Under the pieces are notes generated by a model. The model was given only the letters and a program-made list of their open reading frames with translations. It did not search any database and had not been told where the DNA came from. Shown here one piece after another: positions 1 through 64,000 of a DNA stretch of 64,000 nucleotides. The number at the start of each line of letters is the position of its first letter. Position 1 is the stretch's first letter. The DNA is from Fimbriimonadaceae bacterium (lineage in GTDB: Bacteria > Armatimonadota > Fimbriimonadia > Fimbriimonadales > Fimbriimonadaceae), in NCBI GenBank assembly GCA_019638775.1, contig JAHBTD010000003.1, positions 434,001-498,000 on the forward strand. The letters are read 5' to 3'. Made by a program: the position numbers and the translations under genes.

Positions 1-1330
1 TCATCTCTTGCAGCCAGTCGGAGAGCCCAACCCCACCACCGACAACAATCACATCCGGCATCCACAGCGCGGCAAGAGTTCCGATGGCTGTCCGTGCCGC
101 TTGAACGGCCCTATCTTTTTGCGATTCCGTTGGGGTCGGCGTCAACGCCGCTCCGCCGAGAAGCTCCTCAAATGATTCCGAGCCTGCAAGCAGATCGTTG
201 AGCCGAGGGTACTCACCATAGGGCCCTCTCCAGATAGCTCCGTTCGCGACCAAGCCGCAGCCAACCCCCGTGCCCAGGCTAAGCGTTGCAACCCGCATGC
301 CCGCAAACTGGGGCAGGTTAGCGTGCCCCCAAGCCGTCGCCAAGCCGTCATTGAGGACAACCGTATCAAGCCCATCCCAATCGTAACTTGCGCCTTCGTA
401 ATCTGGAATGATCGGCTTCGCTTCAATTACCACCTTAGAAGCGGGATCGACGGTTCCCCCGGTTGAGATTCCGATCCTCCTGACAGAAAACTCACCGGCT
501 TGCTCGCGAATCCAGGCCTCACGTTCTCCTTGCGATTTTGGAAGTGCAATCCGCGACGAAGAAAGCAGTTTCCAATCGCTGCTGAAGTAGCCAAAGCGCA
601 GCCAAGTTCCCCCGATGTCCACTGCCCCAACGTTAGCTTTGCTTCGAGCTGTAGCCGCAACAAACCGGCGAGTCTGCTTTACCGGATCGTTTAGGGCCCC
701 ACCGATCACAACCCCAGCTGCCCCAATCCGCAAGGCAGCCTGAGCTTGCCAAGGCTCCTGAAAACGACCTTCTGCCAAGACTGGGGTACTCCCCGCAATG
801 CGCACCGCTTCGCGCAGAAACTCAAGGTCTGGACCGGAACTGCCCCAACTCTCCTGCGTGTATCCGGCGAGCGTCGTGCCGATAATGTCCGCCCCTGCCT
901 CAAGCGCGTGACGAACCGAATCGGGACTGTCGCAATCCGCCATCGCAAGGAGTCCGCGGCGATGTATGTATTCGATAAGGGAACGCAAAGGAGCCCTATC
1001 CGGTCGAGCGCGACGTGTTCCATCAAGGGCGATAACTTCGCATCCTTCTTCAATGAGGGCATCGACTTCGGTAACAGTAGGTGTTATATAAACCTCGCTG
1101 CCCGCGTAGGCCTGCTTGATCAGGCCGATAACCGGCACCCCCGTGCCACTTTTGATCGCGAGGATGTTCTCAACCCCCTGCAACCGCAGGATTTGCGCAC
1201 CTTCTTGGAGGCTCGCAAAGGCAAGCCTTAGCAGGGTGAGCGGGTCCTCTGTCGGCGACCCATCGCTTGCTTGTACACTTGCCACGACCGGGCATCGCCG
1301 GAGGCTCTCTTCAAACTCTTCAATCCGCAT
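1..1330 (-). CDS. NanE/ROK kinase fusion (C-terminus beyond window edge)
   Basis: One open frame runs from ATG 1330 to the left edge. I translated across the junction and found no stop. Residues 1 to about 220 resemble N-acetylmannosamine-6-phosphate 2-epimerase (NanE): a TIM barrel with a conserved AGADIIGTT segment and a C-terminal GAAGVVIGGAL phosphate-binding loop. Residues from about 235 are a ROK-family sugar kinase with the ATP motif VGAVDIGGTW and the catalytic-Asp segment LNDGLATAWG, ending at the edge in VIVVGGGVGL. The pair would convert ManNAc to GlcNAc-6-P in amino-sugar salvage. The CxCGxxGC zinc motif of typical ROK proteins is not visible in the expected place, so kinase specificity is uncertain. 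The start overlaps the stop of the uracil-DNA glycosylase gene (TAATG), so translation is probably coupled. Confidence 0.85.
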   Translation of the reverse strand, partial: MRIEEFEESLRRCPVVASVQASDGSPTEDPLTLLRLAFASLQEGAQILRLQGVENILAIKSGTGVPVIGLIKQAYAGSEVYITPTVTEVDALIEEGCEVIALDGTRRARPDRAPLRSLIEYIHRRGLLAMADCDSPDSVRHALEAGADIIGTTLAGYTQESWGSSGPDLEFLREAVRIAGSTPVLAEGRFQEPWQAQAALRIGAAGVVIGGALNDPVKQTRRFVAATARSKANVGAVDIGGTWLRFGYFSSDWKLLSSSRIALPKSQGEREAWIREQAGEFSVRRIGISTGGTVDPASKVVIEAKPIIPDYEGASYDWDGLDTVVLNDGLATAWGHANLPQFAGMRVATLSLGTGVGCGLVANGAIWRGPYGEYPRLNDLLAGSESFEELLGGAALTPTPTESQKDRAVQAARTAIGTLAALWMPDVIVVGGGVGLSDWLQEM

Positions 1331-2100
1331 TAGAACAGGCTCTCCTGTTCCGAAACCTGTTCATCCGTGGATGATTCCTTCGCCGGCTCAGCCTCCTGCC
1401 CTTCAACCAGAAGCTTCTGTGCTGCTGCCCACGCGCGTGCGATGTCGGCAACCAGCAGAGAGTATCCGCCATCGTGGGTGCTTGAGGATTGCCGAAGGAT
1501 ATATGCCGGATGCAACGCCGCAATAGCCGTCCGAGCGTAGGCACACGGAAAGTACTTCCCGCGCTCTGCCGTGATCTTGAAGTCTTTCTTGATGATCAGC
1601 TTTGCGCTCGGCGCTCCGATACAAAGTACAACCTTGGGAGCGATAATCTCAAGCTGGGGTTTAAGCCATTGAGAGCAGGCAAGAACTTCCTCGTCTGTTG
1701 GCGGGCGATTGAATGCTTTTCCCTCCCGCCAATCGCATGCCCGACACTTGACCACGTTGCAGATATAAACGATTTCGCGGCTTAACCCATTGTCTCGCAG
1801 AGCCCGATCCAGCATCTGCCCAGCACGACCTACAAACGGACGCCCTGTGTGGTCTTCCGTCTCGCCTGGCCCTTCCCCCACCAACACCAACGGAGAAGCT
1901 GGATTGCCCTCACCAAAGACGACATTGTTTCTCCGCTCCGCGATGGCACAGGTCTGACAACAAAGCGCCCGCTGTCGTAGTTGGAGGAGGTCTTGAGGCC
2001 ATCGTTCAAGCGGCAGAGGCTGACTGATTCCTGCGACAGGTGTAATCGCTGCTGTCAACTCGGTATCGGTCGGGCTACTCAACAGTCTCCCCCTCAGCAA
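1330..2100 (-). CDS. Family 4 uracil-DNA glycosylase (Fe-S)
   Basis: A 256-residue protein of the thermophile-type (family 4/5) uracil-DNA glycosylases, which remove uracil from DNA in base-excision repair. Visible are CxxC (C48, C51), the motif VGEGPGETED near 74-83 with HTGRPFVGRAG following, the VVKC cysteine (C119), a fourth cysteine at C142 and a HPAYIL motif towards the C-terminus. These give the four 4Fe-4S ligands. The spacing C119-C142 is longer than the usual sixteen or so because of a short insertion. The N-terminal 30 residues and the acidic Glu/Ser-rich tail look like poorly conserved extensions. The gene overlaps the 3' end of the HIT gene by 26 bp and abuts the NanE/ROK start, suggesting one transcript. 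Confidence 0.9.
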   Translation of the reverse strand: MLRGRLLSSPTDTELTAAITPVAGISQPLPLERWPQDLLQLRQRALCCQTCAIAERRNNVVFGEGNPASPLVLVGEGPGETEDHTGRPFVGRAGQMLDRALRDNGLSREIVYICNVVKCRACDWREGKAFNRPPTDEEVLACSQWLKPQLEIIAPKVVLCIGAPSAKLIIKKDFKITAERGKYFPCAYARTAIAALHPAYILRQSSSTHDGGYSLLVADIARAWAAAQKLLVEGQEAEPAKESSTDEQVSEQESLF

Positions 2101-2575
2101 TCGCTTTCAACCTGTCGTAGCTCTGCTCCAAGGTTTGTGGCAGGACACGCACATCGCCCACCGTCGTCATAAAGTTTGTATCGCCGTTCCAGCGCGGCAC
2201 CACATGCCAATGAATATGGGAAGGGATACCCGCGCCCGCAGCATGTCCGACGTTGACACCGATATTAAAACCATCCGGCTTGTAGGCCGCTGTCACCCAT
2301 CGTACACATGCGGCAACCAGCTTGTTGATCTCTAAGAGCTCGGCATCGTCGAGCGCGCCGATGTCGTTCGTATGTTTGTAAGGGGCGATCATCAAGTGCC
2401 CGTTGGTATACGGGAAGGCATTCAGCATCACAAAAGCCGTTTTGCCACGCCACAAAATTAGGTTTTCCCGATCGCTATCCTGCTGGGGAAGATCGACGAA
2501 AATGCATCCTCCATCGCTTGGAGATGCTTTCTCGATATAGGTGAATCGCCAAGGCGCCCAAAGCCGTTCGGCCAT
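2075..2575 (-). CDS. HIT family nucleotide hydrolase/phosphorylase
   Basis: A 166-residue histidine-triad protein. The triad HIHWHVVPR occupies residues 120-128 and is preceded by the GHLMIAPYKH strand typical of bacterial HIT proteins of the Ap4A phosphorylase/hydrolase group. The N-terminus (MAERLWAPWRFTYI) matches the longer actinobacterial/archaeal-type HIT proteins rather than short HINT proteins. Substrate cannot be fixed from sequence; dinucleoside polyphosphates or AMP-linked compounds are the family norm. It probably leads an operon with the uracil-DNA glycosylase and NanE/ROK genes. The ANTAR regulator ends 42 bp upstream on the same strand. Confidence 0.88.
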   Translation of the reverse strand: MAERLWAPWRFTYIEKASPSDGGCIFVDLPQQDSDRENLILWRGKTAFVMLNAFPYTNGHLMIAPYKHTNDIGALDDAELLEINKLVAACVRWVTAAYKPDGFNIGVNVGHAAGAGIPSHIHWHVVPRWNGDTNFMTTVGDVRVLPQTLEQSYDRLKAIAEGETVE

Positions 2576-2617
2576 AGATTGTTATAGCACGGGCCGGGTT
2601 GTGCGATGTGTTTGCGA

Positions 2618-3193
2618 TCAAGTCGCTTCGGCAAGGATAATCGCTTCCGCAACCTCTCGCATACTCTTCCGGTTGTTCATCGACTGCAACTGAATCCGAC
2701 GATAGGCCTCGGCCTCGTCGATGCTATGTTGCTTCATCATGATGCCCTTGGCCCGATCAAGGAGCTTTCTCGCTTCAAGCCGTTCCTGCACTCCCGAAAG
2801 TTCCTTGTTAAGCTGAAGATGCTGTTCATAGCGCGACCGTGCAACCTCAATGGCAGGCGGTAGATCACTGGGCTTGAACGGCTTCACCAGATAGGCAAAC
2901 ACTCCAGCGTCCTTGGCGCGGTCAATCAACTCTTTATCGCTATATGCGGTCAAAAGGATCGTGGGAGCGAGAGATTCGCTGGCGATTTCGGAAGCCGCGT
3001 CGATCCCATCCATAACCGGCATCTTCACATCAAGGATGCAGACGTCAGGTCGAAACTCCCGTGCGCTGCTCAGGGCTTGTAGGCCGTCGCCTGCCTCGGC
3101 AACAACCTCATAGTTCATGTTCTCAAGCATCTGCTTGAGGTCAAGCCGAATAATCGGATCGTCGTCAGCTATAAGAACTCGCATCATAGACAT
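2618..3193 (-). CDS. Response regulator with ANTAR RNA-binding output
   Basis: About 191 residues. A CheY-like receiver (RVLIADDD acidic pocket, phospho-acceptor Asp in CILDVKMPVMDG, LLTAYS and YLVKPF) is followed by a short helix and an ANTAR domain ending in KSMREVAEAII. ANTAR proteins such as AmiR, NasR and EutV bind hairpins in nascent RNA and block termination. No partner histidine kinase is adjacent. A frame is open from GTG 3202, but I prefer the ATG at 3193 because the AAAGG Shine-Dalgarno is then 8 nt away. A target hairpin was not identified here. It is divergent from the unknown-FahA operon. Confidence 0.88.
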   Translation of the reverse strand: MSMMRVLIADDDPIIRLDLKQMLENMNYEVVAEAGDGLQALSSAREFRPDVCILDVKMPVMDGIDAASEIASESLAPTILLTAYSDKELIDRAKDAGVFAYLVKPFKPSDLPPAIEVARSRYEQHLQLNKELSGVQERLEARKLLDRAKGIMMKQHSIDEAEAYRRIQLQSMNNRKSMREVAEAIILAEAT

Positions 3194-3329
3194 TGGCATC
3201 ACCTTTCTGGGGCACGCCTTTGTGAAGCCCAGTCTTGTCCCTTATTGTACAGTAGCCCGGCAGGAAGTCACGGGACACCAAGAGGCATACTTGGCAACCG
3301 AAAGCATGGACGTCTGCCATACTAAATTC

Positions 3330-4241
3330 ATGACCGAAGCCTTGCGGCGGCTTATGAGCGGCGTCATCGATTATGCGGGTCTTTTTCCGCCCGCGAAGCT
3401 GGATATGGCCTCTGCTGTAGAGGAGTACTTAAAGGTCATGAATGGGCCGCATCGATGGATGGTGAGCCGGTTCATCTGCCCCGCATCGCGCTTGGACGAA
3501 CTGGGTGAGATCCTTGTCGAGAAGCCTCAGACAGGCGTTTTTAAGCTTACGCTCACGGGCTCCGGCGGGACCGATCTCGATGCGTTCGAGACCGGTCTGG
3601 AATCAGACGCAAAGGCGATGACTGCTTTTGAATCTCAGTTTGGAGAACAAGCCCCCATCGAAGCCCTGGAAATTAGGCTTCCATCCTACAAAGACACCGC
3701 TCGCGTGTTCCGAGATCTGCAGTCGTTTGACTCAATCGAGGTCTTCCTAGAGCTTCCTTGGCACGAGCGACAGGTCGACACGATGGTCGAAGTCGCCGAA
3801 GAGGAGTGGATTGGGGTTAAGGCACGAACCGGTGGGCTGGATGCATCGGCGTTTCCCACAACTCGGCAGTTGGCTGCATTCCTTCAGCAAACTGTCGATC
3901 TTGACCTTACGTTCAAGCTGACTGCTGGCTTGCATCACCCAATACGGCACGACAATGCGTCGGTCAAAACGAAGATGCACGGATTCCTGAATGCGCTCTT
4001 CGCGACGGCTTTGCACGATCAGCATGGGCTAGGTATTGAAGAGATTGACGAAATCCTTGCGGACGAGAAGCCCGATTCGTTCGTCTTGAGTAACGACGGC
4101 ATTCGATGGCGAGACCTCGAAGCCGATATCGACCTGATCAGAGAAACCCGGCAACTCTTCGTTGGCTATGGCTCATGTTCAGTCGATGAGCCTGTCGAAG
4201 ACCTTGTGTCTTTAGGCTTGCTGAACGGAGAAGACCGATGA
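3330..4241 (+). CDS. Conserved protein of unknown function, coupled to fumarylacetoacetase
   Basis: 303 residues from ATG 3330 (an in-frame ATG lies at 3306; the frame is open further upstream, but that part runs antisense to the ANTAR gene). The N-terminus has the motif GVIDYAGLFPPAKLDM. The rest alternates helices and strands with no signal peptide or membrane segment, so it is probably cytoplasmic. I do not recognise a named enzyme. The stop overlaps the FahA start (ATGA at 4238-4241), which indicates translational coupling and suggests a role with FahA in tyrosine/homogentisate breakdown or a related fission pathway. Confidence 0.75.
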   Translation: MTEALRRLMSGVIDYAGLFPPAKLDMASAVEEYLKVMNGPHRWMVSRFICPASRLDELGEILVEKPQTGVFKLTLTGSGGTDLDAFETGLESDAKAMTAFESQFGEQAPIEALEIRLPSYKDTARVFRDLQSFDSIEVFLELPWHERQVDTMVEVAEEEWIGVKARTGGLDASAFPTTRQLAAFLQQTVDLDLTFKLTAGLHHPIRHDNASVKTKMHGFLNALFATALHDQHGLGIEEIDEILADEKPDSFVLSNDGIRWRDLEADIDLIRETRQLFVGYGSCSVDEPVEDLVSLGLLNGEDR

Positions 4242-5521
4242 GATTTTTTGTGCCTCCCGATGCTCGAAGCTGGATTGCTTATCCCGACGACACCGATTTC
4301 CCCATTCAAAACCTTCCGTTTGGTGCGTTCTTGCTCCCCGACGCCGACGACGACATGCAATATGTCGGCGTGGCGATCGGCGACTATGTCGTCAATCTCG
4401 CCCCGCTCGAAGCTGAAGGGGTCATCGACCCATGTGGCGCCACCGAGGGTGTCGGCCTTTGGGTGCTCCTATCGGAGGGCCGCGACGCGATGGCGGCGAT
4501 CCGTGAGCAGGTCTTCGATCTTTTGCGTGAGAAGAACTCGGCGTTGAGGGACAACCAAGCTCTGCGAGCCGCAGCGATCTTACGACGGGACGACGTCTAC
4601 ATGACGCTTCCAGCACCCGTGGGCAACTTCGTCGATTTCTATTCCGGCATTCACCATGCGAGCAACGTGGGCAAAATGTTCCGCCCCGACCAGCCGCCCC
4701 TCCTCCCGAACTACCGCCACGTCCCCGTCGCCTACAACGGGCGCGCCTCAAGCGTGATCGTGTCGGAAGAGCCGATCCGGCGTCCGAACGGGCAAACAAA
4801 GGGTCCGAACGACGAGATGCCGAGCTTTGGTCCAACGCGAGAGCTTGATTTTGAGTTGGAGATGGGTTTCTTTGTTGCCGAAGGCAATGAACTGGGTGAT
4901 CCCGTCCGGGTAGACGATGCGGAGGAGATGCTTGCTGGAGTTGTTCTCGTCAACGACTGGTCGGCTCGTGACGTTCAGAGATGGGAGTATCAGCCACTCG
5001 GCCCCTTTCTCGCTAAGAGTTTCGGCACCAGCGTGAGCCCGTGGCTCGTTTCGCTGGATGCACTGGAGCCCTTCCGCATCCAAGGCCAACCCCAAGATCC
5101 CGAAGTGTTGCCGTACCTTCAGCCAAGCGGACCCTGCCATTTCGACATCCAGCTTGAGGTCTTGCTGCAAACCGAAAAAATGACCAAGCCCCAAGTGATC
5201 TGCAGGAGCAACTCGAAAAACCTTTACTGGAGCTTTGCTCAGCAGCTTGCACACATGACATCGAACGGCGCAAACCTCCTCCCCGGAGACTTAGCGGCGA
5301 CGGGAACGATCAGCGGCACCTCCGAAGATTCCTACGGATCACTTTTGGAGTTGACTTGGAGAGGGCAAAACCCGATCACTCTTTCCGAGACGGGCGAGAC
5401 GCGGACCTTCCTTGCCGATGGTGATGTGGTCATCATGCGCGCATTCGCCACCGACGGAAAACTGCGAATCGGCTTCGGCGAGGTTCGATCTCAGGTTTTG
5501 CCAGCCCTCAACTATCCATAA
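4238..5521 (+). CDS. fahA: Fumarylacetoacetase
   Basis: 427 residues, the full length of the family. The enzyme hydrolyses 4-fumarylacetoacetate to fumarate and acetoacetate, the last step of tyrosine catabolism. The metal and catalytic segment DFYSGIHHASNVGKMF (near residues 130-145), the paired glutamates in RELDFELEMGFFV and the segment LVNDWSARDVQRWE followed by GPFLAKSF are all present and correspond to the Asp/Glu metal ligands and catalytic His and Lys of the family. It is translationally coupled to the preceding unknown gene; nuoG begins about 70 bp downstream. No homogentisate dioxygenase or maleylacetoacetate isomerase lies in this window. Confidence 0.95.
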   Translation: MRFFVPPDARSWIAYPDDTDFPIQNLPFGAFLLPDADDDMQYVGVAIGDYVVNLAPLEAEGVIDPCGATEGVGLWVLLSEGRDAMAAIREQVFDLLREKNSALRDNQALRAAAILRRDDVYMTLPAPVGNFVDFYSGIHHASNVGKMFRPDQPPLLPNYRHVPVAYNGRASSVIVSEEPIRRPNGQTKGPNDEMPSFGPTRELDFELEMGFFVAEGNELGDPVRVDDAEEMLAGVVLVNDWSARDVQRWEYQPLGPFLAKSFGTSVSPWLVSLDALEPFRIQGQPQDPEVLPYLQPSGPCHFDIQLEVLLQTEKMTKPQVICRSNSKNLYWSFAQQLAHMTSNGANLLPGDLAATGTISGTSEDSYGSLLELTWRGQNPITLSETGETRTFLADGDVVIMRAFATDGKLRIGFGEVRSQVLPALNYP

Positions 5522-5592
5522 AGATTCGTGCAGGAACGGGCTCATTTCGGGTACACCTAGCGGACTCGGCACAGTCTGTGTTTGGAGCATTC

Positions 5593-7734
5593 ATGGCAGC
5601 GGTTGCATCTACCGATACAGTAACGATTCTTGTCAACGACGTCGAACTCCAGGTCCCCAAAGGCGAGATCATTGTGGAGTCCGTAAAACGGCTCGGGCTA
5701 GAGATTCCGATCTTTTGCTACCACTCGCGTATGAAGCCTGTCGGCATGTGTCGAATGTGCTTGGTCGAAGTCGGCTTTAAGCAGCCCGACGGCTCCGTTC
5801 GCAAAATGCCCAAGCCCCAAGCCGCTTGTACGCTCCCAGCAAGCGATGGCATGGCGATCTATACGGACACCGAAATGGTGCACCGAGATCGCAAGAGCGT
5901 CCTTGAGCTTCTGCTCATCAATCACCCGCTCGACTGCCCGATCTGCGACCGTGGTGGAGAATGCCCCCTCCAAAACAACACACTGATTTATGGCCCATCC
6001 ACGAGCCGGTACATCGAAATCAAGCGCCACCTGCCGAAGGCCTATCCGCTGAGCAGTTACGTCACGCTCGACCTTGAGCGATGTATCCAGTGTGGTCGCT
6101 GTGTACGCTTTACAGAGGAGATTTCTGGCGACAGCCAGCTCGCGTTCCGGTTCCGTGGCGCGTCGATGCAGCCAAGCACCTTTGAACTGCGCAACTTTGA
6201 ATCCAAATTCAGCGGCAACGTCATCGAAATCTGCCCAGTTGGAGCATTGACAAACGCCGAATACCGCTTCCGTGCTCGTCCGTGGGACCTCGAAACTCGG
6301 CCCGCGATCTGCACGCTCTGCTCAAACGGATGCAACGTCTGGTTCGACTATCGAGCCGGAAAGATGGTCCGCATGAATGGTCGGACCAACGAAGCTGTCA
6401 ACGAAGAGTGGACCTGCGATAAAGGCAAGTTCGGTCACGAGTTCTACAACGACGAGAAGCGACTGAAAAACGTCCTCGTGCGAAGAGGCGAAAAGCTGAT
6501 CGAGAGCGAATGGGCGACCGCCTATGCCGACCTGATCCCCCGTTTCGAGAAAGCGGGCAAGAAAGCCGCGGTTTTGATGGGTGGAAGCCTCTCAAACGAA
6601 GCCTATTACATGGTGCAAAAGCTGGTTCGAAACGGGTTCAAGTGCAACAACCTCGACCACCGATGGACTAAGCATCTGATGGGAGCAAACGACCGACTTG
6701 AGACCAAGATGAACTTCAAGTCCGTTCAAACTCAGATTGCGTCTTTCGAGAACAAATCGGCAGTTCTGATCTTTGGGACCTCACTCGCCGACGAGCAGCC
6801 GATCCTTTTCCTGCGCGTCCGGAAGGCTTGGTTCCAAAACGGTGCAAAAGTCGTTGTCGCGCACGATTCGCCCACCGATGCCGATAGTTTTGCCCATCTC
6901 ATCCTTCGCTACAAGCCCGGCACAGAAGAAGCTCTCGCAAACGCAATTCTTGCCGCAACGGTAGAGAGCGGCAAGGCGAGTGTGCCCGACGCCGTCAAGA
7001 AGCAGTTGGTTGATTTCTCCCCTGAGAAAGCCGAGAAGATCACAGGCGTCCCTGCCGCACAGATCCGTGAAGCAGCCTCCCTGATGGGACCGGGGGCCGC
7101 CATCATCACAACCCACAGCCTCCTGAACGTGGACAAAGCCCAAGACACACTCGAAGCCGTTGCCGCGGTCGGCATGACCACAGGCGCCGAATTCAACTGT
7201 TACGCGCTGAACGCCAACGACATAGGAGCCGACGCAGTGGGCATCCTGCCCGACGGGAAAGCTGCCGGTAAGGATGAGGGCCTGAACACACACGACATCC
7301 TCCAAGACTGCGCAAACGGCAAGATCGAGTCGCTTTGGCTGATGGGGTGTGATCCGTTCACCCTGCACCCCGACCGCCACCTCGTCGAGCGCGCGCTTGA
7401 AAGCGTGGAGTTCTTGGTTGTGCAAGACATCGCCGAGACCGAAGCGCTTAGCTATGCAAGCGTGGTCTTACCGATGTGCGCCCCCGCCGAAGACGACGGA
7501 ACCTATACAAACATGGAGGGTCGCGTACAGCGTCTGAAGCCGGTGTTGGATGCGAAAGGAAATGCCAAGTCTGCATGGCGAATCGCTCAAGAAGTGATTT
7601 TGAGGATAACTCCAGGCGCTCCCATCTTCAATCCCAAAGATGTTATGGCGGAGATGGCTGGAAAACTGCCCGCATTTGCAAACGCAACGTATGATCGGCT
7701 TGAAGGCGAAGGCGTCGTACTGAGCGAGGCATGA
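5593..7734 (+). CDS. nuoG: NADH-quinone oxidoreductase subunit G
   Basis: About 713 residues from ATG 5593 (GGAG 5 nt upstream; the frame is open from GTG 5578). This is the large iron-sulphur subunit of complex I. Cluster ligands are visible in order: 2Fe-2S C42, C53, C56, C79; His/Cys 4Fe-4S H111, C115, C118, C124; a further 4Fe-4S C164, C167, C170, C214; and the extra N7-type set C240, C243, C247 with C in EWTCDKGKF. The remainder is a molybdopterin-oxidoreductase-like fold. No other nuo gene is nearby, so either the complex I genes are dispersed or this is an isolated copy. It follows fahA on the same strand with a 70-bp gap. Confidence 0.93.
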   Translation: MAAVASTDTVTILVNDVELQVPKGEIIVESVKRLGLEIPIFCYHSRMKPVGMCRMCLVEVGFKQPDGSVRKMPKPQAACTLPASDGMAIYTDTEMVHRDRKSVLELLLINHPLDCPICDRGGECPLQNNTLIYGPSTSRYIEIKRHLPKAYPLSSYVTLDLERCIQCGRCVRFTEEISGDSQLAFRFRGASMQPSTFELRNFESKFSGNVIEICPVGALTNAEYRFRARPWDLETRPAICTLCSNGCNVWFDYRAGKMVRMNGRTNEAVNEEWTCDKGKFGHEFYNDEKRLKNVLVRRGEKLIESEWATAYADLIPRFEKAGKKAAVLMGGSLSNEAYYMVQKLVRNGFKCNNLDHRWTKHLMGANDRLETKMNFKSVQTQIASFENKSAVLIFGTSLADEQPILFLRVRKAWFQNGAKVVVAHDSPTDADSFAHLILRYKPGTEEALANAILAATVESGKASVPDAVKKQLVDFSPEKAEKITGVPAAQIREAASLMGPGAAIITTHSLLNVDKAQDTLEAVAAVGMTTGAEFNCYALNANDIGADAVGILPDGKAAGKDEGLNTHDILQDCANGKIESLWLMGCDPFTLHPDRHLVERALESVEFLVVQDIAETEALSYASVVLPMCAPAEDDGTYTNMEGRVQRLKPVLDAKGNAKSAWRIAQEVILRITPGAPIFNPKDVMAEMAGKLPAFANATYDRLEGEGVVLSEA

Positions 7735-7771
7735 TCGGGAAGCAGCTCCGCGATCTCCAAATCACGGCTGA

Positions 7772-8848
7772 TTAAACTTTGTCGCTTCCCGACTCCTTCA
7801 GTTGCGCAACGATCTCTTTTACGCGCTGAGCTTGGTCTTTCGGCAGCACAAGAACTGCGTCCCCAGTCGTAACCACAATCACATCCTTCATTCCCAGAAC
7901 GCCTACTGTCATGCCTTCGGCCGCGTTGTAAACGATGCTCCCTTCGGTATCGATGAGTTGGGCTTCCCCGACCGTTACATTCCCAGAATCGTCGCGCGTA
8001 AAGGTTCGCGAAAGGGAGTCCCATGCGCCGATATCATCCCATCCAAAATCGCCTGGCACCATGTAAACCTCGGTGGCTTTCTCCATCAGCGCATAGTCAA
8101 TGGAGATATTGGGCACCTCCTCAAACTTAAGGATAGCGGTCTCCTTGTCGCCCCTCTGAATGGAGTTTGCAATCTGAGCAGTAAGTCGCTCGATCTCGGG
8201 TTGGGCTAGAGAAAGCGCTTTCATGAACGCATCCAGCGTCCAGAAGAACATCCCACTGTTCCAGTAATGGTTTCCTGATCCAACAAACCTTTCTGCGACC
8301 TCTATAGTCGGCTTTTCATGGAAGGAGGCGACGCCAAAAGCAGATGTACTCTGCCCGCCACCAGCAGATGTTTCGATGTAACCGTATCCCGTCTCCGGCC
8401 TTGTTGGCTTGATCCCGATGGTCACCAAGCCGCCAGTCTCTTCTGAGGTAACAAAAGCTCGCTCGACGCAGGTACGGAATTCGTCTTCATCGGCAATCAA
8501 ATGATCCGCCGTAAGCACCGCTATAGTTGGGTTCTCCAGTTCGCGAGCCATGAGATTTGCCGCTGCCCAACAAAGACACCCTAGGGTATTGCGCTTAGCA
8601 GGCTCCACCAGGACATTCATCGGTGGCACCAGATCGGCATCGATGACCGCAAACTCAACGTCCTTCCCGACCGCCATGAAGATTCGGCGCTGATTAACAA
8701 GCGGCTCAATCCGATCTCTTGCTTGCTCCAACAAAGTACGGTGCGGGTCGGCAAGGCGTAGAAGCTGTTTGGGTCTTGAGGTGCGGGAGACGGGCCAGAA
8801 GCGCTCGCCTGAACCGCCAGCCATAATGATGGCAAGCCGTTTGGTCAC
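7772..8848 (-). CDS. manC: Mannose-1-phosphate guanylyltransferase
   Basis: 358 residues; makes GDP-mannose from mannose-1-phosphate and GTP for surface glycans. The pyrophosphorylase signature IIMAGGSGERFWPVSR is at the N-terminus, followed by RPKQLL. Further family segments are LTADHLI, ETGYGYIE, FHEKP, WNSGMFFW and the GDFGWDDIGAWDSL block. It is the short, single-domain form without a fused phosphomannose isomerase. It is the last gene of a four-gene minus-strand run, starting 7 bp after the stop of a lipoprotein gene. Confidence 0.94.
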   Translation of the reverse strand: MTKRLAIIMAGGSGERFWPVSRTSRPKQLLRLADPHRTLLEQARDRIEPLVNQRRIFMAVGKDVEFAVIDADLVPPMNVLVEPAKRNTLGCLCWAAANLMARELENPTIAVLTADHLIADEDEFRTCVERAFVTSEETGGLVTIGIKPTRPETGYGYIETSAGGGQSTSAFGVASFHEKPTIEVAERFVGSGNHYWNSGMFFWTLDAFMKALSLAQPEIERLTAQIANSIQRGDKETAILKFEEVPNISIDYALMEKATEVYMVPGDFGWDDIGAWDSLSRTFTRDDSGNVTVGEAQLIDTEGSIVYNAAEGMTVGVLGMKDVIVVTTGDAVLVLPKDQAQRVKEIVAQLKESGSDKV

Positions 8849-8855
8849 GATCCGA

Positions 8856-9320
8856 TTATGGCTTGCTCTCGGTCTTGGGTGCGGCTATCCGCTCAAGCTG
8901 GAACCCCTGTCCCTGGGTGGGGGTGAGCGTGATCTTGCTGTCGTTGATCCACTGTACGGTGAACTTTCGAGTTCGCACTAACTCCCTTTCGGCTCGCGCT
9001 TTCGCCCCACGGCCCATTCCCTTTGGCAATCCGTCAATCTCTACCGAATCGACCACGGTTTCAAGCTTCTCGCCATCGTCAATCTTGTAGCTGCCAGTTC
9101 CCGTGACCGTCACCGACAGGTCACCGAAGGGTCCAGAAGTGCGCACTTCTGAGGTGTAAGCCATCTCAAAGGTGCCATCGGCGCCAAAGGTCTGCGTCAC
9201 GACAACGTTCTGATCCCCTATCTTCATCGCCGACTGCCAAGAGCCGACGAGCGAACGGTCTCCCGAGCACCCGCTCAAAATCGCGACAGTAAGAACGAGT
9301 GCAAGAAGGAAACGGATCAT
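8856..9320 (-). CDS. Small lipoprotein, paralogue 3
   Basis: 154 residues with an N-terminal hydrophobic segment and lipobox (LSGC, Cys about 18), so predicted to be a lipid-anchored envelope protein. The mature part begins VGSW, continues with a TFGADGTFEM strand and ends with a QWINDSKITLTP strand. The same landmarks (G[ST]W, DG[IT][FY], [QE]WI[ND]) recur in the two genes upstream, so the three are tandem paralogues. The fold is probably a small beta barrel or sandwich. Function is unknown. The coding end lies 7 bp before manC. Confidence 0.8.
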   Translation of the reverse strand: MIRFLLALVLTVAILSGCSGDRSLVGSWQSAMKIGDQNVVVTQTFGADGTFEMAYTSEVRTSGPFGDLSVTVTGTGSYKIDDGEKLETVVDSVEIDGLPKGMGRGAKARAERELVRTRKFTVQWINDSKITLTPTQGQGFQLERIAAPKTESKP

Positions 9321-9370
9321 GGCTTAAAAGTAATAACGCTATCAGAGCCTGGTTGTTCCGGCTTTAGGCG

Positions 9371-9856
9371 TCATTGCGGTTTGATCCGCTTGAATCGCGT
9401 TGTCTCTTCGGCGGATTTGATGCTGATCGTGTTTTCGTCAATCCACTCGATCTTATCCATCGCCGTCTTTCCCTTGTCCTTTTCGATTTCAAGGCGAATC
9501 CCTGGCTCTGCCTCTTTGGCGATGCCTGCGTAGCCGTAATCCGTGGGTGTTGTCAGGAGTCTGTCTTTCCCTTGAATTGAGTACGTGCCGCGAGCAGTAA
9601 TGGTAATGTCCTTGCCGCCACCGGGGTTCTTGATGCGAGTCTGAAAGGTGAATATGCCGTCTTCGCTAAAGTTTTGGGTGATCGTCGCGGGATTGTTCCC
9701 CGACTTAAACTCAGCTTCCCAAGTGCCAACAATCGAGGGCTCGGGAGCTTCGCCGCAGCCAGCGACAAGCGCGACGATAGCAACAAAGAGAAGTAGCGCC
9801 GACTTCAACACAAGGTTGTTAGGGCGCTCACGTCGTAATCCCAACTGAGCGCTCAT
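9371..9856 (-). CDS. Small lipoprotein, paralogue 2
   Basis: 161 residues. An arginine-rich N-terminus is followed by a hydrophobic stretch and lipobox (VAGC). The mature domain has VGTWEAEF, a NFSEDGIFTF strand, a GTYSIQG turn and an IEWIDENTISI strand, matching the flanking two genes. Its start overlaps the stop of the upstream paralogue (ATGA at 9853-9856), so the pair is translationally coupled. An internal start closer to the hydrophobic segment is possible. Function is unknown. Confidence 0.78.
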   Translation of the reverse strand: MSAQLGLRRERPNNLVLKSALLLFVAIVALVAGCGEAPEPSIVGTWEAEFKSGNNPATITQNFSEDGIFTFQTRIKNPGGGKDITITARGTYSIQGKDRLLTTPTDYGYAGIAKEAEPGIRLEIEKDKGKTAMDKIEWIDENTISIKSAEETTRFKRIKPQ

Positions 9857-10287
9857 TCCTTCTTGCGACTGAGGGTAAGTGTCTGGTCTTGGACGGATAA
9901 CGTAATCGTATCGTCATCGACCCATGTAATATCCCGAAGCGATTTCTTATTGAGCTCCTTGGACGCGTTGTCTCGGACGACCTGATCGAGCTCCTTTGGA
10001 AAATTCTCAAGCGTAACTGATGTTCCAGTCATCGCAAGCTTGTTCTCGCCCTCGGCGGCATATGTACCGGAACTTCGTACAATCATCTTTTCGCCAATGG
10101 GCGGCGAAAACGTGAATTCGTTCGAGTACGTGCCATCAGCGTTGAAGACTTGAACGAAATCTCCCGTCAAACCGTTCACGACGGGCATCGTGCCGGTCCA
10201 AGTCCCCACGAGCTTATTCTTAGCTCCGCAACCGCACAAGGCTACCACAACGGCAACGGCCAAAAACAAGCCAACAAACTTTCGCAT
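9853..10287 (-). CDS. Small lipoprotein, paralogue 1
   Basis: 144 residues from ATG 10287. The frame is open to 10341, but the signal sequence MRKFVGLFLAVAVVVAL with lipobox LCGC fixes the start at 10287. The mature part has VGTWTGTMP, VFNADGTYSNEF, SGTYAAEGENKL and ITWVDDDTITLSV, the landmarks shared with the next two genes. It leads the operon of three lipoproteins and manC and is divergent from the endonuclease III gene, with about 50 bp between the starts. Confidence 0.8.
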   Translation of the reverse strand: MRKFVGLFLAVAVVVALCGCGAKNKLVGTWTGTMPVVNGLTGDFVQVFNADGTYSNEFTFSPPIGEKMIVRSSGTYAAEGENKLAMTGTSVTLENFPKELDQVVRDNASKELNKKSLRDITWVDDDTITLSVQDQTLTLSRKKE

Positions 10288-10339
10288 AAAGCGAGTATAA
10301 CACGCACTTTTCGTGAGGCTGTATCCTTTAGACCAACCC

Positions 10340-11101
10340 ATGCCATCGTCCTACTGGAGCCCCGAAACCGTACAGATAGTTATCGCTTCTCTGGAAGCGC
10401 AGTACGGTCCACCCCCTCCCATCCCAAACACTGATCCCCTAGAGGAGCTTGTCGCCTGCATCTTGAGCCAACACACAAGCGATGCAAACTCCATCCCCGC
10501 CTACGAGCGGTTGCGAGCTGAGTTTCCTCACTGGCAAGCCCTCGTCGAAGCTGGGGAAGAAGGTGTAGCGAACGTTATACGCAGCGCCGGACTCGCCAAT
10601 CAGAAATCACGAACGATTATTCGATGTTTAAAGGAGATTCAAGATCGCGTCGGTGATTACTCGCTTGAACTCTTGAGGGATATGTCGCCGATCGTGGCCC
10701 GAAACTGGCTCACAAGTTTGCCAGGAGTCGGCCCCAAAACGGCTTCGATCGTCCTTTGCTTTAGCCTCGGAATGGGAGTTGTTCCGGTTGATACTCATAT
10801 CTTTCGTGTGAGCTGGAGGCTTGGTCTTGTTGAGCCAAAGCCAGGTGAGGGAAAAGCCCACGATGCGCTCATGCCACTTGTACCATCAGAGCTTGCTTAT
10901 CGCTTTCACATGGCGTTCATTCAGCATGGAAGAGCCGTCTGCAAAGCGCCTGTGCCCTTATGCGCCCAGTGCGTCCTCAAGGACCGTTGCGGGTGGTTCT
11001 CGATTGGTGGCCCCGAACTCCGAATGAGAGAGATGCAGCAAAAGAGGGGCCGCCGCGCCAACGATTCTCCTTCACAGGGATCAAAAAAGCGGTCGCGATG
11101 A
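10340..11101 (+). CDS. nth: Endonuclease III (DNA glycosylase/AP lyase)
   Basis: About 253 residues from ATG 10340 (GTG 10313 is in frame; neither has a clear Shine-Dalgarno). The helix-hairpin-helix LPGVGPKTASIV carries the catalytic Lys, and VPVDTHIFRVSWRLG carries the catalytic Asp. The 4Fe-4S motif C-x6-C-x2-C-x5-C is complete (CKAPVPLC...CVLKDRC). The enzyme excises oxidised pyrimidines. The last 40 residues are a basic Arg/Lys/Ser tail beyond the usual family end. glnE begins 19 bp downstream. Confidence 0.93.
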   Translation: MPSSYWSPETVQIVIASLEAQYGPPPPIPNTDPLEELVACILSQHTSDANSIPAYERLRAEFPHWQALVEAGEEGVANVIRSAGLANQKSRTIIRCLKEIQDRVGDYSLELLRDMSPIVARNWLTSLPGVGPKTASIVLCFSLGMGVVPVDTHIFRVSWRLGLVEPKPGEGKAHDALMPLVPSELAYRFHMAFIQHGRAVCKAPVPLCAQCVLKDRCGWFSIGGPELRMREMQQKRGRRANDSPSQGSKKRSR

Positions 11102-11120
11102 TTTAGACTGGTAGGAAGGT

Positions 11121-13772
11121 TTGACGGTTTTCCGAGATAACGAGGCTGCAGAGAGGACGATGGACAGGCTCCACGCCCTAACCGGCTTGGAACTTGATGC
11201 TGACTTTCAGGCTTGCTTTGACTCTGCTACCGACCCCGATCTCGCCATTATCAACCTGGAAAGGTGGCTCAAGGCGGTCTCGAACCCCGGAACTCAACTT
11301 GCTTTGCTTCTGCAAATGCCCCGATTCCTCCGACTCCTGATTGAGCTCCTCGGTGCAAGTCAGCCGGTCGCCAACGCACTCATTCAGAATCCCGAACTGG
11401 TCGCCATCTTGACTGACCCCGAAGCGCTCCCGGTCATCCCATCCCGAGAAGGGATAGAGCAAGAAGGGCGGAGGTTGATCGAACTCGCCACCAGCTACAC
11501 CCATGCCTTAGACCGTCTTCGCTTTCTTCGACAGCGTTGGATAGTGCCGATCGTGGTCTGTGATCTTTCAGGAATGTGGGAACAAACGGTTGTGTGGCAG
11601 GCGATCTCGGACCTTGCCGATGCCCTCATTACTCTTGCGCTTGAAGCCAGTTGGCATGAGTATGCAGCGGGGAAGGGGATTGATGACGAGTGTCCACTGA
11701 TGGTTGTAGGGTTCGGGAAGCTAGGCGGACACGAACTGAACTACAGCTCCGACGTTGACTTGGTCTACGTCGTCCCTTCCGGCATAAGCGAGGAGATGGA
11801 GAAGCACGCTGGACGCGTCTGCGAAATGTTGAATCGCGCACTCAGCGAGCCGATGGGGCGGGGGTCGCTCTACCGGGTCGATCTCCGGTTGCGGCCGTTT
11901 GGCGGTGCGGGGCCGATCATTCAGACCAGTCGAGCAGTCGAGGCTTACTATCGCTCCCATGCCGAACTGTGGGAGTCTCAGGCCTTGCTTCGTTCGCGCC
12001 CGATCTGCGGACCCGCAGAGCTTCGTGAGAGTTGGGAGGCCATGCGAGACACGCAGTGTTTCGGCAGCCGCCTAAGCACGGCGTCGGTCGAGCAGCTTCT
12101 GCACATGCGCGAACGTGTGGAGCAGCACGCCGAGGACGAAGACTTGAAACGAGGGCGAGGCGGGATTCGGGATATAGAGTTCCTCACCCAAATTCTGCAG
12201 CTCGCCACCGGACACGAGCACCCCGAAACTCGTGTGTTGGAAACGCCTGTCGCCCTTGCCCAACTGAGTCAGGTTAAGGCTCTCCCGGGAACGGTTGCCG
12301 AAGAACTGACTGGTCACTACACCTTCCTGAGAAAGCTCGAACACCGCATTCAGCTCTTTCACGATCAACAGACTCACACTGTCCCTCCTCAAGAAGAAGC
12401 GCGCAAGCAGCTTGCCCGGTTGATGGGCTTTGGCAGTTGGGTCGAACTCGATGGGGAGCTGACGATCCGCCGGATGAATGTCAGAAGCATCTATCAAACG
12501 ATCCTGCCCCCTCTCGCCGGAGTTGACGATTACCGGTCAAAGTCGCTCGCACAGTTGGGACAATTCGCCTCCGACGGCGCAAAGTGGATAGACGCATTGC
12601 CCGAGAGTGAGGCGTTCTATGTCAGCCTCTCCGAAAACCGCGATAGCATCGACCGCATCAGAGAGTGTTTGCATGGGGCCCCGGCCCTGACCCGCTACTT
12701 TGCGTCCTCAATGCCCCTGATGGAAGAGCTGATGAGCGGCGAAATCGACGAAGAGTTCGATGCTGGGGACTCGATTGCGAGGCTCCCGGCAAACGTGCCC
12801 CTGGAGACACTTGCCGCCAAGATTCGGCATATCTGGGTGATCTGTGCTTACCAATGGTCGCGGAATCCTGAGTTTGCGCTCGGAGAGAGGCTTGCCGCCA
12901 TCTACAGCGCGACTCTGCGCCATATGATGAACAGACTTTACGTCCAATTCGATCTGTTGGCGATGGGGAGTTATGCGGTGATGGAGACCGCGCTCGGGTC
13001 CGATCTGGATGTGGTGTTCCTGGTCGAAGACCCCGATCAGCGACCTCAAGCCGAGCAGCACGCTCAAGACCTCCTGAGCATGGCCGACTTCTTGGCGAGG
13101 CACGGAGCCCCTATCAAAATCGACCTTCGGCTAAGACCCGAGGGCGGCAAAGGCTTGCTTGTCCGAAGCTATGACGGCTTTGAGGCCTACGAGCTTGAAG
13201 CCATGGAGATGTGGGAGCGGTTTGCGCTCGGACAGTCGCGCTTGGTCGAGGGCAACCCCAAAGCCGAGTCCCTTGCGATGAAGGCGGCTTACGCCATCCC
13301 TCTCACGCCGGAACACCTCGAAGAGTTGATGCACATCAAGCGCAGAATCGAGAGTGAGAGACTCTCCCCCAAGTACGCAAAGCGGCACGTCAAGCTCGGC
13401 CACGGGGGGTTAATGGATATCGAGTGGATGGTGCATCTCAACGAGTTGCGTTATCCAACGGCGGCTCAAGCCGGCAAAAACCTGCTCTTTGATGATCGCA
13501 TCCGCGCTTTAGCACGGGCAAAGCTCATCAATGCGATTGAGATGGATCAGCTTCTTGCCGCACGAGTACATTTGCGAACGCTACGTGATAGACTTTATCT
13601 GTTGGGGATGACCCCCGATATTGTCCCAGAGAACCCAGACAAGCTCGACCGTTTGGCCGAGTTTTTTGGTGTTGGCAACGGCAATGAATTCCTAAAAGAG
13701 CACGAGAACCTCGTCGAATCGGTGCGAACGATCTACATGGAGAGCTTGGAGCGACTGAGAGCGAAGGCATGA
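11121..13772 (+). CDS. glnE: Glutamine synthetase adenylyltransferase/deadenylylase
   Basis: 883 residues, two tandem nucleotidyltransferase modules each followed by a helical domain, as in GlnE. The first has the canonical FGKLGGHELNYSSDVDLVYV and RGRGGIRDIEFL. The second has a divergent loop, MGSYAVMETALGSDLDVVFL, with the acidic pair kept but GKLGG replaced, then LGHGGLMDIEWMVH. GlnE controls glutamine synthetase by adenylylation. The start is TTG 11121 with AGGA 4 nt upstream; ATG 11160 is the alternative. The stop overlaps the plsY start (ATGA). Confidence 0.93.
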   Translation: MTVFRDNEAAERTMDRLHALTGLELDADFQACFDSATDPDLAIINLERWLKAVSNPGTQLALLLQMPRFLRLLIELLGASQPVANALIQNPELVAILTDPEALPVIPSREGIEQEGRRLIELATSYTHALDRLRFLRQRWIVPIVVCDLSGMWEQTVVWQAISDLADALITLALEASWHEYAAGKGIDDECPLMVVGFGKLGGHELNYSSDVDLVYVVPSGISEEMEKHAGRVCEMLNRALSEPMGRGSLYRVDLRLRPFGGAGPIIQTSRAVEAYYRSHAELWESQALLRSRPICGPAELRESWEAMRDTQCFGSRLSTASVEQLLHMRERVEQHAEDEDLKRGRGGIRDIEFLTQILQLATGHEHPETRVLETPVALAQLSQVKALPGTVAEELTGHYTFLRKLEHRIQLFHDQQTHTVPPQEEARKQLARLMGFGSWVELDGELTIRRMNVRSIYQTILPPLAGVDDYRSKSLAQLGQFASDGAKWIDALPESEAFYVSLSENRDSIDRIRECLHGAPALTRYFASSMPLMEELMSGEIDEEFDAGDSIARLPANVPLETLAAKIRHIWVICAYQWSRNPEFALGERLAAIYSATLRHMMNRLYVQFDLLAMGSYAVMETALGSDLDVVFLVEDPDQRPQAEQHAQDLLSMADFLARHGAPIKIDLRLRPEGGKGLLVRSYDGFEAYELEAMEMWERFALGQSRLVEGNPKAESLAMKAAYAIPLTPEHLEELMHIKRRIESERLSPKYAKRHVKLGHGGLMDIEWMVHLNELRYPTAAQAGKNLLFDDRIRALARAKLINAIEMDQLLAARVHLRTLRDRLYLLGMTPDIVPENPDKLDRLAEFFGVGNGNEFLKEHENLVESVRTIYMESLERLRAKA

Positions 13773-14431
13773 AAGAAGCATTGGTGTTCCTTGCCGCCTA
13801 TTTTGTTGGCTCGATTCCGGTCGGCTACCTGGTCGCCCGTGCAAACGGCATCGACATTTTCAAGACCGGGTCGGGCAATGTCGGCGCAACGAACGTGATG
13901 CGAAGCCTCGGCAAGAAGTGGGGCATTGTCGTTTTTGTGCTGGACCTTCTTAAGGGCTTTGCCTCCGCGATGGTAGGGGGAATGCTTCTCCCAGAACCGG
14001 GTTACGGCCTTCTCGTCGGTGTGATTGCGATCGTGGGGCATTGTCTGTCCCCATTCCTGAAGTTTCGTGGGGGCAAAGGCATCGCAACGGGGGTGGGGGC
14101 GCTGTTTGGAAGCGTTCCCGAAATTGCCGGGATCTGTCTCGCCGCCTACGCTCTGGTGTTTGTCACAACGCGCTATGTCAGCGTCGCCTCCATCGTTGCG
14201 ATTTTTCTCGCGGTCATCTTAGGCTACGCCTTCAAGCTTCCTCCCGTCGGCATCTACGCTCTCTGGGGGATGTGGGCATTGATCGCATTTCGCCACAAAG
14301 GAAATATCGAGCGACTGTTGAAAGGGGAAGAACCAAAGTTTTACGCGAAGGGCGCACGTCCCGAACAACCGGGCAACTCGGTTTCGTCAGAAGACAAGGA
14401 GCCGATTCCGGTCAATAAGGAGTCCAACTGA
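13769..14431 (+). CDS. plsY: Acyl-phosphate:glycerol-3-phosphate acyltransferase
   Basis: 220 residues. The multi-pass membrane enzyme makes lysophosphatidic acid from acyl-phosphate. Family motifs are visible: GSIPVGYLVAR, the GSGNVGATNVMRSLG phosphate loop and the FRGGKGIATGVGALFG segment. Hydrophobic segments flank each motif. The C-terminal 40 residues are polar and specific to this protein. It overlaps glnE by 4 bp and ends just before the zinc-ribbon membrane protein gene, so glnE through lptD look like one polycistron. Confidence 0.95.
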   Translation: MKEALVFLAAYFVGSIPVGYLVARANGIDIFKTGSGNVGATNVMRSLGKKWGIVVFVLDLLKGFASAMVGGMLLPEPGYGLLVGVIAIVGHCLSPFLKFRGGKGIATGVGALFGSVPEIAGICLAAYALVFVTTRYVSVASIVAIFLAVILGYAFKLPPVGIYALWGMWALIAFRHKGNIERLLKGEEPKFYAKGARPEQPGNSVSSEDKEPIPVNKESN

Positions 14432-14434
14432 TCC

Positions 14435-15238
14435 ATGGGCAATGGGTTCGACCTTTCTGTAGAAACAATCGCCGGAATGTGCCTCGTCTGGGTTCCGATT
14501 GCCATCTGGTGCATCATGATGATCAACTGGATGATCGTCGGAGAGATCGAAACGCTCGCTGGCCTCGTTGGACTTGGCTTCGGAGTAACTCTTGGCGTCC
14601 TATCCGTGAACCCGCCCGATCCTGGGCTGCGCCCACTCTTCTTTGCCGCCGCCGTTATCACCCTCATTCTCACCCCGATCACAAGGCTGACCATGGATAG
14701 GATGGCGCTCGCCTCGTTCGACATTGAGGCGATAGAACGTGCCTACGAGATGTTGCGATCCAAGCCCGACAACTACGCCGCAAAGCTGCGGCTCGCAAAA
14801 GCCCTCTACAACAAAGGGCTGATCCTCCACGCCGTCGCCATTTGCGAAGAAGCCCTGCGCCCCGCATCCGATGTCACATTCAGCGAAGAGAAGTACATGC
14901 TCAAGCGCTGGAAGGGGCAAATCGGAATGGTGCAGAACCCAACGCGCGATATCCGCTGCATCAACTGCAATGAACTCAACGAACCGGGACACATCCTCTG
15001 CAAAAAGTGCGGACACGCGTTCTTGCTTAGCTATGCAAAAGGCCAGTTCATCAAACCCAGCATTGCAAAACGGTTGGTGGCTTGCTGGATGTTCGCGATG
15101 ATGGCCATTCTGGGAATCCCCCTCAGCCTCACCGCCTTTGCGCCTCTCGTCGCGATCGGTGTCATCATCTTTCTGTTCGTCGTCGGAACGTATTTTCTTA
15201 TCCGCGCATTCCGAGACGACAAGGCCGTCACTGTATGA
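14435..15238 (+). CDS. Membrane protein with helical-repeat and zinc-ribbon region
   Basis: 267 residues. Two or three hydrophobic helices at the N-terminus (about 10-35, 40-55 and 65-85) are followed by a soluble TPR-like helical pair (about 100-150), a CINCNELNEPGHILCKKCGH zinc ribbon (C-x2-C, C-x2-C) and two more transmembrane helices at 210-255. No enzyme motif is seen. It lies between plsY and lptF and overlaps lptF by 4 bp (ATGA at 15235-15238), so a role in envelope lipid handling is a reasonable guess. Function is unknown. Confidence 0.75.
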   Translation: MGNGFDLSVETIAGMCLVWVPIAIWCIMMINWMIVGEIETLAGLVGLGFGVTLGVLSVNPPDPGLRPLFFAAAVITLILTPITRLTMDRMALASFDIEAIERAYEMLRSKPDNYAAKLRLAKALYNKGLILHAVAICEEALRPASDVTFSEEKYMLKRWKGQIGMVQNPTRDIRCINCNELNEPGHILCKKCGHAFLLSYAKGQFIKPSIAKRLVACWMFAMMAILGIPLSLTAFAPLVAIGVIIFLFVVGTYFLIRAFRDDKAVTV

Positions 15239-16308
15239 AAACTCTCGACCGATACGTCATTCGAGAGCTGTTCGTGCCGTTCTTGATCGGCACGATCACC
15301 GTCGTGCTGATGTTCCAGGCCAACATGCTGATTTTTCAGTACAAGACCTTCTCGCTGAACACGATCCCGATCCTTGCCTCACTCAAGGTTATTCTCTTCG
15401 AAACCCCTGGCTTCTTGAACATGACGCTCCCCGTCGGGACGTCGCTCGCGGTGTCGCTCGCGGTAACGAGACTCGCACGGGAGACGGAGTTGACGGCGAT
15501 GCGCTCGGCTGGCGCGTCCATCCGCCGCGTGATCATGCCGATGGTCTTTTTCGGCTTCCTCGTGTCTATCGGCAACTTCTTTCTCGCTGAAAATGTCATG
15601 CCCGCCGCGAAAAAGGCTTCGCTCAAGATTCAACGCGATATCGGCGCGCTCGGCGGCACACCAGACTTCAAATCCAACGTCGTCGTCAACGTCCGCACCT
15701 ACACCGTAAACGTTGGCGTCGTTCAACGCACCCAGGATGGCGGTCTTGTTCTGAAGGACATCCTCATGTTCGAACGTCCGCGAGTCGATGAAGTGTGGTT
15801 GTACCGTGCCGATAGCGGGACCTACAAAGACGGCATATGGGGCGAATTTAAAAACCTCAAACTCTGGACGATCAAGGGCTCAAGCCTCCGAATTTTCGAT
15901 CCCAAGGAGTTTGTAATCGAGGAGCCGATCACACTCGATGCCATCTTCTCGCCTCCCACGAACGAGGAGCTCACGCTCAAAGAGCTTCAAGGGATGGTCG
16001 CAGACGGCAAGAAAGCCGGAGTCGATACAACTTCGGTCGAAGTCAATTTGCACACCCGTTTCAGCGTCCCCGCCGCCTGCCTGATCTTCTCGCTAGTTGC
16101 ACCAATCTTCGCCGTACTGTTTGCCCGTGGTGGCACGTTTATCGGTGTGATGCTGAGCCTTGTGCTGGTGATGCTTTATTACAACGCCTACATCATCTCC
16201 ACGGAGATTCTGGGCAAGCAAGGCATCGTGAGCCCAATGATCGCTGCATGGCTTCCGAATATCGTCTTCCTCGTACTTGGATTGCTCGCCTTGCGGAGGA
16301 TTGAGTGA
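15235..16308 (+). CDS. LptF/LptG family permease
   Basis: 357 residues from ATG 15235; the longer frame starting at 15082 runs over the previous gene and is rejected. The protein has the N-terminal MKTLDRYVIRELFVPFLIGT of YjgP/YjgQ proteins, a transmembrane bundle, a periplasmic beta-jellyroll (about 140-250) and a second transmembrane bundle. LptF/G form the ABC permease that extracts LPS from the inner membrane. Only one copy is present here, so a homologous partner must be elsewhere or the permease may be a homodimer. Its stop overlaps the GTG start of the LptD-like gene. Confidence 0.92.
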   Translation: MKTLDRYVIRELFVPFLIGTITVVLMFQANMLIFQYKTFSLNTIPILASLKVILFETPGFLNMTLPVGTSLAVSLAVTRLARETELTAMRSAGASIRRVIMPMVFFGFLVSIGNFFLAENVMPAAKKASLKIQRDIGALGGTPDFKSNVVVNVRTYTVNVGVVQRTQDGGLVLKDILMFERPRVDEVWLYRADSGTYKDGIWGEFKNLKLWTIKGSSLRIFDPKEFVIEEPITLDAIFSPPTNEELTLKELQGMVADGKKAGVDTTSVEVNLHTRFSVPAACLIFSLVAPIFAVLFARGGTFIGVMLSLVLVMLYYNAYIISTEILGKQGIVSPMIAAWLPNIVFLVLGLLALRRIE

Positions 16309-18653
16309 AGCGGTGGACGGTTTCCCTGTTCAGCCTTGCCTCAGCCGCCGCATTCGGACAATCCGGTCTGGCTCAGCTTTACAGCACCGCTATCGCTCAC
16401 ACGGGGCAAGATCCTGCCGGAAACTCGCAGACGCCTCCCGATGCGAGACAAGATCCCAATAAGCCCCCGCTCCAGCCGACCGGATTCCCTGCGGGTGCCG
16501 ACGCAGACGGTCGTTTGCCCACCCCAGTTCAGGGGCAAAACTCAGACCGAGTTGTGCGAATCCTATCCACTAACAGCCAACTCACAAGGATGGGCGACAT
16601 CGTCACGATCAAGGACAAGGTGCATGTCCTTTATCGCGGATACGATATCTTCGCTGACGAGGTTGTTGGCAATCTACGCACGAGCGTCTTTGTTTTGCGA
16701 GGGAACGCCTCGCTGGTCGGGGAGGATGCAGTCATAAAGGGCGAACGGCTTGAGGTCGACTTTGACACCAAGAAGTTCAGGACGCTCAAGATCGACGCTG
16801 AATTGAGGCCAAGCCTACTCGGCGGAGAGACACTCAGCAGCGTTTATGTGAGAGGTGGAGAAGGGTTTGGTACAGACCGGGAGTTCACCGCTCACGACAG
16901 CCTCTTAACAACCTGCGAAAAGGAGATCCCTCACTATCATATCGACTCTAAAATGATGGAGGTTCGTCCAGGAAAGCGAATCATCCTCCGCAAAGCAGGC
17001 TTCGATCTTCTTGGGCACAAACTCTTCACGATCCCCTACTTGGTGATCCCCCTCGACGACCGCAATCAGCGATACGCCCCCGAGATCGGGCAAACGCAAG
17101 AGGAGGGTTGGTTCATCCGGAACACCATCGGAATTCCGGTTTCGGGCAACAACGCCCTGTCGAGTTATCTCGATTACTACGAAAAGCTTGGACCAGGGAT
17201 CGGTGGTCGGTTCGCCTATGACTCGGAGAATGCGGCCGGCTTTGTGCGCGCCTACAACATCGCTGGCGATACCCAATCTCTCGAAGTCGTATCGAGCCAC
17301 ATTCAACGGTTTGGTTCGTCGATCTTTAGCCTCGACAATAACTTTCAAAAGCGCAACTTTTTCAACTCGCCTCAGAACACAAGCATGCAAACAAGGGCAT
17401 CGCTGCTGTTTCCTCAACGCGGCGCAACGACGAGGCTGTCGTTTATTCGCTCCGCGAACGAGTCCACCAACTTCGAGAGCGTGACCCAGGCCTTTGCGAT
17501 CTCCGACCAGCGCACATACGGCCTCAACACACGGACCCTACTCGATCTATCGTGGAACCGATACAACTCCCAGTCTGGATCGAACACGAATCAGCGCGAG
17601 CAACTCGACGTGCGCTTCAATGGTCGATACGACCTCAGCCAGGCGCTTGCCGAACTCGACTATCAGCGCAGCATTCCTATCGGTGAGAACAAGAACTTCT
17701 TCGGAGCAATTGAGCGAACTCCCGTCCTCACACTCAGCACCGATTCACGCCGACTCCTCGGGAGAGGAACCAAAACGGATTGGCCTTTCTCATCCCTTTT
17801 ATCGGTAGGACAATTCACCGACCAGCGCATCGGCGACACGATTACACGCTATTTCTTTGAGTTCAACCTCAACAGGCCCGACAACGGCAGAAGTCGCTTC
17901 GGCATGCAGACCAATGCCCGTTTTCAGCAGCGGTTCTACAGCGACGACACGGCTCAATACGTCACCACCCTCAACACCGCCCTGCGCTACAACCTGGGTG
18001 ACCGTTCGGCCTTCAACCTGCGGTACTCCTACCTTCAGCCCGAAGGCTTCACTCCCTTGAATATCGACCGCTCAAGCCGAACAAGCTACGGAACGGCTGA
18101 ACTGAACTTCCAACTCTCGTCTGCGCTTCGGATCGGCGCACAGTCAGGATTTGACGCCCTTCGTTCGCGTGAGGGCGAAGTAGGATGGCAGCCCGTTGGC
18201 GTTCGCATGGAGTGGCAGCCAACCGATGGATTCTTAATGCGGGGGCAGACCACATACGATCCCCGACTCTCGACATGGAGCAACCTCACACTCGACATGG
18301 GCTACGCCCATAACGACACTTTCCTGAGCATCGGCGCTCGCTACGATGGCATTCGCCAGGTCTGGGGCAACTTCAACGTTTACCTCGACGGATTCCGTGT
18401 CGGAAGGACGCGCGTCGCTGCGCTCCTAACTTACAATGGATATCTCAAGAAGTTCGACAGCAAGCATTATTCGCTGATTTATGACCTGCACTGCGCCGAA
18501 GCCGTGCTCGAAGTACTGGAGAATAATTTCGGTTTTCGCTCGGGAAGAGAAGTGTATTTTTCAATCCGTTTGAAGGCTTTTCCATTCGGTTCAAATTTTG
18601 GAACGGGCACGCGCGGTCAGCCGATTGGCATCGGCACGGGCTCTGGATTTTAA
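16305..18653 (+). CDS. LptD-like outer-membrane LPS assembly protein
   Basis: 782 residues, GTG start at 16305 overlapping the permease stop (GTGA). A signal peptide (about 1-22, ending GLAQ) and a Pro/Gln-rich linker precede an OstA/LptA-type beta-jellyroll (about 75-190, with VTIKDKVHVLYRGYDIFADE). A TTCEKEIPHYHI segment then leads into a long C-terminal beta barrel of amphipathic strands rich in Tyr, Arg and Asn. The gene order permease-LptD and the domain order support outer-membrane lipopolysaccharide insertion. No LptE was found nearby. Confidence 0.88.
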   Translation: MKRWTVSLFSLASAAAFGQSGLAQLYSTAIAHTGQDPAGNSQTPPDARQDPNKPPLQPTGFPAGADADGRLPTPVQGQNSDRVVRILSTNSQLTRMGDIVTIKDKVHVLYRGYDIFADEVVGNLRTSVFVLRGNASLVGEDAVIKGERLEVDFDTKKFRTLKIDAELRPSLLGGETLSSVYVRGGEGFGTDREFTAHDSLLTTCEKEIPHYHIDSKMMEVRPGKRIILRKAGFDLLGHKLFTIPYLVIPLDDRNQRYAPEIGQTQEEGWFIRNTIGIPVSGNNALSSYLDYYEKLGPGIGGRFAYDSENAAGFVRAYNIAGDTQSLEVVSSHIQRFGSSIFSLDNNFQKRNFFNSPQNTSMQTRASLLFPQRGATTRLSFIRSANESTNFESVTQAFAISDQRTYGLNTRTLLDLSWNRYNSQSGSNTNQREQLDVRFNGRYDLSQALAELDYQRSIPIGENKNFFGAIERTPVLTLSTDSRRLLGRGTKTDWPFSSLLSVGQFTDQRIGDTITRYFFEFNLNRPDNGRSRFGMQTNARFQQRFYSDDTAQYVTTLNTALRYNLGDRSAFNLRYSYLQPEGFTPLNIDRSSRTSYGTAELNFQLSSALRIGAQSGFDALRSREGEVGWQPVGVRMEWQPTDGFLMRGQTTYDPRLSTWSNLTLDMGYAHNDTFLSIGARYDGIRQVWGNFNVYLDGFRVGRTRVAALLTYNGYLKKFDSKHYSLIYDLHCAEAVLEVLENNFGFRSGREVYFSIRLKAFPFGSNFGTGTRGQPIGIGTGSGF

Positions 18654-18766
18654 AGAAAAAGCATGTAATACTGTGTATTGTCGATTTTGGTTCACGAATT
18701 TGAACCTTGCGGGTGTGTGGACGCGTCCCGAAGTTCGAGGGTTGCCCCATTTTTGGTGAAGAGGTT

Positions 18767-20488
18767 ATGAGGAAGAATTGCATTAATTTTAGAACAGCGG
18801 TTGCTCGTACAACGATGATCGCGCTGTTTGCTGTTACGGCAGCAAGTATGATGGCGCAGGCTCGCGCTCCTTTCGTAGAGCGGCCTGGCATCATTGAGTA
18901 CACCGGCGAAATGATCGTTCGCCCCTACACAGTCGATGCTTGGAAGAAGAAAGGTCTGTCGCCCCAAATCTCGGCAAACCGCATCCAAAACGCTGTTCGA
19001 CGCATTCAAGGATTTGTCGTATCGGCAAACAACCGCACAGGCGAATACATCGTGCGCGTTCCCATCGGCTACAACGAGAACTCGTTCTCGCAGTCGCTGA
19101 TGTTCTCCGGCGACTACGAATACGCAGTGCCGAACTGGATGTGCTATCCGACGATCAATCCAAACGACACGCTTTTTGGTCAGCAATGGCACCACCCGAA
19201 GATTCAGGCCCCGCAAGCATGGGACATCCTGACGGGTGACAACACTATTATCTGCGCAATCGTCGATACCGGTATCGACACGGACCACCCCGACTTGGCT
19301 CCGAACCGCGTTCTCGGTTACAACTCCGTGACAAACACAACCGAGGCTGCGGGTGGCATCGTAGAAGACGATAACGGTCACGGTACACACTGTGCCGGTG
19401 ATGCCGCTGCCATTGGAAACAACGGCATTGGCGTCAGCGGAGTCGGCTGGAACTTCAAAATCATGGGCATCAAAGCCACCTCGGGTGGCGGCGGCGCTTC
19501 GATGGCGTCCTTGACCGGTGGCGCACAATGGGCCATCGATAACGGTGCAAAAGTCGTAAGTGTCAGCTTTACCGGCGTTGATTCTCCTGCCGTTCAAACG
19601 ACAGGCGCGTACTGCAAAGCAAACGGCGGTCTAATGTGCTGGGCAGCGGGTAACGATAACCGCAACCTGACGTTCAATCACCCCGACGTTATCGTTGTCG
19701 GAGCTTCCGACAATAACGACGGCAAGGCCAGCTTCTCGGCATTCGGCCCCGGCGTCCACGTCTTCGCTCCTGGCGTCAACATCATGAGCACCACGATGGG
19801 CGGCGGTTATGGCAACTCCAGCGGAACCTCGATGGCTACGCCAGTGACCAACGGCGCGATTGCAATGATCTGGGCCGCTGACCCCACGCTATCACCACAA
19901 GAAGTACAAGATATTCTTGAGAGCACCTGCGACAACATCGGCCCGTCAAACATCTTTGGCCACGGTCGAATCAACGTCTTCAAGGCAGTTGACGGCGCTG
20001 GTTCCGTGCCCGAGATCACGCTTGGACCGCAATCGATCAGCACTTTCGAAGGTACTTACATCAGCGGTGATCTGAACTCAGTGAAGTTCGACGATACCGA
20101 TTATTACAAGACGAAATCGACGATCGTCGCTGGCCTCGGATTCACGGCAAGCGCTGAGTACATCTATCAGATCAACATTCCTAAGAATAAGCTGCGAACC
20201 ATCAACTTCTCGATGTTGATGCGACAGCAGAGCGCTCCGTCTGTGACGGGACTTACATTCCTCTGGAACTATCAGCTCAACAAGTACGACTTCGTTGGAG
20301 CGAACCCGATCAAGACGACGTTTGGATCGCCAATCGTCCGAGCTATCGGTGACTTCAACAAGTACGTTGGCCCGACAGGCGAAGTGAAGATCGTCATCCG
20401 AACGCTTGCTCCTTTCAGCAAGGCACGAGGATTCTCGTTCTTCTTCGATCTCGACCATGTTGAGATGAAGATCAAGGCCGCTCCTTAG
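18767..20488 (+). CDS. Secreted subtilisin-like serine protease (S8) with C-terminal module
   Basis: 573 residues from ATG 18767 (GAAGAGG upstream; the frame is open from 18707). A signal peptide ending near AQARA is followed by a propeptide-like region (40-125) and an S8 domain with catalytic D167 (AIVDTGID), H205 (NGHGTHCAG) and S355 (SGTSMATP), plus the oxyanion Asn in AAGNDN. Residues from about 420 form a beta-rich module with SVTGLTFLWNY and YVGPTGEVKIVIRT. The same module ends the secreted protein at 45898-47862. It follows lptD, but the 110-bp gap suggests its own promoter. A strong terminator lies 23 bp downstream. Confidence 0.92.
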   Translation: MRKNCINFRTAVARTTMIALFAVTAASMMAQARAPFVERPGIIEYTGEMIVRPYTVDAWKKKGLSPQISANRIQNAVRRIQGFVVSANNRTGEYIVRVPIGYNENSFSQSLMFSGDYEYAVPNWMCYPTINPNDTLFGQQWHHPKIQAPQAWDILTGDNTIICAIVDTGIDTDHPDLAPNRVLGYNSVTNTTEAAGGIVEDDNGHGTHCAGDAAAIGNNGIGVSGVGWNFKIMGIKATSGGGGASMASLTGGAQWAIDNGAKVVSVSFTGVDSPAVQTTGAYCKANGGLMCWAAGNDNRNLTFNHPDVIVVGASDNNDGKASFSAFGPGVHVFAPGVNIMSTTMGGGYGNSSGTSMATPVTNGAIAMIWAADPTLSPQEVQDILESTCDNIGPSNIFGHGRINVFKAVDGAGSVPEITLGPQSISTFEGTYISGDLNSVKFDDTDYYKTKSTIVAGLGFTASAEYIYQINIPKNKLRTINFSMLMRQQSAPSVTGLTFLWNYQLNKYDFVGANPIKTTFGSPIVRAIGDFNKYVGPTGEVKIVIRTLAPFSKARGFSFFFDLDHVEMKIKAAP

Positions 20489-20510
20489 GCTCTCACAAGC
20501 CAACCTCTTG

Positions 20511-20543
20511 AGCCCTGCGAAGTTCATCTTCGCAGGGCTTTTT
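20511..20543 (+). terminator. Rho-independent terminator after the subtilase gene
   Basis: A perfect 12-bp inverted repeat, AGCCCTGCGAAG at 20511-20522 and its complement at 20528-20539, has a 5-nt loop and is followed by five T. It also faces the convergent ABC permease gene and can serve both directions. Confidence 0.9.
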
Positions 20544-20552
20544 CGCGTGCGA

Positions 20553-21338
20553 TTAGCTGCTGGCGCTTGAGTAGTGCACAAGAGATTTGTGCCAGAAAAC
20601 ACGAGCCGCCAAAAAGAGAGCCAACGCCCAACCAATCCCCAAGCCGACCATGCTGATTTGAATGCCCTGTGTAAGCTGTTTGCTTGGCTCATAAGCCAGA
20701 AAAGCCATCGGCACCGCAAAAGTGAGGAAACGAATCAGCGCCTTCGGATAGATATCCAAAGGAAAGCGTACGACAGAGATAACGGTATCGCCTAGCACCC
20801 AAAGATTCTCGACTCTCACGAAGTAAATGCCGAGGGTCATCAGGATCAAATTCACCGAGTAGAAGATGATGACCGCGCACAAGGTCAGAGTCGCGTATCC
20901 AAAAATATCCATCAACGACGGATGGGCCTTGCTAAGCACAACTCCGATAATAATGATCGCCAGGCCAGACAGCGCGACCCCGCTCTGCTCGAAGTGAAAC
21001 TTCCGGAGAGACACCCAATACTGCGAGTCGATAGGCTTGGTCACCACAAAATCAAGCGTTCCTTTTCGCACTTGTTCGGGGATCTCCATGAGCCCCATCG
21101 TAAACATCGCGCTTAGCGCGTTCATGAAAATCGTTGTGCCAAGAAGGATCGTCGCATCCCCCTTCCCCCAACCCGCGATGGCATCGGTGTTCCGATAAAT
21201 CACCAGCAAGACCAGAATTGCGAAGCCGACCCAAACAAGATTTTGTGCGATCTTGGCGAAGAAGTTCGCCCTGAACTCCATCTCACGAGCAATCGAGGTG
21301 AGAAAGAACTTCTTATAGACTCGGAGATACCGTCGCAC
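20553..21338 (-). CDS. ABC-2 type transporter permease (DUF990-like)
   Basis: 261 residues with about six hydrophobic segments. The N-terminus MRRYLRVYKKFFLTSIAREMEFRANFF and the segment IPEQVRKGTLDFVVTKPID match the ABC-2 permease subgroup in which two different permeases pair with one ATPase (PF06182 type). Neither the ATPase nor the second permease is next to it. The substrate is unknown; export of a lipid, glycan or drug is possible. Its start is divergent from the 21407 gene. Confidence 0.82.
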   Translation of the reverse strand: MRRYLRVYKKFFLTSIAREMEFRANFFAKIAQNLVWVGFAILVLLVIYRNTDAIAGWGKGDATILLGTTIFMNALSAMFTMGLMEIPEQVRKGTLDFVVTKPIDSQYWVSLRKFHFEQSGVALSGLAIIIIGVVLSKAHPSLMDIFGYATLTLCAVIIFYSVNLILMTLGIYFVRVENLWVLGDTVISVVRFPLDIYPKALIRFLTFAVPMAFLAYEPSKQLTQGIQISMVGLGIGWALALFLAARVFWHKSLVHYSSASS

Positions 21339-21406
21339 GAGGTGAAGATACCTTGAGGGTCATTCTTTGGGTGAAGCCAGAGTCTCGGGGCGTATACTGA
21401 TGAGCG

Positions 21407-23371
21407 ATGTTTGAGCCTGCGGCCGGTCTTGGAGCCTTACTGTGTCTCGCTGTCCTCGTCCTGTTTTGGCACCAGTATCTGCGAGACTGGCTAGGGGATA
21501 TCGACCCTGCCGCGCGGCTGGGCATTTCTGGGCTTCTTGGTCTCGGAGCCGTCGGCTGGCTGCTCTTCTTCGTGGGCTACATACCTGGGAGCCTCAAGAC
21601 GTTTGGCTATCTCCACCTATTGATCGCGATGCTTCTCGTCGCTATCCTATTCAGAAAGACTTTCCTGCGCCCATTAGACCTTCCTATCGCTAAACCGGCG
21701 GGCGTCGGTTTCTTCGTCACTGCGGCATGTCTTCTTTGCGCGGTGGTGGCTCTTGTGGCTGTTCTCGCCCCAAGCGACATCAACGATTGGGACTCCCTTG
21801 CCTATCATCTCGCCGTACCAAAGCTCTGGCAGCAAGCCGGTCAGATTTATTACATCCCCTACATCCACCACAGCAACTTCCCATTTTTGGTCGAGAATCT
21901 GAACTTGCTCTGGCGCGATGGCAGCGCGGCAAAAGCTACTATCTTTGCCTTCTCCATCCTTGGAGCCTTTACCGTTTTCGGGATAGCACGCCAAAAGTAC
22001 GGTGACAAGGCGGCATGGTGGTCCTTGCTTGCGTTCTGCACAGTTCCCGTCGTGCTTTGGGAGTCGGGCTCGGCTTACATCGATGTTGCTCATGGGCTTT
22101 TCTCTGGGCTCGCGGTTGTTTTGGCTCTGATGTGGGGAGAGAAGTTCGATAAGCGGTATCTCTGGCTCTCAGCGATCTTCCTTGGCTTTAGCATCGGCTC
22201 TAAATACACTGGCCTGCAAGTCACAGTCGTTCTTCTCGCCGCTCTATTCGCACTCGCTGTGCGCACACCCAACTTCGCAAAGGTTGCGAAAGGGGGAGTG
22301 CTGATCGCCATCGTTGGCGTGTTGATCGGCGCACCATGGTACGTTCGCAACGCCGTTGTCGTAGGGAATCCCGTTTTCCCCTTCTTTTATGAGAAGCTGG
22401 GAGGCAAGAATTGGAGCGACTTCAACGCGCAAATCTACCGCAATGAGCAGCAAACGTTTGGTGTCGGACGAACCGAAACTGGTCGCGATGTCACACAAAT
22501 CGGCCATGCGATCCTTGGCCTTGCCTATCAGCCCGGACGCTATGTGAACCCCGGCCAAACCGAAGGACACGGATTCCCGTTCGGCGCTCTCGGAGCGGTC
22601 ACCATGGTAGCCGCGATGCTCTGGATGCTCGCGGGCCGGGCCGGACGCTTCGAAGGCGGAATCCTCTTCTCTACCTTCGTCTCGCTCGGTATGTGGTTCT
22701 TCCTAAGCCAGCAGAGCAGATACGGGATGAACTTTGCCCTGCCCCTAGTTTTCCTTGCCGGTGCAGGAGTGACACGCCTCCGGGCCGGGCCGATGCTATC
22801 TGCTGCAATCGCATTACAAGCTGTCTACTCCCTTTGGATGGTCTGGACGACCACAACAACACCGAAGCTCCCAGTCGTCCTTGGCAAGGAGACGAGGGAG
22901 GAGTACATGTCCCAGGCGATCCCCTTCTTTGAGCCCGCACAGCTCCTGAACGAAGCCGCCAAGTCAGGCAAGATCGCGCTCTACGACGAAGTCTTTGGCT
23001 ATCTGCTTGAGCCCGCCTACTTCTGGGCGAATCCTGGGCACTGCACGATCATTCCTTATGACGAGATGGCTTCGGGGGATGATCTTGCGAAGGCGCTTCG
23101 CGATCTGGGTTTCACCCATGTTTACGTGAACCTTGGCTTTTGGTCTTCCGAAGATCGCATCGAATGGTTGAGGGCCACAGGGGTGGCTGGCGAGGCCGTT
23201 CCGTACACGTCAGAACGCCGTCAAGCGCTGGTGTCAGACCCTCAGGCGAGCTGGCGACTTTTCCTCGCCGAGGCGATTGCCTCGGGCAAGCTTGCCGCGA
23301 TTCAGGACTTCCCGGCGAAGTCGCTCGAAGAGGGTCGCGTGCCAAGGTCATTCCTTATAGTTGTCAAGTAA
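21407..23371 (+). CDS. Polytopic membrane protein, ArnT/PMT-like glycosyltransferase fold
   Basis: 654 residues with about twelve hydrophobic helices in the first 480 residues and a soluble C-terminal domain. After the second helix pair, the segment APSDINDWDSLAYHLAVPKLW has the acidic loop residues and position of the first extracytoplasmic loop in GT-C glycosyltransferases (ArnT, PMT, GT39/GT83). Such enzymes use polyprenyl-phosphate sugars. No close family name can be given. It is monocistronic or weakly linked to the aldo/keto reductase gene downstream. Confidence 0.7.
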   Translation: MFEPAAGLGALLCLAVLVLFWHQYLRDWLGDIDPAARLGISGLLGLGAVGWLLFFVGYIPGSLKTFGYLHLLIAMLLVAILFRKTFLRPLDLPIAKPAGVGFFVTAACLLCAVVALVAVLAPSDINDWDSLAYHLAVPKLWQQAGQIYYIPYIHHSNFPFLVENLNLLWRDGSAAKATIFAFSILGAFTVFGIARQKYGDKAAWWSLLAFCTVPVVLWESGSAYIDVAHGLFSGLAVVLALMWGEKFDKRYLWLSAIFLGFSIGSKYTGLQVTVVLLAALFALAVRTPNFAKVAKGGVLIAIVGVLIGAPWYVRNAVVVGNPVFPFFYEKLGGKNWSDFNAQIYRNEQQTFGVGRTETGRDVTQIGHAILGLAYQPGRYVNPGQTEGHGFPFGALGAVTMVAAMLWMLAGRAGRFEGGILFSTFVSLGMWFFLSQQSRYGMNFALPLVFLAGAGVTRLRAGPMLSAAIALQAVYSLWMVWTTTTTPKLPVVLGKETREEYMSQAIPFFEPAQLLNEAAKSGKIALYDEVFGYLLEPAYFWANPGHCTIIPYDEMASGDDLAKALRDLGFTHVYVNLGFWSSEDRIEWLRATGVAGEAVPYTSERRQALVSDPQASWRLFLAEAIASGKLAAIQDFPAKSLEEGRVPRSFLIVVK

Positions 23372-23430
23372 GGTCTCGTCAAAAAATTGCACGAACAACG
23401 ATCTATCCCGCTCAAGGTAACCTGACCCTG

Positions 23431-24381
23431 ATGCAATATAGAAAACTTGGGCGCTACGGAATCAAGGTTAGCGAGGTCGCCCTCGGTGGCTGGCTGACAC
23501 AGGGCCGCTCGATCAGCGACGATACGACCAACGCGATTGTAAAAGAGGCCTTCGATCTCGGAATCAACTTCTTCGACACAGCCGATGTTTACAATGCTGG
23601 CGAAGCTGAAAAGAGTCTGGCAAAAGCCATCAAAGGATTCCGACGCGAAGATATCGTAATCGGTACGAAATGCTATTTCCCTATGTCGGACCGTCCCAAC
23701 GATCGGGGCCTCAGCCGAAAGCACATCTTCGAATCCGTACACAACTCGCTCAAGCGTCTTGAAGTCGATTACGTCGACATCATGCAGTTTCACCGCTACG
23801 ACCCCGATTCTCCAACTGACGAATCGGTCCGCGCTATGGACGATCTCATCCGCCAGGGCAAAATCCTCTACTGGGGCACCAGCGAGTGGCCCGCCCACGA
23901 GATCATGAACGCTTATCATCTCGCCAAAGAGATGAACTGCATGCCGCCCGCATCGAACCAGCCCGTTTACAACATGTTGAACCGGGGGATCGAAAACGCA
24001 GTCATCCCTGCTTGCACCGAACTCGGCATCGGACAGGTCGTATTCTCACCACTGGCTCAGGGTGTTCTTACGGGCAAGTACGTGCCCGGCCAGCCGCTGC
24101 CAGCAGGTTCACGCGGAGCGGACGATAAGTCGAATATGTTCATGGGGAACTTGCTCACCGACGATGTATTGACCCGCGTCCAAAAGTTGAAAGCGTTTGC
24201 CGAATCGCTCGGAACGACGGTCGGGAAGTTTGCCCTGGCTTGGTGTCTACGGCAGCCTAACCTTTCTTGCGTGATCGTCGGCGCTTCAAGGGTGGAACAG
24301 ATCAAAGAAAATGTCGAGGCGAGCGAGCTCAAGTTTGATGCAGCAGTTTGGCAACAGGCAGAGAAGATCCTGGAGGGATGA
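23431..24381 (+). CDS. Aldo/keto reductase
   Basis: 316 residues from ATG 23431; the 5' extension of the frame to 23140 lies inside the preceding gene. The N-terminus MQYRKLGRYGIKVSEVALGG, the catalytic Asp/Tyr region FFDTADVYNAGEAE, the Lys in VIGTKCYF and the active-site His-like MQFHRYDP are typical, as are ASNQPVYNML and the NADPH-binding end VIVGASRVEQIKEN. It belongs to the Kv-beta/YghZ-like group of NADPH-dependent reductases. The substrate is unknown. Confidence 0.92.
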   Translation: MQYRKLGRYGIKVSEVALGGWLTQGRSISDDTTNAIVKEAFDLGINFFDTADVYNAGEAEKSLAKAIKGFRREDIVIGTKCYFPMSDRPNDRGLSRKHIFESVHNSLKRLEVDYVDIMQFHRYDPDSPTDESVRAMDDLIRQGKILYWGTSEWPAHEIMNAYHLAKEMNCMPPASNQPVYNMLNRGIENAVIPACTELGIGQVVFSPLAQGVLTGKYVPGQPLPAGSRGADDKSNMFMGNLLTDDVLTRVQKLKAFAESLGTTVGKFALAWCLRQPNLSCVIVGASRVEQIKENVEASELKFDAAVWQQAEKILEG

Positions 24382-24686
24382 ACTGCGAATAAGGTTCGAC
24401 TCTTCTTGCTTGAATCTTTTGGCATAACGGCGGTCCAAACCATGCCCATTAGATCATTCGAGTAGGGGAGTTTGTGCTGTGCAGACCTCACAATTGCCAC
24501 TCGGACGCCCTGTGTAACGGCGGTGGTCTCAGGGTGGGCCTCAACACATCACCTGATGCGTGTAAACTTGGCCCGGTTCGACGCGGCAGAGTGGCCGTTC
24601 GGAGATGAAGTGGGGTCAAAGGTCGGCGATAAATCACCGACCGCAAGCGCGAATCAGTACGCGCACTCCCAAAGAATGCCAAAGAG
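24382..24686. other. 305-bp intergenic region with possible structured leader
   Basis: No convincing gene. On the plus strand GGCAT at 24421 and ATGCC at 24441 can pair around a 15-nt loop, and 24617-24638 forms a strong hairpin (GGTCGG...CCGACC) about 50 bp before the ACT gene. This could be a leader for the ACT-aspartokinase operon. It does not match the lysine riboswitch consensus as far as I can tell. Confidence 0.4.
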
Positions 24687-25157
24687 ATGAACGTCCTTAC
24701 CGAATTTGAAAAGCCGCGCGGAATTCACACCGTCGAAGTCAGGCCAGGCTATGCCGTCGTCGAGGTCCTAAACCTTGCCGCGCCGCTGGATGGCAAACGC
24801 CTAGACATCCTTGCCACCGTCGCCAAAGCCGGCATCAGCGTCGACTTCTTAAAACTCACCCAAACCGGCCTGTCGTTCGTAATGCCTCAGGACAAAGCTG
24901 AGCTTGCCGAGAAAACCTTAAAGAGTTTTGGTGCACAGTACGAGGTCACAGGGAGCCGGTCCATCGTGATGGTCCATGCCGTGAATATGCGCGATGAGCA
25001 GGGACTCATTGCACTTGTCGTTTCGACAGCTATTCGAACCGGAATAGAGCTGGAACACCTGAGCGATATGCACGACCGTGTGCTGATCGTTTGCCCGGCT
25101 GATGAAGCAGACCGCCTCGCTGTCGAACTGGGTCAGATTCACGGAGGTCTGGCTTGA
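24687..25157 (+). CDS. Stand-alone ACT-domain protein
   Basis: 156 residues in two similar halves of beta-alpha-beta-beta-alpha-beta pattern (about 15-85 and 90-150), with AVVEVLNLAAPLDGKRLDI and VNMRDEQGLIALVVSTA at equivalent positions. ACT pairs bind amino acids and regulate metabolic enzymes. The gene overlaps the aspartokinase start (TTGA), so the protein may be an extra regulatory subunit or amino-acid sensor for that enzyme. The partnership is inferred from coupling only. Confidence 0.78.
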   Translation: MNVLTEFEKPRGIHTVEVRPGYAVVEVLNLAAPLDGKRLDILATVAKAGISVDFLKLTQTGLSFVMPQDKAELAEKTLKSFGAQYEVTGSRSIVMVHAVNMRDEQGLIALVVSTAIRTGIELEHLSDMHDRVLIVCPADEADRLAVELGQIHGGLA

Positions 25158-26503
25158 ACATCAAGGTGATGAAGTTCGGCGGAACTAGCGTGCAAACCGC
25201 CGAATCACGAGCAACCGCGGCATGGCGCGTCATTGCTGAAAAAGAGAAGGGATGTATGCCGGTTGTCGTCGTGAGCGCCATTGGACGCAAGGGCGATCCT
25301 TACGCAACCGACACCCTCATGAACATGATCCGGGCGATTGACCCAACAGTTGAGCCGGACGAGCGCGAGATGGACTTGCTTATCGCCTGCGGCGAAATCT
25401 TATCCGCTTCGATCTTTGCCCACACGCTCAAAACCCTGGGTCACGCCGCCCAAGCTTTTCGTGGGGGCCAAGCCGGAATTCGAACCGACGGACAGTTCGG
25501 CAATGCCCGCATCGTGAGCATCAACCCCATCTCCGTTGTCGAGGCATTGGAGGAAGGATTCATCCCGGTCGTTTGTGGTTTCCAGGGCACCTTCGTCAAG
25601 CGCCCAGGCCTGCCCGGCGGTGAGTTGACCACGCTCGGAAGAGGCGGGTCGGACACCACTGCTGCCGCGATTGGCGCGGCGTTGCACGCAAGCGCGGTAG
25701 AGATCTTTACAGACGTGGATGGCGTAAAAACCGCCGACCCCGACTACGTCAAGAACGCCAAAACCCTGCGCCAGGTGACTTACGATGAAGTCGCCGAAAT
25801 TGCCCACTTGGGTGCTAAAGTTGTCCACCCCAGAGCCGCCGAAATCGCCATGAAATTCTCGATTCCACTCTGGGTCAAGAATACATTCAGTGACGACCCT
25901 GGAACGGAAATCACAGGCCAGGATTCGATCCCAGGAAGGCGTGTTACCGGCGTAACGCACACGGCAAGATTGGTCAGCCTACAGTTTGATTTGCAAAACT
26001 GCAAGCCCGAACACCGAGTGCAAATCGAATCCAAAGTCTATGAGATGATGGCTCGCTACGAGCTGAACCTCTTTATGATGAACCACAGCGCAGAGGGATT
26101 CGGATTTGCCGTTCCGCGCGACCATTACAAAGTCGTCGAAGACCTGCTGGATGCGTTGGTCCTCTCAATGCCCGGCGACGAGTCCGTGCATATGTTTTAC
26201 ATCGGTCAGAAGCTCAGTAAAGCCGCTGAAACCCAGGCGGACCTGCTTGAGTCTCTAAAGCGAGTGACGACGATCCCGATTCAGCTCACAGAAAACTGCA
26301 CGGTCGTCTCCTTGGTCGGGCGTGAGTACTTAAGACAGCCTGGCGTGTATCTCGATGTACTCACAACACTTCGAGAGCAAGACATCCCCGTTCTACAAAC
26401 CTCCGACTCCGACTTCTCACTGAGCGTGCTCGTGCTTGAAGTGGACAGCGAAAGAACGGTTCGTGCCCTCCACGATAAGTTTGGATTGGGAGAAATAGCG
26501 TAG
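25154..26503 (+). CDS. lysC: Aspartate kinase
   Basis: 449 residues with a TTG start at 25154 overlapping the preceding stop. The kinase domain has KFGGTSVQ, VVVVSAIGRKGD, the GGELTTLGRGGSDTTA nucleotide/Asp site and TDVDGVKTADP. The last 160 residues form the usual ACT pair (with TVVSLVGREYLRQPGVY). It catalyses the first step of the Lys/Thr/Met pathway. The enzyme is regulated by end products, probably through its own ACT domains and possibly through the coupled ACT protein. Confidence 0.95.
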   Translation: MNIKVMKFGGTSVQTAESRATAAWRVIAEKEKGCMPVVVVSAIGRKGDPYATDTLMNMIRAIDPTVEPDEREMDLLIACGEILSASIFAHTLKTLGHAAQAFRGGQAGIRTDGQFGNARIVSINPISVVEALEEGFIPVVCGFQGTFVKRPGLPGGELTTLGRGGSDTTAAAIGAALHASAVEIFTDVDGVKTADPDYVKNAKTLRQVTYDEVAEIAHLGAKVVHPRAAEIAMKFSIPLWVKNTFSDDPGTEITGQDSIPGRRVTGVTHTARLVSLQFDLQNCKPEHRVQIESKVYEMMARYELNLFMMNHSAEGFGFAVPRDHYKVVEDLLDALVLSMPGDESVHMFYIGQKLSKAAETQADLLESLKRVTTIPIQLTENCTVVSLVGREYLRQPGVYLDVLTTLREQDIPVLQTSDSDFSLSVLVLEVDSERTVRALHDKFGLGEIA

Positions 26504-26551
26504 TCTGAATTTCTCTGTAAGGATTGACCCAAGGTCAGCGTAAGGATAACC

Positions 26552-27484
26552 ATGAACATTTTGCTTGCGACGGATGGTTCTAACCACGCAAGGTTGGGAG
26601 AGATTCTCCTTTCCAAGATGCCCGGTCTCAAAGGCTCTCGGGTAACCGTTGCTTGCGTCGTAACCTCTCCGAATCTCTTTTATACAGGTTTGGAGCCCTT
26701 TGGCGGCATGGCCCTCGCAGAGCAAGCGCAGATCATGATCGATCAAAGCAGGGAACATGCCCAAGGGCTGGTCGATCAGGTTTGTTCGCGACTTCGTGAG
26801 GCTGGTTTCGAAGCCGAGGGCATTATCCCAGAAGGCGAGATCGGCGGATGCTTGGTTGAATTGGTCAAGCAGCACGATATTCAACTAGCGGTAATTGGAA
26901 GCCGAGGCATGGGTGGCTTGAAGGGGCTCATCTTCGGAAGCGTCGCCAGAAAAATGGCGCACGATGCCCCTTGCTCATTGCTCATTGCCCGCGCCTATAA
27001 AGGGATGACAGCCGAAGAGAGCTGGCCCATTGTTCAGCAGAAGGACAAGCTTTCCGCCTTGATCGCGGTGGACGGCTCGCCCGGCAGTAAAGTCGCCTTA
27101 GACGAAGTCGCCATGATGGGACCGCTCTCCTTCGCAGAGCTCGGCGTCGTTTGTGCCCAGCCCCTCGGTGTTCTTCCTTCTGGCATCGAGCCCGCGTCGT
27201 TCAAGGAGTTTTATCAATACGACGAAGAGATGGCCAGCGCGGCGATCGAAGCAAGCAAGAGCCAGCTCGACGGTTGTGCGACGAACGTTTATGGGGAGAC
27301 AGAGCTTAGCCGCCCTGCCGACCTCATCAAGAAAGTAGCCGAAGATCACAAGGCGGACTTGGTCGTGCTCAGCGCAACGCGGCACGGAACCATCGAAAGA
27401 GCGCTGCTCGGCAGCGTATCCTCAGAGGTCGTTTCCGAATCCCCATGCTCGGTTTGGCTCGTCAGAGTGAAGCCAACGGAGTGA
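26552..27484 (+). CDS. Tandem universal stress protein
   Basis: 310 residues containing two UspA domains (about 1-147 and 165-308). The first has ILLATDGS at the start and the ATP-binding GSRGMGGLKGLIFGSVARKM. The second has LIAVDGSPGSKVA, with the second loop altered to SATRHGTIERALLGSVSSEV. Such proteins bind ATP or other nucleotides and modulate stress responses. It stands alone, with a 48-bp gap after lysC. Confidence 0.9.
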   Translation: MNILLATDGSNHARLGEILLSKMPGLKGSRVTVACVVTSPNLFYTGLEPFGGMALAEQAQIMIDQSREHAQGLVDQVCSRLREAGFEAEGIIPEGEIGGCLVELVKQHDIQLAVIGSRGMGGLKGLIFGSVARKMAHDAPCSLLIARAYKGMTAEESWPIVQQKDKLSALIAVDGSPGSKVALDEVAMMGPLSFAELGVVCAQPLGVLPSGIEPASFKEFYQYDEEMASAAIEASKSQLDGCATNVYGETELSRPADLIKKVAEDHKADLVVLSATRHGTIERALLGSVSSEVVSESPCSVWLVRVKPTE

Positions 27485-27499
27485 AGTACAACCACTTAT

Positions 27500-27530
27500 A
27501 GCCGATAGCCGATAGCCGATAGCTGATAGC
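27500..27530. repeat. 7-bp tandem repeat array, AGCCGAT type
   Basis: Three copies of AGCCGAT, one AGCTGAT and a trailing AGC, between the convergent ends of the stress-protein gene and coaD. The same unit order occurs at 61487-61521, also between convergent gene ends. Confidence 0.85.
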
Positions 27531-27533
27531 TTT

Positions 27534-28019
27534 CTACCGCCTGCTCAACGCCTTCTTAATAATCTCAACCGCAGCCGCAGGAACCATCTCGCCAAAGTCT
27601 CCTCCCAGCAGCGCAACCTCTCGCACGATGCTGGAGCTAAGGTAGCTGTGTTCCCACTTCGTCATCAAGAACACGGTTTCGATCTCCTCTGCAAGGCGGC
27701 GATTAACCATCGCCATCTGAAATTCATACTCAAAATCGGCGGTGGCACGAAGACCCCTGACAAACGCCTTCGCCCCGACCTTCTTCGCATAGTCAATGAG
27801 CAAGCCGTCAAACGCCTCAACCTTCACGTTTGAGAACGAGGCGACGCTGCCTCGCAGGGCTTCTATCCTCTCCTCAGCGCTGAGCATCGGATTCTTTGAG
27901 GAGTTGGTCCCCACCGCGACGATAAGGTTGTCAAAGAGACGCGACGCACGCTCGATAACGTCGAGGTGCCCGAGGGTGGGAGGGTCAAACGTTCCCGGAT
28001 AAATCGCCAGTCGTCGCAT
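27534..28019 (-). CDS. coaD: Phosphopantetheine adenylyltransferase
   Basis: 161 residues, the normal family length. The enzyme adds AMP to 4'-phosphopantetheine in coenzyme A synthesis. The nucleotidyltransferase motif YPGTFDPPTLGHLDVI contains the T/HxGH element, and the C-terminal segment YLSSSIVREVALLGGD is the ISSTxVR-type motif; FVRGLRATADFEYEFQMA is the conserved centre. It is probably transcribed after the aminotransferase gene, which ends 18 bp upstream. Confidence 0.96.
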   Translation of the reverse strand: MRRLAIYPGTFDPPTLGHLDVIERASRLFDNLIVAVGTNSSKNPMLSAEERIEALRGSVASFSNVKVEAFDGLLIDYAKKVGAKAFVRGLRATADFEYEFQMAMVNRRLAEEIETVFLMTKWEHSYLSSSIVREVALLGGDFGEMVPAAAVEIIKKALSRR

Positions 28020-28037
28020 GGCTGTGATGTTACTCGG

Positions 28038-29312
28038 CTAGCCAATCCCCTCGGTTGCAGCCTGGAGCATTGCCTTGGCAAACAGGTCAATCTCCTTCAC
28101 GGTTGTGTACACGTTTGGCGAAACCCTGATGCCCGAAAACTCAGGCTGAGCAATCGTGGTCACAAAGATGCCGTGCTTCGACCACAGCCACTCGGCGAGC
28201 TTCCCTTGTTCGATCCCTTCAATACCCACCGTACACAGGGCACAAGAAAGGGAAGGGTCGAGGTTGGTGTGAAACTGCACCTTGGGGTGGCTGGATAGCC
28301 TATCGGTCCAACGCTTGCGAAGGTAGAGAAAACGCGCTGTCTTCCTTTCTTGCCCAATCAGCTCATGGAAGGTAAGCGCCTCAGCTATGGCGTTATGATT
28401 CGCCGCCGGATGCGTCCCAATTTCCTCAAATTTGCGAATGTCGTCCACTTGCTTGTCGCCAGAAGCCATCAACGACCACAGCTTGCCAATATTCGCTTTT
28501 TTCACGTGGAGCATCCCCGTGCCAATAGGGGCGAGAAGCCATTTGTGCAGGGAAACTCCATAGTATTCGGCTTGGGTCGACTGCACTGTTGATGGGATCT
28601 GGGCAAAAGCATGCGCCCCATCGACGATGACGGGGATGCCGTGCCGTTTGCCAAGGTCGCAAACCTGAGCGCTGGGAAAGATGAGGCCATTGAGGAAGCT
28701 GACGTGGCTAAAGAGGATGAGCTTGGTTTTTGGCGTGATGCCGCCTTCGATGGCCTTGGTAAGTTCGGCGGGACTGTTGGGCTTGTGGGGGACACTAACC
28801 TGAACCATCCTAATCCCCTCACGTCTTTCACGCTGCTGGATGGTGGTGATCATGCGCGGGTAGTCGAGTGATGTCGTCAGCACCTCGTCACCCGGTTTCA
28901 GGTCAAAGCCAAACAAACAATTCTCCAAAGACTCGCTAGCGTTGCGGGTGATGGCAATCTCCTCCGCATCGCAGCCGAAGGTGTTAGCAAGCCGTCGCCT
29001 CACCGATTCGATTTGCGGCTCTAGGTGTCGCCACATAAAGTAGCTTGGCGCTTGGTTGGAGTATTCCAAGTACCGTCGCATCGCCTCTTGCACCACTCTC
29101 GGGGACGGCGACACGCCGCCGTTATTGAGGTTGATCATCGTTCGGTCGAGGGTGAATGCCTCCTGAATCTGCATCCAGAAGTCTTCATCCTGTGCGGCTT
29201 GGAGAGGATCGTTGGCAACGCGGTCGATCCACTTCCCGACGATGTCAAGGGTCTCATTTCGAAAAGCGATTCCAGCAAGGCCGGTGGCAATCAGCGTGCG
29301 TCGTGTGACCAT
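28038..29312 (-). CDS. Class V aminotransferase-like protein with Tat signal
   Basis: 424 residues of the isopenicillin-N-epimerase/cysteine-desulfurase-like fold-type I PLP group. PLP-site features are NASESLENC, LILFSHVSFLNG, VIVDGAHAFAQIP and SLHKWLLAP, where the Lys forms the Schiff base. The N-terminus MVTRRTLIATGLAGIAF resembles a twin-arginine export signal, so the enzyme may be folded with its cofactor in the cytoplasm and exported. The substrate is unknown. It precedes coaD on the same strand. Confidence 0.85.
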   Translation of the reverse strand: MVTRRTLIATGLAGIAFRNETLDIVGKWIDRVANDPLQAAQDEDFWMQIQEAFTLDRTMINLNNGGVSPSPRVVQEAMRRYLEYSNQAPSYFMWRHLEPQIESVRRRLANTFGCDAEEIAITRNASESLENCLFGFDLKPGDEVLTTSLDYPRMITTIQQRERREGIRMVQVSVPHKPNSPAELTKAIEGGITPKTKLILFSHVSFLNGLIFPSAQVCDLGKRHGIPVIVDGAHAFAQIPSTVQSTQAEYYGVSLHKWLLAPIGTGMLHVKKANIGKLWSLMASGDKQVDDIRKFEEIGTHPAANHNAIAEALTFHELIGQERKTARFLYLRKRWTDRLSSHPKVQFHTNLDPSLSCALCTVGIEGIEQGKLAEWLWSKHGIFVTTIAQPEFSGIRVSPNVYTTVKEIDLFAKAMLQAATEGIG

Positions 29313-29360
29313 TAATCAGGGGATTCGGCGCAGAGCGGGGGAGTCCTGCTGGGAAGGGTT

Positions 29361-29409
29361 GGCAAGTAGCCCTCAGGTGGTCGGCAAGTAGCTGGCAGGT
29401 AGTTCAAGC
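29361..29409 (-). repeat. 11-bp-period degenerate repeat array (inverted copy)
   Basis: Four to five 11-bp units read on the minus strand as variants of CCTGCCAGCTA and CTTGCCGACCA. It is the inverted counterpart of the array at 29432-29473, separated by 22 bp, so the pair can form a long imperfect hairpin. Confidence 0.75.
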
Positions 29410-29431
29410 ACTGAAAGCTATCTCAAAACAA

Positions 29432-29473
29432 CTTGACGACCACTTGCCAACCATATGCCAACTACCTGCCGAC
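29432..29473 (+). repeat. 11-bp-period degenerate repeat array
   Basis: Units CTTGACGACCA, CTTGCCAACCA, TATGCCAACTA and the partial CCTGCCGAC. The same unit family occurs at 39118-39170. It ends 10 bp before the stop of the ABC permease gene. Confidence 0.78.
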
Positions 29474-29482
29474 GCATCTCCC

Positions 29483-31051
29483 CTACCTCTCCCCCGGCAG
29501 AACAATGCCCTTCATGATCACGCCCTGGGCAGCAAGGAACACCACGAGCGTGGGGATTGCGGCAACGGTTAGCGCAGCCATGACGACAGCCCTCGGCGCC
29601 ACGTTCTGCAATTGGTATATCCAGACCATTAACGTCCACATCCGCTGATCCTGCGCCACCAGGAAGGCATACATAAACGAGCTGTAAGCCCCCATAAAGG
29701 CGATCAAGGCCAGATACCCAAGAACAGGTCGCGAAAGCGGAATCGCGATCCGCATCATCATCGTCGTCTCTTTAGCGCCGTCAAGCTGACCTGCCTCAAA
29801 CAGCTCGGAGGGGAGCGAGTCGAAGAAGCCCTTCAACAAAAAGATCATGTATCCCGACGCCGCCCCCGGCAAAACCAACGCCCAGAAGGTGTTCAGCATC
29901 CCAAAATCTTTCAGCATCAAAAAGGACGGGATCATCGCAACTTCGGCAGGGAAGGCCATAGTCGCGAGTAGAAAGAGCAGAATCTTCGCCGATGCCTTGA
30001 TGGGGAACCGTGAAAGCGCGTAAGCCGCCAATGGATTGATGATGAGCTGACTTCCGATGGCAAGCAGACAGAAGATCGCTGTATTCCAAAGCGCACGCCC
30101 ATTGATAACGATGTATTCGATAACGTAGGTGTAGTTGCGGGCGGCAAACTCGCGCCGGATCTCACTCGCCTTGCTGGCAACAAAGGCACGTTCGTAAGCC
30201 TCAATCGGCATGGGCTCTTGGCTCACGGTCGCCCAAGTCGCTTCAGAGGCTCCGTTCTTGTATCGTTCCGGCAGCCAGTTGGCATAAAAATCGTCGAGCA
30301 CCGGTCCACCGCGCGGGAGCGTGATCTGATCAAAGTTCTCAGCCTCACCAACCACAATCGGCGGCACATTCGCTAGCTGATTTTGATATTTGCTTTTTAA
30401 GTAGTCTTGGAAGAGCTTCTGCTCCCGAATCGGCACCCGAAATTCAGCCGGAAGCGACCGCTTAAAGACAAGCCACTCGCGATACTTCACCGTATCCTTA
30501 GCCTTCCAAACTTTGCGCTCCAGCATCTCGGCAGGCGGGGAGACTGTCCTAAAGTCAATGTTCTCTTCGATGTAGGCCTTGTTGAGAGCGTTAATATCGT
30601 TGCTGTATTTCTCGCGCAGCCAAGCTTGGTATTCGGCGTTGAGTCGACTTGTCACTTGTGTCGAAGCAAGACGAAATCCCGCATTCCAATAATCAAGGGG
30701 GAGTTCCTCAAGAAACTTCACGTAAGTTGCAATGCGATCCGGAGTGGCTTCTTCTCCGGTACGGGTCGTTGCAATCATCGTCGCATCGCCCGCGTACTTG
30801 TCGTCCAAGTACTTATTCAGAAGCGATCCCTTGGCGAGCTGTCCGTCCTCATCCATCTCCGCAACGTTGCTCCAGTATTCGGGGATGAGTTGATTGTCGT
30901 TTTGATCGGTCGAGCCCTTAAAGCCCGTCGAAAGCATCAAGAGGAACGGATAGACAGTGGTGATGGCACCAGCGGTCAGGATCAGATACAGCATGCCCAT
31001 CGCGAAGCGCGCGCGTGGTCTTTTCCTCCCGACCCTGTTGACGAGGCCCAT
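29483..31051 (-). CDS. MalG-type ABC sugar permease with large insertion
   Basis: 522 residues, against about 280 for the family. TM1 (about 18-40) is followed by an extra segment of about 270 residues (45-315), then the usual five-helix permease core from ALWNTAIFCLL (about 320) with the EAA loop EAGQLDGAKETTMMMRIAIP. The insertion would be extracytoplasmic. It contains three similar short segments: YQAWLREKYSN (141-151), FQDYLKSKYQN (214-224) and FYANWLPERYKN (255-266). No partner permease, ATPase or solute-binding protein is adjacent. The substrate is probably a sugar by family. Confidence 0.88.
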   Translation of the reverse strand: MGLVNRVGRKRPRARFAMGMLYLILTAGAITTVYPFLLMLSTGFKGSTDQNDNQLIPEYWSNVAEMDEDGQLAKGSLLNKYLDDKYAGDATMIATTRTGEEATPDRIATYVKFLEELPLDYWNAGFRLASTQVTSRLNAEYQAWLREKYSNDINALNKAYIEENIDFRTVSPPAEMLERKVWKAKDTVKYREWLVFKRSLPAEFRVPIREQKLFQDYLKSKYQNQLANVPPIVVGEAENFDQITLPRGGPVLDDFYANWLPERYKNGASEATWATVSQEPMPIEAYERAFVASKASEIRREFAARNYTYVIEYIVINGRALWNTAIFCLLAIGSQLIINPLAAYALSRFPIKASAKILLFLLATMAFPAEVAMIPSFLMLKDFGMLNTFWALVLPGAASGYMIFLLKGFFDSLPSELFEAGQLDGAKETTMMMRIAIPLSRPVLGYLALIAFMGAYSSFMYAFLVAQDQRMWTLMVWIYQLQNVAPRAVVMAALTVAAIPTLVVFLAAQGVIMKGIVLPGER

Positions 31052-31463
31052 CAGAGATTATTATGCGCGGTTGGGTGATCGGAGTTGGGAGCTTAAGGCA
31101 TGGAGCTCGGAGTTGGGCACAGATCTCGGACTTTGATTGTCCGTGCATGCCACGTTCCAAGGAGACACCTCGGAAAGCAATGGCGTTCTAGCAGTCAGGC
31201 ATTTCCGAGTGTAGTCTTCATTCCCCTTACAACCCTTACTCCTTACGATCCTTACACGAAGGGCGGAGATGTGCCTTGTATTCAATCAGGGATTATTTTC
31301 AGCCCCATAAATCTACCAGCCAGCAAAAATACGTAAAATCCAGGTAATTTTACCAGGTATTCCCGGCAGGAATACCTGGAAAGACATTTGTGAGGATGTC
31401 ACGCGATGCAACTGGAGCAAGAAGCACCGGCCAAGTCACGTTTCACGGAGGAACACAACCACA
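31052..31463. other. Flagellin upstream region with repeats and palindromes
   Basis: 412 bp without a gene. TCGGAGTTGGG occurs twice near 31077 and 31107. CCTTAC occurs four times at 31225-31255 with 7-9 bp spacing. 31344-31355 is a GGTAA/TTACC palindrome, immediately followed by the perfect 11-bp inverted repeat at 31353-31379. GGAGG at about 31446 is the flagellin Shine-Dalgarno. No clear sigma-28 promoter was recognised. Confidence 0.6.
31353..31379 (+). promoter_or_regulatory. Perfect inverted repeat in flagellin leader
   Basis: CCAGGTATTCC at 31353-31363 and its complement at 31369-31379 around a 5-nt loop, 85 bp before the flagellin ATG and without a T-tract. It could be an operator or an mRNA-stabilising hairpin. 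Confidence 0.55.
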
Positions 31464-32909
31464 ATGTCATTCAGAGTGAACACGAACGTTGCTGCAATGA
31501 ACGCGCTTCGCAACGTTTCAAACACAAACATGGACTTCAGCAAGTCGATCACGCGTCTTTCGACCGGCTTGCGCATCAACTCTGCCGCGGACGATCCCGC
31601 TGGCCTGATCATCTCTGAGAGCTTCCGCGCTCAGTTGTCCGGTATTGATGCGGCAACCCGCAACAACCAGGACGCCGTCAACATGGTTAAGACCGCAGAG
31701 GGCGCTCTCGACGAAGTCAACCGACTTCTTCGCGATGCTCGCTCACTGTCCGTCTCTTCGGCGAACACCGGTACCCTGAACTCCTCGCAGCTTCAGGCAA
31801 ACCAGAACCAGCTCAACTCGATCGTGAACTCGATCACACGAATCGCTCAGCAGACCCAGTTTGGAACCAAGAAGTTGCTCGATGGCAGCGCCGGCGTCCA
31901 GGCTTCGGTTACCAGCTCGGCAAACGTTTCGTCGATGTACTTCAGCGGTCAGTTCAGCGGTGGAGCTATCACCACGAACTCACTCGTGACGATGACTGTG
32001 ACGACAAGCGCAACCCAGGGAACCATCGCTGGTGCGACGATCTACACAGCCACAACCGACACAGTTGCTGCAGGCCAGCTCTCGATCAACGGCTACACGT
32101 TCAACACGACGTCGGCCACCACGATCGGCGACCTGATCAACCAGATCAACAACGTCTCCGCACAGACCGGCGTCACCGCCGACCTGACAAGCGGCACGGG
32201 CGTCACCTTGACGACAACCGAATACGGTACAAAGGGCAGCATCGTTCTTTCGGATGCCACCGGCATCTTGAACACGGCGGGCACGACCACAGCAGCGGGT
32301 ACAAACGCAATCGCTACAGTCGTGATCGACACGAACGGCGCGACAGCCGGCGGTCTCAGCACAGTCACCTTCACCGGTGGACGCAGCGGAGCAAGCGGCC
32401 TCGTCCTTTCCGACAACGACGGCAACTCGATCTCGATCACCCCGGGTGCATCGACATCGGCAACCGGCATCGGTTACCTCAGCGTGGGTTCGGCAACGTT
32501 CCAGGTCGGCGGCAACGCTAACCAGACAGCCAACCTTTCGCTCGGCAACTTCGTCGCCAGCCAGCTTGGATCGGGTGTGGTTGCAGGTCTAAACCTCAGC
32601 AACCTCGACATCACGAGCCAGGACGGTTCGACGAACGCCATGAAGGTTATCGACCAGGCGATCAACGATATCTCCCGAGCACGAGGCGAGATGGGCTCGT
32701 TCCAGCGCAACATTCTGGACTCGAACATCCGCGCCCTCGGCGTCGCCCGAGAGAACCTGTCGGCCAGCGAATCCTCGATCCGCGACACCGACATCGCAAG
32801 CGAAATGACTCAGTTCACCAAGCTCCAGATTCTGCAGCAGTCCGGTCTGTCAGTTCTGGCACAAGCGAACTCAGCACCGCAACAGGTCTTGGCACTCCTC
32901 CGAGGCTAA
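31464..32909 (+). CDS. fliC: Flagellin
   Basis: 481 residues. The conserved N-terminal D0/D1 region (MSFRVNTNVAAMNALRNV, then RLSTGLRINSAADDPAGL) and the C-terminal D1/D0 region (LGVARENLSASESSIRDTDI, then ILQQSGLSVLAQANSAPQQV and LALLRG) are both intact, so it should assemble into a filament. The middle 260 residues are Thr/Ala/Gly-rich and variable, as expected for exposed domains. No other flagellar gene lies nearby; it is a monocistron with its own terminator. Confidence 0.96.
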   Translation: MSFRVNTNVAAMNALRNVSNTNMDFSKSITRLSTGLRINSAADDPAGLIISESFRAQLSGIDAATRNNQDAVNMVKTAEGALDEVNRLLRDARSLSVSSANTGTLNSSQLQANQNQLNSIVNSITRIAQQTQFGTKKLLDGSAGVQASVTSSANVSSMYFSGQFSGGAITTNSLVTMTVTTSATQGTIAGATIYTATTDTVAAGQLSINGYTFNTTSATTIGDLINQINNVSAQTGVTADLTSGTGVTLTTTEYGTKGSIVLSDATGILNTAGTTTAAGTNAIATVVIDTNGATAGGLSTVTFTGGRSGASGLVLSDNDGNSISITPGASTSATGIGYLSVGSATFQVGGNANQTANLSLGNFVASQLGSGVVAGLNLSNLDITSQDGSTNAMKVIDQAINDISRARGEMGSFQRNILDSNIRALGVARENLSASESSIRDTDIASEMTQFTKLQILQQSGLSVLAQANSAPQQVLALLRG

Positions 32910-32938
32910 GAATTCCTGCTCGCATAGCATCCTAGATG

Positions 32939-32970
32939 GCCGGCTCGAAAGAGCCGGTCTCTATTTGTAT
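32939..32970 (+). terminator. Terminator after flagellin
   Basis: A GCCGGCTC/GAGCCGGT stem with a GAAA tetraloop at 32939-32958 is followed by a T-rich stretch about 30 bp after the flagellin stop. Confidence 0.8.
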
Positions 32971-33271
32971 TTGAGCCCCCAAATTTTATACACATCCTCC
33001 AAAACAACCGAACGAATGGAGGCACAAAGCCCATCTTTAATTTGTGCCACACATGCTCATCGAAGCGCGACTATGAGTCGTACTCGGCAGTGTGCGGTGG
33101 ACTTCACCAAACTAAAAGATAGATTTACCTACCCAAACCATAGACGCCGTAAAGGCGTGAAAACCGGGGGCAATCTTGTTGCATGAGGCAAACGCCAGAG
33201 TGCGCAGGAATCGCAATCTCCGGAAGCGCTCACTCGGTCCTTGTCTGCGCAGCACGACGAGGACCATTTTT
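32971..33271. other. Intergenic region, no recognised feature
   Basis: About 300 bp between flagellin and the convergent RtcA-like gene. A small ACGCC/GGCGT hairpin is near 33143-33158. I looked for a GEMM (c-di-GMP) riboswitch and did not find the consensus. Confidence 0.4.
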
Positions 33272-34333
33272 TTATTTGCGGATTGTCACCGCACCAGGTT
33301 GGTCAACAGAACCCTTGATGGTAATGCGAATCGGCAGGAGCTGCTTGATGACCCAAACCATACTCAAAAACCGCTCCGTCAGCCGGGGCACTTTAAAAGA
33401 AGAGTCGCTTTGGGCAACCACAGCCGTGAGAAGGATCTGATCGGCAAGGTAAGAATCCAATGTCGCATCGGTCTTCATCCAATCCAAGAACGCGCCGAAA
33501 GCTTGCTGACAAACCGCCTCCATCCGCAGACCCTTAACGCCCATCGCGGTCGAGCCCCCGAGCCCGCGCTCAAACTCGGACCAGACCGTAACGTAAGCGC
33601 CGGGTGACTTCGAGTTCACCACAACCTCGTCGATGGTGAGCGGAATACTCGCATCTCTTGCCAACTTCTCAAGGTGTGCAACCCCACGCGCCGCCACATC
33701 CTTCGACAACTCCGAAGTTGCGATTGTCGCTCGACATTCAACTAGCTCTCCCCGAGAAGCCCACTGGATGCCCTCAATGACACTGGGCTCAACTTCAAGG
33801 TGCACCTCTCCCCGCGATCCCCTTCCAAATCCAGCAAGCACCATGTCGGAATACGCATACAGCCCCATGCGTCGGTTCAGCGCCAAGGTGACCTGAGAGA
33901 AATAGTCGTATGTGAGAATCCCGTGCCCATAGGTCTCACCAGGGGCGTCAATCGAAGAGAACGCGCCCGTCCGAGCAAGAATTGGCAGAAGCGTGTTCAA
34001 CACCAAACACGCGCTCGCGCTGCCCGTTCCGTTGGCTGCGTCGGCGATATCGATTCGCTGGCTCAGCGCCTTCACCCGTGATTTGGGACGGAAAGTGACC
34101 TCGTGCGAGCCAACCTGAGCGCCTACTGTCTCCGCTTTGCAAACAGCCGCCAGCCCACGTAGAATGGTCAGGTCTTCATCGTTTAGCCCTGGAAACTTGG
34201 TTCGACCACGCACGGCAGAAACCTGCACAGGCTGTTGGGTCAGAGTCGACATCACAAGGACGGTGCGGAGCAGCGCGCCTCCGCCTTCGCCATAAGAACC
34301 GTCGATCTGGATGGGCGCCGATATCTCGCGCAT
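33272..34333 (-). CDS. RNA 3'-phosphate cyclase-like protein lacking the catalytic His
   Basis: 353 residues spanning the whole RtcA fold: IQIDGSYGEGGGALLRTVL at the N-terminus, RGRTKFPGL, GSASACLVLNTLLP and YLADQILLTAVVAQ, ending WVIKQLLPIRITI. RtcA converts RNA 3'-phosphate to 2',3'-cyclic phosphate through a His-AMP intermediate. Aligned by eye with E. coli RtcA, the nucleophile region (CHLLTNIAVVERFLP) corresponds to TERFLSMVWVIKQLLP here, so the His is replaced by Arg321. The GGGQ glutamine is also Ala20. It may be inactive for cyclisation, like eukaryotic Rcl1. The start overlaps the stop of the Cys-rich membrane protein gene. No RtcB is nearby. Confidence 0.82.
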   Translation of the reverse strand: MREISAPIQIDGSYGEGGGALLRTVLVMSTLTQQPVQVSAVRGRTKFPGLNDEDLTILRGLAAVCKAETVGAQVGSHEVTFRPKSRVKALSQRIDIADAANGTGSASACLVLNTLLPILARTGAFSSIDAPGETYGHGILTYDYFSQVTLALNRRMGLYAYSDMVLAGFGRGSRGEVHLEVEPSVIEGIQWASRGELVECRATIATSELSKDVAARGVAHLEKLARDASIPLTIDEVVVNSKSPGAYVTVWSEFERGLGGSTAMGVKGLRMEAVCQQAFGAFLDWMKTDATLDSYLADQILLTAVVAQSDSSFKVPRLTERFLSMVWVIKQLLPIRITIKGSVDQPGAVTIRK

Positions 34334-35421
34334 TAGATTTTGAGCTTGAAGATCAGATACTCAACGACGCGGATGGTATAAGCGAGCGCTACCACCACCA
34401 AGCACACCAGGAGAATCTCCTGGAAGGGAATTCCTGACTGTTGGACCTGCTGCTCCACCGCGCCACCCTTCTGATAGGTGAGTCTTCCCAGGATTCGGTC
34501 GATCGTATTCAGCAGATTGCCAGCCATCGTAAGCAACGGCCCACGGAACAAGAGGTAAAGCAGCACCCAGCCAATCATGACCGTGGGCATGGCGAGCTTG
34601 TACTTATGCTTTTGGTGCTCGTTGTAAATGACGCATTGGCGGCATCGCTCTGCCTTCTGCCCGTCACTAAGCTTATGATTTCGCGGGATATAGTTTGAAG
34701 CCGCAACCGAATCCTTGGGGATCGTCTTGCCCGCCATCGCATCGCGGATGACCTGCTCTTCGCACATACACCCGACGCGCTCCTTCCAACAAGTGCGACG
34801 GCTATGGTAAATCGGACAAGATTCGCGGACAAACTTTCGGCAGAAGGGAAGTTGGTAGCACTTGCCCATAAAGATGTTCTGCTTGTCGGCCTCCTCCTTC
34901 ATCCCTTTGCCGTACTTCAGCTGATCCAGTCGCGAGCCAATCGTTGTTCTCTGCTTGACGCGGGCCGCAATATCCGTCACCAGAACAACCACACCGATAA
35001 TGCCAGACCAGATTCCGCCTGCCTGAACAGCCGCTAAAGCCGCCTGTCCCACATCTCCGGGGGTGTTGCCCCCAGAAAGCAGGTTCGGAACGTACAACGG
35101 AGCAAAGTAAAGAGCCGCAGCAAAGCCGAGTTGCAAAACTCCAAGAACCTCTTCACCCCAAAAAAGTGAGGCGCTTCCCACATACGCAGATAAGGTGCCT
35201 GCAATAAGCAGAGTTTGGAATAGCTGAATATTGCTCTTGGCCTGCTCGGCGCTGCCGGGGCTGTTGCCGCCGCTGAAGGCTGAGTAAGTAAAGATCAGCG
35301 CGGCTATGGCCAGTACGGAAACCACGACACCAGCCCAAAACAAAAATCGGCTGGCGTTTTCAATCAGCGCGGCAATAAAGTCGCTGCGGGTGGTATCCGG
35401 GCCATAAGGCTGTTTCTTCAT
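34333..35421 (-). CDS. Membrane protein with cysteine-rich cytoplasmic-type domain
   Basis: 362 residues. Hydrophobic helices lie at about 25-47, 66-90, 93-115 and 133-153, with two more at about 278-298 and 335-357. Between the fourth and fifth is a soluble region of 120 residues carrying eight cysteines (C188, C194, C202, C211, C218, C220, C260, C263) and charged residues, consistent with zinc or an Fe-S cluster. I do not recognise the family. It is coupled to the RtcA-like gene by a TAATG overlap. Confidence 0.72.
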   Translation of the reverse strand: MKKQPYGPDTTRSDFIAALIENASRFLFWAGVVVSVLAIAALIFTYSAFSGGNSPGSAEQAKSNIQLFQTLLIAGTLSAYVGSASLFWGEEVLGVLQLGFAAALYFAPLYVPNLLSGGNTPGDVGQAALAAVQAGGIWSGIIGVVVLVTDIAARVKQRTTIGSRLDQLKYGKGMKEEADKQNIFMGKCYQLPFCRKFVRESCPIYHSRRTCWKERVGCMCEEQVIRDAMAGKTIPKDSVAASNYIPRNHKLSDGQKAERCRQCVIYNEHQKHKYKLAMPTVMIGWVLLYLLFRGPLLTMAGNLLNTIDRILGRLTYQKGGAVEQQVQQSGIPFQEILLVCLVVVALAYTIRVVEYLIFKLKI

Positions 35422-35478
35422 CTGTTCGAACGGGGCCCCTCGTTGCTATGACGTGCAAAAGCGTCAGTTGGCACACAA

Positions 35479-36045
35479 CTACTTTTTGACGCGCTCCAGA
35501 TAGGTATCCGTTCGCGTATCGACCTTGACAATATCTCCCTCATTAATGTGGAAGGGCACGTTCACAACGGCGCCCGACTCTAGCTTGGCAGGTTTGTTGC
35601 TGCCGCTGACCGTATCCCCCTTGAAGCCGGGGTCGGTTTCAACAACCGCCATCTCAACGAAGGGCGGAAGCTCGTAACCGAGCACCTGACCGTCAGCCAC
35701 AACTGCGCTGACTTCTAAGTCCTCTTTAAGATACTTAATCTGGTCTCCAAAAGCATCTGCCGGCACAGGGTCTTGCTCATAAGTTTCCAAATCCATGAGC
35801 ACCAGTTCGTCACCTTGTCGGTATAGATACTGCATCTTACGTTTTTCAAGGAACGCGGTTTCTACTTTTTCGCCAGACCTATAAGTTTTTTCGATAACGT
35901 TGCCATTACGTAGTCGGCGCAGTCTCGTTCGCACAAACGCTCCACCCTTGCCGGGCTTCACGTGCTGGAACTCGATAATCTGATAAACCTCGCCATCTTG
36001 GTAGATGGCTAAACCGTTCTTGAAGTCGCTGGTATCCGATGCCAA
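35479..36045 (-). CDS. efp: Elongation factor P
   Basis: 188 residues in the standard three-domain arrangement. The N-terminal SH3-like domain has VYQIIEFQHVKPGKGGAFVR, with the tip Lys in PGKGGAF that is modified in some bacteria. The C-terminal OB domain ends VNVPFHINEGDIVKVDTRTDTYLERV. EF-P relieves ribosome stalling at polyproline motifs. No lysyl modification gene (epmA/epmB) is visible here. GAGGAG lies upstream of the ATG with long spacing. Confidence 0.96.
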   Translation of the reverse strand: MASDTSDFKNGLAIYQDGEVYQIIEFQHVKPGKGGAFVRTRLRRLRNGNVIEKTYRSGEKVETAFLEKRKMQYLYRQGDELVLMDLETYEQDPVPADAFGDQIKYLKEDLEVSAVVADGQVLGYELPPFVEMAVVETDPGFKGDTVSGSNKPAKLESGAVVNVPFHINEGDIVKVDTRTDTYLERVKK

Positions 36046-36214
36046 ATGCTTTCTCCTCGGGCCTGCAATGAGCCGAAATCGCGCCCATAGGATAGCACAC
36101 CCGCAGACTCAATCGCAGGACATGACCGGTTCAAACCATACTTTCCGGTACAGATTTTCTTGGCCTGGTTCCTCAGATGAGTGGTTCGCCGCGCCCCGAT
36201 TGTTCAGGCCGAAT

Positions 36215-36652
36215 TCAGGCCACCGCGTCAGGCTTCGTAAGGCGGGAAGCGATATACCAAGTCAAACTGAGGGCAGTGATCGCAAGGATGCCGTACACAA
36301 AAGGCTTGTGGACGAAGTAACAAGAAACTCCGATGCAGAGCCAGATCATTGTAATCGCAACGACCTTTGTGCGTCTGCGGATCCACTTGTTCTCATCCCA
36401 ATCTCGTAGTGTTGGGCCAACAATTCTATGCTGCAGAAGCCAATTCTCGAGTCTCTCGCTGCTGCGCTTGAAAGCCCATAGCGCGAGGATGAAGAAAATG
36501 GTCGAAGGCATAACGGGCACGAATAGTCCGAGGGTGCCCAGCCCCACGAAGAGAATGCCGGAAGTAAGGAAAAGCCCACGCCGTACACCCGTCCTGCGTT
36601 GCGGCTGTACGGCAGCAACGTTTGGGCTTGATTGAACGGGAGTTTCAGCCAT
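36215..36652 (-). CDS. YbaN/DUF454 family inner-membrane protein
   Basis: About 145 residues from ATG 36652 (the frame is open to 36694). The family motif runs LGTLGLFVPVMPSTIFFILA, then WAFKRSSERLENWLLQH and VGPTLRDWDENKWI, followed by two more hydrophobic segments and ending in SRLTKP. Such proteins are small multi-pass membrane proteins of unknown role. Nothing in the context suggests a function. Confidence 0.82.
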   Translation of the reverse strand: MAETPVQSSPNVAAVQPQRRTGVRRGLFLTSGILFVGLGTLGLFVPVMPSTIFFILALWAFKRSSERLENWLLQHRIVGPTLRDWDENKWIRRRTKVVAITMIWLCIGVSCYFVHKPFVYGILAITALSLTWYIASRLTKPDAVA

Positions 36653-36733
36653 CCTACTGCAAATGGTGACATACGGGGAAGCTCCCCGCCGCACATGCCT
36701 AACGATGGCTTGCTTCTTTTGACGAAATATGGA

Positions 36734-37105
36734 CTAAGAGCCTGTTTCCGTCGGTGAGTGCTCAGGGAGTTTCGGCGTCTCACGACTCGCAAGATAGAGA
36801 CGGATACCCCTGTTCGCCACAACAGCGCTGGCAACCACCATGACGAAGAGCATGACCACTCGCCAAACAACCGTCATGAGTGAAGCCCCGGCCTTGGCAA
36901 CATCCAGCCCCTTTCCGTCCTTCGTCGAGATCACCTGGTCAGGTGGCACGGAAAAGAGATCGTAAGAAAGTTTGAACGTGAGCATCAACCCAGCAATGCC
37001 AAGCAGAAAGACGAGCAGGCCAATCAACTGACCGATCCAATCGGGACGTATTCGGGACGGCTTGTTGGCTCTGTTTTCCCCTTTTTGATTGGATTCATTC
37101 GTCAT
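36734..37105 (-). CDS. Small two-helix membrane protein, unknown
   Basis: About 123 residues from ATG 37105 (the frame is open to 37174). A polar, basic N-terminus (about 1-24) precedes a hydrophobic helix at about 26-46, a polar loop of about 30 residues and a second helix at about 75-97, with a Pro/Glu-rich tail. No family recognised. It lies between the MFS and DUF454 genes on the same strand. Confidence 0.6.
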   Translation of the reverse strand: MTNESNQKGENRANKPSRIRPDWIGQLIGLLVFLLGIAGLMLTFKLSYDLFSVPPDQVISTKDGKGLDVAKAGASLMTVVWRVVMLFVMVVASAVVANRGIRLYLASRETPKLPEHSPTETGS

Positions 37106-37177
37106 AAGTGTAGATGGCGTCAATCGTACAGACGGGTTTGAAACAGCATACCGTCCACCTAATCGTTTCAACACGCC

Positions 37178-38407
37178 TCAATGCGCAGGTATGGGTGTTT
37201 GATCCGAATCCGTCGGCTCGGGTTCCCGTATCTTCAAGGTACCTATCGCAGGGATGAGCATGATCCCACCCGCAAAGGCATAGGGCACCCACGCAGCGAT
37301 GCTAAACAGGGCATTGCCGATGACGGGAGCTATAATTCGAGCAACCGAACCCAGCGATTGCGTGACCCCAAAAATCCCGCCCTGCATCTCAGGGGGCGCT
37401 GTCTTCGAGATCAAACTGCTCATGCTCGGCTGCGAGAGCCCGGTGACCGTTCCCAGAATCATGATGCCGATGATCTGTGGAATCCACGGCGGGGCAAATG
37501 GAATGAGCGCCAACATTGGCGCCTGCATAAAGTAGGCAAAGCGCAGGATGCGTATTTCTCCAAACCGAGCAGTAAACGGCTTTACAAGAAGGCCTTGAGT
37601 TGCCGCGCTCACCGCCCCCACCAACACCAGTAGGAAGGAGGCCTGAACTTGGGTTAGCTTAAACGACTCATCAGTGAGCCGCATATAAGTCGTCTCCAGG
37701 TTCGCAAATGCAAAGTTTGTCGTGAAGAAGACGCTCAAGAGAATCGCGAGTTGTGGATTTGTATAGGCAGCAGAAAGTGTGCTCCAGGTGGTCTGCTTCG
37801 GCTTAGGTGCGGGATCGTCGTTCTTCTTAAGACTTTCTGGCAAGAGAAATGCGATGTAGAGGAAGTTGATCGCGGCTAGCGCGGCGCCGGTGTAACCAAG
37901 AATGTGCGGGTGCCCACCCCCCAGTTCCAGCAGAAACGCGCCCGCGGGTGCGCCGATAAGAAAGCCGATACCAAACGCCGCCCCCACCATCCCCATCCCC
38001 TTTGCCCGATTCTCCGGGGTTGTGATGTCCGACACGTAGGCAAAGGCGACGCTCAGATTCGCACTGCCAAGCCCACCCAAGACGCGCGCCAGAAGCATGA
38101 TCCAGAACACCTCGGCAAAGGCATACGTGAAGTGCCCGATAATCACCATAAAGCAGGTGGCGAGCAGGATCGGACGTCGACCTATAAAGTCGCTGAGCCT
38201 CCCTAAATAAGGGCCTGCAATAAACTGCGCAATCGAGAAAGAAGCAATAAGGAGCCCGATAATCACGCCTTCGGGGTAGTAACCCGCCGACTTGACTAAA
38301 GCGGCACCGCGAATCTGAATGTCCGTGATGGCTAAGCCAAAGCTCAGCATATCCAGCAAAACAGTGAGGAAGATGCCGAAGAGCGCTGGAGTTCTGGGCT
38401 TGGACAC
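37178..38407 (-). CDS. MFS transporter, TetA-like
   Basis: 409 residues with twelve predicted helices. The motif-A loop GRLSDFIGRRPILL after TM2 and the GGLGSANLSVAFAYVSDIT segment of TM4-5 place it in the DHA1 drug:H+ antiporter group, near TetA-type proteins. The substrate cannot be deduced. It probably heads a short minus-strand run with the small membrane proteins downstream. Confidence 0.88.
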   Translation of the reverse strand: MSKPRTPALFGIFLTVLLDMLSFGLAITDIQIRGAALVKSAGYYPEGVIIGLLIASFSIAQFIAGPYLGRLSDFIGRRPILLATCFMVIIGHFTYAFAEVFWIMLLARVLGGLGSANLSVAFAYVSDITTPENRAKGMGMVGAAFGIGFLIGAPAGAFLLELGGGHPHILGYTGAALAAINFLYIAFLLPESLKKNDDPAPKPKQTTWSTLSAAYTNPQLAILLSVFFTTNFAFANLETTYMRLTDESFKLTQVQASFLLVLVGAVSAATQGLLVKPFTARFGEIRILRFAYFMQAPMLALIPFAPPWIPQIIGIMILGTVTGLSQPSMSSLISKTAPPEMQGGIFGVTQSLGSVARIIAPVIGNALFSIAAWVPYAFAGGIMLIPAIGTLKIREPEPTDSDQTPIPAH

Positions 38408-38454
38408 TTCGAGGATTATGGCTTAGTCAGGTTCAACGCCGCAGGTGGAAGGCC

Positions 38455-38486
38455 CACAAAAAAGCCGCAGGCCGTCCTGGCCTGCA
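38455..38486 (-). terminator. Terminator of the riboswitch-controlled small gene
   Basis: GCAGGCC at 38467-38473 and GGCCTGC at 38479-38485 form a stem with a 5-nt loop. On the minus strand it is followed by six U (A-run 38458-38463). It lies about 57 bp after the stop of the small gene and supports that gene being real. Confidence 0.82.
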
Positions 38487-38542
38487 GCCCTCTCTATCCC
38501 CGAAAAGACGGACTCTCGCAAGAGTCTCAGAATCGACTTCTG

Positions 38543-38815
38543 TTACGGGCTCCACACGCGGCTTGAACGCATCGCTGCAAAAGCAGCCGCCCGCACATCT
38601 TCGTGCAAAAGCGAGATGCTGGCCAGCAAGCGATCAAGATGCGATGCGGTGTTCCTGTCCCAGAGGGATCGGTTCATCGAACGCTGTAGCGAAAGGGATC
38701 GACGTTGTGCCTTCAAAGAACGAGAAATTCCCAGCAATTGCCGAGCTTTTCGCCCACCCTCAAGCGGCGAAGACACTATAGCGTTGACCCGAGCACGGAT
38801 TTCGTGTTCCGTCAT
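38543..38815 (-). CDS. Small basic protein of unknown function under c-di-AMP riboswitch
   Basis: 90 residues from ATG 38815, chosen because AGGAG lies 12 nt upstream. The frame is open to 38863, but that ATG falls inside the riboswitch P1 stem. The protein is Arg/Ser-rich and predicted helical, with no signal peptide, membrane segment or recognisable motif. It ends before a good terminator, so riboswitch, gene and terminator form a unit. Genes under this riboswitch in other bacteria are mostly wall hydrolases and K+ or osmolyte transporters. This protein is neither by inspection. Confidence 0.65.
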   Translation of the reverse strand: MTEHEIRARVNAIVSSPLEGGRKARQLLGISRSLKAQRRSLSLQRSMNRSLWDRNTASHLDRLLASISLLHEDVRAAAFAAMRSSRVWSP

Positions 38816-38858
38816 TTTTTCAGTTCTCTCCTGGACGACTTTGTCCGGTTCTTGCATG

Positions 38859-38965
38859 GGCATACGAGGTTAGCTGCCGGGTTCGGACCAAGAACCATCC
38901 GTTCCTTGTGAAAGGAATTCACCCCATAGGTGGGTCCCCCGCTGCCGCCGAGGCGGCATTATGCC
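38859..38965 (-). ncRNA. c-di-AMP riboswitch (ydaO-yuaA motif)
   Basis: Read on the minus strand, the P1 stem is GGCAT (38965-38961) with ATGCC (38863-38859). Inside are a GCCGCC/GGCGGC hairpin, the conserved core GGGGGACCCACCTATGGGG followed by GTGAAT, a GGTTC/GTCCGAACC region and the hallmark CCGGCAGCTAACCTCGTA just before the closing stem. These match the ydaO-yuaA consensus (GGGGAACCCA, GGGGUGAAUC, CCGAACCCGUCAGCUAACCUCGUA) that I know from B. subtilis. The short GGAC/GTCC hairpin next to AGGAG at 38820-38850 may be the expression platform. These switches usually turn expression off when c-di-AMP is high. Confidence 0.9.
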
Positions 38966-39117
38966 TTTTTCGAGATGTTCCTCATCTCTTAAATCATCAT
39001 AACGAGAGAATTGGGATAATCGCTTCCTTTTTGTGCACACCTTTTCCACAATTCTTTGGCGCGTCTGCAAGTTGTTGCCTCGTTGTCAACATGTGCGATC
39101 AAGTTATTTTGAGCCCA

Positions 39118-39170
39118 CCTGCCGACTACCTGTCGACTACCTGCCAACCACCTGACAACTACTTGCCGAC
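39118..39170 (+). repeat. 11-bp-period degenerate repeat array
   Basis: Units CCTGCCGACTA, CCTGTCGACTA, CCTGCCAACCA, CCTGACAACTA and the partial CTTGCCGAC at exact 11-bp spacing. The right end overlaps the last codons and stop of the NamZ-like gene. Same family as 29361-29473. Confidence 0.82.
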
Positions 39171-40316
39171 GAACCCCCGACACTCCCCATCCATCCTCTC
39201 CCCAATCTCACCAAGTCGCGTGAGCCCCTCAATCGCGGGGCGCAGCCAGCCGTTGCCCGCCAGGATGTCGAACGGAAGCCGGACCGTTTCGTATTCGTAG
39301 GGCGGGTCCTGCCACCGGAATTCGTCGGGCCAATGCCGCACGACCTCCTGAAGGATCGCGACCGTGGAAAGGACGGGCCGGAAATCGCGACGGTCGGTGA
39401 CATGGATGAAGCAGCCTTGGCACACTTCACCCTTGAACTTTTGGAAGGTGGGCATGAACTGCACGGGCCGGAAGAAGACGCCCGGGAGTTGGATTGCGTT
39501 AAGGCTGTCGGCGAGCTTCCAGCCGTCGATGAACGGCGCGCCGAATGATTCGAAAGGACGGGTTGTGCCCCGGCCCTCGCTGAGCTTGGTGCCTTCGAGA
39601 AGACACTGTCCGGGATAGACGACGGCTGTATCGACGGTTGGCATATTCGGAGATGGCATCGCCCAAAGGAGCCCGGTTTCGTCGTGATACTGCGCTCGAT
39701 CCCAGCCCTGCACTTCCAGCACCGACAGATCGCAACCCGGATGGTGATTCCGTTGCATGTGCTGGGAGATTTCGCCTGCCGTCATGCCGTGACGCATGGG
39801 CAGCGGATGCAGACCCACGAAACTGGCATAGGCCGGGTCGAGCACGGTTCCTTCCACCTGAGTGCCGCCGATGGGGTTTGGGCGGTCGAGGATCAACACC
39901 GGGATGCCCAGCCGCTCGCAGGCCTTCATGCAGAGCGTCATGGTCCAGATGAAGGTGTAGTAGCGCACGCCGATATCGACGATGTCGATGACGAGCAGGT
40001 CGAGACCGCTCAGCATGGCGTCGGTCGGCTCGCGGTGCTCGCCGTAGAGGGAGTAGAAGGGCAGGCCGGTGCGCGGGTCGCGGTATCCCTCCCACTCGAT
40101 CATGTTGTCTTGGGTGTGCCCCCAGATGCCGTGCTGCGGGCCGAAGACCGCCCCGATTTCGAACCCATCCTTGTCTTGTCTGGCGATCAGCGCATCCAGC
40201 CCAAGAACCCCACCCCGAGTGATCGACGCTTGGTTGCAGACGTAGCCAATCCGCTTTCCCTTCAGCGGAGCGCAGCTTTGGGAGAGGAGGCGGTCGAGGC
40301 CGGTGAGGACAGGCAT
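39159..40316 (-). CDS. NamZ-like exo-beta-N-acetylmuramidase (DUF1343/GH171)
   Basis: About 385 residues from ATG 40316; the longer frame to 40379 crosses repeat DNA. Family landmarks are GKRIGYVCNQASITRGG, FGPQHGIWGHTQDNMIEWEGY, LLVIDIVDIGVRYYTFIWTM, LDRPNPIGGTQVEG, PMRHGMTAGEIS, WAMPSPNMPT and LSEGRGTTRPFESFGAPF. NamZ enzymes release MurNAc from the non-reducing end of peptidoglycan fragments. No signal peptide is obvious. The last residues and stop come from an 11-bp repeat array, so the natural C-terminus may have been altered. It is divergent from the DUF4434 gene. Confidence 0.9.
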   Translation of the reverse strand: MPVLTGLDRLLSQSCAPLKGKRIGYVCNQASITRGGVLGLDALIARQDKDGFEIGAVFGPQHGIWGHTQDNMIEWEGYRDPRTGLPFYSLYGEHREPTDAMLSGLDLLVIDIVDIGVRYYTFIWTMTLCMKACERLGIPVLILDRPNPIGGTQVEGTVLDPAYASFVGLHPLPMRHGMTAGEISQHMQRNHHPGCDLSVLEVQGWDRAQYHDETGLLWAMPSPNMPTVDTAVVYPGQCLLEGTKLSEGRGTTRPFESFGAPFIDGWKLADSLNAIQLPGVFFRPVQFMPTFQKFKGEVCQGCFIHVTDRRDFRPVLSTVAILQEVVRHWPDEFRWQDPPYEYETVRLPFDILAGNGWLRPAIEGLTRLGEIGERMDGECRGFVGK

Positions 40317-40321
40317 ACGGG

Positions 40322-40405
40322 GATTGTAGATTGTAGATTGTTGATTGAGGATTACATTTCGCAGGAGTTCAATCATCAATTTGCAATCTCCGATCTACAA
40401 TCTCT
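40322..40405. repeat. Inverted pair of 7-bp repeat arrays, GATTGTA type
   Basis: The left arm has GATTGTA twice, then GATTGTT, GATTGAG and GATTACA. The right arm (about 40370-40404) reads on the minus strand GATTGTA, GATCGGA, GATTGCA and AATTGAT. The pair occupies the whole space between the divergent NamZ and DUF4434 starts, so it overlaps their promoters. Confidence 0.8.
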
Positions 40406-40406
40406 C

Positions 40407-41315
40407 ATGCCCACGCAAGCGCGCATCACCGGTACGTTCCTCGACGAGATCACCCACGACATCCCGAGCCAAAACTGGGGGTCGAAGGAGTGGCGGCGGG
40501 AGTTTGAGCTTTATTCCAAGATCGGGATCGACACCGTCATCATCATCCGCGCGGGCTATCAGAACAAGTGCATCTTCCCCAGCAAGACCCTCCCCGACCT
40601 GCTCCCGATCTACGACGACATCGGCGAAACCTTCTACTCTCTGGCGGACGAGTTTGGGCTGAGCGTTTACTTCGGCACCTACGATTCGGGCTTCCATTGG
40701 ATGCGGCGAACATGGTGGAAAGAGGTCGAGGTCAACAAGCCGTTTTTGGAAGAGGCCGTGGAGCGGTATGGGCACCACCCGTCGTTCAAGGGCTGGTATC
40801 TCAGCCACGAGACGGGCAAGAACGACGCCCACATCATCGAGCTGTTCAACCATATCGGACGGTTCTGCAAGGAGCTGAAAGACGTGCCGGTGCTCATCTC
40901 TCCCTACCCGCAGGGGGCAAAGCAGCTTCATGAGAACGCCTTTACGCTGGAGGAGTCGTTCGACCACTGGGATCGCATCTTTGCCGACACGCGCGGCGCG
41001 TTCGACATCTGCGCGTTTCAGGACGGGCAGGTTCACTATCAGGAGTTGCCGCACTTCATCAAGGGGATCGGTGAGCTTGGCCGGAAGTATGGGGCGACGA
41101 TCTGGTCGAACCTCGAGTCGTTCGACCGGGATATGCCGATCAAGTTCCCCCCGGCGGACTGGCGGTATCTGCGGTTCAAGATGGAGACGGCGGCTCAGAT
41201 TGCCGAGAAGATCATCACGTTCGAGTTTCCCCACTTCATGTCGCCGCATTCGTGCTATCCAGCCGCGCACAACCTGTTCGACCGGTATGCCGAGTATGCC
41301 GGAATCGATATCTGA
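40407..41315 (+). CDS. DUF4434-type glycoside-hydrolase-like protein
   Basis: 302 residues from ATG 40407. The frame extends upstream to 39684, but that part is antisense to the NamZ-like gene. The protein begins ARITGTFLDEITHDIPSQNW and carries EFELYSKIGIDTVIIIRAGY, then FKGWYLSHETGKN and LISPYPQGA, with further barrel strands through FDICAFQDG. This is the TIM-barrel layout of the DUF4434 family, thought to be glycosyl-hydrolase related; the Glu in SHETG is a candidate catalytic acid. No signal peptide. A role with the divergent muramidase gene in sugar salvage is possible. Confidence 0.75.
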   Translation: MPTQARITGTFLDEITHDIPSQNWGSKEWRREFELYSKIGIDTVIIIRAGYQNKCIFPSKTLPDLLPIYDDIGETFYSLADEFGLSVYFGTYDSGFHWMRRTWWKEVEVNKPFLEEAVERYGHHPSFKGWYLSHETGKNDAHIIELFNHIGRFCKELKDVPVLISPYPQGAKQLHENAFTLEESFDHWDRIFADTRGAFDICAFQDGQVHYQELPHFIKGIGELGRKYGATIWSNLESFDRDMPIKFPPADWRYLRFKMETAAQIAEKIITFEFPHFMSPHSCYPAAHNLFDRYAEYAGIDI

Positions 41316-41343
41316 TATCTGATTTCAGATGTCCGATCTCGAA
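41308..41343. repeat. Short 7-bp repeat array, ATCTGAT type
   Basis: ATCTGAT twice followed by TTCAGAT and GTCCGAT between the converging stops of the DUF4434 and GGDEF genes. Confidence 0.65.
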
Positions 41344-41344
41344 T

Positions 41345-42496
41345 TCACGCCGCTTTCTGACGCTTGGCTTCACGCTTGAAGGCATACATCCGCTCGTCGG
41401 CTTCCTGAGTGACTCTGTTGCACGTGCTAGCGCTGGTGATTTCGGCAACCCCATAGCTGAACCCGATCGCGGTCATGACGGGACCAATATTGAGAGGTGT
41501 GTTCAGTGCCCGGATCAGAAAATCTTCAAGCCGCTTGGTCAGTTGCTCAGCCGATTGTTTGGCGATAATCGTGAACTCATCTCCGCCAAGCCGGGCGACA
41601 GAGCAGTCACGCCCAAACGTCTTATAAAAGAGCTGAGTGAACTCAACGAGCGCAGCATCTCCGGCCTGATGTCCATAGGTGTCGTTGATCAGCTTGAAAC
41701 CGTCTAGGTCAATCACCGCCAAAGAAGCGGTTTGCCCCTGACGGGCAAGCTCAACAATCTCAGAAAGTCGATACTCGTGCGAGGTGCGATTGGGGAGTTT
41801 GGTTAAGCTATCTGCCCTTGCGGCGGCGTTGGCGGACTCCAGCCGAGCCCGCATCTCCTCTAACTCCGCTCGGTACTGCTCGTGAATCTCAGCGGTGCAG
41901 TTCCTGTACTCGCTAACGGCATCGGCGAGTACTCGAACCTCTTGGGCAACAGTTTGGCGCAGCTCTTCAAAACTCGAAATACTGTCAATGGAACTAAGGC
42001 GTCGGGTCATCCCGTTCGCGCCTCTGGCGATCTTGTCACCAGATTCAAGCGCTTTATCCAACGAACCGACAAGATCACGGAGCGATTGATCCAGATCGCC
42101 GATGATCTCCTCTATCGACTCGCGTTGGTGGTTAGCAAACACCTCCGCAGATTCTCCCATCGACTTTGCGAGGCGCAAAAACTGATCTTCGTGAGAAAGC
42201 GACTTCGCTTTCTCTTGCAGAGCATCCAGGTCGCCCGCGAACTCAACAGATTTAGACTCCTTTGGCGCGATGACAAGGAGCTTCAGAGCATGCACTGTCG
42301 AGCCCAAGAACACGGCATAACGAGTCAGCCTATCGCCAGCTGATTTTTCCGGGTTCCTCTTCCACGAAAGCACATGATAATTCTTAGAGCCTTTGATGTG
42401 GATTCTGACCGGCAAACTTGCGAGCTTCCGCTTTCTCGCCCTGTGATTGTGTATTACCAAGTTCGAGTTAAGTAAGAAAAAGGACCGCCTGCACAA
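41345..42496 (-). CDS. GGDEF diguanylate cyclase
   Basis: 383 residues. The C-terminal 170 residues form a GGDEF domain (DSLTKLPNRTSHEYRL, LAVIDLDGFKLINDTYGHQAGD, VARLGGDEFTII, ending DERMYAFKREAKR) with an intact active site for c-di-GMP synthesis. The RxxD inhibitory site upstream of GGDEF is not seen (RDCS instead). Before it is a long helical, probably coiled-coil region (about 80-210) and an N-terminal domain I do not recognise. No membrane segment. The start is uncertain; this is the only ATG upstream of the conserved region. Confidence 0.9.
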   Translation of the reverse strand: MCRRSFFLLNSNLVIHNHRARKRKLASLPVRIHIKGSKNYHVLSWKRNPEKSAGDRLTRYAVFLGSTVHALKLLVIAPKESKSVEFAGDLDALQEKAKSLSHEDQFLRLAKSMGESAEVFANHQRESIEEIIGDLDQSLRDLVGSLDKALESGDKIARGANGMTRRLSSIDSISSFEELRQTVAQEVRVLADAVSEYRNCTAEIHEQYRAELEEMRARLESANAAARADSLTKLPNRTSHEYRLSEIVELARQGQTASLAVIDLDGFKLINDTYGHQAGDAALVEFTQLFYKTFGRDCSVARLGGDEFTIIAKQSAEQLTKRLEDFLIRALNTPLNIGPVMTAIGFSYGVAEITSASTCNRVTQEADERMYAFKREAKRQKAA

Positions 42497-42531
42497 GCAA
42501 GCGACCCTTCTTAGATATTCCGAGTGCAGAT

Positions 42532-43314
42532 CTACTTGCGGTAAACAAACCGCTCAAGAGTCACGCTGTACTCCTTGCGCACAGTATCGTAGGTGACCTT
42601 GTAGACCGTCGGGTAGTAACCGGGCTTTGCAACCTTTTCCGGAAGCACGATCTCTTGCTCAGACTGTGGCTTGGTTAGCATCCAGCCCAAGTCCACCATC
42701 GGCTCAAAAAAGTGGACATTGCCGTTGTAGGAACCAAAGATAAAGGTCTGAGTAAACGGCGTGCCGTTGAACTCCGGGCTCTTCGGATTCACCCAATGTG
42801 CTCCCATGTACGGCATCTCCGCTCCAGGCGCATAGACATAACCCTTCGACATCATGCCGTTGGGCACCGGCTTCTGAAACTTAGAGAGGTCCCCGTCGAC
42901 AATCCTCATCTGCGCCCGCTCCGCTGTAGACACCATATAGAAATGGAAGTCGAGATGCGGCGTCGTGTAGATTCCGGCGGGCTCATGCCCCTCTGGGTTC
43001 CAATCGATGCTGACGTGGTTAAACGGCGTAACGTTTGCCTGCTTGGGCAGCGTGACGAGGAAGCTGTGCCCCATGCCATCCTCTCCCATATCTTTGGGGA
43101 GGTTCTCAAAGGCGCTTTCCGACATTGTAACGCCGACAGCCTCAGGCTTCTTATCCTCGCCGATTCGAACCCAAGAGCGTGCGGTTCCGTTGCCCATCAA
43201 GACGGTTTCGCCGATAAACGTTCCGGTCGTCTTGGTTTGACAAAAAGGGCAAGCCGATACGGCTGCCGTGGCCATCGCCACCATGGCGATAATGCTGATC
43301 TTTCCTGTTTTCAT
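42532..43314 (-). CDS. Secreted protein of unknown function (DUF5602-like)
   Basis: 260 residues from ATG 43314, chosen because AGAAGGAAG precedes it and the signal peptide MKTGKISIIAMVAMATAAVS starts there. The mature protein has a CPFC pair just after the cleavage region, then WVRIGEDKKPEAVGVTMSE, DFHFYMVSTAERAQM and PYMGAHWVNPKSPEFNG, with His-rich strands (DFHFY, MGAHW) that could bind a metal. It resembles the DUF5602/TTHB210-like domain proteins. Function unknown. Confidence 0.65.
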   Translation of the reverse strand: MKTGKISIIAMVAMATAAVSACPFCQTKTTGTFIGETVLMGNGTARSWVRIGEDKKPEAVGVTMSESAFENLPKDMGEDGMGHSFLVTLPKQANVTPFNHVSIDWNPEGHEPAGIYTTPHLDFHFYMVSTAERAQMRIVDGDLSKFQKPVPNGMMSKGYVYAPGAEMPYMGAHWVNPKSPEFNGTPFTQTFIFGSYNGNVHFFEPMVDLGWMLTKPQSEQEIVLPEKVAKPGYYPTVYKVTYDTVRKEYSVTLERFVYRK

Positions 43315-43528
43315 GTTCTTCCTTCTCTCTTCAAACGCAGTGGGACAGTCGCCCACAAAACGTGGGATTGTATGGATACACCCTCCTCAAATGTCGCCAG
43401 AGAACGAAGAATTAGGCATGCTGGTCGTTTGCGATGCGATATTTGGGCCTTCCGACTAGGAAAGAGGTCCGAGAGACAAGCAATCCTACGGGGACTTACT
43501 GCCCGTCACGGATGTGTAACGCAAAGGC

Positions 43529-44203
43529 TTATTCTGTAAAGAACGAGCTGATCTCTGCAAGAGACTTGCGCCCAAGATCGGGCACCATGCAATCCGGATG
43601 AGGGTAACCAACCGGCATAAGCACAAAGGGCTTTTCGTTAATCGGCCTGCCGCAAAGATCGCGTAAGAATGTCATTGGAGCGGGAGTGTGAGTGAGTGTC
43701 GCAAGACCCGCATGGTGCAGGGCTTGAATCAGGAATCCGACCGCAATCCCCACCGATTCGGTCATGTAGTAGTTCTTTAACCGTCCACCGTCGGGCAGCA
43801 GGTCGTAATCGCGACGAAAAACAACGATCACCCAAGGCGCAGCCGTTATGTGCTCTTTGCGAAAGTCGGTGCCAAGCGGAGCAAGCGCCTCAAGCCACTC
43901 ATCGGGTGCGCGATCATCATAAAACGCTCGCTCCTCAACCTCGGTAGCGGTTCGAATCTTCCGCTTCATCTCCGGGTCGCCGATCGCTGCAAAATGCCAC
44001 GGCTGGCGATGGGCTCCACTTGGAGCCGTACCCGCGACGAGAATCGCCTTCTCGATGACATCTCTCGGAACGGGATCGCATGAAAACTGCCGAACGGTCC
44101 GCCTGGCGTTAGCAATCTCATACTCCTTCTCAATACGTTCTCGAACCTGATCGACCGGCACGCGCTCCGGTCGATAGGGGACAGGCTTAAACGATTCGGG
44201 CAT
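43529..44203 (-). CDS. Nitroreductase-family flavoprotein, iodotyrosine deiodinase-like
   Basis: 224 residues, one FMN-binding nitroreductase domain with ARRTVRQFSCDPVPRD, TAPSGAHRQPWHF, TPAPMTFLRDLCGRP and MPVGYPHPDCMVPDLGRKSL. It matches human iodotyrosine deiodinase closely by eye, including the three residues that hold the halotyrosine in the active-site lid: E91, Y95 and K116 here, at the same E-x3-Y-x20-K spacing as E157, Y161 and K182 in the human enzyme. Bacterial homologues reductively dehalogenate halotyrosines. It is monocistronic or weakly linked to the secreted protein gene downstream. Confidence 0.85.
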   Translation of the reverse strand: MPESFKPVPYRPERVPVDQVRERIEKEYEIANARRTVRQFSCDPVPRDVIEKAILVAGTAPSGAHRQPWHFAAIGDPEMKRKIRTATEVEERAFYDDRAPDEWLEALAPLGTDFRKEHITAAPWVIVVFRRDYDLLPDGGRLKNYYMTESVGIAVGFLIQALHHAGLATLTHTPAPMTFLRDLCGRPINEKPFVLMPVGYPHPDCMVPDLGRKSLAEISSFFTE

Positions 44204-44322
44204 TCAAGGATTCTACAAGCCGGACGCGGGCTGAATCAATCTAACTGAACTCTATCCTCACACCTGCGTCCATTCCACCGAGATGCTCGCCGTCCGATGA
44301 AGACGGTCTGCGGAGGACTTCG

Positions 44323-44799
44323 ATGAAACGACATTGGGCTACGATCACAATTTGTACAGCTTCACTCGCAATCGCGACAATCGCGATCACGACACAAACT
44401 TCATTTGCGCAGGGAGATCAAGGCGGCTTCCAAAATGGTGGCCAAGGCGGCGCGGGCCCGCGAGGCTTCGGCGGCGGCGACCCTAACCAACGACCAGGGC
44501 AAGGCGGACAAGGTGGTTTCGGCGGCTTTGCCGGGGGAATGGGTGGCGGCGGTGGAGCAGCCATCGACAGCGACCAATTCTTCCTCTATGTTGTCTCCGG
44601 AAACAACCTGATCAAGATTCAGAAATCGGACCTTAAGGTTGTCGGCACGACTCAATTGATGCAGATGGGCGCACCGGGAGCCGGAGGCTTTGGTGCCCCT
44701 GGACAAGGTCGTGGCGGCGCAACAGGAGCCGGTGGCGGTGGACAGCAGCGCGGCGGTGGCGGCGGCGGAACACCTCCTCCCGCAGAAAGCGCGGATTAG
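44323..44799 (+). CDS. Secreted glycine-rich protein
   Basis: 158 residues with a GGAGGA Shine-Dalgarno and a signal peptide ending TSFAQ. Two Gly/Gln-rich low-complexity regions (about 30-80 and 115-150) flank a short folded segment, DQFFLYVVSGNNLIKIQKSD, of the type often seen in WD-like or PQQ-like single repeats. Likely an exported structural or matrix protein. No enzyme motif. A CCGTC/GACGG hairpin lies just upstream of the start. Confidence 0.7.
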   Translation: MKRHWATITICTASLAIATIAITTQTSFAQGDQGGFQNGGQGGAGPRGFGGGDPNQRPGQGGQGGFGGFAGGMGGGGGAAIDSDQFFLYVVSGNNLIKIQKSDLKVVGTTQLMQMGAPGAGGFGAPGQGRGGATGAGGGGQQRGGGGGGTPPPAESAD

Positions 44800-44823
44800 C
44801 TTCATTCCTAAGGGATTCTTTAC

Positions 44824-44856
44824 GGCTGCCCGATCTATTCGACCGGGCAGCCGTTG
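44824..44856. terminator. Bidirectional hairpin between convergent genes
   Basis: ACGGCTGCCCG and its complement form an 11-bp stem with an 11-nt loop between the Gly-rich and GNAT genes. No T-tract follows, so it may be a transcript 3'-end stabiliser rather than a classical terminator. Confidence 0.55.
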
Positions 44857-44870
44857 GAATGTGGCGGGTG

Positions 44871-45308
44871 CTAAACGCTCATCAATCGCTCAAAAACAAC
44901 CTGGCGTTTGATCTCCTCAAACCCCAACCGCACATAAAAGTCGTGCGCCTCCGTTCGTTTCTCATTCATGCGCAGGCGCACTTTTTCGACGCCCAATTGA
45001 TCGGCAAGTGCAAAGGCATGGTTGATGAGCGCCTTGCCGTGCCCCTCGCCCCGACTGTCCTCGTCCACAACGAGGCCCGAAATCAGCAAGTAAGGCTCGC
45101 TTGTCAGTTCAGCATCAAGGCGAGCGCCCATCCAGCCGACTATCTTATTCTCCGACTCGACCACAAACACAAAACGCTCAGGGTCGTCAAGAAACGATTG
45201 AAGGGATGACCGCATGCGTTCGAGGCTCACCGAGTAGCCAAGCTGGACACTTAACCGCGCCATCTCATGGGCATCGTCAAGGAGCGCCTCGCGAATTCGA
45301 CCAGCCAT
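44871..45308 (-). CDS. GNAT family N-acetyltransferase
   Basis: 145 residues from ATG 45308. The acetyl-CoA-binding motif A is LLISGLVVDEDSRGEGHGKALI (the R-G-x-G-x-G/A loop is RGEGHG), followed by FALADQLGVEKVRLRMNE and the closing AHDFYVRLGFEEIKRQVVFER. The substrate cannot be inferred. The gene is upstream-adjacent to nothing on its strand except the tmRNA gene. Confidence 0.88.
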   Translation of the reverse strand: MAGRIREALLDDAHEMARLSVQLGYSVSLERMRSSLQSFLDDPERFVFVVESENKIVGWMGARLDAELTSEPYLLISGLVVDEDSRGEGHGKALINHAFALADQLGVEKVRLRMNEKRTEAHDFYVRLGFEEIKRQVVFERLMSV

Positions 45309-45357
45309 AAGCCGATTATGAATCCGCGCTGCAAACAATGCAGTCAGAAAGGAAATC

Positions 45358-45708
45358 TGGTGGAGGCGGGGAGAATTGAACTCCCTTCCAAAACCGTCGC
45401 ACTAACCATCACCACGAGCGTCTTCCCAGATTAATCTTAGTGCCAACCTGCCCTGAGACCGGCCAGTTGACACCCAGCTCGATTAGTTTAACTCAGCTTG
45501 CTTCAAGCGGCAACTCACTGAGCGATCCGGATTTTGTTACACCCGAACTCTCTCCTACCGACTCGGAGAGGGCGGACGCGCTGCGTTAATTAGGCAGCGT
45601 AGGCGAAATTGTTGTTCGCTTTTACTTTTTTGCCGCTTTTTACGAGGCCAACGGCTCCTCGGCTCGCAACGGAAAGTCGAACCAGCTCTGTCGAACCCGT
45701 TCGCCCCC
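45358..45708 (-). ncRNA. ssrA: Transfer-messenger RNA
   Basis: 351 nt on the minus strand, from GGGGGCGAACGGGTTCGACA at 45708 to the encoded CCA at 45360-45358. The 5' GGGGGCG pairs with the 3' CGCCTCC of the acceptor stem, and the 3' part is a T-arm-like GGAGTTCAATTCTCC. The tag frame begins GCG AAC AAC AAT (45619 downwards) and encodes ANNNFAYAA, ending in TAA at 45592-45590. With the charged Ala the proteolysis tag would be AANNNFAYAA. tmRNA rescues stalled ribosomes together with SmpB. Pseudoknot stems follow the tag. Confidence 0.95.
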
Positions 45709-45718
45709 AGTTCCTACA

Positions 45719-45724
45719 ATTATA
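45719..45724 (-). promoter_or_regulatory. tmRNA promoter -10 element
   Basis: A perfect TATAAT on the minus strand, 10 nt upstream of the mature 5' end. The -35 is weak (CTGCCT at 17-nt spacing). Confidence 0.7.
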
Positions 45725-45897
45725 GAACATCGGTTGCTTGCAGGCAGTTCCAGGCTCAAATTTTCAGGTCTATATAGATTTTTTGCACGTAAATCGGACA
45801 GTTCTAAAGTATTCTTGAGAATGAGATTGTTACAGATTGCCCGGTCGTGTGCATCATTCGTTCGCGCACGACACGTCTGAATTTCTGGAGAATGCCC

Positions 45898-47862
45898 GTG
45901 AATACACATCGTTTGACTCTTTGCTCGGTCGGTTTGGCAGTATTGGCCAGCGCCGCATTAGCCCAATCGGGGCGAGTCGGCCCGACCAAGATTTTTACAA
46001 CGTCACGAGCCGTGGTGGAGAGCACTGCAAAGTTCCAACCGCAGATTAACCCCATCATGCGCGCAGGCCTGTTCGTACCCGAGAACCCCGGCCGCAACCT
46101 AATCTTGGCTCCACCCGAAGCGATGAATGCGCTTCCCGTTGGAGGCATAGCGCCATACAAGAACACCACCGGCAAGGCCTACTTCCCCGGAATCACAGCG
46201 ACGGGATGGGTCCCTGCCGACCCCCACATCGCGGTGGGTAAGACGCACGTCGTCCAAGTCGTGAACTCGGATATTGCGTTCTTCACCAAGACGGGCACAA
46301 AGGTTTTCCAGCAGAGAATGGATGGCGCGTCCGGTTTCTTCGGCAGTGTCGGTGCAAGCAGCTTTGTCTTCGACCCCAAAGCGATCTACGACGCGAATAC
46401 GGACCGATACTTCGTTGTCGCACTAGACAAGACTGCCGACGACTCCAATCTACTCATTGCTGTCTCCGACGATGACAACCCCGTCGGAAACTGGTTCAAG
46501 TACAAAATCAACTGTAAGCTCACGGTCGGCGCCGATACCTTCTGGCTCGACTACCCGGGCTGGGGTCTCAACAAGGATGCCGTGGTTTGCTCGGGCAATA
46601 TGTTCGGCCTAAACAACGGTGGATTCGGTGGCGCACAGTTCGTCGTAATCAAGAAGGCACAGCTCCTCACTGGCGCTGCCGCTCAAGTGACATCGCTTGT
46701 CCACGCTGGCGGTTATTCCGTCCAGATGGCAGAGACACGCGACAACGCTCTCGACAAGATCTATGCGATTTCGTTGCAGAACACGGGCCAAGTACGGATG
46801 TACGCGATCACTAACACGGCGGGCGTGCCCGTACTGAACTTCACCTCAGTCGGCATTCCGTCCTACAACCAGGTCACACGAAACGCAAACACCATCGGCA
46901 GTGTGCTCGACCCGGTAAGCGACCGCGTTTTCCAAGCAACGTTCATCAACGGGAAGCTGTACACAACGCACGTCGCGATGACAAACGATAACCGAATCGG
47001 TTCGCGCTGGTACCAAATCAGCATGAACAACTATCCGGTCGGAACCCCAACCACCGATATGGCAGGTTTGGTCACGGCGAACGCCGGACAAGACGCATTC
47101 ATGCCAGGTATCGCCGTCAACAACCTCGGCGATGTCTCGCTCATCTTCACACGCAGCAGCCCATCGGTCGCTGCCGACGTGATGATCTGTTCGCGAAAAT
47201 CGACTGATGCTCCGGGCGTCATGAGCACTCCCGTCCAGATGGCCACTTCAACAGGTTCGGGCTACGGCGGACGCTGGGGTGACTATCACTCCGTGCAGAT
47301 TGATCCCAGTGATGGGCTCACATTCTGGGGAGTTGCCAAGACGATCAATGGCAATAGCTGGGCAACTCAAATCGTCTCTTGGTCGGTAAGCAGTCCAATC
47401 GAAGTTGCCGACGAATGGGATGCAACCTCCGTGGCCGCATTCCTTGGAAACTATGCTGGCGGAGATGTGACTTCGGTCCAATCCGTAAACAACGTAACCT
47501 ACAACGTTTCGTCGGTCTACATCCAATCCCTCGGGTACGCGGCGGCTGTTGAAGCAACCTTCAACGTCACCCCCGGACCGTACAACAACATGTTCGTGAA
47601 GATCAAGGCCAACCAGGTCTTGTCCGTAACAGGCATGGTCTGGGTTTGGAACTGGAACACAAACTCCTATGAGTTCATCAAGGCTTGGCCGCTTCCGAAT
47701 TCGAATACGGTTAGCCTCCAACTCTTCGGTAACCTGGCTCGATTCGTGGGCGCGGATGGAACGGTCAAAGTCGTGTTCCGCACGAACTTCGGACTCAAGG
47801 CATCCAAGTCGCACGTCCTCAAGGCTGACCTCATTCAGTTCTTGACAACGACGCCCGGCTAA
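45898..47862 (+). CDS. Large secreted protein with C-terminal module shared with the subtilase
   Basis: About 654 residues from GTG 45898, which sits 7 nt after GGAG; ATG 45892 is only 1 nt after it. A signal peptide (ending SAALAQ) precedes a repetitive beta-rich body with WVPADPHIAVGKTHVVQVVN, FDPKAIYDANTDRYFVVA and RWGDYHSVQIDPSDGLTFWG, suggesting a beta-propeller or sialidase-like fold. Residues from about 505 match the C-terminal module of the 18767 subtilase (GGDVTSV, LSVTGMVWVWNWNTNSYEF, ARFVGADGTVKVVFRT). Function unknown. Confidence 0.82.
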   Translation: MNTHRLTLCSVGLAVLASAALAQSGRVGPTKIFTTSRAVVESTAKFQPQINPIMRAGLFVPENPGRNLILAPPEAMNALPVGGIAPYKNTTGKAYFPGITATGWVPADPHIAVGKTHVVQVVNSDIAFFTKTGTKVFQQRMDGASGFFGSVGASSFVFDPKAIYDANTDRYFVVALDKTADDSNLLIAVSDDDNPVGNWFKYKINCKLTVGADTFWLDYPGWGLNKDAVVCSGNMFGLNNGGFGGAQFVVIKKAQLLTGAAAQVTSLVHAGGYSVQMAETRDNALDKIYAISLQNTGQVRMYAITNTAGVPVLNFTSVGIPSYNQVTRNANTIGSVLDPVSDRVFQATFINGKLYTTHVAMTNDNRIGSRWYQISMNNYPVGTPTTDMAGLVTANAGQDAFMPGIAVNNLGDVSLIFTRSSPSVAADVMICSRKSTDAPGVMSTPVQMATSTGSGYGGRWGDYHSVQIDPSDGLTFWGVAKTINGNSWATQIVSWSVSSPIEVADEWDATSVAAFLGNYAGGDVTSVQSVNNVTYNVSSVYIQSLGYAAAVEATFNVTPGPYNNMFVKIKANQVLSVTGMVWVWNWNTNSYEFIKAWPLPNSNTVSLQLFGNLARFVGADGTVKVVFRTNFGLKASKSHVLKADLIQFLTTTPG

Positions 47863-47883
47863 TCGACTCAGAAACAGATAGGG

Positions 47884-47918
47884 AATAAGCGGGCCGCTAT
47901 AGCGGCTCGCTTATTTTA
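47884..47918 (+). terminator. Terminator after the secreted protein gene
   Basis: A long palindromic stem, AATAAGCG...CCGCTATAGCGG...CGCTTATT, ends in TTTT. It starts 22 bp after the stop. Confidence 0.8.
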
Positions 47919-47971
47919 ATTGGGCACTCCACCATCACCCCCTCCCTGCCCCAAGCTATAATCAAGCCAAT

Positions 47972-48436
47972 ATGACGCGTGTTTTGGTGATTGACGACGA
48001 GCCCGATGTCTTGCAGGCCGTAGCTCGTCGACTTGAAAGGTGCGGCTATGGCGTCGAGACAGCGGTCAGCGCCGAGGACGGAATCAAGAAGGTCTTCGAC
48101 ACCGCGCGACCCTTCGACGTGATCGTCACCGATATGAGCATGGATGACCCCGAAGCAGGCCTCCACGTACTCAGCGCCGCATTCTCGCGTGATCTCTTCG
48201 CCGAAGTTATCGTCATGACCGCCTACGGCAACGTTGCAAATGCCGTCGAATGCATGAAGCGTGGAGCGTTCGATTACGTCGAGAAAAACTCCCCGGGCAT
48301 TGATACATTCGAACTGCTCACTCTAAAGATTGATCAAGCGATGGAAAGACGTCGGCGCGACATGCGCACGATTGAATTGTGGGAGCGGACTGCAAAAGTC
48401 CGAGAAAGAGAAAAGGCTCCAAGCCTTCCTGATTAG
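47972..48436 (+). CDS. Single-domain response regulator
   Basis: 154 residues. The receiver has VLVIDDEPD, phospho-acceptor Asp in VIVTDMSMDD, VIVMTAYG and DYVEKN (conserved Lys), followed by a charged helix of about 35 residues and no output domain. It may act by protein-protein contact or phosphotransfer. No kinase is adjacent. The rhomboid gene follows after 41 bp on the same strand. Confidence 0.88.
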   Translation: MTRVLVIDDEPDVLQAVARRLERCGYGVETAVSAEDGIKKVFDTARPFDVIVTDMSMDDPEAGLHVLSAAFSRDLFAEVIVMTAYGNVANAVECMKRGAFDYVEKNSPGIDTFELLTLKIDQAMERRRRDMRTIELWERTAKVREREKAPSLPD

Positions 48437-48477
48437 TATTTGCAGGAACGCACTATGTTCATTTAGAACTTTAGAAC

Positions 48478-49803
48478 GTGCTGCTGCCGATTCGATCTAA
48501 GAATCCTCCGGAAAGCTTTCCAGTAGGGACGGTCCTCCTCATTATTGCGAACGTAGTGGTTTATGCCTTTACGTCCGACATGTTCCTGAGCATCAAGGAC
48601 CCAATTGTCGAAAACTACGGGCTCTCATACAACAATATGAGTCCGTTAACATTCTTCTCAAGCACGTTTTTACATGCCGATCTCTTTCACCTTCTCGGCA
48701 ACATGTGGTTTCTCTACCTCTTCGGGTTTGCCGTGGAGGGTCGCTTCCGAACACCTAAGTTCCTCGCTGTCTACTTTTTAGCTGGTCTAGCCGGTGACGC
48801 CCTGCACCTAGCGCTAATGGGAGCACGCGAGCCAGATCTGCCAAGTATTGGTGCGTCTGGTGCGATCATGGGCGTTATGGGGGCGGCGATCTATATGTTC
48901 CCGCATGCCAAGGTCATGATGCTGTACTTCTTCGGCATCTGGTGGTACGGTATCACCGATTGGGCGATGTGGGTCGTCGGGCTAATCTATGTTGGGCTAG
49001 ACGTACTGGGCGCCCTTGTGAGTGCAACCGGGGGTGGAGTCGCCCATTTGGCTCACCTTGGCGGAGTGGGTGGTGGGTTCCTCATCTGTATGTTGCTCCG
49101 AACCCACCGCGACGATGCCTACACGAGCGAAGCGAAGGCAAGCCTCGACGAAACAAAAGACCTCAGTCTTCTTTCAGCATCAGAGCTACAAGCTCTTTAC
49201 GAGATCAATCCAAAGGATCATAAAATCATTACGCATTGGATGCTATCCATCATCCGTGGCAGGAGCTACTCAACACTGCCCGCCGGCACCGGCTACAGCA
49301 GCCACTACAATCCGCAGAAAATCGACCCGATGGCGATGCAGGCTGGTATGGGATTTATGAGTGGCCCGCCAAAACCGACGGTATTAGGGCAAGGGGGTTC
49401 CAGCCCCGACACCTGCATTCGAGCCTTTCTGGGTGCCTTGCCGCAGTTGGTCAAAGAGATGCCCGCTGCCACCATGTCGAGCATCCTCTTACAGTTCCCC
49501 GCCGACCCAGGAAGCATTCCTTCCTATGCTTTCTTCGAGGTCGGAACAAAGCTGGAAAGGGAAGGGCAAGGAATTCAGGCGCTTCAAATGTATGATCACG
49601 TTCTCAAGCATCCACAGCCATCGCAATCGGACCTTGAGGCAGCGATGTTTCGCAGTGGTGTCCTGTGCGAAGGGCAGATTGCAAACTTCGAGCGCTCGGC
49701 CCACTGTTACCGTGAGATCATTCGCGTATTCCCCATGAGCACCTTTGCGGACAATGCGCGGTCGCGCCTCGCAAACCTCCAAAAGTCCGGCCGTATCAAG
49801 TAA
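48478..49803 (+). CDS. Rhomboid intramembrane protease with C-terminal helical-repeat domain
   Basis: 441 residues, GTG start. The N-terminal 210 residues are a six-helix rhomboid with SSTFLHADLFHLLGNMWFL, catalytic Ser in IGASGAIMGVMGA and catalytic His in VAHLAHLGGVGGG. The C-terminal 220 residues are soluble; the last part has TPR-like helices (QALQMYDHVLKHPQ, SAHCYREIIRVFP), so the domain may bind substrates or partners. Rhomboids cut transmembrane proteins. The substrate is unknown. Confidence 0.93.
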   Translation: MLLPIRSKNPPESFPVGTVLLIIANVVVYAFTSDMFLSIKDPIVENYGLSYNNMSPLTFFSSTFLHADLFHLLGNMWFLYLFGFAVEGRFRTPKFLAVYFLAGLAGDALHLALMGAREPDLPSIGASGAIMGVMGAAIYMFPHAKVMMLYFFGIWWYGITDWAMWVVGLIYVGLDVLGALVSATGGGVAHLAHLGGVGGGFLICMLLRTHRDDAYTSEAKASLDETKDLSLLSASELQALYEINPKDHKIITHWMLSIIRGRSYSTLPAGTGYSSHYNPQKIDPMAMQAGMGFMSGPPKPTVLGQGGSSPDTCIRAFLGALPQLVKEMPAATMSSILLQFPADPGSIPSYAFFEVGTKLEREGQGIQALQMYDHVLKHPQPSQSDLEAAMFRSGVLCEGQIANFERSAHCYREIIRVFPMSTFADNARSRLANLQKSGRIK

Positions 49804-49832
49804 TTGCCAGAATAAATAATAGTAAGTATATT
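49804..49832 (+). promoter_or_regulatory. Sigma-70-type promoter for the 49862 gene
   Basis: TTGCCA at 49804-49809 and TATATT at 49827-49832 with 17-bp spacing, directly after the rhomboid stop in AT-rich DNA. Confidence 0.55.
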
Positions 49833-49861
49833 TTATGATGTATATTAAAGGTGGTGACATC

Positions 49862-50416
49862 ATGAAAAAGCTGCATATCACGCTCTCACTCCTCCTCGCC
49901 GCCTCCGCCCTCTTCGGATTTAGCCGCCAAGACCCGCACAATCACGGCAAAACGTCCGCCCAAAAGCCGCAATCTGCCGCTGAACTGGCCTTCGACCAAT
50001 TCAAGAGCATGGTCGGCGTTTGGGAAGGGAAGGACGCCTCAACCGGTCGCAACATCAAGATCGAATACAGGCTCATCGCCAACGGCTCCGTCGTAATGGC
50101 GACCTCCGACTACGACGCCCACCCAAACGACCAGATGGTCACGATGTACTCGCTCGACATCGGCAAGCTCATCCTCACTCACTACTGCGTGGCCCGCAAC
50201 CAGCCAAGGCTTGAGGCCACAAATATCTCTGCCGACGGTAAAACCATCGAGTTCAGGTTCAAAAACGGCACCGGCTTGAAAGACATCAATACCGGGCACA
50301 TGCACAACGTGAACGTCTGGTTCCTCGACAAGGACACCTACAAAGATCAATGGAGCTTCTATCAAAACGGCAAAGAAACCTTCATGGAAGACTTCACGCT
50401 CAAGCGCGTCAAATGA
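49862..50416 (+). CDS. Secreted protein of unknown function
   Basis: 184 residues from ATG 49862, 7-8 nt after AAAGGTGG. The signal peptide MKKLHITLSLLLAASALFG is followed by a His-rich linker and a domain starting FDQFKSMVGVWEGKDASTG, continuing with IEYRLIANGSVVMATSDY and ending YQNGKETFMEDFTLKRVK. The pattern (GxWxG start, alternating beta strands) resembles lipocalin/DUF1579-like proteins. A terminator follows. Confidence 0.7.
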   Translation: MKKLHITLSLLLAASALFGFSRQDPHNHGKTSAQKPQSAAELAFDQFKSMVGVWEGKDASTGRNIKIEYRLIANGSVVMATSDYDAHPNDQMVTMYSLDIGKLILTHYCVARNQPRLEATNISADGKTIEFRFKNGTGLKDINTGHMHNVNVWFLDKDTYKDQWSFYQNGKETFMEDFTLKRVK

Positions 50417-50435
50417 ACCCCAGCCACGGGCGAAT

Positions 50436-50468
50436 GACCGTCCCTCAAAAGGGACGGTCCTGTTTTTT
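50436..50468 (+). terminator. Terminator after the 49862 gene
   Basis: GACCGTCCC at 50436-50444 and GGGACGGTC at 50451-50459 with a 6-nt loop, followed by CTGTTTTTT. Confidence 0.92.
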
Positions 50469-50475
50469 GAAAGAT

Positions 50476-50497
50476 TATGTGACCATATGGTCACATA
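50476..50497. promoter_or_regulatory. Perfect 22-bp palindromic operator upstream of the ArsR-SRPBCC gene
   Basis: The half-site TATGTGACCAT is followed directly by its exact complement (centre 50486/50487). It lies 30 bp before the GTG start, and a TTATGCT -10-like element follows at about 50513. The position suggests autoregulation by the ArsR-type protein. Confidence 0.75.
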
Positions 50498-50527
50498 TAG
50501 ACCAAATCTGTGTTATGCTCCTAATCG

Positions 50528-51307
50528 GTGAACGAAGACGGCCTGGATTCTGTATTTAAGTCCCTCTCCGACCGCACCCGACGAAGGCTTCTCGACATGC
50601 TCAAGGAGAAACCACGGACAACGGGCGACCTATGCGCGCAGTTCCCCGACGTCACGCGGTTTGCGATCATGAAGCATCTGGAGGTGCTGGTCACAGCTGG
50701 CCTGGTCGTGCTGCGTCGGCAGGGAAGAGAGAGGTGGAACCACATCAACGTTGTGCCCTTGCAAGAGGCGCACGAACGTTGGGTGAGCCAGTATCAGCAG
50801 GCATGGGCGTCTTCGCTCCTGACTTTGCGGCGAACGGTCGAATCCGAGAGCCGCGCGGAGAGATTAGCAATGGATCAGATGACAATAGAACAAGAGATCG
50901 TCATTGGGGGTGCCCCCGACACTGTATATAAAGCGTTGACCGAAAACATCGGCGCTTGGTGGTCACACTCCTTCTCAGATGCGCCCAAGCACATCACCCT
51001 CGAACCGTTTCCTGGAGGACGGTTCTTCGAAGAGTTTGAGGGCGGCGGCGGGCTATACGCAACCGTCACCTACGCCGAACCCGGCAAAGAGCTGCGAATG
51101 CTCGGGCCAATGGGCATGTCGGGCGCGGTCGCAGGATATGTCGAATACCGGCTCGAAGCCGAAGGCAAAGACACACGACTCAAGCTTTCCCATCGCGTCG
51201 TTGGAGAGGTGACTGACGAAAGAAAGAGTCTCTACACAACGGGGTGGAATGCACTCCTCACCCAACGCTTAAAGCCTTTTGTCGAAAATGGGGAAAGATA
51301 TCGTTAG
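50528..51307 (+). CDS. ArsR-type HTH fused to SRPBCC (AHSA1-like) domain
   Basis: 259 residues, GTG start. Residues 1-100 form a winged helix (VFKSLSDRTRRRLLDMLKEK, then VTRFAIMKHLEVLVTAGLVV and RRQGRERWNHI). Residues about 115-255 form an SRPBCC/AHSA1 domain (IEQEIVIGGAPDTVYKALTE, WWSHSF, LEPFPGGRFFEEFEGGGG, ending in the long C-terminal helix). The separate proteins are often neighbours; here they are fused. The SRPBCC pocket may bind the inducer. The conserved metal-binding Cys of ArsR is not apparent. Confidence 0.9.
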   Translation: MNEDGLDSVFKSLSDRTRRRLLDMLKEKPRTTGDLCAQFPDVTRFAIMKHLEVLVTAGLVVLRRQGRERWNHINVVPLQEAHERWVSQYQQAWASSLLTLRRTVESESRAERLAMDQMTIEQEIVIGGAPDTVYKALTENIGAWWSHSFSDAPKHITLEPFPGGRFFEEFEGGGGLYATVTYAEPGKELRMLGPMGMSGAVAGYVEYRLEAEGKDTRLKLSHRVVGEVTDERKSLYTTGWNALLTQRLKPFVENGERYR

Positions 51308-51357
51308 CTGATTTCCACCCATTTGGGAATTAAAAGCACGATTCTAAGGGCATTTCA

Positions 51358-51386
51358 GAGGTCCCGTCGGTCCTCGGCGGGACCTT
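51358..51386 (+). terminator. Terminator after the ArsR-SRPBCC gene
   Basis: AGGTCCCG and CGGGACCT arms around an 11-nt loop, followed by TTCTG. The T-tract is short. Confidence 0.65.
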
Positions 51387-51390
51387 TCTG

Positions 51391-51584
51391 CAGCACACGG
51401 CCGTCGCCGAATTGAACCGCAACCGCCGATTCCGGCCCATTTTTTACAAGGAATGGCCCATATTCAGCGGGACTTTTCCGCAATCGTTGCATTAGGGGTT
51501 TGAGTGGGGTACAACTTGCCCTCGCGACTCAGAGCGGGGACGGTTAAGAGAACCGAAAAGATGCGAGGAAATCGCCTGGGACCC
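51391..51584. other. Region between terminator and 16S promoter
   Basis: No gene or structured element recognised apart from the possible small hairpins of GC-rich DNA. Confidence 0.4.
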
Positions 51585-51614
51585 TTGACTTCCGCAACGA
51601 GACGTGCCTATAAT
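51585..51614 (+). promoter_or_regulatory. 16S rRNA promoter
   Basis: TTGACT at 51585-51590 and perfect TATAAT at 51609-51614 with an 18-bp spacer, about 210 bp upstream of the mature 16S. The only strong promoter-like pair in the region. Confidence 0.8.
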
Positions 51615-51642
51615 TCCAATTGCTGTCCGAGAGGTCGGCAAG

Positions 51643-51666
51643 CTCCTTGAAAGTTGTATAGAGTGC
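51643..51666 (+). ncRNA. 5' arm of pre-16S processing stem
   Basis: 24 nt starting CTCCTTGAAAG and complementary, apart from two positions, to 53400-53423 after the 16S. The two arms bracket the gene as the RNase III-type processing stem. Confidence 0.85.
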
Positions 51667-51825
51667 GTTTGGTAAGGTGAGCTACAAGCAGGACTACGGT
51701 CCTGCAAAACGAAGGCCGAACGAGGAACGATAATCTAATCGAGAGACGTTTGGATCCCGCAAGGGAAAAACTTCGACCCCTGAAAATAAACGACCTGATC
51801 CCGTTCAGTCGGGAATAGGAAATTT

Positions 51826-53336
<1,511 letters not shown>

Positions 53337-53399
53337 AGGATAAGCACTTGACTCTGCACGTCAGAGTTAACATATCCAGGTCGGTCTCATCTTTCAGAT

Positions 53400-53423
53400 G
53401 CACTCTATAGAGCTTTCAAGGAG
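53400..53423 (+). ncRNA. 3' arm of pre-16S processing stem
   Basis: Pairs with 51643-51666. It lies 64 nt after the mature 3' end and immediately before the terminator. Confidence 0.85.
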
Positions 53424-53426
53424 AAG

Positions 53427-53461
53427 GCGTCCCGAACTGTAATGGTTCGGGGCGCTTTTTT
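53427..53461 (+). terminator. Terminator of the 16S unit
   Basis: GCGTCCCGAAC at 53427-53437 and GTTCGGGGCGC at 53445-53455 around a 7-nt loop, followed by six T. It closes the 16S transcript before any 23S gene. Confidence 0.93.
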
Positions 53462-53477
53462 GCGTTAAGATAAGGGT

Positions 53478-54452
53478 ATGAGCGCAATGGCGCAAACGAC
53501 CCTGGACTGGATTACAGTCCGAAAAGCGTTCTTTGCCTCCACGCTAGCCGGCTTCGTGGTTGCTCTTGTCACTAGTCCGACATCTATCCCAGGCATAACT
53601 TCAAGCTTGGGTAACACTCCAATAAGCCAAGCCATTTACCACTTCATATTGGGGCTCGGAATGCACGTCGTTCCCAGTGCAATCGCCTTTGCGTTGACCT
53701 TCATGATTCCCCTTGTCTCTGGGAACAAAACGCTCAGGTGGGCATGGGGCACCTTGCTGATCTTGGCCAGCTTCCAAGGTGAACTCCGCAGCCTGCCCTG
53801 GTGGATTCAGGAAGGGCGCGTCGCTGAGATACTCGTGAACGTCCTTATCTTCGGCGGTGTGTTGGCGCTCTTATGCTGGCTTTGGGATCGGAAGCAGAGC
53901 CCCCAGGAGCCTGTTTCCGAGGAAAACGGGGTAAGAATCGCGCGGAGTTGGCCGGTCCTGGGTACCGCCATCGCTATCGGCGCTTTCGCTGCCGTAGTGC
54001 AGTCTGTCCTTACATTCCTCAGCATGAGGGCTCGTGCGGGTGGGGTAGAAGTTGGTTCCTTCTTTTGGGAGCAGCATTGGAAAGCACTGCCCGGAGAAAT
54101 ATTTGCATTTGGTGTGATGCTGGGGTGCTTGTTGCCCTCACGGAGCAAATCGGTGTATCGATGGCTCATTGGCACTGTTGCCGTCTCGATGATTATTAAG
54201 GCCCTGAGCGCCTATCCCTCGATGGTTGATACGTCTAGCCATGGAAGACCTGGGATCATGGCGGGTGTTGGAGAGTGGGGATTGACCGTTCTGGCCGGGT
54301 TAGCAGTTAACGTCATTGCGCTTTGGCTTGCTATCATGCTTTATTTGCTAGTCAACCCCGAGGAGAAGATCGGCGAATGGAGTGAGCGTTGGAGAGCAAA
54401 ACGCCAAAACCGAAAAATTCAGAAAGCACAAGAATGGCTCAGCGGAGAGTAG
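53478..54452 (+). CDS. Polytopic membrane protein of unknown function
   Basis: 324 residues (ATG 53487 is an alternative start with better AGGG spacing). Seven or eight hydrophobic helices, an internal polar linker at about 140-155 (KQSPQEPVSEENG) and a basic C-terminal tail. The two halves each begin with a helix ending in a threonine/serine-rich turn, which might reflect a duplication. No family recognised. It starts 17 bp after the 16S terminator and probably shares a transcript with the M48-like gene. Confidence 0.65.
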   Translation: MSAMAQTTLDWITVRKAFFASTLAGFVVALVTSPTSIPGITSSLGNTPISQAIYHFILGLGMHVVPSAIAFALTFMIPLVSGNKTLRWAWGTLLILASFQGELRSLPWWIQEGRVAEILVNVLIFGGVLALLCWLWDRKQSPQEPVSEENGVRIARSWPVLGTAIAIGAFAAVVQSVLTFLSMRARAGGVEVGSFFWEQHWKALPGEIFAFGVMLGCLLPSRSKSVYRWLIGTVAVSMIIKALSAYPSMVDTSSHGRPGIMAGVGEWGLTVLAGLAVNVIALWLAIMLYLLVNPEEKIGEWSERWRAKRQNRKIQKAQEWLSGE

Positions 54453-54488
54453 CCCCACTGCAACGATTACCAACCGTTCCCGTATCAA

Positions 54489-55394
54489 TTGACAATGAAG
54501 AGGTCCTTCCAAGACCAGGTCCGAATCTACCGCCGACGCAGCATCGCCATGGCCTTCGTCGCGCCTTTTGTGGCGATGGGCGTCTTTACCAGCGTCGGCG
54601 TTTGGCTGCTAAAGGACTACTTTTGGGCGCTGAGCGCGCTCGGTCTTGTCATCGTGCTTGGCGTGGGAGCCCATGGATACTTCTATGCTGCCCCCGCCAT
54701 GCAGATTTCCCTCGCAAACGGCAAGTCCAGCCCTGAACAAGAGCGGAAACTCAGCAACCTACGCGACGAACTCAGGGTAGCCACCGGGAACACCAACCTC
54801 GGCGTCTTCCTGCTCGATAGCCCCGCCATCGACGCCTTTGCCCTCGGCGAACGGTACGGAATGCCCGCGATCGGCGTGACGGAGGGTGCGCTGGAGGCTT
54901 GTTCGCGCGACGAACTGATGTGTATGCTCGCCTTCGCCGCCGCGTCGCTGCAGATGCGCGACATCCGGTTCCTCGCCATGGTTTGGGCGCTGGCGATGCT
55001 GGGGCCTAATATGCTGCGGCTGTTCGCGGAAGGGTGGGGACAGCTTGTCAGCGACCTGGAGGCTTTCGTGCCTGCACTGGTGATGCTCCTCATTGCTGTC
55101 GTGCTGAGCATCTTCGGCTGGGTATGCGCAGGCTGGATTTATGGCCTGATCCTCTCCAAGCGCCAAAAGATGGCAGACGCCCTGGCGCTCCAACTCTCCC
55201 GACACCCGGAAGCATACATATCCGCAATGGAGAAAGCCGCGCGAAGACCCATCATTGGGATCGGTGGTGACGTCGCCCCGGTCGCCTTTGTTGGCAGCGT
55301 CAAGAACGGCGACATGCGACGCTCGGTAAGAAGAAGAATCAACACCATCGGGCGAATCTTCGGCGTGAGCAAAACGGTCGTTTGGGGCGGCTAA
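54489..55394 (+). CDS. M48/HtpX-like membrane protein lacking zinc ligands (pseudoprotease)
   Basis: 301 residues. Two N-terminal helices, then a domain that follows M48 step by step: LRDELRVATGNTNLGVFLLD, DAFALGERYGMPAIGVTEGA and CSRDELMCMLAFAAASLQMRD, two further helices, and SKRQKMADALALQLSRHPEA. In active M48 enzymes the third segment reads LAHExxHxxxRD and the last has E-x3-D. Here HExxH is F149-A-A-A-S153 and the later Glu is Lys, so all three zinc ligands and the catalytic Glu are gone. Function may be regulatory or scaffold. It lies 36 bp after the membrane-protein gene. Confidence 0.75.
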   Translation: MTMKRSFQDQVRIYRRRSIAMAFVAPFVAMGVFTSVGVWLLKDYFWALSALGLVIVLGVGAHGYFYAAPAMQISLANGKSSPEQERKLSNLRDELRVATGNTNLGVFLLDSPAIDAFALGERYGMPAIGVTEGALEACSRDELMCMLAFAAASLQMRDIRFLAMVWALAMLGPNMLRLFAEGWGQLVSDLEAFVPALVMLLIAVVLSIFGWVCAGWIYGLILSKRQKMADALALQLSRHPEAYISAMEKAARRPIIGIGGDVAPVAFVGSVKNGDMRRSVRRRINTIGRIFGVSKTVVWGG

Positions 55395-55509
55395 GACAGA
55401 TCAACACACCCTAAGAAAGAGGCGATCTCAATCCGTTTGAAACTCCATCCCTTAAGGGAGGGACAGTGAACAGAGTGAACCGAAGGCGGGTGGCGTGAGC
55501 AGTGATGGT
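55395..55509. other. Intergenic region between convergent genes
   Basis: Contains the short palindrome TCCCTTAAGGGA near 55448. No clear terminator. Confidence 0.4.
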
Positions 55510-55911
55510 TTAGCGCAGCTCAACCCGCCAGACCATCCTCAGCCCCGACCACACCTCCGAAACTGCGCAAACCTTATTGTCCACCAAGCCCATCGGCAAG
55601 CAAAGGTCGCGCAGGTCTTGTTCGGTGATGTCGGTCGGCACCTTGGAAGCCTTCTTCGGCCAGCAGATCCAGATCGACCCGTTTGGACGGATGGATTCCC
55701 CTAACGCGGCCATCGCAGATTCCATGTCCGCCTTCCAAAAAAAGAACGCGAGCACGATGTCACAGAATTGCCCAGGCTCATAAGTGGCAGGACTCAAGCC
55801 ATCCAGCCACTCCGCCAACCCATCGGGAGCATTCAGCGCCGTCACGACATGCTCGGGCTTGATGCCGAGCTTCTTGGGGAGCGGAGTGCCGGAGTAGCCA
55901 ACGGTGGACAT
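55510..55911 (-). CDS. DUF3052 family protein
   Basis: 133 residues. The N-terminus TVGYSGTPLPKKLGIKPEH and the segments WICWPKKASKVPTDITEQD and GLVDNKVCAVSEVWSGLRMV match the DUF3052 family of small single-domain proteins found in many bacteria. No catalytic role is known to me. A 7-bp repeat hairpin lies immediately upstream. Confidence 0.85.
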   Translation of the reverse strand: MSTVGYSGTPLPKKLGIKPEHVVTALNAPDGLAEWLDGLSPATYEPGQFCDIVLAFFFWKADMESAMAALGESIRPNGSIWICWPKKASKVPTDITEQDLRDLCLPMGLVDNKVCAVSEVWSGLRMVWRVELR

Positions 55912-55917
55912 AAAGGA

Positions 55918-55998
55918 AAATGATGAACGATGAGTTATGAATGATGAGTAAGAAGATTATCCCCATTCATCATTCATCGTTCCTAATTCATCCTTGAA
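55918..55998. repeat. Inverted pair of 7-bp repeat arrays, ATGATGA type
   Basis: The left arm has 7-bp units ATGATGA, ACGATGA, GTTATGA and ATGATGA. The right arm reads the same units on the other strand, starting CATTCATCATTCATCGTT. The right arm shares CATCGTTCCTAATTCATCC with the element at 59171-59236. Confidence 0.82.
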
Positions 55999-56001
55999 TC
56001 A

Positions 56002-56418
56002 TTACTCCCGCCTCTTCGCCATCTGCTTTCCAAACCATTTCTCATTCCCATCAGCCGTCAGCTCCGCCTCAAACTTTGCCACCAGGGCCTGCGCATCGCT
56101 CTCAAAGTGATAGCTCCCGTCGATATCCCCCTGCCAGATCGACTCGATCACCCACTCCGGGACAGGTAAGAAAATGATCCGCTCCGGCGCATCAAGCTTC
56201 ACCGTGACAATCGCCGAACCACCTTGCGGGTCGGGGTAGATGAATTCAAGGTAGATAGCCTGAGGCTCATAGCGGGTCGTGCCCATCTGCGGCAGGCCCT
56301 TCACCTTGGCATCGAGAAAGGTCTGCTCGTCAAATTCGCCCTCGGAAGGGGGAAGACCTTGCTTGAGCTGCTCAAAGATCATCAGCCTTTTCTCGGCAGC
56401 ATAGGCGTTCAATGGCAT
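56002..56418 (-). CDS. Conserved hypothetical protein
   Basis: 138 residues, soluble, with an alpha/beta pattern: an N-terminal helical segment (EKRLMIFEQLKQGLPPSEG), then IYLEFIYPDPQGGSAIVTVK and a tryptophan-containing helix (VPEWVIESIWQGDIDG). I do not recognise the family. The start is ATG 56418. The gene stands between two repeat elements. Confidence 0.6.
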   Translation of the reverse strand: MPLNAYAAEKRLMIFEQLKQGLPPSEGEFDEQTFLDAKVKGLPQMGTTRYEPQAIYLEFIYPDPQGGSAIVTVKLDAPERIIFLPVPEWVIESIWQGDIDGSYHFESDAQALVAKFEAELTADGNEKWFGKQMAKRRE

Positions 56419-56460
56419 AGCTTATTATGGATATTTTTTGAGCGCTGAGCTTTCACACTG

Positions 56461-56486
56461 CTGGAGGGTCACTGTCCTCAGTGACC
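56461..56486 (+). repeat. Hairpin repeat, GGTCACTG-TCCT-CAGTGACC type
   Basis: CTGGAG followed by an 8-bp stem and TCCT loop. The same 26-bp sequence occurs twice at 60524-60600. Confidence 0.85.
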
Positions 56487-56510
56487 GATCCCAATGACAA
56501 AGGAAAGTGC

Positions 56511-57806
56511 CTACCCCTTCACAACCGTAAAGTCCCCTTTACGCTTCCCAACAACAATCTTCCACCCCGTTTTTAACTTGAGCGTCCAGCCCGGCCCACT
56601 CACGGCACCGGAAGCAGGCGCCACCACCTTCGCCGACCGCCAATCCCCCGCAATCAAAACGCCATCGGTGACCTCAATCGTCCCCCATTCGTCAATGATC
56701 GTCGCCGTCGGATAATAGGTTCCATCCTCATCAAGCGGTACCAAATTCTGCGGATCAAAGGAGACTCGCATCTTCTCAAAAGGAAGAAGCAGAACCGGAC
56801 CCTCAATCATCCGCTTGCGGATCGCCGCGAGCTTCTCCAGCCTCGCCTTCTCCCGGTCTGTCTCGATCTGGAGCAGTTCGTCGTAGCCGTAGGGCTTTGC
56901 AAGCGCGATAGTCGCCGAATCCGATTGAAACGTCTTCAAATCATAAAGCTCAGCAAGCATCCCGGCAAGGCTCGACTGCGCAGTAAGAGTCTTCCGCCAC
57001 CGAATCTCGTCGTATAGCGCAGCTTCCCGAACGTTCAAAAGAAGCGCATAAGCCGGACCAGTCTTGTAAGCAAACCGCCGCGAATAGGTATCCAGTCCAA
57101 CAAAGTAATTCAACTGATTGCTCATCCACATCCGCGATTCCGGCTCCCAGCCCCCGCGCATCATGTAGCCCGTAAACTCCGCAAGCCCCTCGTTCAGCTC
57201 AAGCTGGTCCTCCTCGACCTTGGCTTTGGGGAACAGTCGGTACCGCATCTGACGGAACTCCAGCGCATTCTTCGCATACCGATCGCGATCCTTCGCCGTC
57301 CGTGCCAAAAGCGCCTCACTCAGCGCTTTGAGTTCAAGCTGAAGCCACAAACGGCCATCCTTGGTTTCCATCTGCGCATTTTGGGGCGACGCGCCAGGGA
57401 TGCCAAGCTCCGGCTGAATCCGGTGAAACAGCTCGTGGATCATCAGAGTCGCTCGCTCGGCGCGGTTGGAGGGCAAAGGCCACATCACCATCGTCCAACG
57501 GCTGCCCGCCCAATCGATCGCCGTGTTCGCAATCGCGATCTGATCCGACAGCTTGCCCAAAAAAACCTCGGCCTGCTCCGAAAACTCACCTTCCGGCGGC
57601 CTTTGATTTGTCACGTAAGTTCGGGTGTCCGCATGAACAAAGATCATCGGCCCATAAAGGGGTTTGCCCCAAAGCTGCGCGTCGTCGTCATCGGAAATCC
57701 ACTTGGCTTCCTGAAAATATCGCTTCGCCGTCGGGATATCAATTGGACCCTGAATGGGATTCAGCGGCAGCAATGTCAATGCTATAAGTGGCGCAATACA
57801 GATCAC
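56511..57806 (-). CDS. Secreted zinc metallopeptidase-like protein (HExxH)
   Basis: 431 residues. The N-terminal hydrophobic stretch (MICIAPLIALTLLPLNP) looks like a signal peptide. MIHELFHRIQ (H124, E125, H128) is followed 78 residues later by NEGLAEFTGYM (E206), the spacing and motif of gluzincin-type peptidases. The region between is helical (RLWLQLELKALSEALL). The C-terminal 110 residues are beta-rich. The peptidase family is not recognised. It shares no operon with the AraC gene, which ends 67 bp upstream on the same strand. Confidence 0.75.
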   Translation of the reverse strand: MICIAPLIALTLLPLNPIQGPIDIPTAKRYFQEAKWISDDDDAQLWGKPLYGPMIFVHADTRTYVTNQRPPEGEFSEQAEVFLGKLSDQIAIANTAIDWAGSRWTMVMWPLPSNRAERATLMIHELFHRIQPELGIPGASPQNAQMETKDGRLWLQLELKALSEALLARTAKDRDRYAKNALEFRQMRYRLFPKAKVEEDQLELNEGLAEFTGYMMRGGWEPESRMWMSNQLNYFVGLDTYSRRFAYKTGPAYALLLNVREAALYDEIRWRKTLTAQSSLAGMLAELYDLKTFQSDSATIALAKPYGYDELLQIETDREKARLEKLAAIRKRMIEGPVLLLPFEKMRVSFDPQNLVPLDEDGTYYPTATIIDEWGTIEVTDGVLIAGDWRSAKVVAPASGAVSGPGWTLKLKTGWKIVVGKRKGDFTVVKG

Positions 57807-57873
57807 ACTCGAATTCTATTGCAGACCGCCGAGGCAAGCTTGTATTGCGCCTGCAATATGGACGCGCTTTGCG

Positions 57874-58695
57874 TTATTTCATCAATCGCCGGTACTTCGA
57901 CGGGGCGATCCCGTAAGCCTTGACGAATTCACGAGAGAAGTGCGCTTGGTCATAGAAGCCAAGGTCCACGGCAATCTCGGCAATGAGCGCATCGGTCGCC
58001 CCAAGCCTCTTCTTTGCCTCTTCAAGCTTGAGCCACCGTGCATATTCCCCCACCGAACAACCGTGAATCTTGCGGAAGGTCCGGGCAAGGTGCGCCTCAT
58101 GGACCCCAACCTCCGCAGCGATCTTGCTCAAAGAAAACGTCTGTTCGGGGCTGTCATGAAGCAGGCCCATGATTCGGCGCATCCATTCCGGTTCGGCCTG
58201 ATACTCCTTGCGTAAGGTGCGTTCGGCATGGGTGAGAAGACTAAGCGTTAGCGAGGCCAGCGCCAGCAGGGATGCCGGATCGGAAGTTCGAAACTCGGCA
58301 TAGATGCGCTCAATAAGGCGGCAGGTGGTCGGGTCGTTCAAGACGGTGGCCATCTCTAAAACCTCCACCGCGCCACCTAGCCGCTTATGAAAGTCAGGAG
58401 AGAATTCGACACTCAGCGTATGCGCACCTTCCGGACCGATCTCGTCGGAATGGGCCTGTCCTGCCGGAACGATGAGTAATGAACCAGGAACGCAGGTCAG
58501 CACCTTGCCCGGATAAGTCTCGATAAACTGCCCGCTGATGAGGCAGGTGATGTGCGAAAGCACATGCTCATGTTGGGGGATGTGCATCGCCCCGGTGAAG
58601 TGGTTTTCCGTGATCGTGAATTCAAGCGATTGTCGCCGGCGTATCGATTCGCCGAAGTATTCGCCCAATCCCAGCTTTTGACTCACACACGCCAT
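57874..58695 (-). CDS. AraC-family transcriptional regulator
   Basis: 273 residues. The N-terminal half is a cupin-like sensor (HIPQHEHVLSHITCLISGQF, then GSLLIVPAGQAHSDEIG). The C-terminal half has two helix-turn-helix motifs (LSKIAAEVGVHEAHLARTFR and IAEIAVDLGFYDQAHFSREF) ending in YGIAPSKYRRL. Inducer and targets are unknown. It may regulate the metallopeptidase gene downstream. Confidence 0.92.
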   Translation of the reverse strand: MACVSQKLGLGEYFGESIRRRQSLEFTITENHFTGAMHIPQHEHVLSHITCLISGQFIETYPGKVLTCVPGSLLIVPAGQAHSDEIGPEGAHTLSVEFSPDFHKRLGGAVEVLEMATVLNDPTTCRLIERIYAEFRTSDPASLLALASLTLSLLTHAERTLRKEYQAEPEWMRRIMGLLHDSPEQTFSLSKIAAEVGVHEAHLARTFRKIHGCSVGEYARWLKLEEAKKRLGATDALIAEIAVDLGFYDQAHFSREFVKAYGIAPSKYRRLMK

Positions 58696-58819
58696 TTTAA
58701 TCTTCCTACTGCATTCTCTTTGCCAGGGACTTCCCGAGCGTCAAAGATTGTCAGATAGTTCGCCCGTCGAGGCCCGCCAAACAGCTCGTGGCTATCCGTG
58801 CGAAGGGTAAAATAGACGC

Positions 58820-59158
58820 ATGAGCAAGGTGGTAGAAGGCGACAAAGTCCGTATCGTGACACGGGCCGTCACAGAAGAGGACCGAAAGTCAAACCGCTAT
58901 TACGACCATATGGGCGGGCTGACCGGAACTGTGCAAAACGTTTACGGCGCCGACGAGGTGGCCGTGATGGTCGATCTTGACTCCTTGAGCGAAGTTTCGC
59001 GAAACGTCCACACCGTCGCAAACGAGCGGATGAGAGAAAAATTCCTCGGCTCCGTTTCCGAAGAGCAGAAGAAACTGCTCACCGATGAAGAACTCAACTT
59101 CATGGCCCACTACATGCTCCTCGTCCGCCAAGCGGATTTGGAGAAGCTCGGAAAATGA
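58820..59158 (+). CDS. Small SH3/KOW-like protein
   Basis: 112 residues with a beta-rich N-terminal domain (VVEGDKVRIVTRAV, GGLTGTVQNVYGADEVAVMV), in the style of KOW or ribosomal L21e-like folds, then a helical C-terminus (EEQKKLLTDEELNFMAHYML). No signal peptide. Not recognised beyond the fold guess. It reads towards tyrS. Confidence 0.65.
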   Translation: MSKVVEGDKVRIVTRAVTEEDRKSNRYYDHMGGLTGTVQNVYGADEVAVMVDLDSLSEVSRNVHTVANERMREKFLGSVSEEQKKLLTDEELNFMAHYMLLVRQADLEKLGK

Positions 59159-59170
59159 GAAACGAGGAAA

Positions 59171-59236
59171 GATGAATGATGAACGATGAAGTTGGCCAAG
59201 GTTCCCTATTCATCACTCATCGTTCCTAATTCATCC
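59171..59236. repeat. Inverted pair of 7-bp repeat arrays, ATGATGA type
   Basis: ATGAATGATGAACGATGAA, an interval of 20 bp, then the inverted arm ending CATCGTTCCTAATTCATCC, the same as in the element at 55918-55998. It sits in the leader of tyrS. Confidence 0.8.
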
Positions 59237-59274
59237 TTTCCTGCGTTCAGCGCCCCGGTAAACTCCCCCCTTCC

Positions 59275-60471
59275 ATGACCATCGACGAACAGTTGGCGAT
59301 CCTGCGCAGAGCGACGATTGAAATCATCTCCGAAGCCGAGCTCATCGACAAGCTCAAAAGCGGACGCCCCCTGCGTATCAAGCTAGGCGTCGATCCCACC
59401 GCTCGTGACGTCACGCTCGGTTGGGCTGTTGTCCTTCGCAAACTCCGCGATTTTCAAAGGCTAGGTCATCAAGCCGTTCTTGTGATTGGCGACTTCACCG
59501 CCATGATCGGCGATCCCAGCGGCAAAAGCAAAACCCGCAAACAGCTCACGCCCGAAGAGGTCGCCCAAAACGTTGAGGCCGTCAAGAAGCAGTTTGGAAA
59601 GATTCTCGACATCGACAAGACCGAGATCCGCCCCAACAGCGAATGGCTTGGCAAAATGAACTTCGAAGACGTGCTGCGGCTGTGCGCGAAGACAACCATC
59701 GCCCGCATCATGGAGCGCGACGATTTCAGCAAGCGTTGGGAAGCGCATCAGGCCATCGGCATGCACGAGCTGATGTATCCGCTCCTGCAAGGGACGGATT
59801 CGGTCGCGCTGGAAGCTGATGTCGAGCTCGGGGGGAACGACCAGAAGTTCAACAACCTCATGGGTCGGCAGCTCCAGGAAGCCAACGGACAGGCTCCCCA
59901 AGTCGTCGTTCTTTCGCCACTCTTGGTTGGCACGGACGGCAAAGAGAAAATGTCGCAGTCGCTCGGCAACTATGTGAGCATCATCGACACGCCGAACGAC
60001 ATGTTCGGCAAAACGATGTCGATCCCAGATGAGCTGATCGAGAACTGGTTTGAACTCTGCACCGACGTGCCGATGCCCGAGGTAAAGGAACTGCTTGCAC
60101 CCGGCAAGAACCCACGCGATGCCAAGGTCCGACTGGCGAAAGAGATCGTCGCGCTTTACCATTCAACAGAAGCCGCCGACGAAGCCGAGAACTACTTCAT
60201 CGAAACCTTCAGCAAGCGTCAGCAACCCGTGGAGGCTGAGGAGGCCGCCATCCCGCAAGAGCTGATCGTTGAGGGCCTCGTCCCATTGGCGAACCTGATC
60301 GGGGCGCTTGAAATGGCAAAGTCGAACGGCGCTGCCCGTGACCTTATCAAAGCCGGAGCCGTCGCCCTCGATGGCGAAAAGGTAAGCGACCCCTTCATCA
60401 AGCTCGCCCCAAACGACCTGAAAGGAAAGGTCTTAAAGGTCGGCAAGCACCAGTTCCGAAAGCTCGTCTAG
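59275..60471 (+). CDS. tyrS: Tyrosyl-tRNA synthetase (TyrRS-2/TyrZ-like)
   Basis: 398 residues. The catalytic domain has LGVDPTARDVTLGWAVVLRK, GDFTAMIGDPSGKSKTR, LEADVELGGNDQKFN and the KMSKS-type GKEKMSQSLGN. The C-terminal S4-like domain ends KGKVLKVGKHQFRKLV. The HIGH signature is TLGW (T47-L-G-W50), so neither His is present, unlike HLGH of most relatives. The start ATG has no Shine-Dalgarno and follows the 7-bp repeat hairpin. Confidence 0.93.
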   Translation: MTIDEQLAILRRATIEIISEAELIDKLKSGRPLRIKLGVDPTARDVTLGWAVVLRKLRDFQRLGHQAVLVIGDFTAMIGDPSGKSKTRKQLTPEEVAQNVEAVKKQFGKILDIDKTEIRPNSEWLGKMNFEDVLRLCAKTTIARIMERDDFSKRWEAHQAIGMHELMYPLLQGTDSVALEADVELGGNDQKFNNLMGRQLQEANGQAPQVVVLSPLLVGTDGKEKMSQSLGNYVSIIDTPNDMFGKTMSIPDELIENWFELCTDVPMPEVKELLAPGKNPRDAKVRLAKEIVALYHSTEAADEAENYFIETFSKRQQPVEAEEAAIPQELIVEGLVPLANLIGALEMAKSNGAARDLIKAGAVALDGEKVSDPFIKLAPNDLKGKVLKVGKHQFRKLV

Positions 60472-60506
60472 TTGGGAGTGCGGAACTTCAGAGTGTGTTG
60501 CTTTCG

Positions 60507-60641
60507 CCAGACGTAACCACCCACTGGAGGGTCACTGTCCTCAGTGACCACTCTTGGCCAGACGTGGTCACCCACTGGAGGGTCACTGTCCTCAGTGACC
60601 GCTCTTGGACTCTTGGACATTGAGGACAATGTCCCTCCAGC
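60507..60641. repeat. 51-bp tandem duplication with hairpin units plus diverged inverted copy
   Basis: Two 51-bp units (60507 and 60558) each carry the GGTCACTG-TCCT-CAGTGACC hairpin. A third, inverted copy (about 60615-60641) has GGACATTG-TCCT-CAATGTCC, with two compensated stem changes. Located after tyrS. Confidence 0.85.
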
Positions 60642-60799
60642 CTCGAAACAACTCACACTTCCATCTATAGAAACCCACCCACCGGACACCAGTGCTCCCC
60701 TCCCCGTAAAATCCCCATCTTTTTATTGTAGAAATGTTGCATTAAAGCCAACAATTACAATAACATTGCAATAGATAAATTCATGCAGGTGTCTCAGCT
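60642..60799. other. AT-rich leader of the pseudopilin gene
   Basis: About 60% of the last 80 bp is A or T. No promoter was assigned with confidence. Confidence 0.4.
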
Positions 60800-61456
60800 A
60801 TGAAGAAAAACGGATTTACCCTTATCGAACTCCTTGTCGTCATCGCGATCATCGCCATTCTTGCCGCGATTCTCTTCCCGGTTTTTGCTTCGGCAAAGCT
60901 CGCCGCCAAGAAAACAGCTGACATGAGCAACGTCCGCCAGATCGGTATGGCGATCCAGATGTACGCCAATGACAACGACGACCTCTCCCTCTACAAGGAC
61001 GAGACCATCGACTACGAGTGGTATTTGCCTCTCTACACCTATGTAAAGAATCCGACGATTTTCCGCACTCCCGCCTATAAAGCCCTGCCTTCGGAGCCGC
61101 CAACCGACTACCTCATCAATGGCGTGATGGCCCACAGTGCGAGCCTCACCCAATTCAGCGACCCTTCTGGGCAGATCATCATCGCCCTGCGAAGGCAAGA
61201 GGTTGAAGACACGGACTACCATCCTTGGCCCGGCGATTACACAAGCTGGGACGACCCGAACGCCTACGAATTCGATGAAGGAAGCGGAGTTGAAAACTGG
61301 TTCGACAAACGAATCTTCCACGATGCGTTCAGCAAAGGTTCAAACTTCGCCTTCATCGACGGCCACGCGAAATTCCTCCGATGGGAGCTCACTTACAATA
61401 ACCGCCCCTATCCAGGCATGCACAACGTAGACCGGATCGTTGGAATTCGGGAGTAG
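60800..61456 (+). CDS. Type II secretion/type IV pilin-like protein
   Basis: 218 residues. The type III signal [20 protein letters not shown] has the prepilin peptidase site G|F and Glu at +5, followed by [17 protein letters not shown]. The remainder is short on known motifs, with [12 protein letters not shown] near the C-terminus, the x-DGH-x segment typical of planctomycete/armatimonadete pseudopilins of the DUF1559 type. These proteins are exported and assembled at the envelope. No other pilus gene is nearby. Confidence 0.9.
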
Positions 61457-61486
61457 ATTGGAAAGCTATCGGCTTCGATCTCCGAT

Positions 61487-61521
61487 AGCCGATAGCCGAT
61501 AGCCGATAGCTGATCGCTGAT
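61487..61521. repeat. 7-bp tandem repeat array, AGCCGAT type
   Basis: AGCCGAT three times, AGCTGAT, CGCTGAT. An inverted GCTATCGG precedes it at 61465. It sits between the convergent pseudopilin and enolase genes and repeats the 27500 array. Confidence 0.85.
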
Positions 61522-61532
61522 GTCCGTGGTTC

Positions 61533-62864
<1,332 letters not shown>

Positions 62865-62939
62865 TCAGGGCTCGCGTCCCAATTGACCAGGACCGATCCA
62901 AAGTACACTTATGGGGCTGGCGCAGAGCCGCACGGCAAG

Positions 62940-64000
62940 GTGAGGGATCCGTTGAAAGTACCGTTTTACGATATCAAAGCTCAGTACGACGAACTTCAAG
63001 CTCCGATGGACGCAGCCGTCCATGAGGTCATTTCGACCGGCGCTTACGTGATGGGGAAGTACCATAACGCGCTCGAAAAAGAGCTTGCCGAATACCACGG
63101 CTGCAAGCACGGAATCGCCGTCAACTCCGGTACGGACGCCCTCCGCATCATGATGGACGCAGTCGGGATTGGAGCGGGCGATGAAGTGATCACCACCGCT
63201 TTCACTTTCGTGGCGAGCGTCGAAACGATCATGCAAACGGGAGCCACGCCCGTGTTTATCGACATCGATCCCGCGACATTCCAGATGGACCCCAACCTCA
63301 TCGAAGCCGCCATCACCCCGCACACCAAGGCCATTCTCCCGATTCACCTCTTTGGACAGCTTGCCGACATCCGCCGAATCAAGGAGATCGCCGACAAGCA
63401 TAACTTGATCCTCCTCGAAGACGCCGCCCAGGCGCTGGGATCGCACAACAACGGGGAATACGCCGGACAATTTGGTGTCGCCGCTGGATTCAGTTTTTAT
63501 GTGACGAAGAACCTTGGTGCAGCTGGCGACGGCGGTCTGATCATGACCAACGATGATGCCATCGCCGAGCGAAGCAAGTCGATGCGTGTGCACGGCATGG
63601 GTCGCGAACGCTACTACTACGATCACCTCGGATACACAAGCCGCCTCGCCGAGGTTCAGGCCGCCGTGCTCCACGTCAAGTTCACAAAGTTCGAGGAGTG
63701 GAATTCGCGCCGTCTCGAACTGGCCAAGACCTATTTCGAGATTCTTGAGGGCAGTTCGGTCGTGCTCCCGGCTCTCCTCTCCGGAAACAATACGACATGG
63801 CATCAGTTCACCATTCGATCATCCCGGCGTGATGAGCTTCAAGAGTTCTTAAAGCAGCGAGAAGTGGGTTCGATGATCTACTATCCTGTGCCTATTCACT
63901 TCCACGAACCGTACGCTCATCTCGCGAATGGCAAAGGTAGCCTCCCGATCACGGAGCAGGTTTCCGAGGAGTGCTTAAGCCTTCCGATCCATCAGCACAT
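62940..64000 (+). CDS. DegT/DnrJ/EryC1-type aminotransferase (C-terminus beyond window edge)
   Basis: At least 350 residues in an open frame to the right edge. PLP features are AVNSGTDALRIMM, TTAFTFVASVETIM, LILLEDAAQALGSHNNGEYAG and the Schiff-base Lys in SFYVTKNLGAAGDGG, then TSRLAEVQAAVLHVK and YYPVPIHFHEPY. The family aminates UDP- or dTDP-keto-sugars for LPS, teichuronic-type or antibiotic glycans. The start is GTG 62940 or TTG 62952; TTG has GAGG 6 nt upstream and gives MKVPFYDI. With ManC it points to surface polysaccharide. Confidence 0.92.
   Translation, partial: MRDPLKVPFYDIKAQYDELQAPMDAAVHEVISTGAYVMGKYHNALEKELAEYHGCKHGIAVNSGTDALRIMMDAVGIGAGDEVITTAFTFVASVETIMQTGATPVFIDIDPATFQMDPNLIEAAITPHTKAILPIHLFGQLADIRRIKEIADKHNLILLEDAAQALGSHNNGEYAGQFGVAAGFSFYVTKNLGAAGDGGLIMTNDDAIAERSKSMRVHGMGRERYYYDHLGYTSRLAEVQAAVLHVKFTKFEEWNSRRLELAKTYFEILEGSSVVLPALLSGNNTTWHQFTIRSSRRDELQEFLKQREVGSMIYYPVPIHFHEPYAHLANGKGSLPITEQVSEECLSLPIHQH

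Follow-up and report, generated by a model that had tools for sequence, protein, structure and literature searches.

A remote HtpX/M48 homologue without its zinc site, probably kept as a non-catalytic membrane protein, in a Fimbriimonadaceae bacterium

Background

The question raised by this locus is whether a gene that resembles a membrane protease, and from which the catalytic motif has been erased, still encodes a functional protein. The gene lies on the forward strand of the window, the whole 64,000-nucleotide stretch analysed here, from contig JAHBTD010000003.1 of a Fimbriimonadaceae bacterium. An initial annotation had proposed an M48/HtpX protein kept without catalysis, to be checked through structural prediction, a search for an active paralogue and a search of relatives for the same loss; relatives with an intact HExxH were to count against it.

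Pseudoproteases have been well studied in eukaryotes. No M48 case is named in a review of them (PMC11266112), and a limited literature search found no description of a bacterial M48 pseudopeptidase. Pseudopeptidases are a known class and, as far as that search shows, a bacterial HtpX case is new.

Results

Homology and predicted fold

The open reading frame was present at 54489–55394 (+), as first annotated. The TTG at 54489 adds two residues relative to an ATG at 54495, which is more likely to be the natural start; residues are numbered from this ATG, giving a gene at 54495–55394 (+) and a product of 299 amino acids. NCBIfam models of HtpX matched the product (best NF003425, E = 1.2e-17, with 64 bits where the cut-off is 355), and phmmer returned active HtpX-like proteins from the same taxonomic family at 25–31% identity, with E-values down to 1e-25. 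The protein scored below the curated cut-offs of both the Pfam M48 family, for which the PF01435 threshold was not reached in a Pfam search, and the NCBIfam HtpX equivalog. E-values between 1e-17 and 1e-25 are beyond chance, and by sequence comparison the protein is a remote M48/HtpX homologue by descent, the relationship originally claimed. A peptide-pattern search of genome contigs produced no relatives, while a plasmid search produced just ordinary HtpX-like matches, at 24–31% identity.

Compared with HtpX-type M48 proteases (NF003425, and the active L002 from the same genome), the protein shared the order of elements, the N-terminal hydrophobic helices, the R..AD helix, the VTxG and RDEL motifs and the predicted core fold; it differed in lacking HExxH, the glutamate that is the third ligand, HP and the asparagine of PNAF. 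Hydropathy peaked at approximately residues 21–63 and 194–212, and the third peak seen in L002 was weaker, a profile consistent with the HtpX membrane topology of an N-terminal hairpin followed by later hydrophobic helices.

An AlphaFold2 model built from 46 aligned family members (pLDDT 81, pTM 0.79) bore out the proposed structural resemblance at Z-scores of 11–12, and its predicted fold is that of M48, partly dictated by the active relatives in the alignment. The top rows of VIA-align were BepA (Z = 11.9; 4.0 A over 154), the M48 peptidase 3c37 (Z = 11.7) and ZMPSTE24 (Z = 11.1), the last being also the best row of Foldseek (E = 1.9e-3). A single-sequence model contained the same main helices and strands at a pLDDT of 58; its matches were mostly unrelated helices and were uninformative.

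Loss of the active site

Residues were compared in an alignment of the protein with 34 relatives. HExxH was present in all 34; residues 147–151 of the window protein (54933–54947, +) read FAAAS instead, through H147F, E148A and H151S, exactly the substitution first noticed. The later glutamate, the third zinc ligand, had been reported as lysine; in the gap-free register of RQ-KM-AD against RE-FL-AD (RQKMAD against REFLAD), it is in fact Gln224 (55164–55166, +). A further loss, absent from the initial annotation, affected the active-site plug HPx4R, a motif whose histidine is the fourth zinc ligand in BepA (PMC7950410); at residues 275–281 (55317–55337, +) this had become RRx4R through H275R and P276R, with R281 kept. 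Finally, the invariant asparagine of the PNAFA motif was replaced by Asp113 (54831–54833, +). Judging by the motif, this asparagine probably corresponds to N265 of ZMPSTE24, a residue whose mutation reduces activity (PMC6078402).

None of the four metal ligands therefore remained, nor did the catalytic glutamate, and since the protein contains only two histidines in all (H60 and H237), it is without any zinc site. It is not an M48 peptidase, because HExxH, the third-ligand glutamate and HPx4R were each tested and none was found.

Beyond the active site, the protein had been described as well conserved, and this did not hold. Among 90 positions conserved at ≥85% in the alignment, 29 were kept and 61 differed, spread across the gene, and half of the 34 invariant positions were lost; the sub-threshold PF01435 score agrees. 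The 17 invariants retained (E92, A96, G98, F115, G118, T129, R138, E140, L141, A146, D156, R223, A227, D228, R236, A244 and R281) look structural. The 17 lost include all six invariants of the active site (hypergeometric p = 0.009); the corresponding value for the four ligands plus the glutamate was p = 0.022, while HExxH and the later glutamate alone (four residues) were lost only marginally beyond the overall rate (p = 0.051). On these values, loss was moderately concentrated on the active site.

Active paralogues and other inactive homologues

The host genome matched PF01435 in nine places, and HExxH was intact in all eight that were examined. The closest relative of the window gene in the genome, at C1:1128042–1128803, was of the active type (HEIGH; 27% identity, E = 1e-18), followed by a second HtpX at C2:292612 with HELAH, so that the anticipated active paralogue was found twice over. 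Relatives with an intact HExxH do exist, and yet they do not refute the reading of a lost site, because they match the active paralogue that is also kept here. Orthologues of the window gene were absent from the order (113 genomes) and the phylum (291 genomes), and also from the genus, which is represented by this genome alone; since none occurs among the 291 phylum genomes, the gene may have arisen recently or be short-lived. It formed the longest branch of the tree, too long for its origin to be placed; such an extreme branch is also expected under relaxed constraint. The second-longest branch belonged to L057 (3108–4034, −), an M48 protein from a related genome; it is very divergent and its HEVAH is intact.

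A profile search of the order was made and 99 further M48 matches were read among the matches listed. HExxH was present in 97 of these, and was absent from at least two, both from genus g15 of the same taxonomic family. The first, L174 (6968–8374; 468 amino acids), has HAVAT for HExxH and lysine for the third glutamate; the second, L175 (about 4599–5984; 461 amino acids), has GAIAG and tyrosine. Both genes are open, their proteins are 34% identical over their length, and they come from two species of one genus, each genome retaining an active M48 copy. The pair occurred in no other of the 291 genomes. Hence, the search for the same loss among relatives succeeded in part: it returned the g15 pair without HExxH, and no orthologue of the window gene. 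In Pfam, the two g15 proteins are still recognised as Peptidase_M48, and annotation would consequently present them as active proteases.

Like the window gene, the g15 pair belong to the same family, have lost HExxH and the third glutamate (HAVAT/RK and GAIAG/RY) and coexist with an active copy; unlike it, they carry an insert of about 90 residues and an extra C-terminal membrane helix, reaching about 465 amino acids and the Pfam M48 score. All three genes could be survivors of one old inactive M48 lineage that was otherwise mostly lost, which would be compatible with the explanation preferred below. One tree did join all three, with support of 72/84; this join may be false, because long branches meet in it. 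The insert is missing from the window protein, which matched the pair weakly, and L174 in short pieces only. A single old lineage is less likely than not.

Coding integrity

Conservation of the remainder of the protein had been offered as proof of selection, an argument that fails for so divergent a protein; because of this divergence, the case for selection was made instead from the integrity of the reading frame, from bias by codon position and from which invariants had been kept and which lost. The gene was free of stops and frameshifts. Its G-C content at first, second and third codon positions was 0.63, 0.45 and 0.75, a signature like, or stronger than, that of neighbouring housekeeping genes. 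Neutral decay was simulated by mutating the coding sequence of the active paralogue without selection, ignoring indels, with 300 runs per level. The frame was stop-free in 51 of 300 runs at 80% identity, in 3 of 300 at 50% amino acid identity (i.e., stops in 99%) and in none of 300 at 40%. Given that half of the invariants are lost, neutral drift up to this point would normally have broken the frame. A recent relaxation of selection may be compatible with the data, as the frame often survives when neutrality is confined to the final fifth of the change.

The evidence was weighed against the view that the gene is a decaying, functionless duplicate under relaxed or no selection, open by chance: a pseudogene in the making. 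The loss of 17 of 34 invariants, the extreme branch length, the lack of orthologues and a patchily distributed neighbouring gene are all in keeping with such decay. It is nonetheless unlikely, given the strong codon-position signature, a frame that is intact where simulations in which half of the residues were lost neutrally gave stops in 99% of runs with indels uncounted, retained invariants that look structural (e.g., R223/A227/D228, D156, G98 and G118), and a second inactive pair that persists in two species. The gene is likely to be maintained by selection; with its intact frame, codon signature and active paralogues elsewhere in the genome, it is, as first supposed, an M48-derived gene that has lost its catalytic site and has been kept coding.

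Continued enzymatic activity through another metal site or another chemistry is very improbable; the fold appears to be retained in the model, but an alternative zinc site was rejected, as there are just the two histidines, and the FAAAS that replaces the old site consists of hydrophobic or small residues with no cluster of ligands. The chance that errors in sequencing or assembly have disguised an active protease is negligible and this was also rejected, as no single base or frame error yields 61 changes among 90 conserved positions across the gene, with a normal codon signature.

Genomic context

A multi-pass membrane protein of 324 amino acids is encoded 42 nucleotides upstream of the window gene (53478–54452, +). 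This ORFan had no match in the 291 phylum genomes, Pfam, NCBIfam or PADLOC. Between the two genes, no terminator-like site was found on the forward strand, and no promoter evidence either; the ORFan is a candidate for a co-transcribed partner of the window gene. The pair lies directly downstream of a complete 16S rRNA gene (51826–53336, +) with no adjoining 23S gene (i.e., unlinked rRNA). No PADLOC defence family matched the window gene, the genes around it or the two g15 genes.

On the opposite strand, 56511–57806 (−) encodes a secreted-looking protein without a Pfam match, bearing HELFH and a later NEGLAEF motif, possibly a gluzincin-like metallopeptidase judging by these motifs; it had strong matches in only six other genomes of the order. 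The window also contains a c-di-AMP riboswitch (38844–38975, −) and a tmRNA gene (45358–45708, −).

Discussion

The locus is probably best explained as a duplicated HtpX-type M48 protease that lost its zinc site and has been kept as a non-catalytic membrane protein, most likely for binding. An HtpX-type M48 membrane protease gene would have been duplicated, and the spare copy would then have lost its four metal ligands and catalytic glutamate while retaining the hydrophobic membrane helices and the predicted M48 core. The resulting pseudopeptidase would be neofunctionalised: an M48 scaffold embedded in the membrane, presumably folded and expressed, which probably binds rather than cuts, since the zinc and catalytic residues are all lost and yet the gene is intact. 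It might hold, shield or titrate membrane proteins that are clients of the active HtpX paralogue; alternatively, it might act on the active paralogue itself, or on the membrane protein encoded by the neighbouring ORFan. The suggested role in regulating membrane-protein quality control is plausible.

Several systems offer comparisons. RF1-OMA1 of sugar beet is an M48 duplicate with HQVGH that binds preSATP6, in a genome where a second gene keeps HExxH (PMC6894571); like the window gene, it arose by duplication of an active M48 membrane protease, has an altered zinc motif and is accompanied by the active copy. RF1-OMA1 is neofunctionalised as a binder, a function shown by experiment, whereas binding by the window protein is inferred. 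RF1-OMA1 further differs in being eukaryotic and mitochondrial and in retaining both histidines of the motif, and the two are homologous no more closely than as M48 members. ZMPSTE24 that is catalytically dead remains able to restrict viral entry and shows better binding to IFITM3 (PMC9601121), and BepA E137Q has a dominant-negative effect (PMC7950410). The FtsHi pseudoproteases of chloroplasts (M41) are likewise relatives of a membrane metalloprotease with HExxH erased, existing beside active paralogues; they differ in belonging to another family and in having an AAA+ ATPase domain that provides a separate activity (PMC8197885, PMC11266112).

A broader proposition, that spare copies of HtpX have been converted again and again in this bacterial family into dead, membrane-embedded binders that steer active HtpX or protect its clients, here together with a lineage-specific membrane protein, is unlikely; if true, it would provide a prokaryotic counterpart to iRhoms or RF1-OMA1. 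In this one family, at least three inactive HtpX homologues exist, each alongside an active copy, and these inactive and active pairs would constitute a small system for testing whether a living paralogue is controlled by a dead membrane protease.
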